Assembly: GCF_029223255.1 (NCBI RefSeq) | Contig: NZ_JARHUC010000003.1 | Span: forward strand, 744,001-808,000 | Length of the DNA stretch: 64,000 nt | DNA from: Albimonas marina | GTDB lineage: Bacteria; Pseudomonadota; Alphaproteobacteria; Rhodobacterales; Rhodobacteraceae | Direction: 5' to 3' | In this document: piece by piece, positions 1 to 64,000 of the stretch | Layout of the letters: every line of letters starts with the position of its first letter | How positions within the stretch are numbered: position 1 is the first letter of the stretch | Program-made: the position numbers and the translations under genes | Notes under the pieces: generated by a model | What the model was told of the DNA's origin: nothing | The model's input: only the letters and a program-made list of their open reading frames with translations | The model's database searches: none

Positions 1-477
1 GTCGGCGATCGTCGGCCCCTCGCCCACCAGCCACTCCCGCCCGCTCAGCGCCGCTTCGAGGATCGGGACGAGGTCGGCCAGCAGGCGCCTGCCTTCGGCG
101 ATCAGGGCAGCGTTCTCGATCGGGTCGGCGACGATGGTGTTGAAGAACACCAGGCTCGTGGGCCGGGCGATGCGGCACTGGATCCAGTCGAGCCACTGGT
201 CGACCTGCGCATGACGCGCCGGATCCCCGGGATGCCAGTCTTCCAGCCCGCGGGAGCGGCAGATGTGGCGCAGGATCGCCATGGACTCGGCCAGCACCAG
301 CCCGTCGTCCTCCAGCACCGGGATCTGGCCGTTGGGGTTCAGGGCCAGGAACTCCGGCCGCCGGTGGTCGCCCTTCATCAGGTCCACCACGCGACGCTCG
401 CAGACGACGCCGGCGCAGTTCAGCAGGGCCTCGACCCGGCGGGAATTCTGAGAGAACGGATGCAGATGCAGGATCAT
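1..477 (-). CDS. Glutathione S-transferase family protein (3' end outside window)
   Basis: The reading frame starts at the ATG at 477-475 and runs off the left edge, giving 159 visible residues. The N-terminal half has the thioredoxin-fold pattern of GSTs: an early HPFSQNSRR segment where the active-site Ser/Cys region lies, then NPNGQIPVLEDDG and ESMAI, the usual cis-proline and glutathione-binding turn. The last visible residues, EWLVGEGPTIAD, match the start of the conserved C-terminal helical domain (the GDxPTIAD N-capping motif). The family conjugates glutathione to electrophiles or acts as a cytosolic thiol reductase; the substrate cannot be read from sequence. A perfect inverted repeat lies about 64 bp upstream of the start and may regulate it. 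Confidence 0.88.
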   Translation of the reverse strand, partial: MILHLHPFSQNSRRVEALLNCAGVVCERRVVDLMKGDHRRPEFLALNPNGQIPVLEDDGLVLAESMAILRHICRSRGLEDWHPGDPARHAQVDQWLDWIQCRIARPTSLVFFNTIVADPIENAALIAEGRRLLADLVPILEAALSGREWLVGEGPTIAD

Positions 478-540
478 GCTCAGGGTCCTTGCGAAGATGG
501 GGGCGGCCATCCGCCTCCCTTGCTGCGCACCCTGCGCCCC

Positions 541-568
541 GCCTGCTGACAGCATCGTGTCAGCAGGC
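541..568. promoter_or_regulatory. Perfect inverted repeat upstream of the GST gene, likely operator
   Basis: Two 11-bp arms, GCCTGCTGACA and TGTCAGCAGGC, are separated by six bases (gcatcg). The site lies 64 bp upstream of the GST start codon and downstream of the GIY-YIG-type gene on the same strand. No T-run follows on either strand, so an operator is more likely than an intrinsic terminator. The regulator is not in the window. Confidence 0.5.
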
Positions 569-678
569 TTCGGAGGGGCTGAAGAAAGTTCCGCGGTCGC
601 TGGGTCGATCCCGGAATTCGGTGGGAAGTCAGATAGATGTCCGGCGTTCCTCAAGCGGCCCTTCGGCGCGGCCCCGCC

Positions 679-1011
679 TCAGATCGCCCGCGCCCCCAGC
701 CGTTCCGCGGCGGCGGCGCGGCGATCCTTGAGCTCGCGGGGCAGGGCGATCTCCTCGATCTTCTCCAGCGACTCGACCTCCTCGAAGGTGAAGGCCTGGC
801 CTCCATGGGCCGCGAGCGCGGACTTCATGTCGGGATGCAGGGGCGAGCCCTGGCGCATTGAAAAGTCGAAGCGATTGCGCGCGGCGACGAGGTCGCGGCC
901 CGCCCCCACCCAGGCCTCGCCCGTCGCCTCGCAGCGCACGAGCCATACGCCCGGGCGGCGCTTGCTTTCCTTCCACGCGGCCATGGCCGCCTTGCGATCC
1001 GACGTCTTCAT
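679..1011 (-). CDS. GIY-YIG nuclease family small protein
   Basis: This 110-residue protein begins MKTSDRKAAMAAWKES and has the core GVWLVRCEATGEAWVG, followed by an RNRFDFSMRQGSPLHPDM segment. That pattern is typical of a short, degenerate GIY-YIG-like family found in Proteobacteria (inference from family memory). The canonical GIY and YIG triads are replaced by GVW and WVG, so nuclease activity is doubtful. It ends in a charged helix (KDRRAAAAERLGARAI). The start at 1011 has a GAGGAG ribosome site just upstream. A 20-bp perfect palindrome sits 13 bp before the start, shared with the divergent DUF2239 fusion gene, so the two are probably co-regulated. Confidence 0.72.
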   Translation of the reverse strand: MKTSDRKAAMAAWKESKRRPGVWLVRCEATGEAWVGAGRDLVAARNRFDFSMRQGSPLHPDMKSALAAHGGQAFTFEEVESLEKIEEIALPRELKDRRAAAAERLGARAI

Positions 1012-1024
1012 GACCGGCTCCTCG

Positions 1025-1044
1025 AATTAAACCCGGGTTTAATT
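1025..1044. promoter_or_regulatory. 20-bp perfect palindrome between divergent genes, candidate operator
   Basis: AATTAAACCC followed by its exact reverse complement GGGTTTAATT forms an AT-flanked palindrome in very GC-rich DNA. It lies 13 bp upstream of the minus-strand gene at 1011 and 70 bp upstream of the plus-strand gene at 1115. A TTGACA box at 1043-1048 overlaps its right edge and could be the -35 element of the plus-strand promoter, so a protein bound here could block both promoters. Confidence 0.6.
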
Positions 1045-1114
1045 GACATGACCGCCGCCCGATGGCAATGGGTCCGCGACGCCCCCCCGCCGTCCCCGCA
1101 CCGGACCCCGAGCC

Positions 1115-2080
1115 ATGACCGATCCCGCCCCCCTCCACGCCGCCTTCCTCGGCCCCCGCCTGCTGGCGCGCGGATCGCTGGCCGAGGTGGCGGCGGCGCT
1201 GCACGCCTCGCCCGCGCCGGGGGCGCTGGTCTTCGATCCGCAGGGCCGCCAGATCGACCTCGACCTGCGCGGGACCGAGGCCGACGTCCGCGCCCGCCAC
1301 GCCGATCCGGCCGAGACCGCGCCCCGTCCCCGCGGGCGCGGCCGCCCGAAGCTGGGCGTGGTGGCGCGCGAGGTCACGCTGCTGCCGCGGCACTGGGACT
1401 GGCTGACGGGGCGGGGCGGCGCCTCGGCCGCGATCCGCCGCCTGGTCGAGGCCGCGCGCCGCGCCGAGGCCCCCAAGGACGCCCGTGACGCCGCCTGGCG
1501 CTTCATGTCCGCGGCCGGCGGCGACCTGCCGGGCTTCGAGGAGGCCGCCCGCGCCCTCTACGCCGGCGACGCCGAGGGCTTCGCCGCCCGGCTCGCCGCC
1601 TGGCCCGCGGACCTCGCCGAGCACGCCCGCCGCCTCGCCGCCCCGGGGCTGCGCCAGCCGGCGGGCCATCGGGACGTCTCCCCAACCGCCGTGCGCGCGC
1701 TGATGGCCGACCCGCCGCCGGGTGCGGCCCTGATGCTGAACCTGCTGCGGCTGCGGGAGGTGGCGGACTATTCCGAGACCCCCGACCTCGCCCCCGAGAC
1801 CCCGATCTCGGGCGTCGCGGCCTTCGAGCGCTACGTGCGCGAGACGCTCCCCCTGCTGCGCGAGAGCGGGGGGGAGCTGACGCTGCTCGCCCGCGCCCAC
1901 CCCGCCCTGATCGGGCCGGAGGGGGAGCGGTGGGACCGCGCGATGCTGGTGCGCCAGGCGAGTCTCGAGGCGTTCCTCGCCCACGCGCAGGATCCGCGCA
2001 TCGCCGCCGCCCTGCCGCACCGGACCGCCGCCGTCGCCGACAGCCGCCTGATCCCGCTGACCGAGACGCCGCTGGACTGA
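1115..2080 (+). CDS. DUF2239 domain fused to a DUF1330-like domain
   Basis: The protein has 321 residues in two parts. Residues ~1-185 match DUF2239 in layout: an N-terminal ALVFDPQGRQIDLDL strand, then the basic GRGRPKLGVVAREVTLLPRHW segment, then GGASAAIRRLVEAARR. Residues ~200-321 carry a DUF1330-like ferredoxin-fold pattern: ALMLNLLRLREVADY, an AFERYVRETLPLLRESGG helix, GPEGERWDRAMLV and a final TAAVADSRLIPL strand. Both domains are of unknown function. Joined in one chain they suggest one biochemical task. The gene is divergent from the GIY-YIG-type gene and shares its palindrome. Domain calls are from memory of family patterns. Confidence 0.75.
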   Translation: MTDPAPLHAAFLGPRLLARGSLAEVAAALHASPAPGALVFDPQGRQIDLDLRGTEADVRARHADPAETAPRPRGRGRPKLGVVAREVTLLPRHWDWLTGRGGASAAIRRLVEAARRAEAPKDARDAAWRFMSAAGGDLPGFEEAARALYAGDAEGFAARLAAWPADLAEHARRLAAPGLRQPAGHRDVSPTAVRALMADPPPGAALMLNLLRLREVADYSETPDLAPETPISGVAAFERYVRETLPLLRESGGELTLLARAHPALIGPEGERWDRAMLVRQASLEAFLAHAQDPRIAAALPHRTAAVADSRLIPLTETPLD

Positions 2081-2241
2081 GCCCGGCCACGGCCACCGGA
2101 CGGGGCAGGGGGCGCGCGCGCCCCGGCCGGCGCCGCCCCGTGCCGCGGGGCCTGCCGCCCGGTCCCCGTTTGACACCGCGCGGGCGCCGTCGCATCCTCC
2201 GCCCCGGCGTGCAGGCGACGACCTGCGGGGACGGAGATCCC

Positions 2242-3618
2242 ATGAAGATCATCATCTGCGGCGCGGGCCAGGTCGGCTCGCAGATCGCCCGCCACCTCAG
2301 CCGCGAGGCCAACGACGTCACCATCGTCGACCAGGACGCGGGGCTCGTGCGGCGTGTGACGGACTCCTTCGATGTCAATGGAATCGTTGGATTCGCCTCC
2401 CATCCCGACGTGCTCGAGCGCGCGGGCGCCGAGGACGCCGACATGTTGATTGCAGCCACCTTCGCCGACGAGGTGAACATGGTGGCCTGCCAGGTGGCGC
2501 ACTCGGTCTTCTCGGTGCCCCAGAAGATCGCCCGCATCCGCGCGCAGTCCTACCTCGAGAACCGCTGGGCGGACCTGTTCCGGCGCGATCACATGCCCAT
2601 CGACGTGGTGATCAGCCCGGAGCTCGAGGTCGCGCGCGTCGCCATGCGCCGGCTGGAGAACCCCGAGGCCTTCGACATCGAGAACTTCCTCGACGGGAAG
2701 GTGCGGCTGGTGGGCACGCGGCTGCTGGACGACTGCCCGGTGGTGAACACGCCCCTGCGCCAGCTGTCGGAGCTGTTCTCGACCCTGCGCGCCATCGTGG
2801 TCGCCTACCGCCGCGACGGGCAGCTTCACGTGGCCTCGCCGCAGGACTCGCTGTTTGCCGGCGACGACATCTACTTCGTGGCCGCGGCCGAGGACGTGAC
2901 CCGCACCCTGTCGCTGTTCGGTCGCGAAAGCCGCAAGGTCGCGCGTGTGGTGATCGTGGGCGCCGGCAACGTCGGGCTGCAAGTGGCCAGAATGCTTGAG
3001 AAACACCCGGGCCGCCCCCGCGTGAAGATGATCGACCGCAACCGCGTGCGCGCCGAGCGCGCGGCCGAGGAGCTGGAGCGCACCATCGTCCTGCTGGGCG
3101 ACGGCCTCGACCCGATCCTGCTCGAGGAGGCGAACGTCCGCGACGCCGACGCGATCCTGTCGCTGACCGACGACGACAAGACCAACCTGCTGGCCGCGGC
3201 GCGGGGCAAGAAGGCCGGCTGCCGGACGGCGATCGCGCTGTCGAACGATCCCTCCTACGCCGAGCTTTCGGACAGCCTGGGCGTCGACGCCCTGCTGGTG
3301 CCCCGCTCGACCACCGTCTCCTCGATCCTGCGCCACGTGCGCCGGGGCCGGGTGCGGGCGGTCTACGCGGTGGGCGACGCCGAGGCGGAGGTGATCGAGG
3401 CGCAGGTGCTCGCCACCTCGCCCATCGCCGGCAAGCCGCTGCGGGCGGCGGGCTTTCCCGAATCCGCCATCGTCGGCGCGGTGCTGACGCGCGACGGGGT
3501 CAAGATGCCCTCGGGCGACCTCGTGATCCAGGAGCATGACCGCGTGGTGGTCTTCGCGCGCCGCGACGTGGTGCGGGAGGTGGAGCAGCTGTTCCGCGTC
3601 TCGGTCGACTTCTTCTGA
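2242..3618 (+). CDS. trkA: Trk system potassium uptake protein TrkA
   Basis: TrkA is the cytoplasmic NAD(H)-binding regulatory subunit of the Trk potassium importer. The 458-residue length equals the usual TrkA length. It has two RCK units, each with a Rossmann N-part. The glycine motifs are GAGQVG near residues 7-12 and GAGNVG near residues 239-244, and the acidic ends of the second strands are IVDQD and MIDRN. RCK-C domains follow, the second containing AGFPESAIVGAVLTRDG. The frame stays open far upstream, but the Met at 2242 begins the classic MKIIICGAGQVG sequence. trkH follows 16 bases after the stop, so the two are almost certainly co-transcribed and work as one transporter. Confidence 0.97.
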   Translation: MKIIICGAGQVGSQIARHLSREANDVTIVDQDAGLVRRVTDSFDVNGIVGFASHPDVLERAGAEDADMLIAATFADEVNMVACQVAHSVFSVPQKIARIRAQSYLENRWADLFRRDHMPIDVVISPELEVARVAMRRLENPEAFDIENFLDGKVRLVGTRLLDDCPVVNTPLRQLSELFSTLRAIVVAYRRDGQLHVASPQDSLFAGDDIYFVAAAEDVTRTLSLFGRESRKVARVVIVGAGNVGLQVARMLEKHPGRPRVKMIDRNRVRAERAAEELERTIVLLGDGLDPILLEEANVRDADAILSLTDDDKTNLLAAARGKKAGCRTAIALSNDPSYAELSDSLGVDALLVPRSTTVSSILRHVRRGRVRAVYAVGDAEAEVIEAQVLATSPIAGKPLRAAGFPESAIVGAVLTRDGVKMPSGDLVIQEHDRVVVFARRDVVREVEQLFRVSVDFF

Positions 3619-3634
3619 ACCGCGCAGGCCCGCC

Positions 3635-5158
3635 ATGCGCCTGAGGGGCTTTCCCGTCTTCCTGGTCTTCGCCTTCGCGCTGGGGGCGATGATGCTGCTG
3701 CCCGCGCTGGCGGCGGGGCTGGAGCGGGACTGGCGCTCGGCGCGGCTGTTCTTCTACGCGGCGCTCTTCGTGATGCTGGCGGCCTCGGCGCTGGGGGCGG
3801 CGGCCTGGCGGCGCGGGGCGTCGGGGGCGAACGCGCGGGCCGAGCTGATGACGCTGCTGGGCGTCTTCGCCGCGGGGCCGGTCTTCGCCGCCGCGCCCAT
3901 CGCGCTGATCCTGCCGGAACTGGGCTGGACCGGGGCCTATTTCGAGGCGACCTCGTCCCTGACCACCACCGGGGCCACGCTGATCACGCCCTTCTCGGCG
4001 CCGCCGTCGATCCACCTGTGGCGCTCGATGCTGGGCTGGGTCGGGGGGCTGGCGACGCTGGTGGGCGCCGTCTCGATCCTCGCCCCGCGGGAGTTGCTGG
4101 ACCTGCCCGGCGCCTCGTCCGCGGGCGAGGCGCGGATGCGCGTCGGCCGGATCCTGGCGCTGGGGCCGGGCGGACGCCGCGCGATGCGCGCGCTGATGGC
4201 GATCGGGCCGGCCTACGCCGCGCTGACCGCCATCGCCGCTGCGGCGCTCGCCACCGCGGGAACGCCGAGCTTCGTGGCCCTGTGCCACGCGATGGGCATC
4301 GTCTCGACCTCCGGCATCTCGCCGCTCGCGGGCGGGCTCGCGGCCCAGGGCAACCGCATGGCCGAGGTGGTGGCGGTGCTGTTCCTGATCCTGTCGATCT
4401 CGCGCCTGACCTTCGGGCGGCGCGGCCCCACCGCGGGCCCCGGCGCCGCGCGCAACTGGCTCGAGGCGCGGCGCGACCCCGAGATCCAGCTGTTCCTGAT
4501 CGCGGTGGCCGTGGCGACGGCCTGGCTCTTCGCCCATGGCGTCTGGGTCGGGGCGGGGCCGAGCCAGATCTTCGACAACCCCTTCCACGCCGGCCGCGCG
4601 CTGTGGGGCGGCTTCGCGACCTCGGTGGGGATGATCTCCACCTCGGGCTACGTCTCCGCCGACTGGCCGGACGTGGTGACCTGGGCGCAGGTCGAGGCGC
4701 CCTCGCTGATGCTGATGGGCCTCGCCACCCTCGGCGGGGGCGTGGCCACCACCGCGGGGGGCGTGAAGCTGTTTCGGGCCTATGCGCTCTACCGCCATGG
4801 CGGGGGCGAGCTCGACCGGCTCTGCCACCCCTCGCGGGTCGACACGGCGCGCACCTCCGGCGGGCGGCTGTCGCGCGACGCGATCGTGAACGCCTGGGTC
4901 TACGTCATGCTCTACATGACCGCGCTGGCCGTGGCGCTGATGGCGCTGACGCTGGCGGGCATGGATTTCGACGCGGCGATGGCGGGCGCGGTCGCCTCGC
5001 TGTCGAACACCGGGCCGCTGTTTCCGCTGGCCACCGGCCACGATTACCAGCAGGCCTCCGAGGGCGCGCGCGCGGTGATGATGGCCGCGATGATCCTGGG
5101 CCGGATCGAGGTGCTGGCCGCCGTGGCGCTGTGCAACCCGGCCTACTGGCGCTCCTGA
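3635..5158 (+). CDS. trkH: Trk-type potassium transporter, membrane subunit TrkH
   Basis: TrkH is the membrane pore subunit of Trk potassium uptake. The 507-residue protein is strongly hydrophobic with about ten predicted membrane spans. It shows the four selectivity-filter-like loops of the family, seen as SLTTTGATL, STSGISPLAGG, ISTSGYVS and LSNTGPLFPL. The start is placed at 3635 (MRLRGFPVFLVF) because this Met opens directly into the first membrane span; longer in-frame versions overlap trkA and add a non-hydrophobic stretch. It follows trkA by 16 bases. The loop TLGGGVATTAGGVK near residues 368-381 fits the conserved region that contacts TrkA. Confidence 0.95.
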   Translation: MRLRGFPVFLVFAFALGAMMLLPALAAGLERDWRSARLFFYAALFVMLAASALGAAAWRRGASGANARAELMTLLGVFAAGPVFAAAPIALILPELGWTGAYFEATSSLTTTGATLITPFSAPPSIHLWRSMLGWVGGLATLVGAVSILAPRELLDLPGASSAGEARMRVGRILALGPGGRRAMRALMAIGPAYAALTAIAAAALATAGTPSFVALCHAMGIVSTSGISPLAGGLAAQGNRMAEVVAVLFLILSISRLTFGRRGPTAGPGAARNWLEARRDPEIQLFLIAVAVATAWLFAHGVWVGAGPSQIFDNPFHAGRALWGGFATSVGMISTSGYVSADWPDVVTWAQVEAPSLMLMGLATLGGGVATTAGGVKLFRAYALYRHGGGELDRLCHPSRVDTARTSGGRLSRDAIVNAWVYVMLYMTALAVALMALTLAGMDFDAAMAGAVASLSNTGPLFPLATGHDYQQASEGARAVMMAAMILGRIEVLAAVALCNPAYWRS

Positions 5159-5301
5159 TCTCGCACCCGCAGCAAACGGACGCACGCGCGAAAAGGACTT
5201 TCAATTCGCAGGCCGCGCCCTCATCTTGCCTTCATCGACCCAAGAGCGCCGAAGGGCGCCCGACTCATAAAACTGAAACCCCATGAGAGGGGGACGCAAA
5301 C

Positions 5302-5541
5302 ATGGCGGCCGACAAGCAGAACCTGCAGGATGCCTTCCTCAATCACATCCGCAAGAACAAGGTCCCGGTCACGATCTTCCTCGTGAACGGGGTCAAGCTG
5401 CAGGGCGTGATCACCTGGTTCGACAATTTCTGCGTGCTGCTGCGCCGGGACGGGCAGAGCCAGCTCGTCTACAAGCACGCGATCTCCACCGTGATGCCGT
5501 CGCAGCCGATCTCCCTTTACGAGCCCGGCGAAGAGGCTTAA
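5302..5541 (+). CDS. hfq: RNA chaperone Hfq
   Basis: Hfq is a ring-forming Sm-like protein that pairs small RNAs with their mRNA targets. At 79 residues it has the usual short alphaproteobacterial form. The N-terminus ([20 protein letters not shown]) is typical, Sm1 includes [17 protein letters not shown], and Sm2 is [12 protein letters not shown] with the conserved YKH. The C-terminal tail is only about ten residues (SLYEPGEEA), without the long disordered tail of enterobacteria. The upstream 143 bases hold a small hairpin (gcgcc/ggcgc near 5248-5260), and an AGAGGGGGA ribosome site precedes the start. hflX begins ten bases after the stop, the standard hfq-hflX operon. Confidence 0.98.
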
Positions 5542-5551
5542 TGCGCGCGGG

Positions 5552-6868
5552 ATGACCCGCGCTCATGTGCTGCATCCCGATATCCGCAACCGCCCGACGG
5601 ACGACCTCCGCCTGCCTCAGCAGGCGCTGGAGGAAGCCGTGGGCCTCGCCGCCGCCATCGACCTCGAGGTCGTCGGCGCGGACGTCGTCCGCCTGCCCAA
5701 GGCGGACGCCGGCCATCTCTTCGGCTCCGGCAAGGTCGAGGAGCTGGGCGAACGCTTCAAGGAGACGGAGACGGAGCTGGTCGTCATCGACGGCCCCGTC
5801 TCCCCCGTCCAGCAGCGCAACCTGGAGAAGGCCTGGAAGGTCAAGATCCTCGACCGCACCGGCCTGATCCTGGAGATCTTCGGCGAGCGCGCCCGGACGC
5901 GAGAGGGCGTGCTCCAGGTCGAGCTGGCGCATCTGAACTACCAGAAGACTCGCCTGGTCCGGTCCTGGACCCACCTCGAGCGTCAGCGCGGCGGCCTCGG
6001 CTTTGTCGGCGGACCCGGCGAGACCCAGATCGAGGCGGACCGCCGCGCGCTGAGCGAGCGGATCAAGAAGCTTGAGAAACGCCTTGAGACGGTGGTGAAA
6101 ACCCGCGAGCTGCATCGCGAGTCCCGCCGCAAGATCCCGTATCCGGTGATCGCGCTGGTGGGCTACACCAACGCCGGCAAGTCCACGCTGTTCAACCGCC
6201 TGACCGAGGCGCAGGTGATGGCCGAGGACATGCTGTTCGCGACCCTCGACCCCACGATGCGCGAGATCCGGCTGCCCTCGGGCCGCCGGGCGATCCTGTC
6301 GGACACGGTGGGCTTCATCTCCAACCTGCCCACGCAGCTGGTCGCGGCCTTCCGCGCCACGCTGGAGGAGGTGCTGGAGGCCGACCTGATCCTGCACGTG
6401 CGCGACGTCAGCCACGAGGACGCCGAGGCCCAGGCCGAGGACGTGGCCCGCGTGCTGGGGGCGCTGGGGGTCGGCGACGACCGCCGCGCCGGGATGCTGG
6501 AGGTGCGCAACAAGGTCGACCGGCTGCCCGACGCGCAGCGGCTCGCCATGCTCAACGAGACCGACCGCCGCCCCGAGGCGGTGGCCTGCTCTGCGCTGAC
6601 CGGGCAGGGGATCCCCGACCTCCTCGCCGCCATCGAGGCGCGGCTGGGCGCGCGGGAGCTTCCGCGCCGCCTGCGCGTGCCCTCCGAGAACGGCGCGGCG
6701 CTCGCCTGGGTCCACGCCCACATGACCGTCGACCGGACCGAGACGACCGACGAGGCGACGATCCTCGACGTGCGCGGCGATCCGGAAGATTTCGGCCGTC
6801 TCGCCAAGCGTTTCGAGGACGTCGCCGAGATCCCGTCCGAAGAAAACCTGCCGCGCGTGGCCGAGTAG
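5552..6868 (+). CDS. hflX: GTPase HflX, ribosome-associated
   Basis: HflX is a GTPase that binds and splits stalled 50S/70S ribosomes. The 438-residue protein has the N-terminal HflX domain (LPKADAGHLFGSGKVEEL, then VVIDGPVSPVQQRNLEK), the glycine-rich linker RQRGGLGFVGGPGETQ, and a coiled segment of RIKKLEKRLETVVK. The G domain follows: G1 GYTNAGKST from residue 204, a G3-type SDTVGF, G4 as NKVD, and G5-like CSALTGQG. It is ten bases downstream of hfq. The start is preceded by only a weak ribosome site, consistent with coupling to hfq. A short GC hairpin at 6881-6896 follows the stop. Confidence 0.97.
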   Translation: MTRAHVLHPDIRNRPTDDLRLPQQALEEAVGLAAAIDLEVVGADVVRLPKADAGHLFGSGKVEELGERFKETETELVVIDGPVSPVQQRNLEKAWKVKILDRTGLILEIFGERARTREGVLQVELAHLNYQKTRLVRSWTHLERQRGGLGFVGGPGETQIEADRRALSERIKKLEKRLETVVKTRELHRESRRKIPYPVIALVGYTNAGKSTLFNRLTEAQVMAEDMLFATLDPTMREIRLPSGRRAILSDTVGFISNLPTQLVAAFRATLEEVLEADLILHVRDVSHEDAEAQAEDVARVLGALGVGDDRRAGMLEVRNKVDRLPDAQRLAMLNETDRRPEAVACSALTGQGIPDLLAAIEARLGARELPRRLRVPSENGAALAWVHAHMTVDRTETTDEATILDVRGDPEDFGRLAKRFEDVAEIPSEENLPRVAE

Positions 6869-6880
6869 GCGCGCGGGGCA

Positions 6881-6896
6881 GGGCGCCTTGGCGCCC
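6881..6896 (+). terminator. Weak hairpin after hflX
   Basis: GGGCGC and GCGCCC arms surround a CTTG loop, 13 bases after the hflX stop. There is no T-run, so it may be a processing or pausing hairpin rather than an efficient intrinsic terminator. Confidence 0.35.
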
Positions 6897-7096
6897 CCCG
6901 GAAACCCGATCCGATCCGGCCCCCGGGCCGCGCATCGTCGCGCGCCCGGCGCCGCGCGTGGCCGTCACGTGTCGGAACGCGTTTCCACCGCCGCAGCGTT
7001 CATGTTCTTGCAACAATCCCTTTCCTGTCGCAGAAGGGCCGTTGGGGAAAGCGGGAGCGCGCGCCGCAGAGCGCGCCGATGGGGCAGGACGCACGC

Positions 7097-8980
7097 ATGA
7101 CCATACCGAGCTGGGATGGGCCGGATTTCCTGACCTCCGACGGCGGCTACGCCAAGTATCGCCCGCAGATCGTGGCGCTGGCCGACGGCGATTTCGCCGT
7201 GGTCTGGGCCGGGTTCCGCGGCCCCGACGTCGACGCCGACCAAGGCCAGACGCTGATCGCGCGCATCTTCGACGCCGACCGCAACCCCAGGGGGGCGAGC
7301 TTCGAGGTCCCCGGCGATCTCGACGGCTCCCAGTCCGACTTCCTCGTAACGGCCACCGCCGACGGCGGCTTCGCGGTGCTCTACACCGACGTGACCGTGG
7401 CCTCGGACCCCGGCTCCTTCGTCGCGCGCTTCGACAAGACCGGCGCGCGGGTGGCGGACGACGCCAAGGTCTCCGAGGGGACCGGCGCGGTGGGCGTCGC
7501 GGGGCTCTCCGACGGGTCGGTGGCGGTGCTGCGCGTGATCTACGGCCCGACCTCGGGCATCGTCGCGACCATCGTGGACGAGACCAACACGGTGGGCGCG
7601 ACCGACGTGCCGACCGGGGCGGCCGCCGTGTCGATCGGGGGGGAGAACATCCTCAGCCCGCTCGGCGACGGCGCGGCCTTCGTCGAGCTCTCCGGCGGCG
7701 CCTCCTCGCGCAGCGCCACGCTGCACGTGCTGGGCGCGGACGGGGCGGTGGTCTCCTCGACCCCGCTGATCGCCTCGGAGAACTCCTTCGGCAACTACCT
7801 GGGCCAGGTGCTGCCGGACGGGCGCGCGGTGGTGGCGCTTTCGTTCCAGGACGGCGACGCGAGCGTGCTGCGCGTGCGCCTGTTCGGCGCCGACGGCGCG
7901 GCGCTGACGGACGCGACCTTCGATCCCGATCCCGACGGCGACAACTATCCCAGCCAGATCGTGCCCTCGCCCGACGGCGGCTTCCTGGTGCTGATGACCT
8001 CCGGCGACGTCTTCGGCCCCGACAAGCAGGAGGCGATCGCGCTGAAGTTCGACGCCGACGGCGAGGTCGAGGGCGAGGCGTTCCCGATCCACCGCGAGTC
8101 CGCCGGCTTCCAGTCGCGCGCCCACGGCGCCTGGCTCGAGGGCGGCGACTTCATCGCGGTGTGGGAGGATTCGCCGACCGCCTCCGTGGTGCAGATCATG
8201 GGGCAGGGGTTCGACCCCTCCGGCACGACCGCGGGGAACGCGCCCACCGACATCGTGCTGACCGGCGACCCGATCGAGCCCGGCGTGCAGGGCCAGACCA
8301 TCGGCACGCTCTCGGCCGTGGACCCGGACGCGGACGAGAGCTTCGTGTTCTCCTTCGTCGACCCCTACGAGGCCCTGCGCTTCGAGATCGTGGGCGACGA
8401 GCTGCGCTTCAATCCCGCGATCGCGCCGACCGACATCTACGCCTACAACCAGGTGCAGATCCGCGTCACCGACGCCCAGTTCAACACCTATGTCGAGACG
8501 CTGACGATCCCCTTCGCCGGGACCGAGCCGGAGCCCCAGCCCCGCAACCTCGTCGGCACGAAGAAGAAGGACACGCTCGAGGGCGCGGCCGGCGACGACG
8601 TGCTCAAGGGCAAGGGCGGCAAGGACAAGCTGCTGGGCCGGGACGGCGACGACGACCTGCGCGGCGACGGCGGCAAGGACCTGGTGCGCGGCGACGCCGG
8701 CGACGACCGGCTCGACGGCGGCAAGGGCCGCGACCGGCTGATCGGCGGCGAGGGCGCGGACCAGTTCGTGCTCGACGGCAAGGGCGGTCCCGACCGGGTG
8801 AAGGATTTCGCCGACGGGTTCGACACGCTGGCCATCGCCTCGGGCGCATCGGAGTTCGACGACCTGAAGCTGCGCGGCAAGGGCGACGACGTCCTGCTGA
8901 AGGACGGCCGCGTGAAGCTCGCGATCCTCGAGGACGTGGACAAGGCCGATCTCGACGCCTCCGATTTCGTGTTCGTTTGA
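7097..8980 (+). CDS. RTX calcium-binding exoprotein 1, probable type I secretion substrate
   Basis: The 627-residue, acidic protein has no N-terminal signal peptide. Residues ~1-380 are a series of β-rich units with the pattern LxDGxFAVVW...IFDADRNPRG, likely a β-propeller-like fold. Residues ~385-480 resemble a cadherin-like domain (VLTGDPIEPGVQGQTIG, AVDPDADESFVF). Residues ~490-565 are RTX nonapeptides (GDDVLKGKG, GDDDLRGDG, GDDRLDGG), followed by a C-terminal region ending DASDFVFV, typical of type I secretion signals. The start at 7097 gives MTIPSWDG, matching MTVPSLDG of the next gene; an alternative start is 7079. No ABC exporter or membrane-fusion gene lies nearby, so the secretion apparatus must be encoded elsewhere. 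Confidence 0.85.
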   Translation: MTIPSWDGPDFLTSDGGYAKYRPQIVALADGDFAVVWAGFRGPDVDADQGQTLIARIFDADRNPRGASFEVPGDLDGSQSDFLVTATADGGFAVLYTDVTVASDPGSFVARFDKTGARVADDAKVSEGTGAVGVAGLSDGSVAVLRVIYGPTSGIVATIVDETNTVGATDVPTGAAAVSIGGENILSPLGDGAAFVELSGGASSRSATLHVLGADGAVVSSTPLIASENSFGNYLGQVLPDGRAVVALSFQDGDASVLRVRLFGADGAALTDATFDPDPDGDNYPSQIVPSPDGGFLVLMTSGDVFGPDKQEAIALKFDADGEVEGEAFPIHRESAGFQSRAHGAWLEGGDFIAVWEDSPTASVVQIMGQGFDPSGTTAGNAPTDIVLTGDPIEPGVQGQTIGTLSAVDPDADESFVFSFVDPYEALRFEIVGDELRFNPAIAPTDIYAYNQVQIRVTDAQFNTYVETLTIPFAGTEPEPQPRNLVGTKKKDTLEGAAGDDVLKGKGGKDKLLGRDGDDDLRGDGGKDLVRGDAGDDRLDGGKGRDRLIGGEGADQFVLDGKGGPDRVKDFADGFDTLAIASGASEFDDLKLRGKGDDVLLKDGRVKLAILEDVDKADLDASDFVFV

Positions 8981-9025
8981 TCCCGATTGCGTGAACGAAC
9001 GCAACGGCTTGCAAGGAGAAACTGA

Positions 9026-10684
9026 ATGACCGTGCCAAGCCTCGACGGCGCGCCGATCGAGATCACCCAGTCCTCCACCAGCTATTCGCCTGCGGTCCTC
9101 GGACTGCCGGGCGGCGGGTTCGCGGTGCTCTACCAGACCACCTTCGACGCGGCGACCGACCCTGACGGGGGCGCCGGCGCGGCGGTGCGGATCTACGACG
9201 CCGACGGCCAGCCCGCGGGCCCGGCCTTCCACGTGGCGCTCGACACCACCGGCTCGCACCTGCCGCAGGAGATCATCGCCACGCCCACCGGCTTCGCGGT
9301 GCTGTGGCTCGCGAGCCCGCTCGTGGGGAGCCCGCAGGTTCCCATGCTCCAGCGCTTCGACGCGGACGGGACCCGCGACGGCGATGCGGTGGAGCTGGGC
9401 TACAGCGACTTCGGCGGCGTGATCGGCCTCAGCGCCGCGCCCACCGGCGAGATCGTCGTGATCCATTCCGACTTCACCGACGACAGCACCCGCGTCAGCG
9501 TGGTGGAGACGAACGGCACGCTCTCGAAGGACTACGAGGACGAGGGGATGGGCCGCAACTCGCTGGTCGGGGGCGCGTGGCAGGCGACGACGGCCTCGAA
9601 CGGCGACATCCTGTTCCTGCGCAACACGGTGGGCTCGCGCCTGCCGGACATGAGCTGGTCGCGCGACCTGACGCTGCACCGGCTGGACGCGGACGGGAAC
9701 CTGCTGTCCTCGACCGTGATCGTCGACGATCTGCCCAATCCCGGCTCGTTCCTCTTCGCCGCGACCGCGGACGGCGGCGCGGTGGTGGTCGAGGTCGTGC
9801 GCACGGGCGACAGCTCCGAGCTCTCGATCTGGAAGGTGGATGCGGACGGCACCGTGGCCGCGCCGCTGGTCTCGACCGTGGACGAGACGCTGGAGGCGCG
9901 CTCGATCTCGCCGACCGCCGACGGCGGCTTCCTGGTGGTCTACCTGGGCGGCGACTACGCCGATCCCGCGGGCTACGAGGTGATGGCCCAGAAGTTCGAC
10001 GCCGACTGCCTGTCCGAGGGCGATCCCTTCGTGGTCAACCAGGATCCCGATGGTCACCAGGGCCGCGCGGACGTGGCGCTGCTGACCGACGACGACCTGA
10101 TCGTCGCCTACGAGAGCGGCCCGGACTACGAGATCCTCGCCCAGCGGCTCGATCCCTCGGGGACGACCACGGGCGTGGTGCTCGACGATCCGGTGATCGC
10201 CGACTACGGCAACGGCAAGGACCGCGAGCACGGCGGCAACAACGACGACGTGATGCGCGGCGGGAACGGCAAGGACAAGCTGTGGGGCCATGAGGGCGAC
10301 GACAGCCTGTTCGGCAACAACGGCAAGGACGACCTTTACGGCGGCGACGACGACGACGTGCTGCGCGGCGGCCGAGGCAAGGACGAGCTCTTCGGCGGCG
10401 ACGGCGACGATTTGCTCGACGGCGGCTCGGGCAAGGACTGGGCGATGGGCGGCGAGGGTTCGGACACGTTCCTGGTCGAGAAGAAGACCAAGCTCGCGAT
10501 CGCGGACTTCCAGCATGGCGTGGACCAGGTCTGGCTGACCTGGGGCGCGTCGGAGTTCGACGACCTGAAGTTCAAGGAGAAGAAGGGCGACGTGGTGCTG
10601 AAGCTCAAGGCCGGCACGACGGTGGTGTTCGAGGACGTGAAGGACGCCGACGCCTTCGACCACCACGATTTCCTCTTCGGCTGA
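9026..10684 (+). CDS. RTX calcium-binding exoprotein 2, paralogue of the preceding gene
   Basis: The 552-residue protein has the same plan as its upstream neighbour: no signal peptide, N-terminal β-propeller-like repeats (LPGGGFAVLYQT, IYDADGQPAGPAF, SPTADGGFLVVYLGG), then RTX nonapeptides from about residue 400 to 480 (GGNGKDKLW, GHEGDDSLF, GGDGDDLLD). The C-terminal module begins GASEFDDLKF and ends HHDFLFG; the matching part of exoprotein 1 begins GASEFDDLKL. The cadherin-like insert of exoprotein 1 is absent. The gene follows 45 bases after exoprotein 1 with an AAGGAGAA ribosome site, so the pair are co-transcribed paralogues, probably an old tandem duplication. Calcium binding and type I secretion are inferred from family knowledge. 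Confidence 0.86.
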   Translation: MTVPSLDGAPIEITQSSTSYSPAVLGLPGGGFAVLYQTTFDAATDPDGGAGAAVRIYDADGQPAGPAFHVALDTTGSHLPQEIIATPTGFAVLWLASPLVGSPQVPMLQRFDADGTRDGDAVELGYSDFGGVIGLSAAPTGEIVVIHSDFTDDSTRVSVVETNGTLSKDYEDEGMGRNSLVGGAWQATTASNGDILFLRNTVGSRLPDMSWSRDLTLHRLDADGNLLSSTVIVDDLPNPGSFLFAATADGGAVVVEVVRTGDSSELSIWKVDADGTVAAPLVSTVDETLEARSISPTADGGFLVVYLGGDYADPAGYEVMAQKFDADCLSEGDPFVVNQDPDGHQGRADVALLTDDDLIVAYESGPDYEILAQRLDPSGTTTGVVLDDPVIADYGNGKDREHGGNNDDVMRGGNGKDKLWGHEGDDSLFGNNGKDDLYGGDDDDVLRGGRGKDELFGGDGDDLLDGGSGKDWAMGGEGSDTFLVEKKTKLAIADFQHGVDQVWLTWGASEFDDLKFKEKKGDVVLKLKAGTTVVFEDVKDADAFDHHDFLFG

Positions 10685-10691
10685 GGGACTT

Positions 10692-10725
10692 GCGGGGCGG
10701 CGTTGCAACGTCGCCCCGCGTTTCT
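10692..10725 (+). terminator. Rho-independent terminator after the RTX pair
   Basis: A near-perfect stem pairs GCGGGGCG (10692-10699) with CGCCCCGC (10712-10719). An inner GCGTT/AACGT extends it to about 13 pairs with one G-T pair. TTTCTCC follows. It lies seven bases after the second RTX stop. Confidence 0.8.
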
Positions 10726-10765
10726 CCATCCAGATATTTTACATAATATTGATTATACGAAGAAC
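10726..10765. other. AT-rich island between convergent genes
   Basis: About 40 bases, including AGATATTTTACATAATATTG, are roughly 70-75% A+T in a window that is otherwise about 70% G+C. The island sits between the RTX terminator and the 3' end of the CHAT gene. No gene or clear promoter geometry was identified. Confidence 0.4.
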
Positions 10766-10841
10766 GGACATGCGCGCGGACGGCCGCGTCCGCCTGCGCC
10801 CCTCGCCCTCCTGATCCCCCCTTCCGGCGCCGCGCGCGGCC

Positions 10842-13451
10842 TCAGAGCGAGGCCGACGCGTCGCCGATCAGGACGAACGGTCCCCAGAACACCGGATGCG
10901 AGGTCGCGGGATTGCGGCGCAGCTCCTCCTGCGCCTGCTGGAGCGCGTCGGCGAAGTCGAGGCCGTCGTCCTTCAGCAGCCGGAAGAACCGCTCCATCAG
11001 CAAGGTCGTCTCCTTGTCCGCCACCGGCCAGTGGGTGGCGAGCACCGCGCGCGCGCCGGCGGCGAAGAAGGCCCGCGCGAGGCCCGACAGGCTCTCGCCC
11101 CCCGCCCCCGACAGGCCCACCTGGCGACGCGCGCCGTAGATCGAGTTCGAGGCCGTGGTCAGGTAGCCCGAGGCCGTGTTGCAGGCCGACAGAACAACCA
11201 GTTGCGCGTCGAAGTTCATCAACCGGATCTCGGAGGCGGTCAGCAGCCCGTCGCTGTCCTCCGAGGTCGTGGCGGTCACGGTCAGCGCGGGATCGGTGAA
11301 GCAGTCCGGCGTCGGCCACAGGATGCCGTGGGTCGCGAAATGCAGCACCCGGTAGTCGGCGAGCGTGCCGTCGGCCGCCTCCCGCTTCACCGCGTCCTCG
11401 TTGAACTCCGCCCCGGTGGCGAGCAGCGCCTGGTCGCCGAAGATCTCGCGGATCACCTCCGCCTCGCGCGCGGTGCCCGGCAGCTCGCCCACCCGGTCGA
11501 CCGCCTGGGCGAGCCGCAGGCAGGTCTGCGGCAGGCTGGAAACATCGAGCACTTTCTGAGGGTTCACGCCCGCTCTGAAGTCGGCGAAGGACGCGACCGC
11601 GCCCGAGGCGTTCGAGGTTCCGGCCCGCGCGCGGATGTCCACCAGGTTGCGCGGGCTCGGCACGTAGCTCACGGCCCGCTGCGCGCCAAGGAACGGCACC
11701 TGCGTGTAGTCGCCCGACTGCCAGGCCGTGCCCGGCGACGACGTCACCAGCAGCTCCAGCGGCAGGCTCTGCAGCGCGCCGGAGGTCGAGAAGATCAGCC
11801 GGTCGTGCTTCATCAGCGCGTCGCGGTAGCCCGGGAACAGCAGGTTGAACACCTGGAAGGCCACGTCGGCGCGGTAGGCGGGCACCCTGCCCTCGCGGTC
11901 CGTCTCGACCCCTCTGCGAAGAACGCCGACCAACACGTTGATCTGGCTGTCTGTCACCGGCAGCGCGCCATAGGTGACCTCGTCGCGCGAGATGATCAGC
12001 AGGAAGCTGCGCGGCCAGCCCACCAGCACCTGCACCAGCGCCTCGCCTTCCTGGAGCACCGACTGGAGCTGCTCCAGCGACACGGGGCTCGAGATCGCGG
12101 ACTGGTACTCGGGCGCGATGCGGTCGCGGGCGGCGCGCAGCCGCTCGACCTCCGTCTGCGCCTGGGACACCGCCTCGGCGAGCGCCCTGGCCTGATCGGG
12201 CTGGCTCAGCGGATCGCGAAGCTGGAGCACCTGCAGCGCCTTGAGGGTCGCATAGCGCTCGTTCGCATCGCGCCAGGCGCGCACCGCGCGGGCCTTGTCG
12301 TTGTCGCCCTCGCCCAGCAGCGCAGCGGCGCCGGAGACGGTCTGCGCGGTGATCGACTGGCGCACGATCTGCGCGGCGCGGAAGATGCGCGCGCCCATTT
12401 CCGTTTGTCGTTCAGGCTGTTCCGAGACGATGCTGAGACCGAGCTGGAAGAACGGCCACAGCGAGCCGTAGTCCACCACCACCGGGTTCTCCTCGTAGAC
12501 GAGGAAGCCGCGCTCGAAGACCTCCATGGCCTCGTCCTTGCGTCCCAGCGCCACCAGCGCCCGCCCCTCGCGCAGGCGCGCGCGGGCCTCGAGCGGGGTG
12601 TCGGGCATCAGCGCGCCGAAGGTCTCCGCGGCTTCGTGCGCGTCGCGCCGGGCGTCCTCGTAGTCGCCCTGCTCCAGCTCGATCAGCGCGCGCTGGGACA
12701 GGAACCGCGGCCGGTAGGCCGCAGCCGCCCGCGGGGCCAGCGCGATCACGTCGAGGGCGCGGTTGATCGCCTGCTCGGCGCCTGCGTCGTCGCCCTCCAG
12801 CAGCCGCACGTGGCTGAGCGTGTGGTTGTTCGAGGCCTCCTCGATCAGGGCGAGCTGCTCCTCGCCCGAGGTCTCGATCAGCGCGCCCCCGGTGATCTGG
12901 CCGGAGCCGGAGGAGCGCGCGGCCGGCGCGTTCAGCCCGAACTGAACCGTGTCGGTCAGGCTCGCCGAGGCCTGGTCCACGAAGGCGCGCGCGCCCTCGA
13001 GGATCGAGCGGTTGAGCTGGTCCTGCGCGCGGTAGGCGACCAGCAGGGCGCGGTCGCGCTCGGCGTCCGCGCGCCCCGCCTCGACCCCGTCCAGCAGCGC
13101 CTCGGCCCGGTCGAACAGGCCGTCGGCGGTTACGAACCGCTCTTGAGACGAGTGCGCAAGCGCCTGGTTCATCAGCACGAACGCCCGGCTGGGGGCGGTC
13201 GGGCAGTTGGCCGTCACGTTCTCGATCTCGTAGACCGACAGCAGCTCCGAGAACGCGTCCTCCGCGGCGCGGAAGTTCAGGCCGAAGCTGTTGCGCTGGC
13301 CGCGCAGCAGGATCTGGTCGACCCGGCCGCACAGCTCCGGCGCGTCCTCGCGCGAGGCGAGCGAGAACGTGCCCGGTGGGACCGAGCCCGCGCAGGCCGC
13401 GAGCGCCGCAGCCGCCCCGGCCAGCAGCCAGCGGGAGATGATCCGCCTCAT
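10842..13451 (-). CDS. CHAT-domain caspase-like lipoprotein with TPR-like repeats
   Basis: This 869-residue protein starts with a lipoprotein signal: MRRIISRWLL, an Ala-rich h-region, and the lipobox LAAC with Cys at residue 20. Ala at +2 favours the outer membrane. Residues ~35-420 are helical and TPR-like (e.g. AALIELEQGDYEDARRDAHEAAETF-type pairs), with a coiled stretch near 400-430. The C-terminal ~220 residues form a CHAT domain (caspase HetF-associated). The catalytic His lies in HFATHG (His708) and the catalytic Cys in LSACNT (Cys757), with the downstream signature GARAVLATHWPVAD. Both catalytic residues are intact, so a cysteine protease is predicted. Its ATG overlaps the tpsA stop (ATGA), so it is translationally coupled to the exoprotein and probably acts on it or its partners. 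Confidence 0.88.
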   Translation of the reverse strand: MRRIISRWLLAGAAAALAACAGSVPPGTFSLASREDAPELCGRVDQILLRGQRNSFGLNFRAAEDAFSELLSVYEIENVTANCPTAPSRAFVLMNQALAHSSQERFVTADGLFDRAEALLDGVEAGRADAERDRALLVAYRAQDQLNRSILEGARAFVDQASASLTDTVQFGLNAPAARSSGSGQITGGALIETSGEEQLALIEEASNNHTLSHVRLLEGDDAGAEQAINRALDVIALAPRAAAAYRPRFLSQRALIELEQGDYEDARRDAHEAAETFGALMPDTPLEARARLREGRALVALGRKDEAMEVFERGFLVYEENPVVVDYGSLWPFFQLGLSIVSEQPERQTEMGARIFRAAQIVRQSITAQTVSGAAALLGEGDNDKARAVRAWRDANERYATLKALQVLQLRDPLSQPDQARALAEAVSQAQTEVERLRAARDRIAPEYQSAISSPVSLEQLQSVLQEGEALVQVLVGWPRSFLLIISRDEVTYGALPVTDSQINVLVGVLRRGVETDREGRVPAYRADVAFQVFNLLFPGYRDALMKHDRLIFSTSGALQSLPLELLVTSSPGTAWQSGDYTQVPFLGAQRAVSYVPSPRNLVDIRARAGTSNASGAVASFADFRAGVNPQKVLDVSSLPQTCLRLAQAVDRVGELPGTAREAEVIREIFGDQALLATGAEFNEDAVKREAADGTLADYRVLHFATHGILWPTPDCFTDPALTVTATTSEDSDGLLTASEIRLMNFDAQLVVLSACNTASGYLTTASNSIYGARRQVGLSGAGGESLSGLARAFFAAGARAVLATHWPVADKETTLLMERFFRLLKDDGLDFADALQQAQEELRRNPATSHPVFWGPFVLIGDASASL

Positions 13452-16400
13452 CGGTCCGTCCCTCCGACCTGGACGCCGCCCTGGGCCGCGGCCTGGTCCT
13501 CCTCCTCCTCGTCGTCCTCGTCGTCGTCGCCCGCGGCCTGGCGATTGGCCTCGGCGCGCGCGCGGGCGAGGTCGGAGTCGTCGAAATATCCGTCAGGCAC
13601 GCCCCAGAGCTCCTCGTTGCCGTAGGAGACGAACAGTTCGAGGAGGTCTTCCTCCTCGACGTTCAGGATCTCCGGCTGGTCGACCGTGACGATGTTGAGG
13701 ATGCGCGGCGGGCTGACGCCGGTGCAGTCCTGCACGTCGCCGATCACGCAGCCGTTCAGCAGGTAGTCCACGCCCTTCGGCCCCACCGGGTAGAGGCCGG
13801 CGGCCTTCTGGCCGCTGTCGCCGATGTAGCCGAACAGGCTCAGGCTGTCGGGCTCGATGTTCTCGCCGTAGGTCAGGCCGGGGGTGTTGAGGCCGAAGTA
13901 GTCGTCGTTGGTCTCGTATTCCTCGAGCAGGCCGGCGGGCATGTAGATCTCGACCGCGCCGCGGGCGTCGATGACGATGGGACCGGAGGTGAAGATGTCC
14001 ACCGACTGGCCCTTGCCGCGCAGCAGGAAGCGGTCGGGATCGTCGTCGGGGCGCGCGTCGCGCTGGGCGAAGGTGTGACCCAGGCTGACGTTGCGCGCAT
14101 CCACGATCGTGACCGCGCCGATCGGGTTGGCGGCGCCCACGTAGTCGCGGAAGCGCACGTCGCCGCCGGGCCCGGCATCGATCTCCAGCGCCCCCGCGCC
14201 GTCGCGCCCGGCGGCGGCGTCGGGCTCGCGCGCGCTCGACAGGGCGTTGGCGCCGTCGATGGGGCGGTCGAAGCGCACCTGGCCGCCCTGCCCGTCGGCG
14301 CCCCCCGCGGTCGTGTCGATGGCGAAGACCGTGCCGTCGCGGATGAACAGGCGCAGGTCGGCGCGCTTCACGCCCTTCCCGCCCTGCTCGATCCACGCGT
14401 CGGCCGAGGCGGCGCTCGGCGGCAGCAGCGGCCCGTCGGGGTCCATGTCGTCGGTCAGGCCGGTGGTGCGGCCCATGAACAGCACGTTGTCGGAGGTGCG
14501 GATCAGCACGTCGCCGCCCGCGTCGAACTCGGCGAAGCGCAGCCAGCCGGCGTCATGGGCGTCGACGCGCAGGGCGCCGGGCGCGGATTCCTCGATCAGG
14601 GTCACGTCGCCGAAGATCCGGCGGATCGCGACGTCGCCCCCGAAGACGTTGGTCCCGGCGTCCAGCGTCAGGTCCGCCCCCTGGTCGGAGGCCGGCGCAT
14701 GGGGATCGGCGCCGGTGGCGAAGTCGGCGTCGCCGTTCACCCGGATCGGGCCGGAGAGGTCGATCATTCCGTCGGCCGCGCGCCCGTTCTCCATCCCCAG
14801 CTTGGTCACCCGCGCCGAGGTCGTCTGCGTGATCGAGGCGTAGTCGCCCGAGCTTCCGGCCAGCGCCATCAGCGTGCCCGAGGCCTGGATCGGCCCCAGC
14901 CGCAGGTCGCCGCGCACCGCCACCTCGACGTCGCCGGCGCGCGCCGCGAAGGCGCCGCCGAAGTCGTGCCGGCCGGAGTTCAGCCGCACGTCGCGGCCCG
15001 CGACCACCCAGGCATCGCCGGCGGTGCGGATCTTCGCCCCGGCCGCGTCGGTCACGTCGCCGCCGGCCTCGATGTGGATCGTCGCCAGCCGCTCCCCGTC
15101 CACGCGGTTGTAGAGGCCGCCCTGCGCCGTGCCGCCGTCGGGCAGCGTCGTCTCGGCCGCGCCGATGCGCAGGTCGTTGCGGTCAGAGATGGCCGCGTGA
15201 CGCGCCCGGCTGACCGTAACGCCGCCGCGGAAGTCGTTGTTCCGCCCGTTGAATTCGCCCGGCAGCAGGACCGATCCGGCGGCGTCGAAGACCGCGTCGC
15301 CCTCGACCCGCAGAAGGTCGGAGTAGGCGCGCGCGGCGACCTCGGCCGCGCCCGCCGCGATCGAGACCTCGAGCGGGGCGCCCAGGCTCTCCCCGGTTTC
15401 GCCGCTCGGCAGGCCCGTGGGGCTTGCAGGAGAGGCGGGACCGGAGGCGCCCGCGACCGACCAGCCCGCGGTCGAGGCCGCCCCCACCTTGGTGCGGATC
15501 GAGCCGCCGTTCGCCTGCGCCGTCAGCGCGCCGCCCACCGAGAGCGAGCCCAGCAGCAGGTCGCCGCTGCGCGCGCGCAGGCTGGCGTCGGCCCCGGTCG
15601 CCACGCCGTCGAGGTCGATCTGGCCGCCCGCGTCCGCCACGAGCCGGCCCGCCTCGACCGTGCGCAGCTTCAGCGCCGGCGCGTCGGCGGAACCGTCGAG
15701 GTCCGCGCTCGCGCGCAGCAGCCCTGCCGCGGCGACCTGGGTCAGGGTCGCGGCGTCGCCCGCGCTCAGCGTCGCGTCGCCGCCGCCCGCCAGCTTGCGC
15801 ACGTCCAGCCCCGCGCGGGCCGCGACGCTCACGTCGCCGCCCGCGGCGAGGTCCAGCAGCGTGACGCCCTTGCCCGAGAGGGTCATCGCCTTCTCGGTCC
15901 ACAGGCGCGTGCCGGTCAGGTCGCCATCGGCGGCCGCCTCGATGCGCATGGCCGAGAGGTCGGTCAGCGTCGCCGCGCCCCCGGCGGTCGCGAGCAGCAC
16001 GTCGCCCTCGGCGCGCGCCACGCTCAGCCCGCCGCCGGCGTCGAGCACGGCCCGGCCGTGGGTGAGGTCGGCGACGGTCATCGCGCCGCCCGACGTCGCC
16101 TCCAGCTGATCCAGCGCAACCCGCGTCAGCGTCGTCGCCGCGCCGGAGGAGAGCACGCCCTGCCCGCCCGAGAGGTCGGTCGCGCTCAGCGCCCCGCCGG
16201 CCGTGAGCGCGCCGCTCTGCGCCGCCACCCGCAGCGCCGTCATCGCGCCGCCGGCGTCGAGCGCGAGCTCGCCCGCCTCCACGTCGCGGACCGTCAGGTC
16301 GCCCAGGGCCGCCACGTCGAGGCTCGCGCCCGCGCTGCGGGCGAGGGCGGCGCTCCGCCCGGCCTCGGCCGCGAGGGAGGTGAAGCGCGAGTCCGCGACG

Positions 16401-19400
16401 CCCAGGTCGCGCCCCGCCGTCACGCTCGCCGCGCCCAGCGAGACGCGGCTCAGCTGCGCGTCGCCCGTCGTCGCGACGCCCGCGGCTGTGGCGAAGCTCA
16501 GGTCCGTCCAGCTCAGGTCGCGCCCGGCGGTCAGGTCCAGCGCGTCGCCGCGCACGCGGGCGAAGATCCCGTCGCGCCCGGCCAGCGCCGAGACGCGCGT
16601 CAGCTCCGAGTCCGTCGCGATCACGTCCGCCGTCGCGCTCAGCGTCGCGTCGGCCGAGGTCACGTTCGCGAGGATCGCCGAGCCCTCGCCGATCCCCTCG
16701 CCTTCCGAGACCGAGGCCGTGCGCCGCCCCTCTCCGCCGCCGAAGTCCACGCCGGCCGCGACCGCCAGATCGCCGGCCGCCACGTTCGTCAGCAGCGCGT
16801 CGCCCAGCGCGATCAGGTCGAAGCGTTCGAAGCTCGCGTCGGTCACGCTGACGTCGCCGCGGGCCGAGATCTCGGCCGTCTGCGCCTCGACCTCGCTCAG
16901 GACCGCGCCGCCGCCTCGGGCCACGCCCACCGCCGCGCCGTCGACGGAGACCGAGGTCCAGCTCATCGCGAGGCCCGCGCGCGCGTCCAGCGAACCCGCC
17001 GCCACCTCGCGCAGCGAGATCCCGCCGCCCGCGTCCACGTCGAGCGTTCCCGCCTCGATCCGCGTCAGGTCCGCGTCGCCGCCGGCGTCGACCGCGCCCG
17101 CGTCCATCGTCACGTCCGTCAGCCGCGCGGCGCGGAGAGCCGCGAGCGCCAGCGTCCCGAAGTCCGAGGCGTCGACGCTCGCCGCGTCGCCCGAGAGCGT
17201 CGCCTCGTCCGCGGCGACCCGCAGGAGGGCGAAGTCGCCCCCCGCCCGCCCGCCGGCGATCCGTGCGCCGACGTCGGTCCAGCTCATCGCGCCGCTCGCG
17301 TCCGCGTCGAGCGTGTCCGCCGTCACGCCGCTCAGCGCCGCGTCGCCGCCCGCGACCAGCCCCAACGCGCCGGCGACCGTCACCGTCTCCAGCGAGGCCG
17401 CGCCGCCGGCCTCCAGCGCCAGCGAGGCGAAGGCGGTCCCCGCGACCGAGGCGCCCTGCCCCGCGCGCGCGGTGACGTCGCCATGGGCGCCGCCCTCGAT
17501 GCTCAGCCCGCCGCCCGCGGTCAGCGAGGCGGTCTGCAGGGCGCCGCCCGCGAGGCCCAGGTCGCCATCCGCCGAGACGGCGGCGTCCGTCGCCTCGACC
17601 GCCGTCAGCGCCACGTCCGCGCTGCCCGCCGCGGTCAGCGCCCGCGCGGTCAGCCGCGTCAGCGCGGCGTTCCCGCCGGCGACGAGGTCCAGCGAGCCGA
17701 AGGCCGCGTCGGTCAGCGCCGCCGTGGTCCCCGCTCGCGCCGTCACGTCGCCGTGCGTGCCCCCGGCCAGTCGGAAGGCTCCGCCCGAGACGAGCGTCGC
17801 CGCCTCCAGCGCCCCGCCCGTGAGGTCGAGGTCGCCCCCGGCCTCGACCGAGGCCCGCGCCGCCGTCACCGCGTCGAGCCCGGCGTTTCCGCCGGCCAGG
17901 ACCGCCAGGTCCCCGGCCCCGATCCGCGCCAGCGCCGCGTCGGTCCCCGCCGTCAGGTCCAGCGCGGCGAAATCCGCGTCCGCGAGGCTCGCCGCCCCGC
18001 CGGACCGCGCGGTCACGACGCCATGCATGCCGCCCGAAAGGCTGAAATCCCCGCCCGCGGACAGCGAGGCCATCTCCAGCGCGCCGCCGATCACGCCCAG
18101 GTCGCCCACGACCTCGACCGTCGCGTCCAGCGCCGACACGTCCTCCAGCGCGCCCGAGGCGGCGCCGGCGACCGCGAGATCCTCCGCCGCGACCCGCAGC
18201 AGCGCGACGCCGGCGCCCGCGGTCAGGTCCAGCGAGCCGAAGTTCGCGTCGCGAAGGTCGGCCGAAGCGCCCGCGGTCGCGGCCACGGTCCCGTGGCTCC
18301 CGCCCGCGACGCTCATCGCGCCGAGGGAGGTCAGCGAGGCGGTCTGCAGCGCCCCGCCGGTCAGGCTCAGCGCGCGCCCGGCCGCGACCGTCGCGGTCTG
18401 CGCGGTCACGTCCTCCAGCGCCGCGTCGCCCGCCGCGTCGACGCCCGCGGCCAGGTCCAGCGAGGCGAACCGCGCATCGGCGACGCTCGCCGACGAACCC
18501 GCCGCCGCGGTCACGTCGCCATGCGCGCCGCCCTGCAGGACGAGCGCGCCGCCCGCCGTCAGCGCGGCCGTGCCGAAGGCGCCGCCGGTCGTCGACAGGT
18601 CCGTGCCGGCCAGGGCCACGAGCGTGTTCGTCTGCACCTCGACGAGGCGCGCGTTGCCGCCCGCGTCCACCGACAGGTCGGTCGACGTGACCCGCGACAG
18701 GGAGGCGTCCCCGCCCGCGGTCAGGCCCAGCGAGGCGAAGCCTGCGCCCACGACCTCGGCCGAGGTCGCGGCCTGCGCCGTCACGTCGCCATGCACGCCC
18801 ACGATCAGGCTCAGCGACCCGCCCGCGACCAGCGAGGCCGTGCGCAGGGCGCCGCCCATCACGCCCAGGTCCCCCGCGACGGAGACCTGCGCGGTGCGGG
18901 CCGCGACCTCGTCCAGCAGGCCGTTTCCGCCCGCCTCGACCGAGAGATCCTGCGCCGAGACCAGCCCCAGCGCCGCGTCGCCCCCGCTGGTCAGGTCCAG
19001 CGAGGCGAAGGTGCCGCCCGAGACCGAGGCCGCGCCGCCCGCCGTCGCCGCCACGTCGCCATGGGCGCCGCCGGCGATCGACAGGGCCTTGTCCGCCGCC
19101 AGCGTCGCCGCGTCGAAGGCGCCGCCGGTGGCGGAGAGCGCCCCCCCCGCCGTCGCCGCGACCGAGCGCGCGCGCACCGCGTCGAGCGCCAGGTTCCCCC
19201 CGGCCTGCGCCGCGAGCGCGGCCATGAAGGAGTCGCTCACCGCCAGGTCCGTGGCGGCCGTCGCCTCCACCCGCGCGGTCGAGGCGACGTCGGCCAGCGA
19301 CACCGCGCCCGTCCGAGAGGCGAAGCCGGAGTCCGCCCGCAGCGCCACGTCCACGCCGTCGACGTCGCCCGCGGCCAGCACGAAGGCCCCGCCGTCGGCC

Positions 19401-22400
19401 GAGACGGCCGAGAGGGTCACGTCCCCCGCCTGCGCCACGCCGCCGCCGCCCACCGTCAGGCGGCCCGAGAGGGTCGTGTTCGCCAGCGCGAACCCGTCGG
19501 CGTCGCGCAGCGTCGCGTCGCGCGCCACGACCTCGAGCGTGGCGAAGCCGTTGCCCGCGAGGTCCAGCGTCACGTCGCCCAGTTCCGCGCCCGCGGGCGC
19601 GTCGCCCGAACCGGTCACGAAGCGCGCCAGCCCCTGCACCTGCAGCGCGCCGCGCTGGTCGATGCCCGCGCCGCCCGCCAGGTCCGCCCCGTCGGCGTTC
19701 GATCGCGCGAAGAGATCGCCCAGCACCGTGGTCGCGCCGAAGGTCAGGCCGCCCGCCGCCTCCACCCGCGCCGAGCCGCCGGAAGTCAGCATCAGCGTGC
19801 CGTCGAAGCGGTTCTGAAGCCCGCCCGCGGGGGCGTCCTCGCCCCGCAGGTCGATGCCGTTCGCCGCGGCGAAGACCGCCTCGCCGCCCACGCCCACCAT
19901 GTCGGTCGTCGCCTGCGCGCCCAGCGCCAGGTCCGGGCCGGCCGCGAGGCTCAGCTGCTGCCGCCCGGGCGTCGCATCGCCCAGCCGCGCCTGCGTCTCG
20001 ACCCCCACGGTCGCGCCGCGCACGCCCGCGATCGTGACGGCCGAGAGCTCCGCCGGCGCGTCGTCCACCGTCGCGATCCGGTCGAGCGAGACGGCCGAGA
20101 GGTCGCCCGTCGCGCTCACCCCGCCCAGCGCGATCGCCCCGACCGCGTCGAGCGACAGCGCGTCCGCCGCGATGCCGAGCGCCGAGATCGCGCCCTCCGC
20201 CTCGACCTGCGCCGTTCCCAGCCGCAGGTTCGCCAGCGTCGCGTCGCCGTCCGAGAGGGCCAGCAGATCGCCCGCCGCCCCGTCCCGCAGGCTCAGCGCC
20301 CCGCCGGAGACGAGATCGAGCGAGGCCGCCGAGACCCGCGCCAGCGTCAGGTCGCCCGCCGACTGCATCGCCAGCGCGCCCGCGGCCTGCACGTCCTGCG
20401 CCTGCGCGGCGCCCAGCGTCGCCGTCAGCGCCACCTCCGCGCCCGAGGCGATGCGGCGGGCCGAGACTCTCCCGGCCTCCACGGTCAGGTCTCCGGCCGT
20501 CGCCACGTCGCGCAGAGTCACGTCGCCCGCCTGCCCGGCGACCGAGAGCGAGGCCGCGCGAAGGTCCGCGACCGCGAAGCCGTCCGCGTCCCGCGCCGCC
20601 AGCGCGCCGCCGATCCGGCCCGAGAGCGCGCCCAGCGCGTTGTCCGCCCGATCCAGCGTCGCGTCGCCCGCGACGTCCAGCGTCAGCGTGCCCGCGACCG
20701 AGGCCGCGCCGCTCTGGCCCAGCCCGCCCGCGTCGCCGTCGGCCAGAACCTGGATCGCCGCGTCGCCCCCGACCGCGAGCGCCGCCAGCGTCAGGTCGCC
20801 CGCATGCGACAGCGCCAGGCCGCCCCCCGCCGCGAGGTCCGCCGCGCCGCCGACCCGCACGCGCAGGCCGGACGCGGCCGCCCGCGCGCTGGTCCCGGCC
20901 TCGGCCTGGGGCAGCAGCAGGTCTCCCGCCGCCGCCAGCTTCAGGTCGCCCGCCGTCGCCAGGAGGTCCGCATAGGGCGCGAGCGCCACCGAGGCGACCG
21001 TGGTCTGCGAGCCGTCGGGCAGCAGGATCGTGACCTCGCCCCCGCCGGCCGCCGCCGCGCCGAAGTCGATGGCGGCGTCGGCGAGCTTCAGGATGCTCCC
21101 GCCCGTGGAGGTCAGCGACAGGTCGCCCGCGCCCTTCGCGCCGGCCGTCAGCTCGACCAGCCCCAGGCGGATGTCGCCCGCGACGCTCGCCGTCAGGTCG
21201 CCCGCCGCGCGCACCCGGTGCAGGGTCAGCACGCCGGTCACGTCGCCCGGATCGAAGCCCGCGTCGGTCGCCAGCGCCACGCCGTCCAGCGTCAGGTTCG
21301 GCGCGCCCGCGACGCCCAGGTCGCCCGCCAGCACCACCTCCGCCAGCCGCACGCCGTTCAGCGCGCCGCCGCCCGAGGCCGCAACGTTCAGCGACCCCAG
21401 CGAGGCCGCCTCGACCGTGACGTCCTGCGCCGCGGCGCCCGTCGCGCCGCCCAGCACCGTGTCGCCCGCGAGGACCGAGGCGAGGAAGATCGACCCTCCG
21501 TCCGCGCCGCCGGTCAGCGCGCCCGCTCCGCCGCCCACGCGGACCCGCGCCATCGACAGGTCGCCGCCCAGCGCCATGGCCTCGAGCGTCGAGCCCGCCT
21601 CCACCGAGACCAGGGTCAGCGCGTCGGCATCCGTCACCGCCACCGCGTCGCCCGAGATCGAGACGGCGCCGTCGAAGGCGTTGGCCGCGGTCAGGATCAC
21701 GTCGCCCGGCGTCTCGATCCGCGTGGTTCCGGATACGGCGATCGCGCCGCCCTGCCCCACGTCGTCCCCCGCCGAGAGCTCCAGCGAGGCGAGGCTCGAG
21801 GCGCCGAAACGTACCCCGCCGCCGGTCGCGAGCCGCGCCGCGCCGCCCTGCAGCGACAGCTCCGCCCCGAAGTCGTTGGCGAGGTCGAGCAGGGTGAAGC
21901 TGCCGGCCGCCAGGTCGCCGCCCGCGATCAGGCTCAGCGCCCCGGTCTGGGTCAGCGCGCCCGTCGCCTCGACGCTCAGCCGGTCGGCGATCACGCCGGC
22001 CAGCACCAGGTCGCCGGTCGCGCCCAGCGTCACGTCGGCCGCCGCCGCGCCCGTGTCGGTCGTGTCCACCGAGACGGCGCCGCCGAAGCGGTTGCCCGCG
22101 GCGCCGAGCGTGGCCGCCCCGCCCGCGGTGCGCACCATGGTCAGGCCCGCCACGTCCAGGCTCGCGCCCGCGCCCTGCCCGACCGCGCCCGCCGCGACCA
22201 CCTCCAGCGAGGCCGCCGTCACGTCGCCCAGCACCAGGTCGCCCGCGTCCCGCAGCAAGGCCGCGCCGGGCGTCGAGACGCTCGCCAGCGCGCCCAGGTC
22301 GTTGGCGGGGTTGGAGAAATCGACCGAGGCCGCCTCGGCCTCCAGCCCCGCGCCCAGCAGCAGCGCGCCGCTCTGGGTCAGGGCCCCGGCGACGTCGAGG

Positions 22401-25333
22401 CGCAGCAGGTCCGCGGTCGCGCCCGCGATCTCCAGGTCGCCCGCGGCCCCCAGCGTCACGTCGCCCGGGGCGTCGACAGAGACCGGGCCGCCGAAGAGGT
22501 TCGTCGTCTCGCCCAGCGCGACGTCGCCGCCCGCGCTCCGGATCGCCGTCGCGCCTGTCGCGACCAGGCCCGCGCCCGCGAGCTGGCCGAGGTCGCCCGC
22601 GGCCACCAGGCTCAGCCCCGTCGCGCTCACGTCGCCCAGCAGCAGGTCCTGCGCGGCGTGCAGCGAAACGTCGCCGACCGACGCGGCCGAGACCGCGCCC
22701 CCGAAGCGGTTCCCGGCCATGTCGAACGTGATGGCGGCGCCCGACAGCGTCGCCGCCCCCTCGACCGTCAGCGGCGCGAGCTGCGCCAGCGCCCCGGTCG
22801 CCGTCGCCTCCAGGTCCCGGGCCCGCGTGCCGCCCAGCGTCAGGTCGCCGGTGGCGGCCAGGACCACGTCGGCGGGCGAGGCGCCCAGCAGCGAAGTGTC
22901 GACCGAGACCCGGCCGCCGAAGCGGTTGGTCGGCGACTCCAGCCGCACCGCGCCGCCGTCCGTGGCGACCGTCGTGCTCGAGTTGACCACCGCCGCCGAG
23001 CCCGCCGCCTGGCGGATCTCGCCCATCGAGACGAGCTCGAGCCGGTTGGCGAAGACCGTCGACAGCGTCACGTCGCCGGCCGCGCCCAGCGCGGCCGTGC
23101 CCTGGGTCAGCATGGCCACCGGCCCGCCGAACAGGTTGTCGAGCAGCGACAGGTCGATCGCCCGCGCGATCAGCGTCGAATCCCCGCTCACGAAGACCGG
23201 CCCGGTCTGGTCGATGTTTCCGCGGGGCGACAGCGCGCGGACCTTGTCGGCGACGAGCCCGTCGAGGCGCAGCCCGAGCTGGGAGAGGATCGACACCGAC
23301 GCGGGCGCGAACAGGCCCCCGCCGCTGGTGTCCAGGGTCACCTCGCCCCGGAAGACGTTGCCGCCGCTGACCGCCGTGATGTCGCCGCCGCGGGTGGTGA
23401 TCTCGGCCGCCGCGTCGACGTGGACCGCGCCCGCCGCCTCGAAGGACAGCGCGTTCGCCGTCAGCGTGTGCGCGTCGAGCCCCGCCAGCATCGCCGGCCC
23501 CAGCACGTCGAGCGCGAGCCCCCCCGCGAGGTCCGTCTCGGGCAGGGTCAGCCCCTCGTTCGTCTTCAGCAGCAGCACGTCGCCGAGCGCCATGGCCCCG
23601 CCGTCGATGCCGCCGGGCGCGGCCAGCGACAGCGCGCCGAAGCTCGATTCCAGCGTCAGCGCGTTCAGCACCTTGATCGCCCCGGTCCCGTCGGCGGGCT
23701 GGGAGGCGAAGTCGGCGTCCGCGATCAGGGTCAGGTCGCCGCGCAGCTGCAGCGAGGCGCTCAGCAGGATGTCGCGCCCTGCGCTCAGCGTCATGTCCAC
23801 GGTCGAGCGGCGGTTGCTGACCGCCGCCTCCACCGAGATGTCGCGCGTCGCCTCGATGCGCACGTCCGCGACGCTCGCGCTCAGCGAGGAGGCGGCGATG
23901 GTCAGATCCAGTCCGGCGGCGTCGTCCGCGAAGATCGGCCCCGTGAGGACCGAGCCGCCCATGCCGTCGGCCACGATGCGCACGTCGCGCGGATCCAGCA
24001 GCAGCAGCCCCGGCGCGCCCGCGGGGGCCGCGAGATCCACGATCCCGTGGAAGCCCAGCGCGGCGGCCGAGGAGATCTCGGCGAAGCCGCCGTCGCCGCC
24101 CAGCTCGCCGCCGCGCGCCTCGATCCGCCCGCCCATCCAGGTGGCGGCGGACGACCACAGCACGACCTCGCCGCCGTCGCCCTCGATCCGGGCGTCGGCG
24201 TCGATGGTCGCGCCCGCCTCCATCGCCACGACCTCGGCCGCGCGCAGCCCGCCCTGGGCGGGCCCCGCGCCATGGGCGCCGCCGCCGATCCGCGCGGTTC
24301 CGCCGCCGGTGCCGCCCGAGACGTCGATGCGCGCGCCCCGCGCCAGCCGCACCGTGCCGCCGGTCACGTCCACGCGCCCGCCCCGCGCCCCGTCCCCGCC
24401 CGAGGCGTCGAGCGTGCCCGAGACGACCACGTCCCCCGCCCCGCCGTCGAGCACGATGGTCCCGCCGTCGACGCGGGCGCTTTTGGCCTCGATCACGCCG
24501 CCCATCGACACCGCCGCCTCGACCGCGTCGCGCGCGGCGGCGGCGGTGATGATGACCGTCCCGCCCTCGGAGATCAGCAGGCCCGAGTTCTCGGCCCGCG
24601 CGCCCTTGGTCTTCGCGGCGTCCTTGAGGTCGATCTCGAACAGCCCGTCGCCGGAGACGTCGACCGAGAAGCTCTCCTGCCCCGCGACCACGATCTTGCC
24701 GAGCTTGCCCGCGATGACGCCGCGGTTGGCGACCTCGGGGGCGACCAGGCCGACCATGCCGGCCTCGGCGAAGGTGATGGTCCCCTCGTTGACCACAGCC
24801 GCGCCGGGCTCGCCCGGCTTGTCGAACGTGCCGCCGCCGGCCATGAAGGCGGCGTCGTCGATGTCGGCGGTGGTGGCGATCAGCCCGCCCACATCCACCA
24901 CCGAGCCCTTGTGGAACATCACCCCCGACTGGTTGACCAGCCAGACGTTGCCGTTGGCCGTCAGCTTGCCGCGGATATGGGTGGGCAGCCCGTCGAGCAC
25001 CCGGTTCAGCGCCACCGAGCTGCGCCCGGGCTGGAGGAATTTCACCGCCTCGTCCGCGCCGATGTCGAAGCTGGTCCAGTCGATGATCAGCCGGCGCGAG
25101 CCCTGGCGCACCACGGTCACGTCGCCCCGGGTGACGATGGTCGCCTGCCCGCCCTTCACCTGCCCGCCGCTGGGTCCCGCCGCGGCCGGCGGCGGCGCCG
25201 CCAGCGCCGCGGCCATCGCCGCGGCCGCGACCCCCGCCAGCAGCCCTCCGCGCCCCCGCGCCGCGCGCGGGGCGGCCGACGGGGCCGGGATCGGGAAGAC
25301 GCGGGTGGGGGGAACGCGGAAGGAACGGACCAT
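13448..25333 (-). CDS. Giant filamentous-hemagglutinin-type TpsA exoprotein
   Basis: TpsA proteins are secreted across the outer membrane by a TpsB partner. This one has 3,961 residues from the Met at 25333. That start is preferred to one 39 bases upstream because AAGGAG lies eight bases before it. A long signal peptide (RGGLLAGVAAAAMAAALAAP) is followed by the TPS domain: ATIVTRGDVTVVRQG, SFDIGADEAVKFLQPG, and NVWLVNQSGVMF, where NQSG stands for the NPNG-type motif. The body is low-complexity β-helix rich in Ala, Gly, Asp, Leu and Val, with tandem 90-residue repeats at 17431-19010. The C-terminus has a conserved-looking block with two Cys (NGCVIGDVQDC) and a highly acidic tail near GDDDEDDEEEE. 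tpsB ends three bases upstream; the CHAT gene overlaps downstream. Confidence 0.93.
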   Translation of the reverse strand: MVRSFRVPPTRVFPIPAPSAAPRAARGRGGLLAGVAAAAMAAALAAPPPAAAGPSGGQVKGGQATIVTRGDVTVVRQGSRRLIIDWTSFDIGADEAVKFLQPGRSSVALNRVLDGLPTHIRGKLTANGNVWLVNQSGVMFHKGSVVDVGGLIATTADIDDAAFMAGGGTFDKPGEPGAAVVNEGTITFAEAGMVGLVAPEVANRGVIAGKLGKIVVAGQESFSVDVSGDGLFEIDLKDAAKTKGARAENSGLLISEGGTVIITAAAARDAVEAAVSMGGVIEAKSARVDGGTIVLDGGAGDVVVSGTLDASGGDGARGGRVDVTGGTVRLARGARIDVSGGTGGGTARIGGGAHGAGPAQGGLRAAEVVAMEAGATIDADARIEGDGGEVVLWSSAATWMGGRIEARGGELGGDGGFAEISSAAALGFHGIVDLAAPAGAPGLLLLDPRDVRIVADGMGGSVLTGPIFADDAAGLDLTIAASSLSASVADVRIEATRDISVEAAVSNRRSTVDMTLSAGRDILLSASLQLRGDLTLIADADFASQPADGTGAIKVLNALTLESSFGALSLAAPGGIDGGAMALGDVLLLKTNEGLTLPETDLAGGLALDVLGPAMLAGLDAHTLTANALSFEAAGAVHVDAAAEITTRGGDITAVSGGNVFRGEVTLDTSGGGLFAPASVSILSQLGLRLDGLVADKVRALSPRGNIDQTGPVFVSGDSTLIARAIDLSLLDNLFGGPVAMLTQGTAALGAAGDVTLSTVFANRLELVSMGEIRQAAGSAAVVNSSTTVATDGGAVRLESPTNRFGGRVSVDTSLLGASPADVVLAATGDLTLGGTRARDLEATATGALAQLAPLTVEGAATLSGAAITFDMAGNRFGGAVSAASVGDVSLHAAQDLLLGDVSATGLSLVAAGDLGQLAGAGLVATGATAIRSAGGDVALGETTNLFGGPVSVDAPGDVTLGAAGDLEIAGATADLLRLDVAGALTQSGALLLGAGLEAEAASVDFSNPANDLGALASVSTPGAALLRDAGDLVLGDVTAASLEVVAAGAVGQGAGASLDVAGLTMVRTAGGAATLGAAGNRFGGAVSVDTTDTGAAAADVTLGATGDLVLAGVIADRLSVEATGALTQTGALSLIAGGDLAAGSFTLLDLANDFGAELSLQGGAARLATGGGVRFGASSLASLELSAGDDVGQGGAIAVSGTTRIETPGDVILTAANAFDGAVSISGDAVAVTDADALTLVSVEAGSTLEAMALGGDLSMARVRVGGGAGALTGGADGGSIFLASVLAGDTVLGGATGAAAQDVTVEAASLGSLNVAASGGGALNGVRLAEVVLAGDLGVAGAPNLTLDGVALATDAGFDPGDVTGVLTLHRVRAAGDLTASVAGDIRLGLVELTAGAKGAGDLSLTSTGGSILKLADAAIDFGAAAAGGGEVTILLPDGSQTTVASVALAPYADLLATAGDLKLAAAGDLLLPQAEAGTSARAAASGLRVRVGGAADLAAGGGLALSHAGDLTLAALAVGGDAAIQVLADGDAGGLGQSGAASVAGTLTLDVAGDATLDRADNALGALSGRIGGALAARDADGFAVADLRAASLSVAGQAGDVTLRDVATAGDLTVEAGRVSARRIASGAEVALTATLGAAQAQDVQAAGALAMQSAGDLTLARVSAASLDLVSGGALSLRDGAAGDLLALSDGDATLANLRLGTAQVEAEGAISALGIAADALSLDAVGAIALGGVSATGDLSAVSLDRIATVDDAPAELSAVTIAGVRGATVGVETQARLGDATPGRQQLSLAAGPDLALGAQATTDMVGVGGEAVFAAANGIDLRGEDAPAGGLQNRFDGTLMLTSGGSARVEAAGGLTFGATTVLGDLFARSNADGADLAGGAGIDQRGALQVQGLARFVTGSGDAPAGAELGDVTLDLAGNGFATLEVVARDATLRDADGFALANTTLSGRLTVGGGGVAQAGDVTLSAVSADGGAFVLAAGDVDGVDVALRADSGFASRTGAVSLADVASTARVEATAATDLAVSDSFMAALAAQAGGNLALDAVRARSVAATAGGALSATGGAFDAATLAADKALSIAGGAHGDVAATAGGAASVSGGTFASLDLTSGGDAALGLVSAQDLSVEAGGNGLLDEVAARTAQVSVAGDLGVMGGALRTASLVAGGSLSLIVGVHGDVTAQAATSAEVVGAGFASLGLTAGGDASLSRVTSTDLSVDAGGNARLVEVQTNTLVALAGTDLSTTGGAFGTAALTAGGALVLQGGAHGDVTAAAGSSASVADARFASLDLAAGVDAAGDAALEDVTAQTATVAAGRALSLTGGALQTASLTSLGAMSVAGGSHGTVAATAGASADLRDANFGSLDLTAGAGVALLRVAAEDLAVAGAASGALEDVSALDATVEVVGDLGVIGGALEMASLSAGGDFSLSGGMHGVVTARSGGAASLADADFAALDLTAGTDAALARIGAGDLAVLAGGNAGLDAVTAARASVEAGGDLDLTGGALEAATLVSGGAFRLAGGTHGDVTARAGTTAALTDAAFGSLDLVAGGNAALTRLTARALTAAGSADVALTAVEATDAAVSADGDLGLAGGALQTASLTAGGGLSIEGGAHGDVTARAGQGASVAGTAFASLALEAGGAASLETVTVAGALGLVAGGDAALSGVTADTLDADASGAMSWTDVGARIAGGRAGGDFALLRVAADEATLSGDAASVDASDFGTLALAALRAARLTDVTMDAGAVDAGGDADLTRIEAGTLDVDAGGGISLREVAAGSLDARAGLAMSWTSVSVDGAAVGVARGGGAVLSEVEAQTAEISARGDVSVTDASFERFDLIALGDALLTNVAAGDLAVAAGVDFGGGEGRRTASVSEGEGIGEGSAILANVTSADATLSATADVIATDSELTRVSALAGRDGIFARVRGDALDLTAGRDLSWTDLSFATAAGVATTGDAQLSRVSLGAASVTAGRDLGVADSRFTSLAAEAGRSAALARSAGASLDVAALGDLTVRDVEAGELALDAGGAMTALRVAAQSGALTAGGALSATDLSGGQGVLSSGAATTLTRVALDQLEATSGGAMTVADLTHGRAVLDAGGGLSVARAEGDVLLATAGGAATLTDLSAMRIEAAADGDLTGTRLWTEKAMTLSGKGVTLLDLAAGGDVSVAARAGLDVRKLAGGGDATLSAGDAATLTQVAAAGLLRASADLDGSADAPALKLRTVEAGRLVADAGGQIDLDGVATGADASLRARSGDLLLGSLSVGGALTAQANGGSIRTKVGAASTAGWSVAGASGPASPASPTGLPSGETGESLGAPLEVSIAAGAAEVAARAYSDLLRVEGDAVFDAAGSVLLPGEFNGRNNDFRGGVTVSRARHAAISDRNDLRIGAAETTLPDGGTAQGGLYNRVDGERLATIHIEAGGDVTDAAGAKIRTAGDAWVVAGRDVRLNSGRHDFGGAFAARAGDVEVAVRGDLRLGPIQASGTLMALAGSSGDYASITQTTSARVTKLGMENGRAADGMIDLSGPIRVNGDADFATGADPHAPASDQGADLTLDAGTNVFGGDVAIRRIFGDVTLIEESAPGALRVDAHDAGWLRFAEFDAGGDVLIRTSDNVLFMGRTTGLTDDMDPDGPLLPPSAASADAWIEQGGKGVKRADLRLFIRDGTVFAIDTTAGGADGQGGQVRFDRPIDGANALSSAREPDAAAGRDGAGALEIDAGPGGDVRFRDYVGAANPIGAVTIVDARNVSLGHTFAQRDARPDDDPDRFLLRGKGQSVDIFTSGPIVIDARGAVEIYMPAGLLEEYETNDDYFGLNTPGLTYGENIEPDSLSLFGYIGDSGQKAAGLYPVGPKGVDYLLNGCVIGDVQDCTGVSPPRILNIVTVDQPEILNVEEEDLLELFVSYGNEELWGVPDGYFDDSDLARARAEANRQAAGDDDEDDEEEEDQAAAQGGVQVGGTDR
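17431..19010 (-). repeat. Tandem 270-bp repeats within tpsA (90-residue units)
   Basis: Five units of exactly 90 residues and one of 76 occur head to tail. Each begins FASLDLTAGG-like, passes a DLxVxAGGNA turn, then a GGALxTASL strand, then GGxHGDVTA, and ends in an ASVADA-like segment. Partial units flank both ends. The repeats are diverged from each other but in phase, so the coding frame is kept. Confidence 0.85.
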
Positions 25334-25335
25334 GC

Positions 25336-27174
25336 TCAGAACTCCTTCACCGCGCTGAACAGAAGCCGCCACGAGCGGCTCTGGTCATAGGCGAGGGGAA
25401 CGTTGATCGGCTTCGCGGCCTCGAGGTTCAGCGACAGGCGGCCGGGGAAGGTGGCGCGCACGCCGAACCCGGCCGAGAAGATCTCGGCATGCGGCGGCGC
25501 GCCGCCGTCGAGGTTGCGCACCTCCGCCCAGTCCATGAAGCCGTAAAGCTCGTAGGGCGCGCGCAGGGAGTCGATGACCAGCTCGTCGCCGTATCGCACC
25601 TCCACCGCGCCGCCGAGGCCGGTGTCGCCGGAATATTCGGACGGGTGATAGGCGCGGCCCAGCTCGGGCCCGCCGATCGACATCTCCTCGGAGGCGAGCA
25701 GCGCCCGGTCGGCGGTCTGCGCCCAGGCCTTGCCCCAGAGCGAGAACCCCTCCCCCAGCACCTGGGTGCGCGAGAGCTCCGCGCGCACCGACAGGAACAC
25801 GCCGTCGCCGTCCTGGCGGCTGAGGTTGACGTCGCCCGCCCGGCTCGCGTCCAGCACCGGCAGGCCCTGGCGCAGCTCGATCCGGCCCTCGGTGAAGCCG
25901 CTCTCGTCGCGCATCACGCCTTCGTAGCCGAAGAACAGCACGTTCAGCCGGTCGTCGGTCACCAGGTTCTGGCCCACCGCCGGCAGGCCCGGGATCGGCG
26001 CGACGGCGGGGGTCAGGGAGTTCACCTGCACCGCCTCGAAGCCGCCGAAGAAATCCAGGCTGATCGCGCGGGTGCGCACCGCGGGATAGCGCAGGCCCAG
26101 CTCGATCTCGGTCTGGTCGTTCGAGATGTCGAAGCCCTTCACGATGTCGCCCGGCGCGCTCTCGGAATATAGCGCGCGGAACCACCCGCTCAGGCCGGAG
26201 GTCCCCAGGAACCGCTCGTGCTCGAGCTGGACGGTCCAGCGCTCCTCCCAGCTGTCGCCCAGCAGGTCCTCGTAGTCGGCGGAGTTGAACCAGCTCAGCG
26301 TGGTGGTGTCGGCGGCGGGCGACCAGGAGTTGAACGTGCCCACCAGGCCCACCAGGCCGGGGCCCAGGATCGGCGACTGGCGGTTGTCGGCGAAGGCGGT
26401 CAGCGAGAACGGCTCCCGCTCCATGTTGATGTAGAGCTCGATGGCCCCGCGCTCGTCGCCGCCGATCTTGGGCACCGCGGCGGCGCGGGTGATGCCGGGG
26501 ATGTCGTTGAGCTGCAGCAGGACCCGCTCCAGCTCTTCGAGCGTGGGGTTGCGCTTGCCTTCCAGGGGTTTGGCGAAGGTCTCGGCCAGGGCGCGGACGG
26601 GGCCGATGGGCAGCTCCGGCGCCTCGATGGCGACCTTGGTGATCACCGCCTCGACGATCTCGATCCGCGCGCGGCCGCCGTCGATGCGCTGGGCGGGCAC
26701 CACCACGCGGGTGAACAGGTAGCCGTCGTCGCGATAGCGCTGCTGGAGCCGCCCGGCGATGGCGAAGAGCTCGGTGAGGTCGATCTCCTCCCCCAGCAGG
26801 CCCTCGTAGGCCTGCGCCAGGGTCGCGTCGTCGTAGAGCGTGCCGCCCGACAGCGTCAGCCCGGTCAGGACGAAGCGGATGTCGCGGGCGTTGGCGGGCG
26901 GGGTCTGGGAGGTGAACTCGACGTCGGCCGCGGGCCCCAGCGCGCCGGGCTCGGGCCGGACGCGGTCGGTCGCCTCGCGCATCGCGCGCCCCGGATCGGG
27001 AAGGCGCGTGGCGATCGGCGGCGCGGTCTGCGCCTCCGCCGCGAAAGACGTGAAACCGGCCGCGAACGCCGCGGCCGTCGCCGCCGACGCGCGTCGCTTC
27101 CCCCGTCGCGACCCACCGGCCTTGCCCAAGATATCCCTCGCCGTGCTGCGACCCGCCCGATCAAGCGTTAACAT
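25336..27174 (-). CDS. TpsB outer-membrane transporter (ShlB/FhaC/HecB family)
   Basis: TpsB is the outer-membrane pore for the downstream TpsA. The 612 residues start with a long n-region and a signal peptide (SAATAAAFAAGFTSFAAEA). A POTRA domain follows (IRFVLTGLTLSGGTLYDD, then RYRDDGYLFTRVVVP, near residues 95-190), then a second POTRA-like part (LPIGPVRALAETF ... QLNDIPGITRAAAVPKIG). The C-terminal β-barrel of ~350 residues ends in phenylalanine (LLFSAVKEF), as usual for outer-membrane barrels. The L6-loop VRGYD-type signature is probably SIGGPELGRAYHPSEYSGD. Its stop is two bases from the tpsA start, so transporter and cargo are co-translated. No strong ribosome site precedes the start. 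Confidence 0.93.
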   Translation of the reverse strand: MLTLDRAGRSTARDILGKAGGSRRGKRRASAATAAAFAAGFTSFAAEAQTAPPIATRLPDPGRAMREATDRVRPEPGALGPAADVEFTSQTPPANARDIRFVLTGLTLSGGTLYDDATLAQAYEGLLGEEIDLTELFAIAGRLQQRYRDDGYLFTRVVVPAQRIDGGRARIEIVEAVITKVAIEAPELPIGPVRALAETFAKPLEGKRNPTLEELERVLLQLNDIPGITRAAAVPKIGGDERGAIELYINMEREPFSLTAFADNRQSPILGPGLVGLVGTFNSWSPAADTTTLSWFNSADYEDLLGDSWEERWTVQLEHERFLGTSGLSGWFRALYSESAPGDIVKGFDISNDQTEIELGLRYPAVRTRAISLDFFGGFEAVQVNSLTPAVAPIPGLPAVGQNLVTDDRLNVLFFGYEGVMRDESGFTEGRIELRQGLPVLDASRAGDVNLSRQDGDGVFLSVRAELSRTQVLGEGFSLWGKAWAQTADRALLASEEMSIGGPELGRAYHPSEYSGDTGLGGAVEVRYGDELVIDSLRAPYELYGFMDWAEVRNLDGGAPPHAEIFSAGFGVRATFPGRLSLNLEAAKPINVPLAYDQSRSWRLLFSAVKEF

Positions 27175-27439
27175 CGCGTAAGGTATGCGGTCAAACGAAT
27201 GAACGGGGACTCCTACAGAGAAAGACCCCGGTTAACCATACGTTCAGAAAGGGATTTTCGTCGCGCGGATCGGGCCCCCGCCACGCGCGGCGCGCGCCGG
27301 CGGCGTCCAGCGCTCGGCCGGTCCGACGCGCGCGTCAGCCGGGGGCCGGCGCGCGTGGGTGCGGTGCGAAAAGCGGGACGCTCAGCCCAGGTTCTCAACC
27401 CAGAGGCTCAGCCCCTTCGCGCGGTCGCGCCCGGTCCGC

Positions 27440-27790
27440 TCACTCCTGGTCCCAGGAGGGGGCGCGGATGGCGCCGACCACGTGGCTCGAGTCGTTGCGC
27501 TCGGCGGTCAGCCGCTCCAGCGCGCCGGGGGCGTCGGAGCCCGCCTTGCCCAGCGCCCCGGAATACGGGCCGTTCACCGAGCGGGTCGAGCCGTCGGCCG
27601 CGATCATCACCAGCTTCTGCCCGCCCGAGAGCGACACGCTCTGCGAGGCCGGAATCACCGAGCCGGGCACGATGGAGGAGACGTTGCTCTCCAGGATCAC
27701 GAAGTCGGAGGCCGCCGCGGGCTGCGCGGCCAGGGACACGGCGGCGGCGAACAGGACCGTGCCGATAATCTGGGTCACAGGCCGTTTCAT
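27440..27790 (-). CDS. Small secreted protein of unknown function
   Basis: The 116-residue protein starts at 27790 (MKRPVTQII), chosen because a GGGAG ribosome site lies eight bases upstream; a start 15 bases earlier is possible. It has a clear Sec signal peptide (QIIGTVLFAAAVSLAAQPAAAS), then DFVILESNVSSIVPGSVIPAS, a β-rich part with LSGGQKLVMIAADGSTRSVNGPYSG, and a charged tail ending WDQE. I do not recognise the family. The strand pattern around a GPYSG turn resembles small FecR-like periplasmic modules, but this is weak. It lies between the CHASE2 cyclase and tpsB on the same strand, so it may belong with the secretion cluster. Confidence 0.62.
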   Translation of the reverse strand: MKRPVTQIIGTVLFAAAVSLAAQPAAASDFVILESNVSSIVPGSVIPASQSVSLSGGQKLVMIAADGSTRSVNGPYSGALGKAGSDAPGALERLTAERNDSSHVVGAIRAPSWDQE

Positions 27791-28035
27791 GCCGAATACT
27801 CCCATGTAAAAGGTCGACGGACCCTTTGCCTTGAAACGCGGCGAAATTGCGGACGCCGACGACGGCGGGGCCCAGGCGAACGCGTGGATAATCCACCGTC
27901 GTCAAACACAAGATCGTATCCACACCCATGTGACGCAAGGACACGATACCTCATTTCCGCCCGATTCACGACTCCGCTCCACGGAGGGCGTGTCGTGGGC
28001 GCCGCACACCGGGGGCCGGCGGAAACCGTCGCCGC

Positions 28036-30129
28036 TCAGGCGATGCGATCGTCCATGAGCCCGGCGCGCAGCCGAGCCACGTGCAGCTCGACCAGCGGAT
28101 CGCCCTGCCCCAGCGCGCCCTCGGCCGCCAGCGCCTCGAAGGCGGCGAGCGCCGCGGCGGGGTCGGTCGCGATCAGCGCATGGGCCTGCGCATAGGCCTC
28201 GCGCAGCCGCTCGCCGGCGCGGGGATCGTGGTTCCACACCTGCACCGGCTCGGCCTTGCCCTTCAGCATCACCCGGCCCACGGGACGCAGCGCGGGCAGC
28301 GGCTTGTCGGGCTCGGCGAAGACCTCGGCCGCGGCGCGCGCGGCCTCCGACACCGTCACCCGGGTGCCGAGCGTCTTGTTGATGCTCTCCAGCCGGGCGG
28401 CGGTGTTCATCGCGTCGCCCATGGCGGTGTAGTCGAAGCGCTTGCGCCCGCCGAAGTTGCCGACCGATGCCGCGCCCGAATGCACCCCGATCCGCGTCAC
28501 CCCCAGCCCGAGATGCGCGTGCGCCCTGCGGAAGTCCTCGGCGAAGGCGTCCATCGCCACCGCGCAGCGCACCGCGTTCAGGGCGTGGTCGCGCTCGGGC
28601 GTCAGCGCGCCGAACAGCGCCACCACCGCGTCGCCGATGAACTTGTCGATCGAGCCGCCATGCGCCCCGATGATGTCGGACATGCCGTCGAAATACTCGT
28701 TCAGCATCCCCGCCAGCACCTCCGGCTCCAGCTTCTCGGACATGTCGGTGAAGCCGGCGACGTCGGTGAAGATGAAGGAGATCTCGCGCCGCTCTCCGCC
28801 CAGCCGCAGGCTCGAGCGGTCGCGCGCCAGCCGGTCGACCATCGCGGGCTCCAGGTAGTGGGAGAACGCTTGGCGGATGAAGGCCTTCTCCTGCACCGAG
28901 AAGAACGCCTCCGCCGCGCCCCCCAGCCCGAAGGCCAGCGCCAGCGCGGCGAGGCCGGGGCCGATGGGCAGGTAGGGCCCGCCCCAGACGCCCGCCAGCG
29001 TCAGCGCCAGCGCCATGTAGCCCACGAAGGCCACGACCACCCCGACCGCGCGCCAGTGCAGCGCGATCGAGGAGATGCCGATCAGCGCGCCCAGCAGCGC
29101 CATCGCCGCCACCACCGCCATGCCGCTGCGCTGGTCCACGCTCCAGTTGCGCACCACCCGCCCGTCGAGCAGCTGACTCAGCACATGCGCGTGCACCAGC
29201 ACGCCGGCGTAGCCCTTGAACTCGGTCAGGCCGGGATCGACCAGCAGCGAGGTCGCGTGCCGGTCGGTCTGCGGCAGGTCCGCGCCGATGAAGACGAAGC
29301 GCCCCCCGAACCAGCCCGAGAACATCTGCCGGGGCAGCGCGGGGTTCAGCAGCACCTGGCTCTGGATCTTCTGGAAGGCCTCGGCGTGATCCACCGTCTC
29401 GCGCCGCCAGTCGACGATGCCGCGCTTCTGGAAGTCGCCCTCGACGCCCGCCGATTCCAGCATCGCCGCCGACATGCCCAGGATCTCGCCGGTCATGTAG
29501 TTGTCGAAGCGGCGCACCACCCCGTCGGGGTCGTAGTCGAGCACCGCCGAGCCGGGGATCGCGCCCGCCTGCTCCCGGAACCAGTTCATGTATTCCATCT
29601 GCCGCGGCAGCATCCCCGCCCGCTCGTCGGCATAGGCCAGCACGACCTTGCCGGGGAAGTTGCGGATCGCCTCGATCAGGCGCTGGTCCTTCGCGGGCTC
29701 GGTCGGCTGGTCGATCAGGATGTCGAGCGCGAAGCCCTTCACCCCCGCCGCTCCCAGCAGGTCGATCACCTCGGCCAGGTGGTTGCGGTCCACCGGCGAG
29801 CGGTAGGGGAACAGCGCCAGCGTTTCCTCGGTGATGGTGATGACCGAGATCCTTGGGTCCTGCTTGTCGGTCAGGGGCGAGAACAGCACCCGCAGCCGGT
29901 CGTTGAGCCCCGATTCCAGGCTCTTGAGGACCTGCACGTTGGCGAAGCCCATCACGCAGACCAGCGCCACGCCCAGCGCGATGACCAGCCCCGCCAGACG
30001 CCGCGGCGAGGCCAGCGTCCGCAGCCGCCCGTGCTCGCCTGCGCCCGAGGCGCCCTCGTCGCTCGTCGCGCTCACCCTCGATCGTCCTCCCCCCGAGACG
30101 TCCGTGGACGCCGCAGACCGAGGTGGCAC
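28036..30129 (-). CDS. CHASE2-domain adenylate/guanylate cyclase
   Basis: This 697-residue membrane sensor makes cyclic AMP (or GMP) in the cytoplasm. Transmembrane helix 1 is near residues 45-65 (LAGLVIALGVALVCVMGF). The extracytoplasmic CHASE2 domain spans ~70-330 (ISVITITEETLALFPYRSPVDR, GVKGFALDILID, FVFIGADLPQTDRHATSL). Three further hydrophobic helices lie near 335-410. The class III cyclase domain starts near 455: FTDVAGFTDMSEKL with metal-binding Asp, GGSIDKFIGDAVVALFG with the second Asp, and YTAMGDAMNTAARLE. Substrate-selecting residues (Lys and Asp/Thr in adenylate cyclases) appear as Lys in DKFIGD and Thr in YTAMGD, so adenylate cyclase is more likely. It is the first gene of the minus-strand cluster leading to tpsB-tpsA-CHAT. 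Confidence 0.92.
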   Translation of the reverse strand: MPPRSAASTDVSGGGRSRVSATSDEGASGAGEHGRLRTLASPRRLAGLVIALGVALVCVMGFANVQVLKSLESGLNDRLRVLFSPLTDKQDPRISVITITEETLALFPYRSPVDRNHLAEVIDLLGAAGVKGFALDILIDQPTEPAKDQRLIEAIRNFPGKVVLAYADERAGMLPRQMEYMNWFREQAGAIPGSAVLDYDPDGVVRRFDNYMTGEILGMSAAMLESAGVEGDFQKRGIVDWRRETVDHAEAFQKIQSQVLLNPALPRQMFSGWFGGRFVFIGADLPQTDRHATSLLVDPGLTEFKGYAGVLVHAHVLSQLLDGRVVRNWSVDQRSGMAVVAAMALLGALIGISSIALHWRAVGVVVAFVGYMALALTLAGVWGGPYLPIGPGLAALALAFGLGGAAEAFFSVQEKAFIRQAFSHYLEPAMVDRLARDRSSLRLGGERREISFIFTDVAGFTDMSEKLEPEVLAGMLNEYFDGMSDIIGAHGGSIDKFIGDAVVALFGALTPERDHALNAVRCAVAMDAFAEDFRRAHAHLGLGVTRIGVHSGAASVGNFGGRKRFDYTAMGDAMNTAARLESINKTLGTRVTVSEAARAAAEVFAEPDKPLPALRPVGRVMLKGKAEPVQVWNHDPRAGERLREAYAQAHALIATDPAAALAAFEALAAEGALGQGDPLVELHVARLRAGLMDDRIA

Positions 30130-30168
30130 GCGCTCCGCAGCCGCGTCAACCTTGGCGACGCCTCGGGA

Positions 30169-31503
30169 TCAATCGGCGGGGATTTCACCGGGTTGCGGCG
30201 CGGGCGCGGACATCAGCGGCATCAGCGCCGCCATCTCCGGCCCCCGGTCGCGCCCGGTCAGCGCCCGGCGCAGCGGCAGGAACAGGCCCCGGCCCTTGCG
30301 CCCGGTCGCGGCCTTCAGCGCCCCGGTCCACTCGCCCCAGGTCGCCTCGGTCCAGGGCTTGGGCGGCAGGGCGGCCAGCGCCTGGGCCACGAACGCCCGG
30401 TCCTCGGGCGCGACCACGGGCGCGGTCCCCTCGCGCAGCAGCGCGTCCCACTCGGCGATCTCGTCGAAGCGGGTCAGGTTGGCGTGCACCGCCGCCCACA
30501 GCGCTTCGGGGTTCGCCACGCCCAGGGCCGCGAGCCGCGGCGCGGCGGCCTCGTAGGGCATCGCGTGCAGGATCTTCTCGGACAGCGGCCCGAGGTCGGC
30601 CGCGTCCAGCCGCGTCGGCGCGGTTCCGAAGCGGGTCACGTCGAAGCCCTCGGCCAGCTCCGCCGGCGTCTGGCGCGGCTCCACCGGATCGGCCGAGCCC
30701 AGCCGCGCGATCAGCGACAGCAGCGCCATCGGCTCCAGCCCCTGCGCGCGCAGGGCCCGCAGGCTCAGCGCCTCGGCGCGCTTGGAGAACGCCTCCCCCT
30801 CTGGCCCGGTCAGCAGCGAGTGGTGGGCGAAGCGCGGCGCCTCGGCCCCCAGCGCGCGCATGATCTGCACCTGGGCGGCGGTGTTGGTCACGTGGTCCGC
30901 CCCGCGCACCACGTCGGTGACCCCCATCTCCGCGTCGTCCACAGAGCTTGCGAGCGTGTAGAGGACCTGCCCGTCCTCCCGGATCAGCACCGGATCGGAG
31001 ACCGAGGCCGCGTCGATCGAGACCGGGCCCAGGATCCCGTCGATCCACTCCACCCGCTGCCGCTCAAGCTTGAAACGCCAGTGGGGCGGACGCTCGGCGG
31101 CGAGCCGCGCCTTCTCCGCCTCGCCCAGCGCCAGCGCCGCCCGGTCGTAGACCGGCGGCAGCCCGCGCGAGAGCTGCACGCGCCGCTTCAGCGCCAGGTC
31201 GTCGGGCGTCTCCCAGCAGGGATAGAGGCGGCCGGAGGCCTTCAGCCGCTCCGCCGCCTCGGCGTAGCGGTCGAGCCGTTCGGACTGGCGCAGCTCCGCG
31301 TCGCGATCCAGGCCCAGCCAGTCGAGATCCTCGCGGATCGCCTCGACGTAGCGCTCCTCCGAGCGGGCGGCGTCGGTGTCGTCGATGCGCAGCACGAAGC
31401 GCCCGCCGGCCCGGCGGGCGATGGCCCAGTTGAAGAAGGCCGCGCGCAGGTTGCCCAGGTGCAGGAACCCGGTGGGCGAGGGCGCGAAGCGCGTGAGGGT
31501 CAT
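30169..31503 (-). CDS. gltX: Glutamate--tRNA ligase
   Basis: The enzyme charges tRNA-Glu and, in organisms without GlnRS, often tRNA-Gln. The 444-residue chain begins MTLTRFAPSPTGFLHLGNLR, where HLGN is the HIGH-class motif (residues 15-18). The KMSKS equivalent is FSKR near residues 239-242. The short length and the motif AFSKRAEALSLRALRAQG resemble the second GluRS (GltX2) of alphaproteobacteria rather than the longer GltX1. The start at 31503 is set by the ATGA overlap with the stop of the upstream membrane-protein gene and by the conserved N-terminus; longer frames upstream are spurious. Confidence 0.95.
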   Translation of the reverse strand: MTLTRFAPSPTGFLHLGNLRAAFFNWAIARRAGGRFVLRIDDTDAARSEERYVEAIREDLDWLGLDRDAELRQSERLDRYAEAAERLKASGRLYPCWETPDDLALKRRVQLSRGLPPVYDRAALALGEAEKARLAAERPPHWRFKLERQRVEWIDGILGPVSIDAASVSDPVLIREDGQVLYTLASSVDDAEMGVTDVVRGADHVTNTAAQVQIMRALGAEAPRFAHHSLLTGPEGEAFSKRAEALSLRALRAQGLEPMALLSLIARLGSADPVEPRQTPAELAEGFDVTRFGTAPTRLDAADLGPLSEKILHAMPYEAAAPRLAALGVANPEALWAAVHANLTRFDEIAEWDALLREGTAPVVAPEDRAFVAQALAALPPKPWTEATWGEWTGALKAATGRKGRGLFLPLRRALTGRDRGPEMAALMPLMSAPAPQPGEIPAD

Positions 31504-32198
31504 TTCCCCTCCAGCTCCGGGCGATGGGCGCGGAAGGTCAGCAGCATCGGGTCGCAGCCGCCCACGATCATCTGCTTGCGGAAGCAGCGCGCGGGCATCC
31601 CCGACAGCATGTTCATCGCCTTCTGGAACTGGAAAAGCGCAACGGTCTTCGGGGGTCGCACGCCTTTCTTCAGGCTGTATCCGAAGCCGGGCGAGAAGAA
31701 AGACGAGACCAGGCGGTAGCTCTTCACGTTCGCCCAGGGCACGAAGCCGAACAGGCGGTCCTCCAGCCCCTCGGCCGTCACCCGCAGCACCGGCTGGGTC
31801 TTCGCCCCCTCGCGCCACAGCAGCAGGCCCATCAGGGCGAAGCACAGCCCGCCCACGCCCGCGATCATCGGCGAGGGCGGCTCGGCCGGCCCCGCGGGCG
31901 CGTCGCCGCCCTGCCCCGCATCCTCGCCCGAGGCGTCGGCCGAAGGCGAGGCCGGACCCTCCACCGAGGGCAGCGCCTCGATGGTGGGGCCGGCGTCGGT
32001 CTGCGCCCGCGTCTGCGCCAGCTGCTGGTCCAGCGCGGCGCTGACCGCGGTCCACAGGAACAGGGCCGCGACCAGCAGCGCCATCACGCTCATCATCTTC
32101 AGCTTGAACGTGTTCTGGTGGAACTCGATCACGCGCGGGATCTCGCCCCCCTCCCCGTAGAGGAAGGCGACGGGGTCGGTCGGGGTCGGATCAGTCAC
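31500..32198 (-). CDS. Two-helix membrane protein of unknown function
   Basis: The 232-residue protein has membrane helix 1 at ~36-56 (MSVMALLVAALFLWTAVSAAL), then a ~45-residue disordered linker rich in Pro, Ala, Ser, Glu and Gly, then helix 2 at ~110-128 (MIAGVGGLCFALMGLLLW). A C-terminal cytoplasmic part follows with a PH-like or bPH2-like feel: VLRVTAEGLEDRLFGFVPWANVKSYRLV. It is not recognised as a known family. It overlaps gltX by four bases (ATGA) and nadE by eight, so nadE, this gene and gltX form one tightly packed unit. Its function may be tied to that unit, but no direct clue exists. Confidence 0.75.
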   Translation of the reverse strand: MTDPTPTDPVAFLYGEGGEIPRVIEFHQNTFKLKMMSVMALLVAALFLWTAVSAALDQQLAQTRAQTDAGPTIEALPSVEGPASPSADASGEDAGQGGDAPAGPAEPPSPMIAGVGGLCFALMGLLLWREGAKTQPVLRVTAEGLEDRLFGFVPWANVKSYRLVSSFFSPGFGYSLKKGVRPPKTVALFQFQKAMNMLSGMPARCFRKQMIVGGCDPMLLTFRAHRPELEGK

Positions 32199-33849
32199 GG
32201 TCGCGCCAGCTCATCGCTATGGGGTAACGGCGGTCCAGCCAGAAGGCCTTGGGGCCCAGCTTGGGGCCCGGCGCCGACTGGAAGCGCTTGTATTCGGCGA
32301 GGTAGAGCAGCCGCTCCACCTTCTCGACGGTCTCGCGGTCGTGGCCCCTCGCCACCAGGTCGCCGACCGAGAGGTCGCCCTCCACCAGCCCTTCCAGGAT
32401 GTCGTCCAGCACCTCGTAGGGGGGCAGGCTGTCCTCGTCCTTCTGGTCCTCGCGCAGCTCGGCGCTCGGCGGCTTGTCGATCACGCGCGGCGGGATGACG
32501 ACGCCCTCGGGCCCCTTCATCCAGTCGCGATGGTTGGCGTTGCGCCAGCGGCAGGCCGCGAAGACCCGCATCTTGTAGAGGTCCTTGATCGGGTTCCAGC
32601 CGCCGTTCATGTCGCCGTAGAGCGTGGCGTAGCCGACCGCCACCTCGGACTTGTTGCCGGTGGTCAGCAGCAGCTCGCCGAACTTGTTCGAGAGCGCCAT
32701 CAGGATCAGGCCGCGCAGGCGGGACTGGAGGTTCTCCTCCGTCACGTCGGCGGCCAGCCCGTCGAACAGGGGCGCCAGCGTCTGCGTCATGGTCTCGACG
32801 CCGGGGCCGATCGGCACGGTGTCGAGCTTCGTGCCCAGCGCCTTCGCCACCCCCGCCGCATCTTCGAGGCTGTGCTCGGACGTGTAGCGGGAGGGGAGCA
32901 TCACGCAGCGCACGTTCTCGGGCCCGATGGCGTCGGCGGCGATGGCCGCGACCAGCGCGCTGTCGACCCCGCCCGAGAGGCCCAGCACCACCTTCTTGAA
33001 GCCGGTCTTGGCGAGGTAGTCCCGCGTGCCCACCACCATCGCCTGGTAGTCGAGCTCCGCCGCGTCGGGCACGGGCGCGAGCGGGCCCTGCGCGCAGCGC
33101 CAGCCCTCGTTCGTGCGTTCGAAATCGATATGGACGACCTGCTCCGTGAAGAACGGAAGCTGCACGGCCAGCCCGCCGTGGACGTTCAGCACGAAGCTGC
33201 CGCCGTCGAAGACCTGGTCGTCCTGACCGCCGGTGCGGTTGAGGTAGACCAGCGGCAGGCCCGTCTCGATCACGCGCGCCACCATCAGGTTCTGGCGCAT
33301 GTCGTGCTTGCCCCGCTCGTAGGGGGAGCCGTTGGGCACGAACAGGATCTCGGCCCCGGATTCGGCCGCGGTCTCGGCCACGTCGGGGAACCAGGCGTCC
33401 TCGCAGATCGGCACGCCGATGCGCGCCTCGCCGATCTGGACCGGGCCCGAGGGGTCGGCGGAGTGGTAGAGCCGCTTCTCGTCGAAGACGCCGTAGTTGG
33501 GCAGGTGGTGCTTGGAGATGCGCGCGCGCACCTCGCCGCCCTGCAGGATCCAGTAGGCATTCTCCGGCCGCTCGAGCCCCGCCCAGGGCGCGCCGATGGC
33601 GAGCGCGGGCCCCTCCCGGGTGGCTTGCGCCAGGCGCTCAATGCGCGCCATGCAGGCCTTCACGAAGGCGGGCTTGAGGACGAGGTCCTGGGGCTGGTAG
33701 CCGGCCAGGAACATCTCGGGCAGCGCCACGAGGTCGGCGCCGGCGTCCCGGCCCTGCTCCCACGCGGCGAGCGCCTTGGCGGCGTTGCCGTCCAGGTCGC
33801 CGACGCGGGGGTCGAGCTGGGCGAGCGTCAGGCGGAAGGCGTCGGGCAT
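32191..33849 (-). CDS. nadE: Glutamine-dependent NAD+ synthase
   Basis: It catalyses the last step of NAD synthesis, amidating nicotinate adenine dinucleotide with ammonia taken from glutamine. The 552 residues comprise an N-terminal nitrilase-type glutaminase and a C-terminal synthetase. The glutaminase triad is visible: Glu in LPEMFLAGYQ, Lys in SKHHLPNYGVFDE, Cys in VPICEDAWFPD. The synthetase has the P-loop LGLSGGVDSAL with SGGVDS near residues 292-297, then LLTTGNKSEVAVGYATLYGDMNGG. The start at 33849 gives the usual MPDAFRLTLAQLDPRVGDLDGN. It is the first gene of the nadE-membrane-protein-gltX unit and follows a long repeat-rich spacer. Confidence 0.96.
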   Translation of the reverse strand: MPDAFRLTLAQLDPRVGDLDGNAAKALAAWEQGRDAGADLVALPEMFLAGYQPQDLVLKPAFVKACMARIERLAQATREGPALAIGAPWAGLERPENAYWILQGGEVRARISKHHLPNYGVFDEKRLYHSADPSGPVQIGEARIGVPICEDAWFPDVAETAAESGAEILFVPNGSPYERGKHDMRQNLMVARVIETGLPLVYLNRTGGQDDQVFDGGSFVLNVHGGLAVQLPFFTEQVVHIDFERTNEGWRCAQGPLAPVPDAAELDYQAMVVGTRDYLAKTGFKKVVLGLSGGVDSALVAAIAADAIGPENVRCVMLPSRYTSEHSLEDAAGVAKALGTKLDTVPIGPGVETMTQTLAPLFDGLAADVTEENLQSRLRGLILMALSNKFGELLLTTGNKSEVAVGYATLYGDMNGGWNPIKDLYKMRVFAACRWRNANHRDWMKGPEGVVIPPRVIDKPPSAELREDQKDEDSLPPYEVLDDILEGLVEGDLSVGDLVARGHDRETVEKVERLLYLAEYKRFQSAPGPKLGPKAFWLDRRYPIAMSWRDRD

Positions 33850-33991
33850 CGCGGTCTCCGGCGCGGGCGGCGGGGTCGGTTTCAGGTCGGGCAGTTACAG
33901 GCGCCCCGCCCGGCGAGGCAAGCCCGCGCGGCGACGCGGCCTTGGGGAGGGGGGCTCGCGGATGGCGCCTCAAGGAGGGGAAGCGCCGAGG

Positions 33992-34460
33992 GAGCCGGCC
34001 TGCGGCCGGTCCTCGCCTGCGGCGGGCGAAGGCGGCGCCGCGTCCCTCGCCGCCGGCCTGCATTCGCGAGAGCGGCGGGAGCGGAACGGAGAGCGGGGCG
34101 ATGCCGAGGCGCCCTCCCTGCCCGATCGCATCCGCGGCGACGGCGCCTGGGCGTCTGCAATGGCGGCCGCGCCTGGGCGCCGGCGGCGCCCTCGGAAAGT
34201 AAGCCGGCCTGCGGCCGGGTTTCGCCTCCGGCGCAAAGACGCGGCTGCGCGGAGGCCTGGCGGGGAGGCCGTCGGCTCCCTAGGGCGCTATGCGCGCTTC
34301 GCGGAGGGGAGCCGGCCTGCGGCCGGGATCGCCTCCGGCGGACGCGGCCCGGTTGGTCGGCCGCGTCGTCGACGGGCGTCGGCGGAACGGCGGTCGAAAG
34401 ACTCCGGGGGCGGAGCGCGGGCCGGCCTGCGGCCGGATCCCGCCTGCGGCGGCTTCGCGG
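33992..34460. repeat. Four REP-like double-hairpin units in a non-coding spacer
   Basis: The 807-base spacer between divergent nadE (33849) and the MORN gene (34657) has no convincing gene. It carries four copies of GCCGGCCTGCGGCCGG followed within a few bases by CGCCTSCGGCG, at ~33994-34025, 34203-34233, 34311-34341 and 34421-34452. In each, CCGGCC-TGC-GGCCGG folds as one hairpin and CGCC-TSC-GGCG as a second, all in the same orientation. The remaining sequence is C/G-rich filler; promoters of the flanking genes should lie near its edges. It resembles the REP elements associated with RAYT transposases, but no such gene is in the window. Confidence 0.7.
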
Positions 34461-34656
34461 AGAATTCGTCCCGAACTGGAAGGGCTTCCGCTGCGCACCG
34501 CCTCGCGCCCGGTTGCATGGGGCGGAGGGCGCGCCTACTGTCCGCCTTGCGTGCCGCGGGGCCTGGGGACTGCGCCCTGCGACGCCGACGATCGCCCGGC
34601 GCGCGGACGCCGCGAGGGCGCGCGTCGCATCGGGACGCTGAACAGGCGGGAGATAC

Positions 34657-36204
34657 ATGGGCCGAGGTTGGGTCTGGGCGCTGGTCGGCGCCGGCGCGGC
34701 GGCCGCCGCGGGGGTCGCGACCGCGCAATCGAACGTCGAGACCAAGCGCTACGACACCGGCGAGGTCTACGAGGGCCAGTTCAAGGAAGGCCGCCAACAC
34801 GGGACCGGCACGCTCGTGCGTCCCGACGGCTTCCGCTACACGGGCGAGTTCGTGGACGGCTGGATCCAGGGCAAGGGCGTCGCCGAATACCCCAACGGCT
34901 CGGTCTACGAGGGCGAGTTCGTGGGCGGCAAGCCGCAGGGCCGCGGCACCATCCGCTACTCGGACGGCGGCTCCTACGAGGGCGAGTGGGTCGAGGGCAA
35001 GATCCAGGGCCAGGGCGTGGCGCGCTATGCCGACGGCGTGGTCTACGAGGGTGCCTTCGTCGAGAACCAGCCCTCCGGCCAGGGCGTGCTGACCCGCCCC
35101 GACGGCTATCGCTATGAAGGAACCTTCGTCGCCGGCGCGCCCGAGGGCGAGGCGACCGTGCGCTACCCCGACGGCTCGGTCTACCAGGGCGGCATGCAGG
35201 GCGGACTGCGCCACGGCGAGGGCAAGATCGAGCTCGCCGACGGCTTCGTCTACGAGGGCGGCTTCGTCGAGGGCCGGATCGAGGGCTCGGGCCGCGCCCG
35301 CCAGGCCAACGGCGACGTCTACGAGGGCGCCTTCGTCGACGGCCGGCGCGAGGGCGAGGGCCGTGTCGTCTACGCCAACGGCGACGTCTACGAGGGCGGC
35401 TTCAAGGACGACCTGCGCCACGGCGCGGGCCGCTTCGTGGGCGCCGACGGCTTCCGCTACGAGGGCGAGTGGGTCGAGGGCCGGATCGAGGGCCAGGGCA
35501 AGGCCACCTACGCCGACGGCGCCGTGCACGAGGGGACATTCGTCGCCGGCGCGCCCGAGGGGCCGGGCGTGGTGCGCTATCCCGACGGCTCCACCTTCCA
35601 GGGATCGTGGTCCGGCGGGCGCATCCAGGGCGAGGGCGTGGCGGTCTACGCCAACGGCGCGCGCTACGAGGGCGGCTTCGTCGACGGCAAGTACGACGGG
35701 AGCGGCCGGCTCGAATACCCCGACGGCTACGTTTACGACGGCGAATGGACCGCGGGCGTGCAGGACGGGACGGGCACGACCACCTTCGCCGACGGCTCGG
35801 TCTACTCGGGCGGCTTCGTGAACGGGCTGCGCGACGGCCAGGGGCGGATCGAGATGCCCGACGGCTTCGTCTACGAGGGCGGCTGGCAGGAGGGCGAGAT
35901 CCACGGCGAGGGCGTGGCCTCCTACAAGGGCGGCGACGTCTACCGCGGCCGCTTCGAACATGGCCAGCGCAACGGCCCCGGCCGGATGGAATACGCCGAC
36001 GGCACGGTGTTCGAGGGCTGGTGGGTCGACGGCCGACCCGGCGCCGAGCCCTCGGGCGAGGCCGAGGGTCAGGCCGCCGGCGAAGCCTCGGGCGACGCCG
36101 CCGCCGGGTCCGCCGGCCAAGCCGCCGACCAGCCCGCTGCAGATGCGTCTGGCGCCGACGCAGGCACCTCGGGCGAGACCCAGCCGGCGGAAGGCGACGG
36201 CTGA
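34657..36204 (+). CDS. Secreted MORN-repeat protein (19 repeats)
   Basis: A signal peptide (MGRGWVWALVGAGAAAAAGVATAQ) is followed by 19 consecutive 23-residue MORN units covering residues ~33-465, each of the form DGxxYEGEFVxGxxxGxGxxxYP. A ~45-residue Ala, Gly, Glu and Asp-rich disordered tail follows (GEAEGQAAGEASGDAAAGSA). The total is 515 residues. MORN repeats form an elongated β-hairpin sheet that binds proteins or lipids; here it is predicted to be periplasmic or exported, and no enzyme domain is attached. Units 7-8 resemble 10-11, and 6 resembles 12, which points to internal segmental duplications. It stands alone, divergent from nadE across the REP-like spacer. Confidence 0.9.
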   Translation: MGRGWVWALVGAGAAAAAGVATAQSNVETKRYDTGEVYEGQFKEGRQHGTGTLVRPDGFRYTGEFVDGWIQGKGVAEYPNGSVYEGEFVGGKPQGRGTIRYSDGGSYEGEWVEGKIQGQGVARYADGVVYEGAFVENQPSGQGVLTRPDGYRYEGTFVAGAPEGEATVRYPDGSVYQGGMQGGLRHGEGKIELADGFVYEGGFVEGRIEGSGRARQANGDVYEGAFVDGRREGEGRVVYANGDVYEGGFKDDLRHGAGRFVGADGFRYEGEWVEGRIEGQGKATYADGAVHEGTFVAGAPEGPGVVRYPDGSTFQGSWSGGRIQGEGVAVYANGARYEGGFVDGKYDGSGRLEYPDGYVYDGEWTAGVQDGTGTTTFADGSVYSGGFVNGLRDGQGRIEMPDGFVYEGGWQEGEIHGEGVASYKGGDVYRGRFEHGQRNGPGRMEYADGTVFEGWWVDGRPGAEPSGEAEGQAAGEASGDAAAGSAGQAADQPAADASGADAGTSGETQPAEGDG

Positions 36205-36391
36205 AGCCTGGACGTCGGCGCCTCGGGGGGCGGAGAGCCTCCGGCGCGCCGGCGTCTGGAACCCGTCCGCGGGGCAATGACAGGCGCCTCCCCTGGCCGG
36301 AGCTGACCCCGCCGGCGTCCGCGACCGTCTCGCCGACACCCGGTCTCCAGGCGAACGCCCGGTCTCCCCGGAATTCCTCCCCTTCCCGGCC

Positions 36392-38968
36392 TCAGGCGGC
36401 GCGAGACTTCGCGGCGGGGGCGGCGCTGTCGCGGGTGCGGAACATCGCGGTCAGGCGGTCGAGCTCTTCGGATTCGCGGGCGAGATCGCGGGCGGAGCGG
36501 GCCGAGCTGTCGGCGAGCGCCGCGTTGCGCTGGGTGTTCTCGTCCATCTGGGTGACCGCCTGGTTGATCTCCTCCACGCCCGAGGCCTGCTCGCGGCTGG
36601 CGGCGTCGATGCGGCCCACCCGCTCGGAGATGCGCCGCAGGCTCTCGGCCATCTCGGAGAGCGAGGCGCCGGTGCGCTCGACCAGGCCCACGCCCTCGGT
36701 CACGCGCTCGGCGCTCTCGGCGATCAGGCCGCGGATGTCGTCGGCGGCCTCGCGCGAGCGACGGGCGAGCGCCCCGACCTCGGAGGCGACCACCGCGAAG
36801 CCCTTGCCCGCGTCGCCGGCGCGCGCAGCCTCCACCGCGGCGTTGAGGGCGAGCAGGTTGGTCTGGGTGGCGATCGAGGCGATCACGTCCACGATCTCCC
36901 CCATCCGGCGGGAGCTTTCGGAGAGGCGGCCCATCGCCTCCACCGCCTCGTCGACCACCACGCGCCCGCCGTCGGCGCGGCGGTCGGCGTCGGTCGCCTC
37001 GCTGCGCGCCTCGGAGGCGGCGTCGGCGTTGGCCTTCACCGAGCCGGTCATCTCCTCCATCAGGGCGGCGGTCTGCTCGAGGGCGGCGGCCTGGCTCTCG
37101 GCCCGTTCGGCGAGCGAGCCCGCGCCCGAGGCGATCTCCTCGGAGGCGCCGCGCACCCGGCCGCCGGCGGACTTGATCTCGGAGACGAGGGTGTCCAGCC
37201 GCTCGGTCGTCTCGTTCACGCCGCGCGCGAGCTGGCCCAGCACGCCCGCGTATTCGCCCTGCACCTGGCGGGTCAGGTCGCCCTCGGCCAGCGCCCGCAC
37301 CGAGGCGTCGACGTCGGCCGAGAAGGCGGCCACGATCTCGCAGATGCGGTTCATGCCGCCGCCCACGTCGCGCAGGAAGGCGTCCTGCGTGTCGGTGTCG
37401 ATGCGGCGCGAAAAGTCGCCGTCCGCCGCCGCCGTCAGCACCTCGCGCAGCTGCGTCTCCAGCCGGCGGCTGTCGGTGACGTCGTCCCAGGTGATCACGT
37501 AGCCCAGCCGCCGCCGGTTGCGGTCGACGATGAGCGAGGCCGAGACGTCGAACATCCGCTCGTCGAAGCTGATGGTCGAATGGTGGCGGCCGGTCAGCCC
37601 CTCCAGCATCTGCTGGATGCGGGCCTTGTCCTTGTGGAAGATGTCGATCTTCTTGCCCGCCAGGCCGTCGATGTCCGAGCCCATCGAGGCGAAGTAGCCG
37701 CGCGAGGGCTCGATCATCTTCGAGAAGGCGGGGTTGGCGTAAGTGATGTAGAAACGCGCGTTGCAGACCACGATCGGCGCCTCGGAGACGTCGAGCGCGG
37801 TGGTGATGCGGTGCATGCGGTCGGCGAGGCGCTGCGTCTCCTCGGCGGTGCGGGCCAGCACGCCGACCTCGTCCTTGCGCGCGGTGACGCCCGGGGGAAG
37901 ATCGACGTCCTTGCCGGAGTTGAGCGCCTCGAACACCCGCGAGAGGGCGCGGATCGGCCCGACCACGCCGCGCGCCAGCACGAAGGCCACCGCGGCGGCC
38001 GCCAGGAAGGTGACGAGCATCGCCCCGACGGTCGTGGCCAGGCGTCCGTCGGCCTGCGCCGTGACGCCCGCCGCGGCCGCCTGCAGGCGGTCGGCCACCT
38101 GGTCCTCGAGCGCTTTCAGCTCCCCGATTCGCCGGGTCGCGGCGTCGAACCACTCCGGCCCCGTCACGCCGGCCAGGAAGCCCAGGCGCACGCCGTCGGC
38201 GGCGGCTGCGCGCAGGCGCTCGACCTCCTGCGAGGCGGGCGAGGCGGCGAAGGCCGCGATCGTCTCGGCGAGGTCCCCTTCCGCGGCCACGCGGGCGGTG
38301 TCGAGGTGGACCGACTGGCGGATGCCGAGATCGGTGAACCGCGCGTACACCGCCGGTTCGAACCGGCCCCCGCCGAAGCCGTTGGCGCCCATCGCCCGCT
38401 CCAGCCCCGCGGCCTCCTTCGCCTCGACCAGGGCGGCGTAGACGCCCATCAGCCGGTCGCCGGCGGGGAAGTCGAGGGAGGCGCGCAGGTCGCTCTCAAC
38501 CTCGATCAGGTCGCGGATGCCGCCGGTGTAGGTCTTGGCCATCTCGGGCAGCGGCATCGTCAGGGCGTCCACCGCCTGGCGGGCGGCGGCGAGCGCGCCG
38601 AGCTGCGCCATCGCGGCCGCGGCCGAGTCCAGCGCGGCCTGGGCGCCGCCCTCCTCCCGGTAGGCGTCGACCGCGGTTGCGAAGGCGGCGCGGTCCGCGT
38701 CCGTCTCCCCGCGGACGGCGGCCAGGCGCGAGGCGAAGCCGCCCTGCCCCTGCGCGCCGATGAAGCCCGCCGAGACGCCGCGTTCCTTCTGCAGGGAATG
38801 CACCAGGTTCGAGGCGGCGCGCATCATGGCCACGCCCTTGCCCACCTCCTGCGCCGCCTCCCGCCGGCTCCAGGCGTCCTGCACCGTCACGGCGGCGAAG
38901 GCCGCCATGAACAGCAGCGGCACGCCCACGGCGAGGGCGAAACGATGCACGATGGTGAAGTTGAACAT
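36392..38968 (-). CDS. Methyl-accepting chemotaxis protein with NIT sensor and PAS domain
   Basis: The 858-residue transducer has membrane helix 1 near residues 8-28. A periplasmic NIT-type (nitrate/nitrite-sensing) four-helix domain spans ~45-300, with [18 protein letters not shown] and [16 protein letters not shown]. Helix 2 lies near 315-338 ([16 protein letters not shown]), followed by HAMP with [23 protein letters not shown] domain at ~385-505 includes [23 protein letters not shown] second HAMP-like part and the MCP signalling hairpin follow, with the tip [24 protein letters not shown]. It likely reports nitrate/nitrite or a redox signal to CheA. No other che gene is in the window. The gene faces the MORN gene tail to tail. 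Confidence 0.9.
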
Positions 38969-39106
38969 CCGGCGGCTCCGCTGCGATCCAAGGTCTCGGC
39001 GGCGGGACCATCGGCCGATATGCTTTCCAGAGCGTCAACGCCGAGGCGCCCGACGCCGCGATTTCGCGCTTTTCTTCCCCGGCGCGACGCGTGTATAAGC
39101 CCGCCT

Positions 39107-39229
39107 ATGGTCACCGACGCCCATATCGCCCCCGCCGACGCCCGCGCGCCCTTCGCGCCCGGCGTTCCGGCGCGCGCGCATATCCGCGTCCTCCGCGGCC
39201 TCGACCTCCTTCTCCTTACGCGCCCCTGA
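39107..39229 (+). CDS. leuA leader peptide (leucine-rich, attenuation)
   Basis: A 40-residue frame reads MVTDAHIAPAD... and ends RVLRGLDLLLLTRP then a stop, with five leucines in a six-residue stretch just before the end. It stops 123 bases upstream of leuA, which makes leucine, so ribosome stalling at the Leu run would report leucine starvation. A TATAAG box at 39094-39099 lies only seven bases before the ATG, so the message may begin at or next to the start codon (leaderless). Coding as such is inferred from the pattern; the peptide itself has no other function. Confidence 0.65.
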   Translation: MVTDAHIAPADARAPFAPGVPARAHIRVLRGLDLLLLTRP

Positions 39230-39286
39230 GCGTGCCGGGATCTGCGGCGCGCGCGCTCAGGGGACGTTCGCGACGCGCCGCGCAGA
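39223..39286 (+). promoter_or_regulatory. leuA attenuator: alternative hairpins after the leader peptide
   Basis: CCCCTGAGCG (39223-39232) pairs perfectly with CGCTCAGGGG (39254-39263); the stop codon of the leader lies inside the left arm. The loop segment TCTGC...GGCGCG (39241-39252) can instead pair with CGCGCC...GCAGA (39274-39286). The two folds compete, as expected for translation-coupled attenuation. A further GACGGA/TCCGTC pairing near 39290-39330 could serve as the terminator, though a T-run is lacking. Confidence 0.5.
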
Positions 39287-39352
39287 CCCGACGGAGCCTC
39301 GGCTGATTTCCCGGCCGGTCCGTCTCAGGCACAAGCGCAAAGGATCACCGAC

Positions 39353-40918
39353 ATGACCGCTCCTGCTCCCGCGTCCGACCGCGTGCAGATCTTCGACACC
39401 ACCCTGCGCGACGGCGAACAGTCGCCCGGCGCCACCATGACCCTGGCCGAGAAGCTGTCGGTCGCCCGCCTGCTGGACGAGATGGGCGTGGACATCATCG
39501 AGGCGGGCTTCCCCATCGCCTCCGAGGGCGACTTCGAGAGCGTCTCGGCCATCTCCGGAATCGTCGAGAAGGCCACCGTCTGCGGCCTGGCCCGCACCGG
39601 CGCCGCCGATATCGAGCGCGCCGCCAAGGCGGTGGAGAAGGCCAAGACGAACCGCATCCACACCTTCATCGCCACCTCGCCGATCCACATGGCCCGCAAG
39701 CTGCAGCTGGAGCCCGAGGCGGTGCTGGAGAAGATCCACTTCGCCGTCACCCACGCGCGCAAGTTCGTGGACGAGGTGCAGTGGTCGCCCGAGGACGCCA
39801 CCCGCTCGGAGCATGACTTCCTGGTCAAGGCCGTGCAGGTCGCCGTCGACGCCGGGGCGAAGGTCATCAACATCCCCGACACCGTCGGCTACACCGCGCC
39901 GGAGGAGAGCGCCGCCCTGATCCGCATGCTGCGCGAGCGGGTGACGGGGATCGAGGACGTGGTCTTCTCGACCCACTGCCACAACGACCTGGGCATGGCC
40001 GTCGCGAACTCGCTGGCCGCCGTCTCGGCCGGCGCGCGGCAGGTGGAGTGCACGATCAACGGCCTGGGCGAGCGGGCGGGCAACGCCGCGCTGGAGGAGA
40101 TCGTGATGGCGATGCGCGTGCGCCATGACATCCTGCCCTGGACCAACGGCGTCGACACCACCCGGATCATGCAGGCCTCGCGCCTGGTCAGCCAGATCAC
40201 CGGCTTCCCGGTGCAGTACAACAAGGCCGTGGTCGGCAAGAACGCCTTCGCCCACGAGAGCGGCATCCACCAGGACGGGATGCTGAAGGACACCACCACC
40301 TACGAGATCATGCGTCCCGAGATGGTGGGCCTGAACGAATCCAGCCTGGTGATGGGCAAGCACTCCGGCCGCGCCGCCTTCCGCGCCAAGCTGCGCGAGC
40401 TGGGCCATGAGGTCGGCGACAACCAGCTGAACGACGTCTTCGTGCGCTTCAAGGCCCTGGCCGACACCAAGAAGGAAGTCTACGACGAGGACATCCTGGC
40501 GCTGATGGCCGAGACCGGCGCCGACGGCGCCCCCCAGCGCTTCGAGGTGAAGGAGCTGGCGGTCACCTGCGGCACCACCCGCTCGCCGAAGGCCGAGCTG
40601 ACCATGGTGGTGGACGGCGTCGAGAAGTCCGCGACCGAGACCGGCGACGGCCCGGTGGACTGCTGCTTCAAGGCGGTGCGCGCGATCGTTCCGCACGAGG
40701 CGAAGCTGCAGCTGTTCCAGATCCACGCGGTGACCGAGGGGACCGACGCGCAGGCCACCTGCTCGGTCCGGCTGGAGGAGGACGGGCGCATCGCCACCGG
40801 CCGCGCCTCCGACACCGACACGATCCTGGCCGCCACCCGCGCCTACGTCCACGCCCTGAACCGCCTGCAGGTGCGCCGCGAGAAGTCGGTCGCGCCCCAG
40901 GAGGCGAAGGCCGGCTGA
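39353..40918 (+). CDS. leuA: 2-isopropylmalate synthase
   Basis: LeuA condenses acetyl-CoA with 2-oxoisovalerate in the first committed step of leucine synthesis. The 521-residue chain has the catalytic TIM barrel starting VQIFDTTLRDGEQSPGATM (substrate- and metal-binding Arg-Asp). It also has STHCHNDLGMAVANSLA with metal-binding His pair, and the flexible GLGERAGNAALEEIVMAM loop. The FAHESGIHQDGMLKD linker follows, then the C-terminal LeuA dimer domain (~residues 380-510), which carries leucine feedback inhibition. The start at 39353 is the first Met after the attenuator. A strong terminator hairpin lies 64 bases downstream, so leuA is probably monocistronic, controlled by the leucine leader. 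Confidence 0.98.
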   Translation: MTAPAPASDRVQIFDTTLRDGEQSPGATMTLAEKLSVARLLDEMGVDIIEAGFPIASEGDFESVSAISGIVEKATVCGLARTGAADIERAAKAVEKAKTNRIHTFIATSPIHMARKLQLEPEAVLEKIHFAVTHARKFVDEVQWSPEDATRSEHDFLVKAVQVAVDAGAKVINIPDTVGYTAPEESAALIRMLRERVTGIEDVVFSTHCHNDLGMAVANSLAAVSAGARQVECTINGLGERAGNAALEEIVMAMRVRHDILPWTNGVDTTRIMQASRLVSQITGFPVQYNKAVVGKNAFAHESGIHQDGMLKDTTTYEIMRPEMVGLNESSLVMGKHSGRAAFRAKLRELGHEVGDNQLNDVFVRFKALADTKKEVYDEDILALMAETGADGAPQRFEVKELAVTCGTTRSPKAELTMVVDGVEKSATETGDGPVDCCFKAVRAIVPHEAKLQLFQIHAVTEGTDAQATCSVRLEEDGRIATGRASDTDTILAATRAYVHALNRLQVRREKSVAPQEAKAG

Positions 40919-40982
40919 CCCGGACCCCGGAACGCCCCCGGACGCCGGCCGCCAGGCCCGGCGCCCGGCCCGGCGCGAGAGA

Positions 40983-41011
40983 ACGCCCCCGCGGAGCCTC
41001 CGCGGGGGCGT
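40983..41011 (+). terminator. GC-rich terminator hairpin after leuA
   Basis: Fourteen-base arms ACGCCCCCGCGGAG and CTCCGCGGGGGCGT are separated by a single base, so the real loop uses the inner bases. The run CGTCGTCTCTG follows. It is a very stable hairpin placed 64 bases after the leuA stop. Confidence 0.75.
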
Positions 41012-41184
41012 CGTCGTCTCTGCCCTCCGCATCCGTCGGGGGGGTGGTTGCGCCCGGCTGCCTCCGGGGTCGCCGCGTCGCCCGTCGCGTGGGCGTCGCC
41101 GTCGCGCCACGCCGCGGGGCCGGTCTCCGGGGCGCGCTGCGCAGGGCCGTTGACGGCCCGGCCGGGCGGGGGTAGAGCCGCGCC

Positions 41185-41280
41185 ATGACCTCGACGCCCG
41201 CGACCCTCTTCGCCGTCAGCTATCGCCCGCTGCCCTAGCAGCGGACCGATCGTCGTCTCCCGCTGCCCTCGCGCCAGCGG
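41185..41280 (+). promoter_or_regulatory. Possible leader peptide plus alternating hairpins upstream of the prephenate dehydrogenase gene
   Basis: A 17-residue frame, MTSTPATLFAVSYRPLP (41185-41238), contains one Phe and one Tyr codon. Four short blocks alternate downstream: CCGCTG (41227), CAGCGG (41239), CCGCTG (41260) and CAGCGG (41275). Blocks 1-2, 2-3 and 3-4 can each pair, the layout of a transcription attenuator. The following gene acts in tyrosine synthesis. The codon signal is weak, so this is a suggestion. Confidence 0.35.
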
Positions 41281-41330
41281 TCGACCGTCGAGCCTCATGA
41301 CCCCTGGCCCCAAGTTTCCGGACCAGGACC

Positions 41331-42128
41331 ATGAACGCATCGCCCCGCCCCTCCGACTTCCGCCCCGCGCCGGCCCCCGCCGATGCGCCCGCCGCCTCCG
41401 TGGCGGTGGTGGGCTTCGGCGCCTTCGGCCGGCTGGTCGCCGAGGCCCTCGCCCCCCACGCCGCCGTCTGCGTCCACGACCGCAGCCCCCGGGCGCTGGC
41501 CGAGGCCGAGGCCGCGGGCTTCCGGCCCGTCCCCGACCTCTCGGGCCTGTCGGCCGAGATCGTGGTGCTGGCCGTGCCCCTGCCCGCGCTCGCCGAGGTG
41601 TTGCGCGCGATCGCGCCGCACCTGCGCCCCGGTCAACTCGTGCTCGACGTCTGCTCGGTGAAGGAGGCGCCCGCGCGCCTGCTGCGCGATCTGCTGCCGC
41701 CCTTCGTCGAGATCCTCGCCACCCACCCGATGTTCGGCCCGCAGAGCGCGCGCGACGGGCTCGCCGGGCGGCAGATCGTGCTCTGCCCGATCCGGGGGCG
41801 GCGCTGGCGCGGCCTCGCGCGGTTCCTGCGCCGCCTCGGCCTTGAGGTGCTGCGCGCCACGCCCGAGGAGCACGACCGCCAGGCGGCGCTGAGCCAGGGC
41901 CTGACGCACCTTCTCGCCCACGCCTTCGCGAGCCTGGGCGAGCGCCCCCGCATCCGCACCCGCAGCTTCGAGCTCATGAGCGAGGCGCTGGCCATGGTGC
42001 TCGACGACGCGCCGGAGGTGTTCGAGGCGGTGACCCGCGCCAACCCCCACGTGGCCCCCCTGCGCGCGCGCCTGGTCGAGGCGCTCTCGACCGCCGCCCC
42101 GCCGGCCCGCCCCGGCGGGACCGCCTGA
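41331..42128 (+). CDS. Prephenate/arogenate dehydrogenase family protein (TyrA-like)
   Basis: The 265-residue protein has an NAD(P)-binding Rossmann N-half: ASVAVVGFGAFGRLVAEAL with GxGxFG, and VCVHDRSPRAL at the end of strand 2. It then has EIVVLAVPLPALAEVL, VLDVCSVKEAPARLL and EILATHPMFGPQSARDG, the last being the HPMFGP motif typical of TyrA. The C-half is short and all-helical (SQGLTHLLAHAFASLGE). It likely oxidises prephenate or arogenate towards tyrosine. It is shorter than full TyrA (about 280-370 residues), as in a subgroup seen in Rhodobacterales. A putative attenuator precedes it, and map follows 73 bases later. Confidence 0.85.
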   Translation: MNASPRPSDFRPAPAPADAPAASVAVVGFGAFGRLVAEALAPHAAVCVHDRSPRALAEAEAAGFRPVPDLSGLSAEIVVLAVPLPALAEVLRAIAPHLRPGQLVLDVCSVKEAPARLLRDLLPPFVEILATHPMFGPQSARDGLAGRQIVLCPIRGRRWRGLARFLRRLGLEVLRATPEEHDRQAALSQGLTHLLAHAFASLGERPRIRTRSFELMSEALAMVLDDAPEVFEAVTRANPHVAPLRARLVEALSTAAPPARPGGTA

Positions 42129-42201
42129 GGCGGGCGCGGACGACGCGCGCCTGCGTCGCCGCCTCTCGACAACGCCCCTCCGTCGCACGATCTTCCCCGC
42201 C

Positions 42202-42972
42202 ATGACCATCACCCGCGAAGACGAGCTCCTCGGCCTGAAGGAGATCGGGCGCATCGTCGCCGAGACGTTGCAGGCCATGGCCCGCGCCATGGCGCCCGGC
42301 ATGACCACCGCCGAGCTCGACGCCATCGGCGCCGCGCTGCTGGCGCGCGAGGGCGCCGTCTCGGCCCCGCAGAGCAGCTACGGCTTCCCCGGCGCCACCT
42401 GCATCTCGGTGAACGAGGAGGTGGCCCACGGCATCCCCGGCCCCCGGATCCTCGTGCCCGGGGACCTGGTGAACATCGACGTCTCCGCCTCGAAGAACGG
42501 CTATTTCGCCGACACCGGGGCGAGCTTCGCCCTGCCCGCCGGCGGGGGCGCCGAGGCCCCCCACGCGCGCCTGCGCCGCGACGGGCGGCGGGCGATGGAG
42601 CTGGGCGTGGCGCAGGTGGTCCCCGGCCGCCCCCTCGCCGGGATCGGCCAGGCCATCGGGCGCTTCGCGGCCAAGCGCGGCTACACGCTGGTGACCAACC
42701 TCGCCAGCCACGGCGTCGGCCGCTCGCTGCACGAATGGCCCGAGACGGTGGCGACCTGGCCCACCCGCGGCGACCGCCGGCGGATCCACGAGGGGCTGGT
42801 GCTGACGGTGGAGCCTTTCCTGTCCACCGGCGCCCGCCACGCGACCGAGGGCGCCGACGGCTGGACCCTGCACGCCCGCCCCCGCGCCCCGGTCGTCCAG
42901 TACGAGCATACGGTTGTGGCGACGGCGAAAGGCCCGCTGGTCCTGACCCTGCCCGGCCGCGCCGCCGCCTGA
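42202..42972 (+). CDS. map: Type I methionine aminopeptidase
   Basis: It removes the initiator methionine from new proteins. The 256-residue chain has the pita-bread fold signatures: SSYGFPGATCISVNEEVAHGIP, metal-binding Asp residues in VNIDVSASKNGYFADTGASF, the catalytic His in ASHGVGRSLHE, LTVEPFLSTG with metal-binding Glu, and YEHTVVAT with the last Glu. All five metal ligands are present. The sequence departs from the housekeeping type in the SKNGYFADTG stretch, so it may be a second, more divergent MAP paralogue. It follows the TyrA-like gene by 73 bases and is followed by a perfect terminator hairpin. Confidence 0.93.
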   Translation: MTITREDELLGLKEIGRIVAETLQAMARAMAPGMTTAELDAIGAALLAREGAVSAPQSSYGFPGATCISVNEEVAHGIPGPRILVPGDLVNIDVSASKNGYFADTGASFALPAGGGAEAPHARLRRDGRRAMELGVAQVVPGRPLAGIGQAIGRFAAKRGYTLVTNLASHGVGRSLHEWPETVATWPTRGDRRRIHEGLVLTVEPFLSTGARHATEGADGWTLHARPRAPVVQYEHTVVATAKGPLVLTLPGRAAA

Positions 42973-43317
42973 GCCCGCAGGCCCCGTCCGCCTCCCAACA
43001 GGCGGACGGGGCGCGGGAGGGTCGTCGCGCGCCGGCCGGCTTCCCCACCGTCCGCCCCGCGTCGTCTCCCGTTCCAGGCGCCGGGGAGCGGCCGCCCGCC
43101 TCCCCCGCGCGATGCGGACCGGACGGCCCGGCCCCGCGCGTCGCCGCGCCGGGCCGGGTCGCGACCGGGGCGGACCATAGGAACTCCGCCCGACCCGTGG
43201 CCAATGGAAACTTTGTCCCCGATTGGAAAACCGCAGCGCGGGCGCGCCCTTGACCTTTTCCCCAGCGCGCCCTCCCCATGGCCGACGCCCCGCCTCCGCC
43301 GGGGCCGGAGGAGACGC
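42973..43317 (+). terminator. Intergenic spacer with terminator hairpin after map
   Basis: GCCCCGTCCGCCT (42981-42993) and AGGCGGACGGGGC (43000-43012) form a 13-bp perfect stem with a six-base loop just after map. The rest of the 345-base spacer is C/G-rich and shows no gene. The promoter of the acetyltransferase at 43318 presumably lies in its last ~120 bases, which are less GC-rich around 43200-43240. Confidence 0.7.
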
Positions 43318-43833
43318 ATGACCCGGATCGAGCTTCGCGAAGCCCTCGCGCCCGAGGACCACGACCGGGCCCGCGCCCTGTGCGAGACCTTCCGCGACTG
43401 GCTGCGGGTGCGCTACGCGGACCATCCGGTGGTGGTGGGCGACTACTACGGCGACGCCGCCTGGGCGCCGCTGATGGCGGACCTGCCGACGCTCCACGCC
43501 CCGCCCGAGGGCGCAATCCTGCTCGCCTTCCTCGACGGGCGCCTCGCCGGCTGCACCATGCTGCGCGCCCTGCCCGAGCCGGGCCTGTGCGAGATGAAGC
43601 GCATGTACGTGGAGGCGTTCGCCCGCGGGACCGGCGTCGCCTCGGCGCTGGTCGAGGGGCTGTGCGACCTCGCCCGCGCGCGGGGCTATCGGACCATGCG
43701 CCTCGACACCGGCAGGCTGCAGGTCGAAGCGCAGGCCCTCTACCGCCGCAGCGGCTTCGTCGAGCGCGGGCCCTACTACGACCCGCCCGAGAACCTGTGC
43801 GAGCTGCTGGTCTATTTCGAGCGCGCGCTCTGA
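43318..43833 (+). CDS. GNAT family N-acetyltransferase
   Basis: The 171-residue protein has the GNAT fold: an early strand MTRIELREALAPEDHD, then EGAILLAFLDGRLAGCTMLRAL, the β4 motif CEMKRMYVEAF, and the acetyl-CoA pyrophosphate-binding loop ARGTGVASALVEGLCDLAR (an R-x-x-G-x-A/G pattern). MRLDTGRLQVEAQALYRRSGF follows, with the usual GF end. The substrate is unknown. The start at 43318 was chosen because it opens the conserved N-terminal strand and has a GGAGGAGA ribosome site; the longer frame adds a non-conserved basic stretch. It stands alone between map and the convergent RTX-tail gene. Confidence 0.88.
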   Translation: MTRIELREALAPEDHDRARALCETFRDWLRVRYADHPVVVGDYYGDAAWAPLMADLPTLHAPPEGAILLAFLDGRLAGCTMLRALPEPGLCEMKRMYVEAFARGTGVASALVEGLCDLARARGYRTMRLDTGRLQVEAQALYRRSGFVERGPYYDPPENLCELLVYFERAL

Positions 43834-43840
43834 GCCGGCG

Positions 43841-44284
43841 TCAGTAGCGGAAATCCCACTGGGTCAGGTGCACGCCGGCCGCGCCGCGCAGCACCACCTC
43901 GCCGCCGTCGAAGCTCAGCACCAGGTCGCGCCCGCGGATCGAGGGCAGCAGGTCCCATGGCGTCAGGCCCAGCCCCTCGAGGCTGATGACGTCGCGCCCC
44001 TGCTCGAAGTCCAGGATGAAGCCGCGCCCGCCCGAGAGGCGGAACTCGAACCGGTCGCCCTCCAGGAAGCGCTTCAGCCCCTCGGGATCGTCGCCCTCCC
44101 CGCCCGGCGCCTCGCCGCCCTCCAGCCGCGGGGCGTCGCCGAGGTTCAGGCGCAGCGTGTCCTCGTCGTCCAGGCGCAGGGGGTCGCCGCCCTTCGGGCG
44201 CTCGGCATCGTCGCCCTCCGGGCGCGGGGCGTCGTCCCCCTCCGGCTCGGGCGCGTCGTCGGTCTCTCCTCCCGGTCCGGTCAT
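43841..44284 (-). CDS. Small acidic protein with RTX-type C-terminal module
   Basis: The 147-residue protein begins with ~60 residues of imperfect acidic repeats (EPEGDDAPRPEGDDAERPKG and LRLDDEDTLRLNLGDAPRLE). The C-terminal ~80 residues follow the pattern of the module that closes RTX proteins: FRLSGGRGFILDFEQGRDVISLEGLGL, then GRDLVLSFDGGEVVLRG, ending LTQWDFRY. There are no true nonapeptide repeats and no signal peptide, so it may be exported by type I secretion or be a remnant of a larger RTX protein. Its ATG overlaps the stop of the CPBP gene (ATGA), so the two are translationally coupled, which is unusual for a secreted product. Confidence 0.7.
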   Translation of the reverse strand: MTGPGGETDDAPEPEGDDAPRPEGDDAERPKGGDPLRLDDEDTLRLNLGDAPRLEGGEAPGGEGDDPEGLKRFLEGDRFEFRLSGGRGFILDFEQGRDVISLEGLGLTPWDLLPSIRGRDLVLSFDGGEVVLRGAAGVHLTQWDFRY

Positions 44285-45033
44285 GTCGGGACCGCCCCGT
44301 GATAGAAGAACCGGCCCAGGCCGATGGTGAAGATCAGCCAGCCCGCGATCGCGTGCAGCAGCACCGGGAACCAGAAGTTGCGCCCCCGCCCGTGCAGGTA
44401 GGCCAGCGCGAAGATCGCCCCGCCCGCCGCCGTCAGGATCAGCGCCACCCCGTTCCACAGGAACAGGTGCGCCAGCGCGAAGACCGCCGCGTTGGTGGTC
44501 ACCGCCGCCGCCTTCGAGGGGAACAGCGCGCCGTAGCGGCGGAAGAACAGCACCCGGAACAGCGCCTCCTGCGGCAGCGCCGACAGGATCGGGTAGAGCA
44601 GCAGGATCATCAGCCACAGGTCGGGCATGGCGATGGGCATCCAGAACATCGCCTGCGGGATCAGCCACAGGGTCAGCGTCCAGATCGCCGCCCCCGTCGC
44701 CACGGCGAAGACCGGCGCCGGCCAGATCCCGGGCGAGGGCGACCCCTCCAGGAACTCCGCGAAGCGGAACCCCGGCGTGATCGCCAGCAGCGCCAGCCCC
44801 AGCGCGAAGCTGCAGGCCAGCAGCGTCCACATGATCGAGGGCGGCAGACCGAATGCCAGCGCCAGCGGCAGGCCCACGAACAGCACCCCGAACTCCACCG
44901 CCAGCCGCCGGCGCGAGGGCAGCGTCGCCGGCGCCGCCGCCTCGGGCAGGTCCTCGGGCACGCCGGGGGGGGCGCGCAGGGGCGCCCGCTCCGCCTCCGC
45001 CGGCGCCGGACGCAGCCCGTCGCGCGGGCTCAC
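44281..45033 (-). CDS. CPBP family intramembrane metalloprotease-like protein
   Basis: The 250-residue protein has ~45 disordered Pro/Ala-rich residues, then six to eight membrane helices. The CPBP (Abi/Rce1-like) motifs are PQEALFRVLFFRRYG (motif 1, where the usual EE pair appears as QE), FALAHLFLWN (motif 2 with His) and PVLLHAIAGW (motif 3 with His). The missing first Glu of the EExxxR pair is common in this bacterial subgroup but leaves activity uncertain. The family cleaves within membranes or acts in peptide processing. It is translationally coupled to the small RTX-tail protein downstream, and hairpins occupy the 450 bp upstream. Confidence 0.86.
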   Translation of the reverse strand: MSPRDGLRPAPAEAERAPLRAPPGVPEDLPEAAAPATLPSRRRLAVEFGVLFVGLPLALAFGLPPSIMWTLLACSFALGLALLAITPGFRFAEFLEGSPSPGIWPAPVFAVATGAAIWTLTLWLIPQAMFWMPIAMPDLWLMILLLYPILSALPQEALFRVLFFRRYGALFPSKAAAVTTNAAVFALAHLFLWNGVALILTAAGGAIFALAYLHGRGRNFWFPVLLHAIAGWLIFTIGLGRFFYHGAVPT

Positions 45034-45485
45034 CGCCGTCCCTCCCGCACGCGCAGGGGGAGCGGAGCGGGGCCGGAACGGGCTCGCGGGCGGCGGGGGC
45101 GCATGGCGGTCTCCGGTCGAGAGGTCGGGGCGTCTTGCGTCGGGTCGGGCCGCGGGGCCCGCAGAGGCGAAGGCTCACACCTAGCCCATGGACCGCGCGG
45201 CGCAAGCCCGCGGCGCCGGCGACGTGGCGCAGGGCGCGAGGGGCGCGGTCCGGAACCGCCCCGCCCTGAACTGCCCCGTCCTGAAACGAGAACGCACGCC
45301 GCGCGGTAGAGCCGCGGGCGTGCGTCGCCCGGCGCCCCGGCCCCGGGGTGCGACGGGAGGGGCCTCGGCGCCGGTCTGCAAGGGGCCGCGCCCGTCCACG
45401 GACGCGGCCCCGAAGGGAGGGTCCCGCCGGCGCGCTCAGGCGCCGGCGGCGACGGTCGTGCGGCGCGGCCCGGAGGCCGGCGCGC
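45034..45485 (-). terminator. Spacer with two hairpins downstream of the OmpA-like gene
   Basis: This 452-base gap has no gene. GGGGCCGCG (45382-45390) pairs with CGCGGCCCC (45403-45411), forming a terminator-like stem about 75 bases after the ompA-like stop (minus strand). A second near-perfect stem joins ACGCACGCC (45292-45300) to GGCGTGCGT (45317-45325) with an inner GCGG/CCGC. No T-runs follow; the CPBP promoter would lie between 45040 and 45290. Confidence 0.55.
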
Positions 45486-46181
45486 TTACGAGTCGGTCGC
45501 GGGGACGATCAGGATCTCGACCCGGCGGTTGGCGGCGCGGCCCTCGGCGGTCTCGTTCGAGGCGACGGGCTGGTTCTCGCCGCGGCCGTAGGACTCGATG
45601 CGCGCGCGCTTCACGCCGCGGTCGATCAGCTCCGAGGCGACGGCCTTGGCGCGCTGGTTCGAGAGCTTCTTGTTGTAGGCCTTCTCGCCGGTCGAATCGG
45701 TGTGCCCGATCACGTCGACGTAGGAGGACGGGTACTTCTGCAGGGTTTTGGCGACGCGGTTCAGCGGGCGCTTGAACTCCGGCTTCACCACAGTCGAGTC
45801 GGTGTCGAAGGTGACGCCGCCCGGCAGGGTGACCAGCAGCGCGTCGTCCACGCGCTTCACGTCGGCGCCGGTGCCCGACAGGTCCTGGCGCAGGTCGTCC
45901 TCCTGCTGGTCGAGGTAGCTGCCCACCGCGGCGCCGGCCAGCAGGCCGATGCCCGCGCCGACCAGCGCGTTCCGGCGGTCGTCGCCGCCCACCAGCATGC
46001 CCGCGCCCGCGCCCAGCACCGCGCCCACGCCCGCGCCGGCGAGCTGGTTGTCCGAGGGGCCCTGCCCGCTGGCGCAGGCGGTCAGGGTGGCGGCGGCGCA
46101 CAGCGCCACGACCGGCGCGCGCAGGCTGCGCAGCGCGCGGGTCGGACGGGCGGTCGGGCGGGCGGTGGGGATCGCGGTCAT
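45486..46181 (-). CDS. OmpA-family outer-membrane lipoprotein (peptidoglycan-binding)
   Basis: The 231-residue chain starts at 46181 (MTAIPTARP), with a GAGGAG ribosome site. It has a lipoprotein signal with lipobox LTAC (ALCAAATLTACASG), then a Gly-rich, Glycine-zipper-like segment (LAGAGVGAVLGAGAGMLVGG and LVGAGIGLLAGAAVGSYLDQQ). The C-terminal OmpA domain (~residues 120-231) has DTDSTVVKPEFKRPLNRV, VDVIGHTDSTGEKAYNKKLS and RIESYGRGENQPVASNETAEGRAANRRVEI. These are the peptidoglycan-binding signatures (HTDSTG, RAxxRRVEI). It tethers the outer membrane to the wall. The Gly-zipper part is like that of YiaD/OmpA lipoproteins. It is a likely single-gene unit. Confidence 0.92.
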   Translation of the reverse strand: MTAIPTARPTARPTRALRSLRAPVVALCAAATLTACASGQGPSDNQLAGAGVGAVLGAGAGMLVGGDDRRNALVGAGIGLLAGAAVGSYLDQQEDDLRQDLSGTGADVKRVDDALLVTLPGGVTFDTDSTVVKPEFKRPLNRVAKTLQKYPSSYVDVIGHTDSTGEKAYNKKLSNQRAKAVASELIDRGVKRARIESYGRGENQPVASNETAEGRAANRRVEILIVPATDS

Positions 46182-46589
46182 GGCGTCGAGCTCCTCGCTT
46201 GATTCCGGTGCGGCCGACGCGGCGTCGGCTCCGACGCTCACCCTGTCGAAAAATGAGGCCGCCCAAGGGCCGCGCGGCGGCCATCGCAAGCCGATTGCAC
46301 GACCGTGCGGCGTCCCGGGGGGCGCCTTGCGGCCCACATTCCATGCAAGCATCTGATTTCGTTGGCCTCGGACGTCCCGGGCGAGCTCGGGTCCCCGCAA
46401 AGCGACCGCTCCGCCGCCGGACGCCTCGCGCCGCCGCCGCCCGCGACGGCGCCCTTCCCCTGCCCCGACCGGCGCGTCCCGCGCGCCGTCCGCCTGCGCT
46501 CGCGCCCCCTGCCCCCAGTCCTCCCGGTCGTCCTGCGCCGCGCCGACTCGTCCGGCGCCAGCCCGCCGGGCGGAGACGCTCCGCCCGCC
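46182..46589. other. 408-base spacer, no gene seen
   Basis: The spacer lies between the ompA-like start and the 3' end of the unknown gene at 46590. It is C/G-rich. Only the stretch near 46330-46365 is less GC-rich and might hold the ompA-like promoter; I could not identify clear -35/-10 boxes. Confidence 0.4.
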
Positions 46590-47297
46590 TCACCCGGCGC
46601 CGGTCTCCCGTCCACCGCCGGACGGTCCGGCGACACCGGCCGCCGTCTCGCCGCGCGGCGCGTCCCCGACCGGCGCGGACCGGTCCGCGGCTTCCGAATC
46701 CGCCGCGTCCGCATCCGGGACCTCTCCCGCCGCGCCGCCCCAGCTCTCTTCCGCTTCCAGGGCAAGCCCCCGATCGCGTGCATGCTGGCGCAGCCGCGCC
46801 TCCGCCTCCTGGAAGCGGGGGGCCAGCGTCTCGATCCGCTGGAGGATGAAGGCGGCGTCGTCCCGCCGGCCTTGAGCGTCCAGCAGCGGACCGCCGTAGG
46901 AGCTCAGCATTCCCAGGATCGAGTCGCGGATGCAGGTGCGATCCTCGACCATGTCGGTCAGCACCGCCAGCGCCTCCATCCCCAGGGGAGCGTCATGGCG
47001 GCGGGCCGCGAGCTTCAGCGCCTCGGCCGCCCGCTCCACCGCCGCGTCGAAGCCGCCGTGATCTGCCCGCAGGCGGCGGCGCTCGGCGTCGGGCGCCGGC
47101 AGGCCGGAGGCTGCGACGCGCAGGAAGCCCAGCGCGCCGGTCTCTAGGAAATACATGTGCCGCAGGCGCGCCAGCAGGGTCGCGGCATGGCGGCTGAACT
47201 CGGCCGTGCCCACCTTGAAGTCCATCGCCAGGACCAGGGGCAGCAGCCGCGCCAGCCCGCGCGCCTCCTCCTCCACCCGTCGCTGCCAGCCGTCCAT
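46590..47297 (-). CDS. Conserved-looking helical protein of unknown function
   Basis: The 235-residue protein is mainly helical in its first 185 residues (e.g. SRHAATLLARLRHMYFLETGALGFLR, then AVERAAEALKLAARRHDAPLGMEALAVL). It ends in a ~45-residue Ala, Asp, Gly-rich disordered tail (AADSEAADRSAPVGDAP). It has no signal peptide, membrane helix or recognisable catalytic motif. The pattern of paired helices hints at a small regulatory or scaffold protein. I do not recognise the family. It is divergent from the TetR-type gene at 47480 with ~180 bases between the two starts, a layout in which the regulator might control it; that is only a positional hint. Confidence 0.6.
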   Translation of the reverse strand: MDGWQRRVEEEARGLARLLPLVLAMDFKVGTAEFSRHAATLLARLRHMYFLETGALGFLRVAASGLPAPDAERRRLRADHGGFDAAVERAAEALKLAARRHDAPLGMEALAVLTDMVEDRTCIRDSILGMLSSYGGPLLDAQGRRDDAAFILQRIETLAPRFQEAEARLRQHARDRGLALEAEESWGGAAGEVPDADAADSEAADRSAPVGDAPRGETAAGVAGPSGGGRETGAG

Positions 47298-47479
47298 TCC
47301 GCCGCGCGGTCCCCTCCGCCAGTGCGTCCGACGCCCCGGACCGGGCGGCCCGCGGCCGCCGGGCCGTCGCCCGCGCGCGACCCTAGTCGGGCCGGGTTAA
47401 CGAGCGGTTCAAGCCTGCGCGGCCGGCGCCCGCGCGGGGCGCATTGGCGCCCGGCTCCGGGCCAAGTAAGACAGGCCCC

Positions 47480-48142
47480 ATGACCGACGCGACGGGACCC
47501 AGCGGCGAGGGAGAGGACGGCGGCCGCGCGCGACGCGGCTACCATCACGGCAACCTGCGCGAGGCGCTGGTCGAGGCCGCCCTGCCGCTGATCGCCTCCC
47601 GCGGCCCGCAGGGCTTCACCCTGGCGGAAGTGGCGCGGGAGGCCGGCGTCTCCAACGCCGCGCCCTACCGCCACTTCAAGGGGCGCGAGGACCTGATCGC
47701 CGAGATGGCGCGGCGCGGCTTCGACCTCTTCGCCGACCTGCTGGAGCGGGCCTGGAACAAGGGCCAGCCCAGCCCGATCTCGGCGTTCGAGAAGATGAGC
47801 CGCGCCTATCTCCACTTCGCGCGGCGCGAGCCCGGCATGTATATCGCCATGTTCGAGAGCGGCGTGGCCGTCCACGCCGACCCCGCGCTGCGCGCCGCCT
47901 CCGACCGGGCGATGGGCGTGATGCGCGCGGCCTCCGAGGCGCTGGTGATGCGCCTGCCGCCCGAGAAGCGCCCGCCGGTGCAGATGATGAGCTACCATAT
48001 CTGGGCGCTCTCCCACGGGGTCGTGGAGCTGTTCGCGCGCGAGAGCGCCGGCCAGCGCGCCTCGATCTCGCCCGAGGACCTGCTCGAGACCGGCGCCATG
48101 GTCTACCTGCGCGGCCTCGGCCTGATCCCCGGCGACGACTGA
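47480..48142 (+). CDS. TetR/AcrR family transcriptional regulator
   Basis: The 220-residue protein starts at 47480 (MTDATGPSG). The N-terminal HTH domain is clear: REALVEAALPLIASRGPQGFTLAEVAREAGVSNAAPYRHFKGREDLIAEMA, with recognition helix around NAAPYRHF. The C-terminal ligand domain (FARREPGMYIAMFESGVAVHADP, then MMSYHIWALSHGVVELF) resembles the WHG-type TetR C-terminal domain. It presumably represses genes until a ligand binds. No operator palindrome was found in the ~180 bases between it and the divergent unknown gene at 47297. One copy of the long palindromic element lies ~180 bases downstream. Confidence 0.92.
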   Translation: MTDATGPSGEGEDGGRARRGYHHGNLREALVEAALPLIASRGPQGFTLAEVAREAGVSNAAPYRHFKGREDLIAEMARRGFDLFADLLERAWNKGQPSPISAFEKMSRAYLHFARREPGMYIAMFESGVAVHADPALRAASDRAMGVMRAASEALVMRLPPEKRPPVQMMSYHIWALSHGVVELFARESAGQRASISPEDLLETGAMVYLRGLGLIPGDD

Positions 48143-48318
48143 CGCCCGCCCTCCGCTCGTCGAGGCGCCGCGTCCCCCGTCCCGTCCGACCCCGAGCCCC
48201 CGCCCGCGGCGCACCGCGAAGCCGGCGCCCGGTCCCAGCCGTCCCCCGCCCCCGACCGCCGCTCCTCCCCCCGCCCGCAGACCTGTCGCCCCGGCGCGAC
48301 GCCCGCAGCGGGTCGCCA

Positions 48319-48512
48319 AGCGCCTGTTCTCCGGAGCCGTCTCTCGCGGATGCCGGAAAGAGCGAGTCGGGCGGAGCGGTCAGGGATCGCGAAGCGACCC
48401 CGCGCTTGCGCGGGGCTTGTCCTTGACCGCTCCGCCCGACTCGCTCAGGCATCCATCAGCGAGAGACGGATCCGGAGAGCAGGCGCGGCCCTGTTCTTTG
48501 GTGAGTCAGGAG
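48319..48512 (+). repeat. Long palindromic element, copy A
   Basis: A ~190-bp stretch folds on itself almost completely. The outer arms GCGCCTGTTCTCCGGA and TCCGGAGAGCAGGCGC bound a second arm of AGAGCGAGTCGG / CCGACTCGCT. The stem GGTCAGGGA / TCCTTGACC carries two inner hairpins, TCGC-GAA-GCGA and CCCCGCGC-TT-GCGCGGGG. A tail CTGTTCTTTGGTGAGTCAGG follows. It lies between the convergent TetR and lysK genes. Three more copies lie at 54071, 58494 and 59336. Confidence 0.85.
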
Positions 48513-48605
48513 CCCGCCGGAGGCAGCCACGCCCGCCCCTCCAGGCACGCCCGACCCCAAAGGCCCAAGCCCGCCCGCAGGGCGCCTGCAGACCGCCCCT
48601 TCTCC

Positions 48606-48641
48606 AAAACGACGAAAGCCGCGCAGGTCGCGCGGCTTTCG
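48606..48641 (-). terminator. Rho-independent terminator of lysK
   Basis: CGAAAGCCGCGC (48613-48624) and GCGCGGCTTTCG (48630-48641) form a 12-bp perfect stem with the loop AGGTC. On the minus strand TCGTTTTGG follows. It lies 33 bases after the lysK stop. Confidence 0.85.
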
Positions 48642-48673
48642 GACGTTCGCTCGCCGGTCGGGGGACGCCGCCG

Positions 48674-50260
48674 TCAGGCCGCCTCCACCAGCTCCCCTTT
48701 CAGCGCCCGCTCGATCAGCGCCGCCGTCTCGGCCACGCCGTAGAGCGCCACGAACCCGCCGAAGCGCGGCCCCTGGGAGGCGCCCAGCAGCACCTCGTAG
48801 AGCGCCTTGAACCAGTCGCGCAGGTTCTCGAACCCGTGGTCCTTGCCCACCGCGTAGACCTCGTCCTGCAGCGCCTCGGGCGAGGCCTCGCCCTGCCAGC
48901 CCCGCAGGCGGGCGGCGAGGTCGGCCAGCGCCGCCTGCTCCTGCGCGGTGGCCTCGCGGAAGACGCGGGTGGGCTTCACCTTGTCCTGGTAGTAGGCGAC
49001 CGCCCGGCCCACCGCGGCGTCGAAGCCGGGGTTTGTCTCGGCCGAGGCGCCCGGCGCGTAGCGCGCGAGGAACCCCCACAGCGTCGCCTTGTCCTCGGCG
49101 CCCGTCACCGAGGCGAGGTTGAGCAGCATCGCGAAGGGCACGACCATCTCGTCCGCCGGCGGGGTTCCGCCGTGGATGTGCCAGGCCGGGTTCATCAGCT
49201 GCGCCTTCAACTCCTGCTCGGGGAAGGCGCGCAGGTGCTGCGAGTACTCGTCGACCGTGCGCGGGATCACGTCCCAGTGCAGGCGCTTGGCGGTCTTGGG
49301 CTTCTGGAACATGAACAGCGACAGCGATTCCGGCGAGGCGTAGGCCAGCCACTCCTCGATCGAGAGGCCGTTGCCCTTCGACTTGGAGATCTTCTGGCCG
49401 TCGCCGTCCAGGAACAGCTCGTAGTTGAACATCTCCGGGCTGGGCATTCCCACCGCCCGGCAGATCTTCTTTCCGAGGTCCGCGGACGGGATCAGGTCCT
49501 TGCCGTGCATCTCGTAGTCGACGCCGAGCGCCATCCAGCGCATCGCCCAATCCGGCTTCCACTGCAGCTTGCAGTTCCCGCCCGTCACCGGGATCTCGAC
49601 GCGCTCGCCGTCCGGCTCCTCGTAGACGATGGTGCCCTTGGTCAGGTTGCGCTCCAGCGTCGGGACCTGGAGGACGTGGCCGGTCTTCGGCGACACGGGC
49701 AGGAAGGGCGAGTAGGTCGCCTGCCGCTCGGACCCGAGGCTCGGCAGCATCACCTCCATCACCGCGTCGAACTTTTCGAGGATGCGCAGCAGCATCGCGT
49801 CGAAGCGGCCCGACTTGTAGTAATCGGTGGCCGAGGCGAACTCGTACTCGAAGCCGAAGGCGTCGAGGAACGACCGCAGGCGGGCGTTGTTGTGCTCGCC
49901 GAAGCTGGGGTGCGTGCCGAAGGGATCCCGCACGCGGGTCAGCGGCAGGTTCAGATCCTCGAGCAGCATCTCGCGGTTGGGCACGTTGGTCGGCGCCTTG
50001 CGCAGGCCGTCCATGTCGTCCGAGAAGCACAGCAGCTTGGTGGGGATGTCCGAGATCGCCTCGAACGCCCGCCGCACCATGGTGGTGCGGGCGACCTCGC
50101 CGAACGTGCCGATATGGGGCAGGCCCGAGGGGCCGTAGCCCGTCTCGAACAGCACGTAGCCTTTCTCGGGCGGCGCCTTCTCGAACCGTTTGACCAGCCG
50201 GCGCGCCTCTTCGAAGGGCCAGGCCCTGGAGTCGAGGGCGGCGTCGCGCAGCTCGGTCAT
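48674..50260 (-). CDS. lysK: Lysine--tRNA ligase, class I
   Basis: It charges tRNA-Lys using a class I Rossmann-fold enzyme, as in many alphaproteobacteria and archaea, instead of the class II LysS. The 528-residue chain has the HIGH motif as [13 protein letters not shown] (His at residue 49) and KMSKS as KISKSKGN (residues 290-297). Conserved [12 protein letters not shown] and KWKPDW-type regions are also seen. The C-terminal helical anticodon domain follows. The start at 50260 ([19 protein letters not shown]) was chosen because AAGGAG lies just upstream; longer frames are spurious. A perfect terminator follows the stop. Confidence 0.96.
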
Positions 50261-50541
50261 GTCGTCGGTCTCCTTGAGGAGAGGCTCGGGGGTGCGAGGC
50301 TCGTCTGTCCGCGCAGGCCCCGGGGCCTGAGTCGGAGGTTGCGTTGAGTCGCCCCCTCTAGGGCGGGCGCCCCCGCCCGTCAATGCCGCCGGGTTCCGCG
50401 CCGGGGCGGCCCAAGCCCGTCTCCGCAGGCGTCCCGACGGCCGCGGCGGCGGGTTCCCTTGCGGCCGGCGGGGGCGCGCAGGCTTGACCCCGGCAGCCGG
50501 GGCGGCTTGATGGGAGGGCAGCATTCACCACGGGTTCATTG

Positions 50542-51432
50542 ATGACGTTCCGATTTCCGCCGGTCCTCGCGGGCCTGCTCGTCCTCGCGCCGCTTGCCGG
50601 TCCCGCCCAGCCGGCCGCCTCCGAGACCTCCCCGCCGCAGACCGCGCCGCCCGTGCATCTCGACGCGCAGGACTGCGAGACCATCCGCGCCTACGACCGC
50701 CGCATTTTCTCGCCCTCGTTCCTCAACCAGTGGGCCCACATGGCGCTGACGCACGAGGCCTGCGGCGGCTCCACCTACGACTGCAAGCGCGAGCGGATGC
50801 GCCGCTGGCCGGGCGGCTTCACCCTGGTGCTGCCGCCCCAGAAAAGCTGGGAGCGCCTGGGCGAGGAGGCCGCGCGCGTCGCCGCCGGCGCCCGCGACGC
50901 CGCGCAGTTCTACGCGCGCACCCTGGGCCTCGACCCCGCCGAGACGATCCACGAGAGCGACCGGATGACCAGCGACCGGCCGCAGATCGTCGTCTACGCC
51001 GGCACCATCGACGAGCTGGTCAGCATCGCCTCCGGCCTGCCCGACTCCCTGCGCTCGGACTTCCGCACGGACTACCTGCGCCGGGGGCGGCACTCCCGCC
51101 GGCCGACCTGCGTGGTGACGACCCACAACCTCAAGGCCAGTCCGGCGGAGTCCTACCTGTCGCTGATCTTCATCAGCCTCGAGAACCGCTGGAGCCTGCT
51201 GGGCGCCTGCGGGCGGGAGGAGGTCTTCAACGCCTTCGTGCCCAACGACCCGGTGGGCGACGGCTCGCTGTTCGAGGACGCCTGGGGCCACGACGACCTC
51301 GGCCCCGTCTTCGGCCCGCGGGAGCGGGCGCTGCTGCGCCTCCTGCACCACGCCGACGTGACGCCCGGCCTCTCCTACGACGACGCGAAGGCCGCCGCTG
51401 AGAAGGCGATCCGCCAGGATTGCGGCGGCTGA
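50542..51432 (+). CDS. Secreted DUF2927-like protein
   Basis: The 296-residue protein has a Sec signal peptide (TFRFPPVLAGLLVLAPLAGPAQPAAS) and is probably periplasmic. Its C-half follows the DUF2927 pattern: AESYLSLIFISLENRWSLLGACGREEVFNAFVPNDPV, a GDGSLFEDAWGHDDLGPVFGPRE loop, and LLRLLHHADVTPGLSYDDAK. The AFVPND segment stands for the ALGLPND-type motif of that family, reminiscent of zincin-like peptidases but without an HExxH. Five cysteines in the mature part suggest disulfides (e.g. ACGGSTYDC). Function is unknown. The initiation codon could be the TTG at 50539. It is divergent from lysK and stands alone. Confidence 0.72.
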   Translation: MTFRFPPVLAGLLVLAPLAGPAQPAASETSPPQTAPPVHLDAQDCETIRAYDRRIFSPSFLNQWAHMALTHEACGGSTYDCKRERMRRWPGGFTLVLPPQKSWERLGEEAARVAAGARDAAQFYARTLGLDPAETIHESDRMTSDRPQIVVYAGTIDELVSIASGLPDSLRSDFRTDYLRRGRHSRRPTCVVTTHNLKASPAESYLSLIFISLENRWSLLGACGREEVFNAFVPNDPVGDGSLFEDAWGHDDLGPVFGPRERALLRLLHHADVTPGLSYDDAKAAAEKAIRQDCGG

Positions 51433-51824
51433 GGCGCGGCCAGGGGCCCGGGGCTCCCGCCCCGGCGAAACCGCGCGTCTCCGGCGTCCCGTCCCGCCCG
51501 CCGCCGACCGGGGCGCCGCGCCCCGCGCCCGCCCGTGGCGGACCGCCCGCCCGCGGCGCGCGCCCCGCGTCCCGCCCGTGGCCGGGCCGCCGGCCGGGCG
51601 CCCCGCCCCCGGCCGCCCCCTCGCCGCCCGCGCCGACGCCCGCCGCGCGCCGCGGGCCCGACCGTCCCGCCCGCGCCCGGCCCGACGCGGCGCCTCCGCC
51701 CTGCCGGTTCGCCCTGCTGTTCCGCCCTCCCTTTTCGTCCGTCCGCCCCCGCCCTATGCTCCGCCCCGACCGCCGCAGGGCGCCCCCGCACGAGGCGCCC
51801 CGGCGCTGGGAGGAGCACCGCCGC
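51433..51824. other. 392-base spacer, extremely GC-rich, no gene seen
   Basis: Between the DUF2927-like gene and acetoacetyl-CoA synthetase, the sequence from about 51480 to 51710 is a nearly unbroken run of C and G with little A or T. Frames through it are open by composition only. The promoter of the synthetase is expected within the last ~110 bases, where base composition relaxes near 51715-51770. Confidence 0.4.
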
Positions 51825-53801
51825 ATGACCACCGAATTCCCCGAAGAGCCGATCATCTGGACCCCGCCGGCGGAGCTCGCCGAGAGCTCCGAGATGGCGC
51901 GCTACATGCGCTGGCTGGCGGCGGAGCGGGGCCTCTCCTTCCCCGACTACGACGCGCTGTGGGACTGGTCGACGACGGATCTCGAGGGCTTCTGGACCTC
52001 CCTCATCGAGTTCTGGGACCTGCCCTTCGCCACCCGCGAGACCCGGGTCATCGACCGCGAGGTCATGCCCGGCGCCAAGTGGTTCGAGGGCGCGACCCTC
52101 AACTGGGCCGACCAGGTCTGGCGCCATGTCGAGGCGAACGGCCGCGACGCCCCCGCCTTGCGCTTCCGCTCCGAGACCGGAGAGGGGACGTTGAGCTGGG
52201 GCGAGCTCGCCGACCGCGCCGCCTCGCTGGCCGAGACGCTGCGCGGCTGGGGCGTGGCCCCCGGCGACCGGGTCTGCGCGATCCTCCAGAACGGGCCCGA
52301 GTCGGTGATCGCCTGCCTCGCCACCGCCTCCATCGGGGCGATCTGGTCGCTGTGCTCGCCCGACATGGGCCAGACCGCGATCCTGGGCCGCTTCGCCCAG
52401 ATCACCCCCAAGGTCCTGATCGCCGCCGACGGCTACGCCCACGGCGGCAAGACGGTCGAGCGGCTCGACCTCGCCCGGGCGGTGGCCGAGGGCCTGCCGG
52501 GCCTCGAGCGCCGGATCCTCGCCCCGATGATCGGCGCCCCGCGCCCCGAGGGCTGGGAGGACTGGCAGGCGGTCACCGCCGGCCACGCCGGCCCGCCGCG
52601 GACCGAGATCCTGCCCTTCGACCATCCGCTGTGGATCGTCTATTCCTCCGGCACCACCGGCACGCCCAAGCCGATCGTGCACGGCCACGGCGGGATCCTT
52701 CTGGAAGGCTCCAAGTTCCCGCTCCACAACGATATCCGCGACGGCGACACGTTCATGTGGCTCACCGCCTCGGGCTGGATCATGTGGAACTGCCAGGTGA
52801 TCGCCCTGACCCGCGGCTGCACGGTGGCGATCTTCGACGGCGCCCCGAACCTGCCCGACATGGCCGAGCTCTGGCGCTTCGCCGCCCGCGCCGGCTGCAG
52901 CTTCGTGGGCGCGGGGGCGGCCTTCTTCTCGACCTCGATGAAGGCGGGCGTGGTCCCGAAGGAGGAGGCCGACCTCTCCGCCCTGCGCGCCATCGGCTCC
53001 ACCGGCTCGCCGCTGGCGCCCGAGGCCTACGACTGGATCCAGCAGAACGTCGCCGACGTCTGGATCACCCCCATCGCCGGCGGCACCGACTTCGCCGGCG
53101 CCTTCGTGGGCGGCTGCATCCTGCTGCCCGTGCGCCGCGGCGAGATGCAGTGCCGCTTCCTCGGCGCGCGGGTCGAGGCCTGGGACGAGGCCGGCAAGCC
53201 GGTCGAGAACCAGGTGGGCGAGCTGGTCTGCACCCGCCCCATGCCCTCGATGCCCCTCTACTTCTGGGGCGACGCCGACGGCAGCCGCTACGCCGAGAGC
53301 TATTTCGAGACCTGGCCCAACGTGTGGAAGCACGGCGACTGGATCCGCATCACCCCCACCGGGGGCGCGGTGATCTACGGCCGCTCCGACGCCACCATCA
53401 ACCGCCGCGGCCTGCGCCTGGGCACGTCCGAGATCTACCGCGCCGTCGAGGACCTCGACGAGGTGCTCGACAGCCTGGTGGTCGATCTCGAGTACCTGGG
53501 CCGCGACAGCTTCATGCCCCTCTTCGTGGTGCTGCGCGAGGGCGTCGCCTTCGACGCGGCGATCCAGGAGAAGATCCGGAGCGCGATCCGCGCCTCCGTC
53601 GGCCCGCGCTACCTGCCCGACGAAATCGTGCAGATCGCGCAGGTCCCGCGCACCCTGTCGGGCAAGAAGCTGGAGGTGCCGGTGAAGAAGCTCCTGCTCG
53701 GCGTCGACGGCGCCAAGGCGGTGAACCGCGACTCGATGGCCAACCCCGAGGCCTTCGACGCCTTCGAGGCCTACGCCGCCGCCCGCGCCGCCACCGCCTG
53801 A
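51825..53801 (+). CDS. Acetoacetyl-CoA synthetase
   Basis: It activates acetoacetate to acetoacetyl-CoA with ATP, allowing ketone bodies or polyhydroxybutyrate breakdown products to be re-used. The 658-residue chain shows the ANL superfamily layout: the ACS N-terminal domain, the P-loop-like YSSGTTGTPKPIVHGHGG, WLTASGWIMWNCQV, GGTDFAGAFVGGC, YGRSDATINRRGLRLGTSEIYRAVE, and the C-terminal lysine in LSGKKLEVPVKKLL. The ACS-like N-terminus (DWSTTDLEGFWTSLIEFW) and length separate it from acetyl-CoA synthetase. The start at 51825 (MTTEFPEEPIIWTP) has a GGAGGAG site nearby. A terminator follows directly. Confidence 0.93.
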   Translation: MTTEFPEEPIIWTPPAELAESSEMARYMRWLAAERGLSFPDYDALWDWSTTDLEGFWTSLIEFWDLPFATRETRVIDREVMPGAKWFEGATLNWADQVWRHVEANGRDAPALRFRSETGEGTLSWGELADRAASLAETLRGWGVAPGDRVCAILQNGPESVIACLATASIGAIWSLCSPDMGQTAILGRFAQITPKVLIAADGYAHGGKTVERLDLARAVAEGLPGLERRILAPMIGAPRPEGWEDWQAVTAGHAGPPRTEILPFDHPLWIVYSSGTTGTPKPIVHGHGGILLEGSKFPLHNDIRDGDTFMWLTASGWIMWNCQVIALTRGCTVAIFDGAPNLPDMAELWRFAARAGCSFVGAGAAFFSTSMKAGVVPKEEADLSALRAIGSTGSPLAPEAYDWIQQNVADVWITPIAGGTDFAGAFVGGCILLPVRRGEMQCRFLGARVEAWDEAGKPVENQVGELVCTRPMPSMPLYFWGDADGSRYAESYFETWPNVWKHGDWIRITPTGGAVIYGRSDATINRRGLRLGTSEIYRAVEDLDEVLDSLVVDLEYLGRDSFMPLFVVLREGVAFDAAIQEKIRSAIRASVGPRYLPDEIVQIAQVPRTLSGKKLEVPVKKLLLGVDGAKAVNRDSMANPEAFDAFEAYAAARAATA

Positions 53802-53807
53802 CCCCTC

Positions 53808-53838
53808 GCGCGCGGCCTCGCCGTCGAGGGCCGCGCGC
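53808..53838 (+). terminator. Terminator hairpin after acetoacetyl-CoA synthetase
   Basis: GCGCGCGGCC and GGCCGCGCGC form a perfect 10-bp stem around an 11-base loop, seven bases after the stop, followed by GCCTCCCTTTCTCC. Confidence 0.75.
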
Positions 53839-54070
53839 GCCTCCCTTTCTCCTGACCGCCTCCAAGCCCGGACGGACCGCGCGCCTGCGTCCGCCGCTCC
53901 AACGCGCGCGCTGCGTGCCCCGCTCCCAAAACCTCGCAATCCGCCTCGCGCGGCCCTGCCCCCCCGTCCGATTTCCCCCGCCCAGGCAGGCCGCAGCGTC
54001 ATCCCCCTGACGCTCCTAGCCCCGCCCTCTCCCTCCCAGGCGCCCGGCGCTCCGCCCGAGGCTCGCGCGA

Positions 54071-54256
54071 AGCGCCTGTTCCCCGGAGCCGTCCGTCGCT
54101 GATGCCGTAAAGAGCGAGTCGGCGGGAGGGGTCAGGGATCGCGCAGCGACCCCCGAAGGGGGCTTGTCCTTGAGCCCTCCCGGCGACTCGCTCAGGCATC
54201 TTCAGCGACGGACGGCTGCGGGGAACAGGCGCGGCCTTGTTCCCTGGTGAGCTCCT
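54071..54256 (+). repeat. Long palindromic element, copy B
   Basis: Same architecture as copy A: outer arms GCGCCTGTTCCCCGGAGCC / GAACAGGCGC, middle arms GATGCC / GGCATC, then AGCGAGTC / GACTCGCT, stem GGTCAGGGA, side hairpin TCGC-GCA-GCGA. The central hairpin is shortened to CCCCC-GAA-GGGGG. The tail is TTGTTCCCTGGTGAGCTCCTG. It lies between the acetoacetyl-CoA synthetase terminator and the DUF3616 gene; the rest of that 588-base gap shows no gene. Confidence 0.82.
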
Positions 54257-54389
54257 GAAGCGGCCTTCCGGGCGCGCCAGCGCCCCCGCGCAGCGGCCAG
54301 CCGACGAGCCCCGCCTCGGAGGCCTCCCCCCCTCGCCATCCGAGCCCCGCGCCCCATCTAGACCTCATCTCCAACCCAGAGAGAGGCCC

Positions 54390-55493
54390 ATGCCCCGCGA
54401 CGCCAAGCCCCTGCCCCTCGACCGCGCCCGGACCGGCACGGTGGACATGCTGTTCACCCATCACGACCGCATCGCCCATATCGACGATCCGATCTGGGCG
54501 GACGTCTCCAGCCTCGCCGCCGCCGGGCGCACGCTGTTCGTGACCTGCGACGAGACCGCCTCGGTCGAGGGGCTCGACTGGGATCCGGAGACGGGGATGG
54601 CCGGCGGCCACCGCTCCTACCCGCTGGGCCTGGTGTTCGAACTGCCCGAGGGCGCGAAGGGCGAGATGGACATCGAGGGGCTCGCCGTCTCCGACGGCTG
54701 GCTTTGGGTCTGCGGCTCGCACGGGCTCAAGCGCGGCAAACCCGGGGGCAAGAAGTTCAAGGACCTCGCCGACATCGACTGGGACCCCAACCGCGGCTTC
54801 CTCGGTCGCCTGCCGCTGGTCGAGCGCGAGGACGGGCGGGTGGAGCCCGTCGGCGCCGTCGATCCGATCGACGCGGGCCCCGCGCGCCGCGCCGCGATGC
54901 TGCCGATGGTCGGCACCCGCGACACCTACCTGCGCCGGATGCTCGCGCGCGATCCCCTGATCGGCCCCTTCATCGACCTGCCCTGCAAGGAGAACGGCTT
55001 CGACGTCGAGGGGCTGGCGGTGCGCGGGAACGAGGTGATCCTGGGCCTGCGCGGCCCGGTCCTGCGCGGTTGGGCGCTGATCGTGCGCATGGAGATGGCG
55101 GAGACCGCGGCCGGCGAGCTCGAGCCCGTCAAGCGCGAGGACGGCCGGCGCTACTCGGTCCACGCGCTCGCGCTGGGCGGCCAGGGGATCCGCGATCTCG
55201 CGTGGGACGGCGACCGTCTGCTGATCCTCTCGGGCGCCATCGCCGACCACGAGGCGCTGCAGTCGGTCTTCGCGCTGGAGGCCGGCGACCTCGACCGCGA
55301 GGTGATCGGCGCCGACCGCCTGCCCCGCCTGCTCGACCTCCAGATCCTGCGCGGCGGCGACAACGCCGAGGGGCTGGAGGTGGTGGGCGAGGGCGCGGAC
55401 CGCCGCCTGATGCTGGTCTACGATTCGCCCCACAACGCGCGCACCGACGCCGACGAGGGCCGCCTGACCGGCGACCTCTTCGCCCTGTCCTGA
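54390..55493 (+). CDS. DUF3616 domain protein
   Basis: The 367-residue protein is β-rich and fits DUF3616, probably a β-propeller-like fold: DVSSLAAAGRTLFVTCDETASVEGL, GEMDIEGLAVSDGWLWVCGSHGLKRG, KENGFDVEGLAVRGNEVILGLRGP, and GIRDLAWDGDRLLILSG. The paired DxEGLAV blades and the final NAEGLEVVGEGADRRLMLVYDSP are characteristic. It has no signal peptide, so it is cytoplasmic. Function is not known. The start at 54390 (MPRDAKPLPLDRARTG) was chosen because GAGAGG precedes it; the longer frame begins inside the repeat element. It stands alone, with tRNA-Thr downstream in the opposite orientation. Confidence 0.82.
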   Translation: MPRDAKPLPLDRARTGTVDMLFTHHDRIAHIDDPIWADVSSLAAAGRTLFVTCDETASVEGLDWDPETGMAGGHRSYPLGLVFELPEGAKGEMDIEGLAVSDGWLWVCGSHGLKRGKPGGKKFKDLADIDWDPNRGFLGRLPLVEREDGRVEPVGAVDPIDAGPARRAAMLPMVGTRDTYLRRMLARDPLIGPFIDLPCKENGFDVEGLAVRGNEVILGLRGPVLRGWALIVRMEMAETAAGELEPVKREDGRRYSVHALALGGQGIRDLAWDGDRLLILSGAIADHEALQSVFALEAGDLDREVIGADRLPRLLDLQILRGGDNAEGLEVVGEGADRRLMLVYDSPHNARTDADEGRLTGDLFALS

Positions 55494-55799
55494 GACGGCC
55501 CGGCCGGCGCGCCCGGGCGACGCCCGCGCCGGAGCGGCGCCCCGGGCGCCTGCGGTTCGGCACGCCGTCGCGGCCTCGCGCGGTTCGCGCCCCGCCGAAG
55601 CGGTCGGCGAATCCCCGCGGAGGCCGCGAGACGCGCCCGTGCGGAAATCCGACTCGCGCCGCGACTCGTTAAGCCTTTCGAAGCTCTTGAAGGGATCAAT
55701 GCGCCCGACGCCCCGCGACGCGCCCGCGCAGGGGCGAGGCGCGCGCGTTCCCCGCGCCGAAGCGCGGGACCTGACGGTCGAACGAAGATGGGAGGAGCA
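55494..55799. other. 306-base spacer, no gene seen
   Basis: The spacer lies between the DUF3616 gene and the convergent tRNA-Thr. It is C/G-rich, with a less GC-rich stretch near 55665-55700. No hairpin with a T-run or promoter pattern was identified. The minus-strand tRNA transcript should terminate here. Confidence 0.35.
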
Positions 55800-55874
55800 T
55801 GGTGCCGCAGGGGAGGATTGAACTCCCGACCTCACCCTTACCAAGGGTGCGCTCTACCACTGAGCTACTGCGGC
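55800..55874 (-). tRNA. tRNA-Thr (anticodon GGT)
   Basis: On the minus strand a 75-nt cloverleaf includes the encoded CCA. The acceptor GCCGCAG pairs with CTGCGGC, D arm GCTC/GAGC, anticodon stem CACCC/GGGTG around TTGGTAA (anticodon GGT, threonine), T arm GGGAG/CTCCC with the loop TTCAATC, and the discriminator is A. All stems are perfectly paired. Confidence 0.98.
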
Positions 55875-56088
55875 GGTGCGGGGCGGGTAATGCCGCGTTC
55901 GTGGGCCGAGCGCAAGACCCCTCCTGCACGGTTTTTCGCCTGCCGCTGCGGCGGGTCCCGCCCGCGCCCGCCGGGGCCGCCCGGCTGCACCCCGCGCCGC
56001 GCCCGGGTTTCCCGAGCGTCCCGCGAGACCCGGCGCGGCTTCGCGCGCGGCGCTGGACGTGCTCGCGGCCGGAGGCTAGGGGGATTTG

Positions 56089-56397
56089 ATGACCGACGAC
56101 GCCCCCATCCCGCCCGGCCCGCGCGACGGATCCGGGCCCGAGACTCCCTCGGCCCCCGGGTCCGGGACCGCGCCCCTGCCCGAATCCCGCCCCGAATCCC
56201 TGGCCGACTCCCGACGCGGCGCCCCGGCCGACTCGCGCGCCGCCCGCCGGGCCGCCTCGCAGGGCGATTCCCTCGAGGCGCGCGAGGCGCGGCTGGCCGA
56301 GGCGCTGCGCGCCAACCTGCGTCGCCGCAAGGACCGAGCCCGCGCCGCCCGCGCCGCGCCTCCGACCGACGCGTCCGGAGGGGAGGACGAGGCATGA
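56089..56397 (+). CDS. Small conserved-type protein with basic C-terminal helix
   Basis: The 102-residue protein begins with ~60 disordered Pro, Ser, Gly-rich residues (TDDAPIPPGPRDGSGPETPS). It continues with a charged helix SLEAREARLAEALRANLRRRKDRARAARAA, the only structured part and the part that looks conserved among Rhodobacterales neighbours of murA (from memory, moderate certainty). An AGGGGG ribosome site precedes the ATG at 56089; a TTG three bases earlier is in frame. It overlaps the MmcQ/YjbR gene by four bases (ATGA), so the two are coupled. The basic helix could bind nucleic acid or membranes, but no function is known. Confidence 0.7.
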   Translation: MTDDAPIPPGPRDGSGPETPSAPGSGTAPLPESRPESLADSRRGAPADSRAARRAASQGDSLEAREARLAEALRANLRRRKDRARAARAAPPTDASGGEDEA

Positions 56398-56828
56398 GCG
56401 CCCCCGACGATTCCCGCGGGCGGTCCGAGGCCGACGCCCCCCGCATCCCCGCCGCGCCCACTCGCGCCAAGGCCGCGCCGGGCTCGCCGCTGGAGCGGCT
56501 GCGCGCGCTGGCCCTCGCCCTGCCCCGCACCTCCGAGAAGCTGAGCTGGGGCGAGCCGACCTTCCGCGTCGACGACCGCATCTTCGCGATGGTCAAGGGC
56601 GGGGACGGCGAGGCCTCGGTCTGGCTCAAGGCCCCCGACGGCGCGCAGGAGATGCTGATCGCCGCCGCGCCCGAGCGCTTCTTCCGCCCGCCCTACGTGG
56701 GCCAGAAGGGCTGGATCGGGATCCGCCTCGCGCGCGATCCCGACTGGGAGGAGGTGGCCTTCAACCTCGCCCGCTCCCACGAGCTGATCGCCGCCCGCGG
56801 CGCCCGGCGGCGGGACGACGCCGGCTGA
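56394..56828 (+). CDS. MmcQ/YjbR family DNA-binding-like protein
   Basis: The 144-residue protein begins with ~45 disordered residues, then the MmcQ/YjbR fold: LERLRALALALPRTSEKLSWGEPTFRVDDRIFAMV, ASVWLKAPDGAQEMLI, FFRPPYVGQKGWIGIRL and the final EEVAFNLARSHELIAAR. The family has a "double wing" fold suggested to bind DNA; its true function is uncertain. The start is set by the ATGA overlap with the upstream small gene. Frames that extend far upstream through the tRNA gene are artefacts. murA follows 356 bases later with its own ribosome site, so it probably has its own promoter. Confidence 0.85.
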   Translation: MSAPDDSRGRSEADAPRIPAAPTRAKAAPGSPLERLRALALALPRTSEKLSWGEPTFRVDDRIFAMVKGGDGEASVWLKAPDGAQEMLIAAAPERFFRPPYVGQKGWIGIRLARDPDWEEVAFNLARSHELIAARGARRRDDAG

Positions 56829-57184
56829 TCCCGCCCGCCTGATCTCTCCTGCTTCGAGGCACGTCCCACCGCCGCGCGCTGGCGCACCGGCCCCTCCCTG
56901 CGCTCTCCGGCCGCCCGCTTGCCGCAGCCGAACCCGCCCGCAAGGCGCCTCCTCCTGCACCGTCGCGTCCGTCGCGCGCGGAGGCGCCGCGCCGGGCGGC
57001 GCGCCCGGCCTCGCCCTTGCGCCGCGCGGCGCGGTCGGACGGGCGCCCGGCCCCGACCGCCGCCCGCGGCGGGCCGCCCGCCTCATCCTCGCCCCCTTCG
57101 CCCCCGGATCGCCCGGTCCGCGTCATTGAACCGCCCCGCGGCGCACGATATCGCGGTGCGGAAGCCGACGAACAGGAGGGGCGG
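56829..57184. other. 356-base spacer upstream of murA
   Basis: No gene was seen. The 30 bases before murA include CGCACGATATCGCGGTGCG (arms CGCAC/GTGCG near 57142-57160) and a strong AGGAGGGG ribosome site at 57173-57180. The GATATC centre may be part of a murA promoter; -35/-10 boxes are not clear. Confidence 0.35.
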
Positions 57185-58450
<1,266 letters not shown>

Positions 58451-58493
58451 GCGAGGCCGTCTTGCGGGGGCTCGGGGGCGGGCGTCGAGGCCG

Positions 58494-58689
58494 CTCCTGA
58501 CTCACCGAAGAACAAAGCGCCCGCGCCTGTCCTCCGGTTCCGTCTCTCGCTGAAGATGCCTGAGCGACTCGGGCGAAGGGGTCAAGGACAAGCCCCGCCC
58601 AGGGGCGGGGTCGCTTCGCGATCCTGGACCCCTCCGCCCGAGTCGCTCTGATCGGCATCAGCGAGAGACGGCTCCGGAGAACAGGCGCT
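58494..58689 (-). repeat. Long palindromic element, copy C (inverted)
   Basis: This is the reverse orientation of copies A, B and D. On the minus strand it reads GCGCCTGTTCTCCGGAGCC, AGAGCGACTCGG, side hairpin TCGC-GAA-GCGA, central hairpin CCCCGCCC-CT-GGGCGGGG, closing arms CCGAGTCGCTCAGG and GAGAGACGG, and the tail TTGTTCTTCGGTGAGTCAGGAG. The central stem differs from A and D on both sides (GCCC/GGGC instead of GCGC/GCGC), keeping pairing. It fills most of the 349-base gap between murA and DUF2948. Confidence 0.84.
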
Positions 58690-58799
58690 CCCGGGGGGCG
58701 CCGCGGGGCCGGCGTCGCCGGGCGCGCCCTTGTCAGCGGCTGGTCCCTTCCCCTATCTGGCTCGGGAGCGGACGCCCACCGTCGAATGCAGGAGCCGCC

Positions 58800-59285
58800 A
58801 TGAGCGATGCGCGTTTCGAGGACGCGGCCGAGAGGCCGATCCGCCTGAGGGCCGAAAGCCCCGAGGACCTGGAGGTCGTCTCCGCCCTCCTGCAGGACGC
58901 CGCCGGCGTGGCGGGGGACCTCGCCTGGATGCGCCGCAAGCGCCGCTTCGCCCTGTTCCTCAACCGCTTCCGCTGGGAGGACCGCGCCCGCGCCGAGCGC
59001 GCCGGGCGCCCCTACGAGCGGGTGCGCTGCGTGGCGCTGGTCGAGAACGTCGAGAGCGTGCGCGCCGCCGGCATCGACCCGAGCGAGCGCGACCAGGCCC
59101 TCTCGGTCCTGCGCCTCGAGTTCGAGGGCTCCCCCGACCCCGAGGATCCCTCGGGCCTCCTGCGCATTATCCTGGCCGGCGACGGCGAGATCGCGATCCA
59201 GGTCGAGGCGCTGGAGATGCGGGTCGAGGACGTCACCCGCCCCTACCAGGCCCCCAGCGGCAAGGCCCCCAGCCACCCCGACTGA
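58800..59285 (+). CDS. DUF2948 family protein
   Basis: The 161-residue protein fits DUF2948: IRLRAESPEDLEVVSALLQDAAGVAGDLAWMRRKRRFALFLNRFRWED, then ERVRCVALVENVESVRAAGID, and LRIILAGDGEIAIQVEALEMRVEDVTRPYQAPSGKAPSH. The last segment, with a conserved VTRPY-APSGK end, marks the family. It is cytoplasmic and of unknown function. Its constant place between murA and hisD in Rhodobacterales is the main clue. The gap to murA holds palindromic copy C, and the gap to hisD holds copy D, so this gene is flanked on both sides by the element. Confidence 0.88.
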   Translation: MSDARFEDAAERPIRLRAESPEDLEVVSALLQDAAGVAGDLAWMRRKRRFALFLNRFRWEDRARAERAGRPYERVRCVALVENVESVRAAGIDPSERDQALSVLRLEFEGSPDPEDPSGLLRIILAGDGEIAIQVEALEMRVEDVTRPYQAPSGKAPSHPD

Positions 59286-59335
59286 GCGCCCGGCCCGCGC
59301 CCGGCGCCCCGGCGCGACGCCCGCCCCCCTCGCAA

Positions 59336-59530
59336 AGCGCCTGTTCCCCGGAGCCGTCTCTCGCTGATGCCGATCAGAGCGACTCGGCGGGAGGGGTCAG
59401 GGATCGCGAAGCGACCCCGCGCCTGCGCGGGGCTTGTCCTTGACCCCTCCCGGCGAGTCGCTCAGGCATCGTCAGCGAGAGACGGATCCGGGGAACAGGC
59501 GCGGTGGCCCTGTTCCTGGGTGAGTCTGGA
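59336..59530 (+). repeat. Long palindromic element, copy D
   Basis: Same design as copy A, with outer arms GCGCCTGTTCCCCGGA / TCCGGGGAACAGGCGC, CCGTCTCTCGCTGA / TCAGCGAGAGACGG, GATGCC / GGCATC, and AGAGCGACTCGG with its partner, side hairpin TCGC-GAA-GCGA, and central hairpin CCCCGCGC-CT-GCGCGGGG. The tail is CCCTGTTCCTGGGTGAGTC. It lies in the 429-base gap between DUF2948 and hisD; a further short hairpin-like block GGCCCAAGCCCGCCCGCAGG is at 59591, also found after copy A at 48562. Confidence 0.86.
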
Positions 59531-59714
59531 GCGTCCTCCCCGCCCGCCCCCCGCGCCTCCCGATCCCGTCCGCCACGACGCTCGCCCCCGGGCCCAAGCC
59601 CGCCCGCAGGGCGCCCCCTCTCCGCCCCCTCTCCGCCCCCTCTCCGCGTTCGCCCCCGGTTGTGACCGCCGCCGCCGCCCGCTATCACCGCGGAACGCTT
59701 ATTTCGGAGGGCCC

Positions 59715-61028
59715 ATGACCGTCACGCTCCGCGCCGACGCCCCGGATTTCGAGACCCGGTTCCGCGACCTTCTGTCGATGAAGCGGGAGTCCTCCCCCGA
59801 AGTGGACGACGTGGTGGCCGCGATCCTCGAGGATGTGCGCGCCCGCGGCGACGATGCGGTCATCGACTACACCGAGCGCTTCGACCGGATGCAGCTCGCC
59901 CCCGACACGCTCGCCATCTCCGAGGAGGAGATCGCGGTGGCCTGCGCCGCCGTCCCCCCCGAGGAGGCCCGCGCGCTGGAGATCGCCGCCGAGCGGATCG
60001 AGGCCTACCACGCCCGCCAGCGCCCCGAGGACGTCAGCTTCCAGGACCCCCACGGCGCCACGCTGGGCTGGCGCTGGACGGCGGTCGAGGCGGCGGGGCT
60101 CTACGTGCCGGGCGGGCTCGCCTCCTACCCGTCGTCGCTCCTGATGAACGCCATCCCCGCGCGGGTGGCCGGCGTCGAGCGCCTGGCGGTCTGCATGCCC
60201 ACGCCGGGGGGCAAGGCGAACCCGCTGACGCTGCTCGCGGCCCGCCTCGCCGGGGTGCAGGAGGTCTGGCGGATCGGCGGCGCGCAGGCCATCGGCGCGC
60301 TCGCCTACGGCACCGCCACGATTCCCCCCGTCGACAAGATCGCGGGGCCCGGCAACGCCTACGTGGCCGCGGCCAAGCGGCGCGTCTTCGGCACGGTGGG
60401 CATCGACATGATCGCCGGCCCCTCCGAGATCCTGGTCATCGCCGACGCCACCGCCAACCCCGAGTGGGTGGCCATGGACCTGATGTCCCAGGCCGAGCAC
60501 GACCCCTCGGCCCAGTCGATCCTGGTCACCGACAGCGCCGCCATGGCCCAGGCGGTGATCGCCGCGGTCGAGCGCCTGCTGACCTCGCTCGAGCGCGCCG
60601 AGATCGCCGCCGCCTCCTGGCGGGCCAACGGCGCGGTGATCCTGGTGCGCGACATGGTCGAGGCGGCCGCCATCTCGGACCGGGTCGCGCCCGAGCATCT
60701 CGAGATCGTCACCGCCGACCCCGAGGCGGTGGCCGCCCGCATCCGCCACGCCGGCGCGATCTTCCTCGGCGCCTGGACGCCGGAAGCCATCGGCGACTAC
60801 GTGGGCGGGCCCAACCACGTGCTGCCCACCGCCCGCTCGGCGCGCTTCTCCTCGGGCCTCTCGGTGCTCGACTTCATGAAGCGCACCACGGTGGCCCGGA
60901 TGACGCCCGGCGCGCTCGCCGCCATCGGCCCCTCGGCCGAGGCGCTGGCGCGCTCCGAAAGCCTCGAGGCGCATGCGCTCTCGGTCGGGCTGCGCCTCGC
61001 CGCCCTCAACGAGGAGGGATCCAGATGA
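59715..61028 (+). CDS. hisD: Histidinol dehydrogenase
   Basis: HisD performs the last two oxidations of histidine synthesis, histidinol to histidine with two NAD+. The 437-residue, zinc-dependent enzyme shows its signature KIAGPGNAYVAAAKRRVFGTVGIDMIAGPSE and the catalytic Glu-His of VAPEHLEIVTADPEA. The conserved SQAEHDPSAQSILVTDS carries metal or substrate ligands. The start at 59715 (MTVTLRADAPDFETRFRDLL) follows a GGAGGG site; the upstream extension runs through palindromic copy D and is not coding. Its stop overlaps the UPF0262 start (ATGA). Confidence 0.97.
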   Translation: MTVTLRADAPDFETRFRDLLSMKRESSPEVDDVVAAILEDVRARGDDAVIDYTERFDRMQLAPDTLAISEEEIAVACAAVPPEEARALEIAAERIEAYHARQRPEDVSFQDPHGATLGWRWTAVEAAGLYVPGGLASYPSSLLMNAIPARVAGVERLAVCMPTPGGKANPLTLLAARLAGVQEVWRIGGAQAIGALAYGTATIPPVDKIAGPGNAYVAAAKRRVFGTVGIDMIAGPSEILVIADATANPEWVAMDLMSQAEHDPSAQSILVTDSAAMAQAVIAAVERLLTSLERAEIAAASWRANGAVILVRDMVEAAAISDRVAPEHLEIVTADPEAVAARIRHAGAIFLGAWTPEAIGDYVGGPNHVLPTARSARFSSGLSVLDFMKRTTVARMTPGALAAIGPSAEALARSESLEAHALSVGLRLAALNEEGSR

Positions 61029-61495
61029 GCCGTCTCGTCGCCATCACCCTGGACGAGGCCGGCCTCGCCCCCCCGACCCCCGAGGTCGAGCAGGAGCGCA
61101 AGGTCGCCATCTTCGACCTGCTGGAGGAGAACTCCTTCGACGTCGAGAAGGAGGGCGTGCCGCCCGGCCCCTACCAGCTCAACCTCTCGATCCGCGACCG
61201 GCGGCTGGTCTTCGACATCCGCACCGAGGCGGGCGACCCGGCGGCGGAGTTCCACCTCTCGCTCGGGCCGTTCCGGCAGATCATCAAGGACTACTTCGCG
61301 ATCTGCGAGAGCTACTTCGACGCGGTGAAGCGCCTGCCGCCCAGCCAGATCGAGGCGATCGACATGGGCCGGCGCGGCATCCACAACGAGGGCGCGCGGA
61401 TCCTCGAGGAACGGCTCGAGGGCAAGGCGGTGGTCGACAGCGACACCGCCCGGCGCCTGTTCACCCTGGTCTGCGTCCTGCATTTCCGCGGCTGA
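61025..61495 (+). CDS. UPF0262 family protein
   Basis: The 156-residue protein matches the UPF0262 family of alphaproteobacteria: RLVAITLDEAGLAPPTPEVEQERKVAIFDLLEENSF, then GPYQLNLSIRDRRLVFDI, FHLSLGPFRQIIKDYFAICESYFDAV, and MGRRGIHNEGARILEERL. It is cytoplasmic, of unknown function, and usually sits after hisD. The start codon overlaps the hisD stop by four bases, so it is translationally coupled; the phosphatase-like gene begins 12 bases after its stop. A link with histidine supply is possible, but the evidence is only positional. Confidence 0.92.
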   Translation: MSRLVAITLDEAGLAPPTPEVEQERKVAIFDLLEENSFDVEKEGVPPGPYQLNLSIRDRRLVFDIRTEAGDPAAEFHLSLGPFRQIIKDYFAICESYFDAVKRLPPSQIEAIDMGRRGIHNEGARILEERLEGKAVVDSDTARRLFTLVCVLHFRG

Positions 61496-61507
61496 GGACC
61501 CAAGCCC

Positions 61508-61954
61508 TTGGCCGAGCTTCCCGCCTCGATCCTGTTCTGCTGCGATCACAACGCGGTGCGCTCCCCCATGGCCGAGGGGATGATGAAGAAGCTGCACGGC
61601 ACGCGGGTCTTCGTGCAGTCGGCGGGCGTGAAGCACGACATGGACGTGGACCCGTTCGCGGTGGCCGCCTGCGCCGAGATCGGCGTGCCGCTGACCGCCC
61701 ACAAGGTCCGCAGCTTCGAGGACCTGGCCATGGGCGGCGACCAGATCGACAGCTACGAGCTGATCGTGGCCCTGTCGCCGGCCGCCCAGCGCGCCGCCCT
61801 CGACCAGACGCGCTGGTTCGCCACGGAAGTCCGCTACTGGCCCACCCTCGATCCCACCGGGATCGGCCAGACGCGCGAGCAGAAGCTCGACGCCTACCGG
61901 CAGGCCCGCGACCAGATCCTCGCCAACCTGCGCCGGGAATTTCCCGCGTTCTGA
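61508..61954 (+). CDS. Low-molecular-weight phosphotyrosine phosphatase/arsenate reductase-like protein
   Basis: The 148-residue protein has the P-loop CCDHNAVRS, a CX5R loop (second Cys to Arg), with a general-acid Asp in TLDPTGIG, so the phosphatase chemistry is retained. It begins at a TTG (61508), supported by the conserved N-terminus MAELPASILFCCDHN and by GAGGA just upstream; no ATG would preserve the fold. The family acts as tyrosine phosphatase or thiol-arsenate reductase; the substrate is not known here. It follows UPF0262 by 12 bases in the hisD unit. A perfect hairpin (61955-61975) follows its stop. Confidence 0.88.
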   Translation: MAELPASILFCCDHNAVRSPMAEGMMKKLHGTRVFVQSAGVKHDMDVDPFAVAACAEIGVPLTAHKVRSFEDLAMGGDQIDSYELIVALSPAAQRAALDQTRWFATEVRYWPTLDPTGIGQTREQKLDAYRQARDQILANLRREFPAF

Positions 61955-61975
61955 CCGGCGCGGCGGCCGCGCCGG
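61955..61975 (+). terminator. GC hairpin after the hisD unit
   Basis: CCGGCGCGGC and GCCGCGCCGG form a perfect 10-bp stem with one spacer base, starting directly after the phosphatase stop codon. No T-run follows. It faces the convergent peptide-synthetase-like gene. Confidence 0.6.
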
Positions 61976-62130
61976 AGACCGGGAGCGGAGGCGCCCTTAT
62001 TATCCGTCGGAAGAGCCTCGTCGGCACGCCTCGCGTAGCGGGCGGGAGGCGCATGGCGGCCCGGCCGCGCGCCCTGACCCGAACCGATGCCTGCAACCTA
62101 TGCCTGCAACGCCGGGCAGCGCGCCCGCCT

Positions 62131-64000
62131 TCAGGCGATTTCGCGCGTGGCGGGCTTTGACGCCTTGTCGGGGCGCGGCTCCGGGGCGTCGGGCGCCTTG
62201 ACGCCGTCGAGCCGGTCCAGCCAGGCGCAGATCCCGGCCGCCAGCGTCGGAGCGCCCTCGGGGCGCACGATGTCCATGTGCCCGCCCGGCAGGCGCAGCA
62301 GCTCCGCCTCCGGCCCCAGCAGCGCCTGCCAGGCGCGCTGACGCTCCTCGGCGCTGGGATCGTCGACGGCCACCACCAGAAGCGTGCGCTGCCCCGAAGG
62401 CGGGGTCGGCGCGCGCGCGAGCGCGAGCGCGGCTGAGGCCGCCGCCGGCCGTCCGCCCGGACCCGCCATGCCCAGCATCGGCAGGGCGAGGCGCGTGACG
62501 CCCGCCATCCCCTCGTTCCGCGCCGCCCGGCGCAGGCGCCGCGGCGCCAGCAGCCGGTCGAGCCAGGGCGCCGGCGGATCCATCAGCACCAGCCGCGGGG
62601 CGGGCTGGCCCGCTCGCACCATCGCCCGCGCCGCCTCGGCCGCCACGATCGAGCCGAAGCTGAAGCCCACCAGAACCGCGGGCGCGGCGGGATCGACCGC
62701 GCCGCCGCCCACGCCGGTCGCGCGCGCGCGGGCCTCGCTCTCGTCGATCACCGCCGCGGCGGCGTCGCGACCATAGGCCGGCATCCGGCGCCGCGGGGGC
62801 GCGTCGGTAAACGGGCGCACGCCGATCACCTCGGCCCGCCCTTCCAGCGCATGGGCGAGCGGCAGCAAGTCCGACAGGTTCCCGTCGCCGACGTGCATCG
62901 CATGGATCACCCGGGTCGCGCGCGGATCTGGCCGGTTCAGCGCCGCCAGCCGTCCGCCCGCGGCCTCGACGCTTCCACCCGCCGCGCGGGCCGCGTCCAG
63001 CCGGGCGGCGATGGCGGCGACCGTGGCCCCGTCCAGCATCAGCGACTCGAGCGGCACGCGCACGCCCAGGCGCGCCTCGCACTCCAGCGTCATGGTCTTG
63101 GCCTGCAGCGAGTCGCCGCCGATGTCGAAGAAATCGTCCTCGCGCCCGAAGCCGCCCGCGCCCAGCGTCTCGCGCCAGACCTCGGCGACCAGCGACTCGG
63201 TCGGGCCCTGCGGCGGGCCGCCTTCGCCCCCGGTCTCGGCGGGCTCGGCGAACGGGTCGGGGAAGGCCTGGCGCTTGACCTTGCGGGTGGGGCCGGTGCG
63301 GGGGAAGTCCTCGACGACCCGGATCCGCCCCGGCACCATCCAGCCCGGATAGGCCTCCGCCAGGCGCCGGCGCAGCTCCGACGGGTCGGGCCGCGCGCCG
63401 GGCGAGGGGATCACGAAGGCCGCCAGCCGCCGCACGCCCCCCGGCCCCACCGGCGCCACCGCCGCCACGTCGCGCACCCCCGGCAGGGTCGCGATGGCGC
63501 GCTCCACCTCGGTCAGGCGCACGTTGTAGCCGCGGATCTTCACCTGGTCGTCCTTGCGCCCCGCGGGATGCAGCATCCCCTGCGCGTCCCGCCAGCCCAG
63601 GTCGCCCGAGAACCAGCGCCGCGCCGCCGGGTCGCCGGGCGGGATGTCGAAACAGGCCGCCGTCTCCTCGGGCAGGCCCATCCAGCCCACCGAGAGATGC
63701 GCGCCGTGGGCCACGAGCTCGCCCACCTGCCCCTCGCCGACCTCCGCGCCCGAGGCGTCGAGCACCCGCAGAATGCCGGGGATGTCCACCGTCCCCAGCG
63801 GCACCGTCTCGGGGATCGGGTCGCCGTGGCGATGGGTGTAGGTCGAGCCGACCTGGCTCTCGGAGGAGGCGTAGATGTTGCGCAGCTCCGCCCCCGGCGC
63901 GCTCATCCGGTCGAAGTCGCGCAGGTCGTCGGCGCGCAGCGCCTCGCCCGCCATCGCGATCACCTTCAGGTCCGGGAACGGCCCCAGCCCGGTCGCGGCC
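62131..64000 (-). CDS. Peptide-synthetase-like enzyme: adenylation (partial), carrier and thioesterase domains
   Basis: The gene runs off the right edge, leaving its C-terminal ~623 residues. Visible parts in order: the end of an adenylation domain (NIYASSES as A5, WFSGDLGWRD as A7, GRKDDQVKIRGYNVRLTEVE as A8, PRTGPTRKVKRQAF as A10 with the catalytic Lys); a peptidyl carrier domain with the phosphopantetheine serine in FFDIGGDSLQAK; and an α/β-hydrolase thioesterase with GFSFGS (GxSxG) and a late GGHMDI His. The layout A-T-TE resembles single-module enzymes that activate one acid and release it. The substrate code region is outside the window. No initiation codon is visible here. Confidence 0.88.
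   Translation of the reverse strand, partial: AATGLGPFPDLKVIAMAGEALRADDLRDFDRMSAPGAELRNIYASSESQVGSTYTHRHGDPIPETVPLGTVDIPGILRVLDASGAEVGEGQVGELVAHGAHLSVGWMGLPEETAACFDIPPGDPAARRWFSGDLGWRDAQGMLHPAGRKDDQVKIRGYNVRLTEVERAIATLPGVRDVAAVAPVGPGGVRRLAAFVIPSPGARPDPSELRRRLAEAYPGWMVPGRIRVVEDFPRTGPTRKVKRQAFPDPFAEPAETGGEGGPPQGPTESLVAEVWRETLGAGGFGREDDFFDIGGDSLQAKTMTLECEARLGVRVPLESLMLDGATVAAIAARLDAARAAGGSVEAAGGRLAALNRPDPRATRVIHAMHVGDGNLSDLLPLAHALEGRAEVIGVRPFTDAPPRRRMPAYGRDAAAAVIDESEARARATGVGGGAVDPAAPAVLVGFSFGSIVAAEAARAMVRAGQPAPRLVLMDPPAPWLDRLLAPRRLRRAARNEGMAGVTRLALPMLGMAGPGGRPAAASAALALARAPTPPSGQRTLLVVAVDDPSAEERQRAWQALLGPEAELLRLPGGHMDIVRPEGAPTLAAGICAWLDRLDGVKAPDAPEPRPDKASKPATREIA

What the first reader, a model, noticed from the sequence alone, without database searches (positions are those of the whole stretch)
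48319..59530. Family of four ~190-bp, near-fully palindromic intergenic elements with a branched fold
Copies at 48319-48512, 54071-54256, 58494-58689 (inverted) and 59336-59530 share outer arms GCGCCTGTTC.../...GAACAGGCGC, then inner arms, then a stem GGTCAGGGA/TCCTTGACC (one G-T pair) carrying two side hairpins. The central hairpin changes on both strands together: CCCCGCGC/GCGCGGGG in A and D, CCCCGCCC/GGGCGGGG in C, CCCCC/GGGGG in B. The basal stem CGGTC/GACCG in A also appears as GGGTC/GACCC in D. This covariation indicates selection on the folded form. All copies are strictly intergenic, and they share a tail like CTGTTCTTTGGTGAGTC. No transposase is nearby. It could be a MITE-like mobile element, a structured RNA, or a processing or termination element.
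Basis: seen in the sequence. Interest (0 to 1): 0.78.

Follow-up and report, generated by a model that had tools for sequence, protein, structure and literature searches.

The report
Dispersed folded repeat, shared across phyla
A DNA repeat of about 190 bases that folds into a long rod with a T-shaped tip sits between genes at more than a hundred places in this bacterium, keeps its fold while its letters change, and has relatives with the same tip in distant bacteria, yet no known family tested here explains it.

Summary
The four copies are real. Genome-wide the element is far commoner: 125 exact core matches, reversed control 0. A sister species has 139 exact matches, a third species of the genus none. 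The fold is strongly supported: 27 of 62 pairs change on both sides, 98.7% of cells pair, 0 of 500 shuffles reach this. The strand written here folds better than its complement in 157 of 157 copies of two species and 16 of 17 copies from 13 other genomes, so one folded strand (RNA or single-stranded DNA) is what is kept.

New points: (1) the 3' tail repeats the 5' arm and changes with it, so two strands can compete for one partner. (2) Sites are shared between species (24 filled in both, 2 and 2 in one only) while sequences are homogenised within each genome. (3) The three-way-junction tip occurs, 28 fixed bases identical, in Clostridia and other phyla. No Rfam family reached threshold, and neither REP transposase nor IVS protein was found above cut-off in eight genomes. 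Most likely a non-autonomous repetitive element multiplied through its folded strand; a role in mRNA 3' ends is the main rival.

The parts
48319..48511 (+). Copy A: rod, T tip and tail; absent from the syntenic gap of sister genome G001
48562..48588 (+). 3' box of copy A (GGCCCAAGCCCGCCCGCAGGGCGCCTG)
54036..54070 (+). 5' box of copy B (CCCAGGCGCCC...CTCGCGCGA)
54071..54257 (+). Copy B: rod, T tip and tail; G001 has a copy between the same two genes, same orientation
58495..58689 (-). Copy C (inverted): rod, T tip and tail; shared with G001
59300..59335 (+). 5' box of copy D, pairing with the 3' box in the minimum-energy fold
59336..59530 (+). Copy D: rod, T tip and tail, between the DUF2948 gene and hisD; shared with G001
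59337..59352 (+). 5' arm of copy D
59404..59414 (+). Side hairpin of copy D with GAA (GNA) triloop
59415..59432 (+). Variable top hairpin of copy D
59433..59436 (+). CTTG linker of the three-way junction of copy D
59487..59502 (+). 3' arm of copy D, able to pair with the 5' arm or with the tail
59509..59526 (+). Tail of copy D: second copy of the 5' arm followed by GGTGAGTC
59591..59618 (+). 3' box of copy D

Best explanation
A family of non-autonomous, dispersed, structured repeats. One strand (written here as +) folds into a rod of long helices split by an internal loop and capped by a T-shaped three-way junction (stem, GNA side hairpin, variable top hairpin, CTTG linker). Shown: the fold is kept by paired changes; the + strand is the better folder across genera; copies lie between genes and avoid divergent gaps; most testable sites and all orientations are shared between two species while sequence is homogenised within each. 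Inferred: an unidentified trans-acting factor recognises the folded + strand (as RNA or single-stranded DNA), probably at the T tip, and copies the element; copies that settle at gene 3' ends are tolerated, and gene conversion keeps them alike and intact. Inferred, weaker: the tail, which repeats the 5' arm and can compete for the 3' arm, opens the base of the rod during that process.
For: Copy number: 125 exact in G000, 139 in G001, 0 in same-genus G002 and in G022. Fold: 27 of 62 pairs with double changes, 0/500 shuffles. Polarity: + more stable in 112/112, 45/45 and 16/17. Unrelated neighbours. Of 26 testable G001 copies 24 have an own copy at the same site and orientation, but identity to the ortholog (mean 0.823) hardly exceeds that of any between-species pair (0.810) and is below that within species (0.841, 0.837); 18 of 190 columns differ species-wide by more than 0.35; mid-stem and top-hairpin types reassort (76 combinations in 112 copies). 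The tip, 28 fixed bases, recurs in other phyla, where some copies lie beside genes of integrative elements or plasmids: L205 by two DUF961 genes, L172 between a resolvase and a sigma factor gene, L198 by a RepA-type gene.
Against: No mobiliser was found, and an autonomous relative was not searched for. Movement itself was not seen: of 26 plus 2 testable sites only 4 differ between the species, and no junction could be read. Old sites with intact folds (83 of 121 copies have no broken pair of 63) and the preference for convergent gaps fit a function equally well. The clostridial copies are few by exact pattern (1-3 per genome in 12 non-Rhodobacterales-named or other genomes searched, 14 in all). 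L188, L191 and others lie by ordinary or unclassified genes, so the mobile-DNA link is partial.
Confidence: 0.5

Rival explanations
1. A functional RNA element of mRNA 3' ends: transcripts that enter it fold into the rod, which ends, trims or protects the message (termination, RNase III cutting, 3' protection), chiefly between convergent genes. The tail against 5'-arm competition would set its timing.
For: Convergent gaps enriched (P 2.8e-6) and divergent gaps depleted (P 7.6e-10) against element-free gaps of at least 150 nt. In other genera 9 of 17 copies begin 3-41 nt after the end of an upstream sense reading frame. The element is retained at 24 shared sites while 60-nt flanks have nearly lost similarity (0.558 and 0.618 against 0.506 and 0.444 for random pairs). 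The + strand folds better.
Against: In tandem gaps orientation is not significantly biased (37 sense, 26 antisense, P 0.21). Copy number collapses to none or few in a same-genus genome. No U-run is part of the conserved sequence. No transcript data.
Confidence: 0.27
2. A single-stranded DNA signal of mobile DNA, such as a lagging-strand origin or a promoter that works on single-stranded DNA, which has escaped into the chromosome and multiplied.
For: One polarity. Some relatives in Clostridia and on plasmid-like contigs lie next to transfer, recombination or replication genes. Side loops are GNA triloops in 154 of 157 copies; that such loops are unusually stable in DNA is recalled, not tested.
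Against: Most Rhodobacterales copies examined lie among ordinary chromosomal genes. Top loops include GNRA (25) and CTTG (48) of 156, which suit RNA too. Bacterial promoter boxes were not shown in the stem.
Confidence: 0.12
3. An ordinary MITE, moved as double-stranded DNA by a DDE transposase acting on its arms.
For: Dispersed, intergenic, no coding capacity seen, long inverted arms.
Against: The whole rod, not just its ends, is kept paired; strand preference; the tail lies outside the palindrome and covaries with it; no target duplication could be read.
Confidence: 0.05
4. The pairing is kept by mutation alone: template switching inside a palindrome copies one arm onto the other, with no selection.
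For: Across 24 ortholog pairs, paired positions with both sides changed (152) outnumber those with one side changed (38).
Against: It predicts no strand preference, yet + is more stable in 157 of 157 and 16 of 17 copies, and with the tip left out in 39 of 43 cross-phylum loci. It does not explain the conserved tip or the tail following the arm.
Confidence: 0.03

Closest known systems
Br-REP1 and Br-REP2 of Bradyrhizobium (PMC5082802; passages and section 15 read)
   Same: Dispersed intergenic palindromes in an alphaproteobacterium, found in overlapping 3' UTRs of convergent genes; copy number varies strongly among relatives.
   Different: Short stem-loops (consensus of about 20 and 40 nt) without a long rod, T tip or arm-tail repeat; sequences differ.
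REP / REPIN / BIME with RAYT transposase (recalled; PMC2817692 seen as search listing)
   Same: High copy, intergenic, palindromic, non-coding.
   Different: Much longer unit; no Y1 transposase in 8 genomes searched.
ERIC and other intergenic repeat units of 100-170 bp (PMC2759123, PMC2229807 seen as search listings; Correia elements recalled)
   Same: Size class, imperfect palindrome, intergenic, MITE-like.
   Different: No sequence relation was tested directly; strand preference, T tip and arm-tail covariation found here are not, to my recollection, described for them.
Frpo/ssi single-stranded DNA promoters (PMC11541004, passages read)
   Same: A folded single strand of one polarity, linked to mobile DNA.
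   Different: Those carry -35, -10 and UP sequences in the stem and lie in plasmid leading regions; neither was shown here.
Intervening sequences of 23S rRNA with S23/IVP protein (PMC4990558 seen as search listing)
   Same: Selfish structured RNA insert; one relative (L180) starts beside a 23S_rRNA_IVP gene.
   Different: No IVP above cut-off in 8 genomes (that search also rang in none of its 14 control genomes). Whether any 23S rRNA here carries the element was not tested.

Membership tests
REP/REPIN with RAYT | Y1 (REP-associated) transposase in the genome | tested here: not met
   PF01797: 0 of 8 genomes, 5 of 14 control genomes positive
REP/REPIN with RAYT | High-copy intergenic palindrome | tested here: met
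   125 exact matches; 0 of 111 judged copies overlap a gene by over 15 nt
MITE | Target-site duplication at insertion junctions | tested here: inconclusive
   Three filled/empty site pairs aligned; flanks too diverged
MITE | Parent insertion sequence sharing the ends | not tested
Known Rfam RNA family | Covariance-model match at gathering score | tested here: not met
   Window: only a tRNA; 15 relatives from other phyla and Rhodobacterales: only a tRNA; E-value mode gave sub-threshold matches, mostly miRNA models
23S rRNA intervening sequence | IVP/S23 protein in carriers | tested here: not met
   PF05635: 0 of 8 above cut-off, 1 weak match below it in G400; controls 0 of 14
23S rRNA intervening sequence | Location inside 23S rRNA | not tested
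   rRNA genes were not examined
Single-stranded DNA promoter (Frpo-like) | -35 and -10 boxes in the stem | not tested
   No systematic promoter scan of the elements was made
mRNA 3'-end (terminator/processing) element | RNA 3' ends or cuts at the element | not testable with these tools
   No transcriptome data on hand

The most novel reading that the evidence does not exclude
A cross-phylum class of mobile element without a protein of its own, defined by the shape of one folded strand: the same T-shaped tip, carried on rods of lineage-specific sequence, has passed between Clostridia, Rhodobacterales and other phyla, multiplied to over a hundred copies in some hosts, and carries a built-in three-strand switch (5' arm, 3' arm, tail).
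Probability: 0.3. Interest if true: 0.9.

Novelty: new variant of a known kind. Interest (0 to 1): 0.72.

Why it matters
It is a large family of structured repeats, absent from Rfam at threshold, with unusually clean covariation, so its fold, polarity and evolution (shared sites, homogenised sequence) can be studied directly. If the cross-phylum tip is what a copying factor reads, it gives a handle to find that factor and would add a kind of mobile element recognised by the shape of one strand. If instead it acts at mRNA 3' ends, over a hundred gene ends per genome share one uncharacterised RNA device.

Tried and rejected
REP/RAYT: no Y1 transposase in 8 genomes, controls positive in 5 of 14. 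IVS/S23 protein: beside one locus (L180), none above cut-off in 8 genomes, but that search rang in 0 of 14 controls. Known RNA family: no Rfam match at gathering score, only sub-threshold ones in E-value mode. Phages: no BLAST match; arm pattern 0 in viral contigs; tip pattern in 5 viral contigs, not studied further. Plasmids: one 62-nt arm-and-tail match at 82% on an Acuticoccus plasmid. Insertion junctions: three alignments of filled against empty sites gave no boundary.

Weak or failed analyses. The G-U against A-C count (309 against 8, and 27 against 8 after dropping five columns, P 0.002) is not strand-neutral: a structure predicted on the reversed alignment also shows more G-U (129) than A-C (20). 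I therefore rest the polarity on fold energies (alignment energies -128.2 against -103.9). The first arm/tail script matched nothing because of a wrong pattern and was redone. The first loop classifier was off by one and redone: top loops of 156 copies (1 of 157 not parsed) are GNA 51, CTTG 48, GNRA 25, other CNNG 10, other kinds 22; they do not tell RNA from DNA. Tail repeats outside Rhodobacterales are only suggested: 9-11 nt in the L174, L187, L195 and L212 loci against shuffled maxima of 9-10; over all 28 loci the mean is 7.0 against 6.1 shuffled. Model-match counts per genome count both strands of a palindrome, so they are not copy numbers.

Literature: eight searches listed no paper on this element; one search looked for tip and core sequences in full text and found nine papers, unrelated by title and abstract (the matching passages were not read). 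Most subscription journals are not held.
Full report
What is there. In the whole genome (G000, 5.85 Mb, 22 contigs, unnamed) the inner pattern occurs 125 times exactly, 51 forward and 74 reverse, with 0 for the reversed control. The same-genus genome G001 has 139 exact hits of a slightly looser pattern; G002 (same genus) and G022 (same family) have 0. With model R2, 149 of 150 scored candidates match in G000, 150 of 150 in G001, and 2, 31, 20, 6, 15, 24, 2 and 5 match in G002, G022, G233, G337, G400, G268, G271 and G276. R2 also matches the opposite strand of the same palindrome, so these are matches, not copies.

Anatomy. 112 full own copies, one partial own copy without the tail, and 45 of G001 were held. 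Order of parts: 5' arm GCGCCTGTTCYYCGG; second helix GGAGCCGTCnnTCGC; GATGCCG; an internal loop; a further helix of which about 8 pairs are hypervariable; then a three-way junction (stem TCARGGA/TCCTTGA, side hairpin TCGC-GNA-GCGA, variable top hairpin, unpaired CTTG). The 3' side mirrors this and is followed by the tail YTGTTCYYnGGTGAG. Two boxes often lie outside. The 3' box follows in 63 of 112 copies; its 20-mer occurs 97 times exactly in the genome, some of them with no exact core match nearby (against the list, which shows 100 of 125). In copy D the outer boxes pair in the minimum-energy fold.

Structure evidence. In 41 diverse copies of three genomes, 27 of 62 pairs have changes on both sides, 98.7% of cells pair, and 0 of 500 shuffles reach the observed value on any of five measures; sliding the partner by 1-3 columns drops pairing to 40-44%. 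In 121 copies, 83 have no broken pair of 63, 30 have one, 6 two, 1 three and 1 eight; own copies average 0.845 pairwise identity. The + strand is the more stable RNA in 112 of 112 own, 45 of 45 G001 and 16 of 17 copies from 13 other genomes (exception L151). Copies are related, so these are not independent trials; the cross-genus set is the stronger test.

Arm, arm and tail. In 157 copies (none missed) the second variable base of 5' arm and tail is T/T in 133 and C/C in 24 with no exception; mutual information 0.617 against a shuffled maximum of 0.041. The first is C/C 151, T/T 5, C/T 1. Against perfect pairing, the fourth tail base is G in 62 of 157. In other genera the tail again resembles the local 5' arm by eye. 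The 3' arm plus tail of copy D folds alone at -24.1 kcal/mol. I read this as two strands able to compete for one partner; that it switches is inference.

Where copies lie. With a simple codon-based gene caller (540 genes in the held own DNA), 0 of 111 judged copies overlap a gene by over 15 nt: convergent gaps 40, tandem sense 37, tandem antisense 26, divergent 8. Against the element-free gaps of at least 150 nt in the same DNA (convergent 15, tandem 67, divergent 55, by subtraction) convergent gaps are enriched (odds 4.6, P 2.8e-6) and divergent ones depleted (odds 0.12, P 7.6e-10); tandem orientation is not biased (P 0.21). The held DNA is centred on copies, so absolute rates are not genome rates. 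Copy D lies between the DUF2948 gene and the hisD region. In other genera 9 of 17 copies start 3-41 nt after an upstream sense reading frame; the others are farther or unclear (frames are stop-to-stop, neighbour functions judged by eye).

Age and turnover. Of 45 held G001 copies, 26 had both flanks syntenic to held own DNA: 24 have an own copy at the same site and in the same orientation, 2 do not; 19 could not be judged. From the other side, of 112 own copies 24 are filled in both, 2 own-only (one is window copy A), 86 not judged. At the 24 shared sites element identity is 0.844 (0.837 to a random own copy), while 60-nt flanks are at 0.558 and 0.618 (random 0.506 and 0.444). By multiple alignment, ortholog identity averages 0.823, all between-species pairs 0.810, within species 0.841 and 0.837; the ortholog ranks 1st to 110th of 112. 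Eighteen columns differ species-wide by more than 0.35; mid-stem and top-hairpin types reassort (76 combinations in 112 own copies, 41 in 45 of G001). Ortholog signal remains in the tail (0 of 2000 permutations as high), the unpaired columns (P 0.0035) and marginally the top hairpin (P 0.049), not in the paired columns together (P 0.064), the hypervariable stem (P 0.98) or the internal loop (P 0.98). In the ortholog pairs 152 paired cells differ on both sides, 38 on one, and 41 are broken, some of these through misalignment of the top hairpin. So sites are old, while inner sequence is homogenised or evolves fast. Sites syntenic to the window in G002 hold no significant match.

Spread. In 394 genomes of the family, R1 matched 22: 14 over the full model, one over most of it, 7 around the tip only; at most 6 candidates per genome were scored. 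In 385 genomes of the class, R2 matched 4: own, one full-length in another family (G521, E 7e-10), one weak (G484, 5e-4) and one tip-only (G701). One scan of the species collection for an exact tip pattern (28 fixed bases with a gap) gave 39 stretches. By record title: 23 Clostridia (Pseudoflavonifractor, Flintibacter, Oscillibacter, Neglectibacter, Lachnospiraceae and others), one Defluviitaleaceae MAG, one unclassified bacterium, 9 Rhodobacterales genera members (Allosediminivita, Loktanella, Chachezhania three times, Phaeobacter, Shimia, Roseovarius, Jannaschia), two other Alphaproteobacteria MAGs, and one MAG each of Thermoanaerobaculales, Fibrobacter and Verrucomicrobiia; the last looks like a Roseobacter copy. 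Single MAGs may be contaminated; the clostridial isolates are not explained that way. Taxonomy was looked up for Chachezhania (Rhodobacterales) and Pseudoflavonifractor (Clostridia) only. Of 43 loci tested (one more lay at an edge; viral-contig loci included), arms alone fold better as + in 39 and full elements in 42; many clostridial copies are near-identical and about a quarter are alphaproteobacterial, so independent lineages are fewer. Model R2 matches L203, L176, L177, L172 and L174 over its full length, others in part or only around the tip, and GTCGC lies 37-44 nt before the tip in 18 of 28 non-identical loci, absent in 10. This supports homology of the rod in part of the Clostridia, not in all. 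In 14 genomes the exact tip pattern occurs 1-3 times, controls 0.

Interpretation. The firm functional statement is that one strand must fold. Patchy copy number, unrelated neighbours, homogenisation and cross-phylum spread argue for a repetitive element without its own protein; old shared sites, gap preference and intactness argue for a role at gene ends, or for conversion. I put the first at 0.5, a 3'-end RNA role at 0.27, a single-stranded DNA signal at 0.12, an ordinary MITE at 0.05 and mutation alone at 0.03. No mobiliser was identified, and an autonomous relative was not searched for. No Rfam family reached its threshold, and eight searches of the paper library listed none on this element.

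Noticed in passing
window 48562-48588, 59591-59618; genome-wide: The 3' box AAGCCCGCCCGCAGGGCGCC (a small hairpin with a GCA triloop) occurs 97 times exactly in the genome, partly without an exact core match nearby: perhaps a second, separable repeat.
   Followed up: partly
window about 50386-51743; G001 C28:394184: Synteny between G000 and G001 breaks between flanks on either side of this stretch, and an element copy lies at the G001 end of the break: repeats of this kind may seed rearrangements.
   Followed up: no
L158, L138, L141, L142, L151: These Rhodobacterales copies keep the outer arms and tail but carry a different tip (AAATCGCGGAGG...CCGCTATTTTG type), as if tips were exchangeable modules.
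   Followed up: partly
L180 (Thermoanaerobaculales MAG): A 23S_rRNA_IVP (four-helix) gene starts at the outer arm of the element, so both arms hold the gene's first bases.
   Followed up: partly
window 44069-44261: Six registers of a 24-nt spaced direct repeat (family D1), perhaps a repetitive protein segment.
   Followed up: no
L211-L215 (viral contig collection): The tip motif occurs in five contigs classed as viral, at least some with the same arms as clostridial copies.
   Followed up: no
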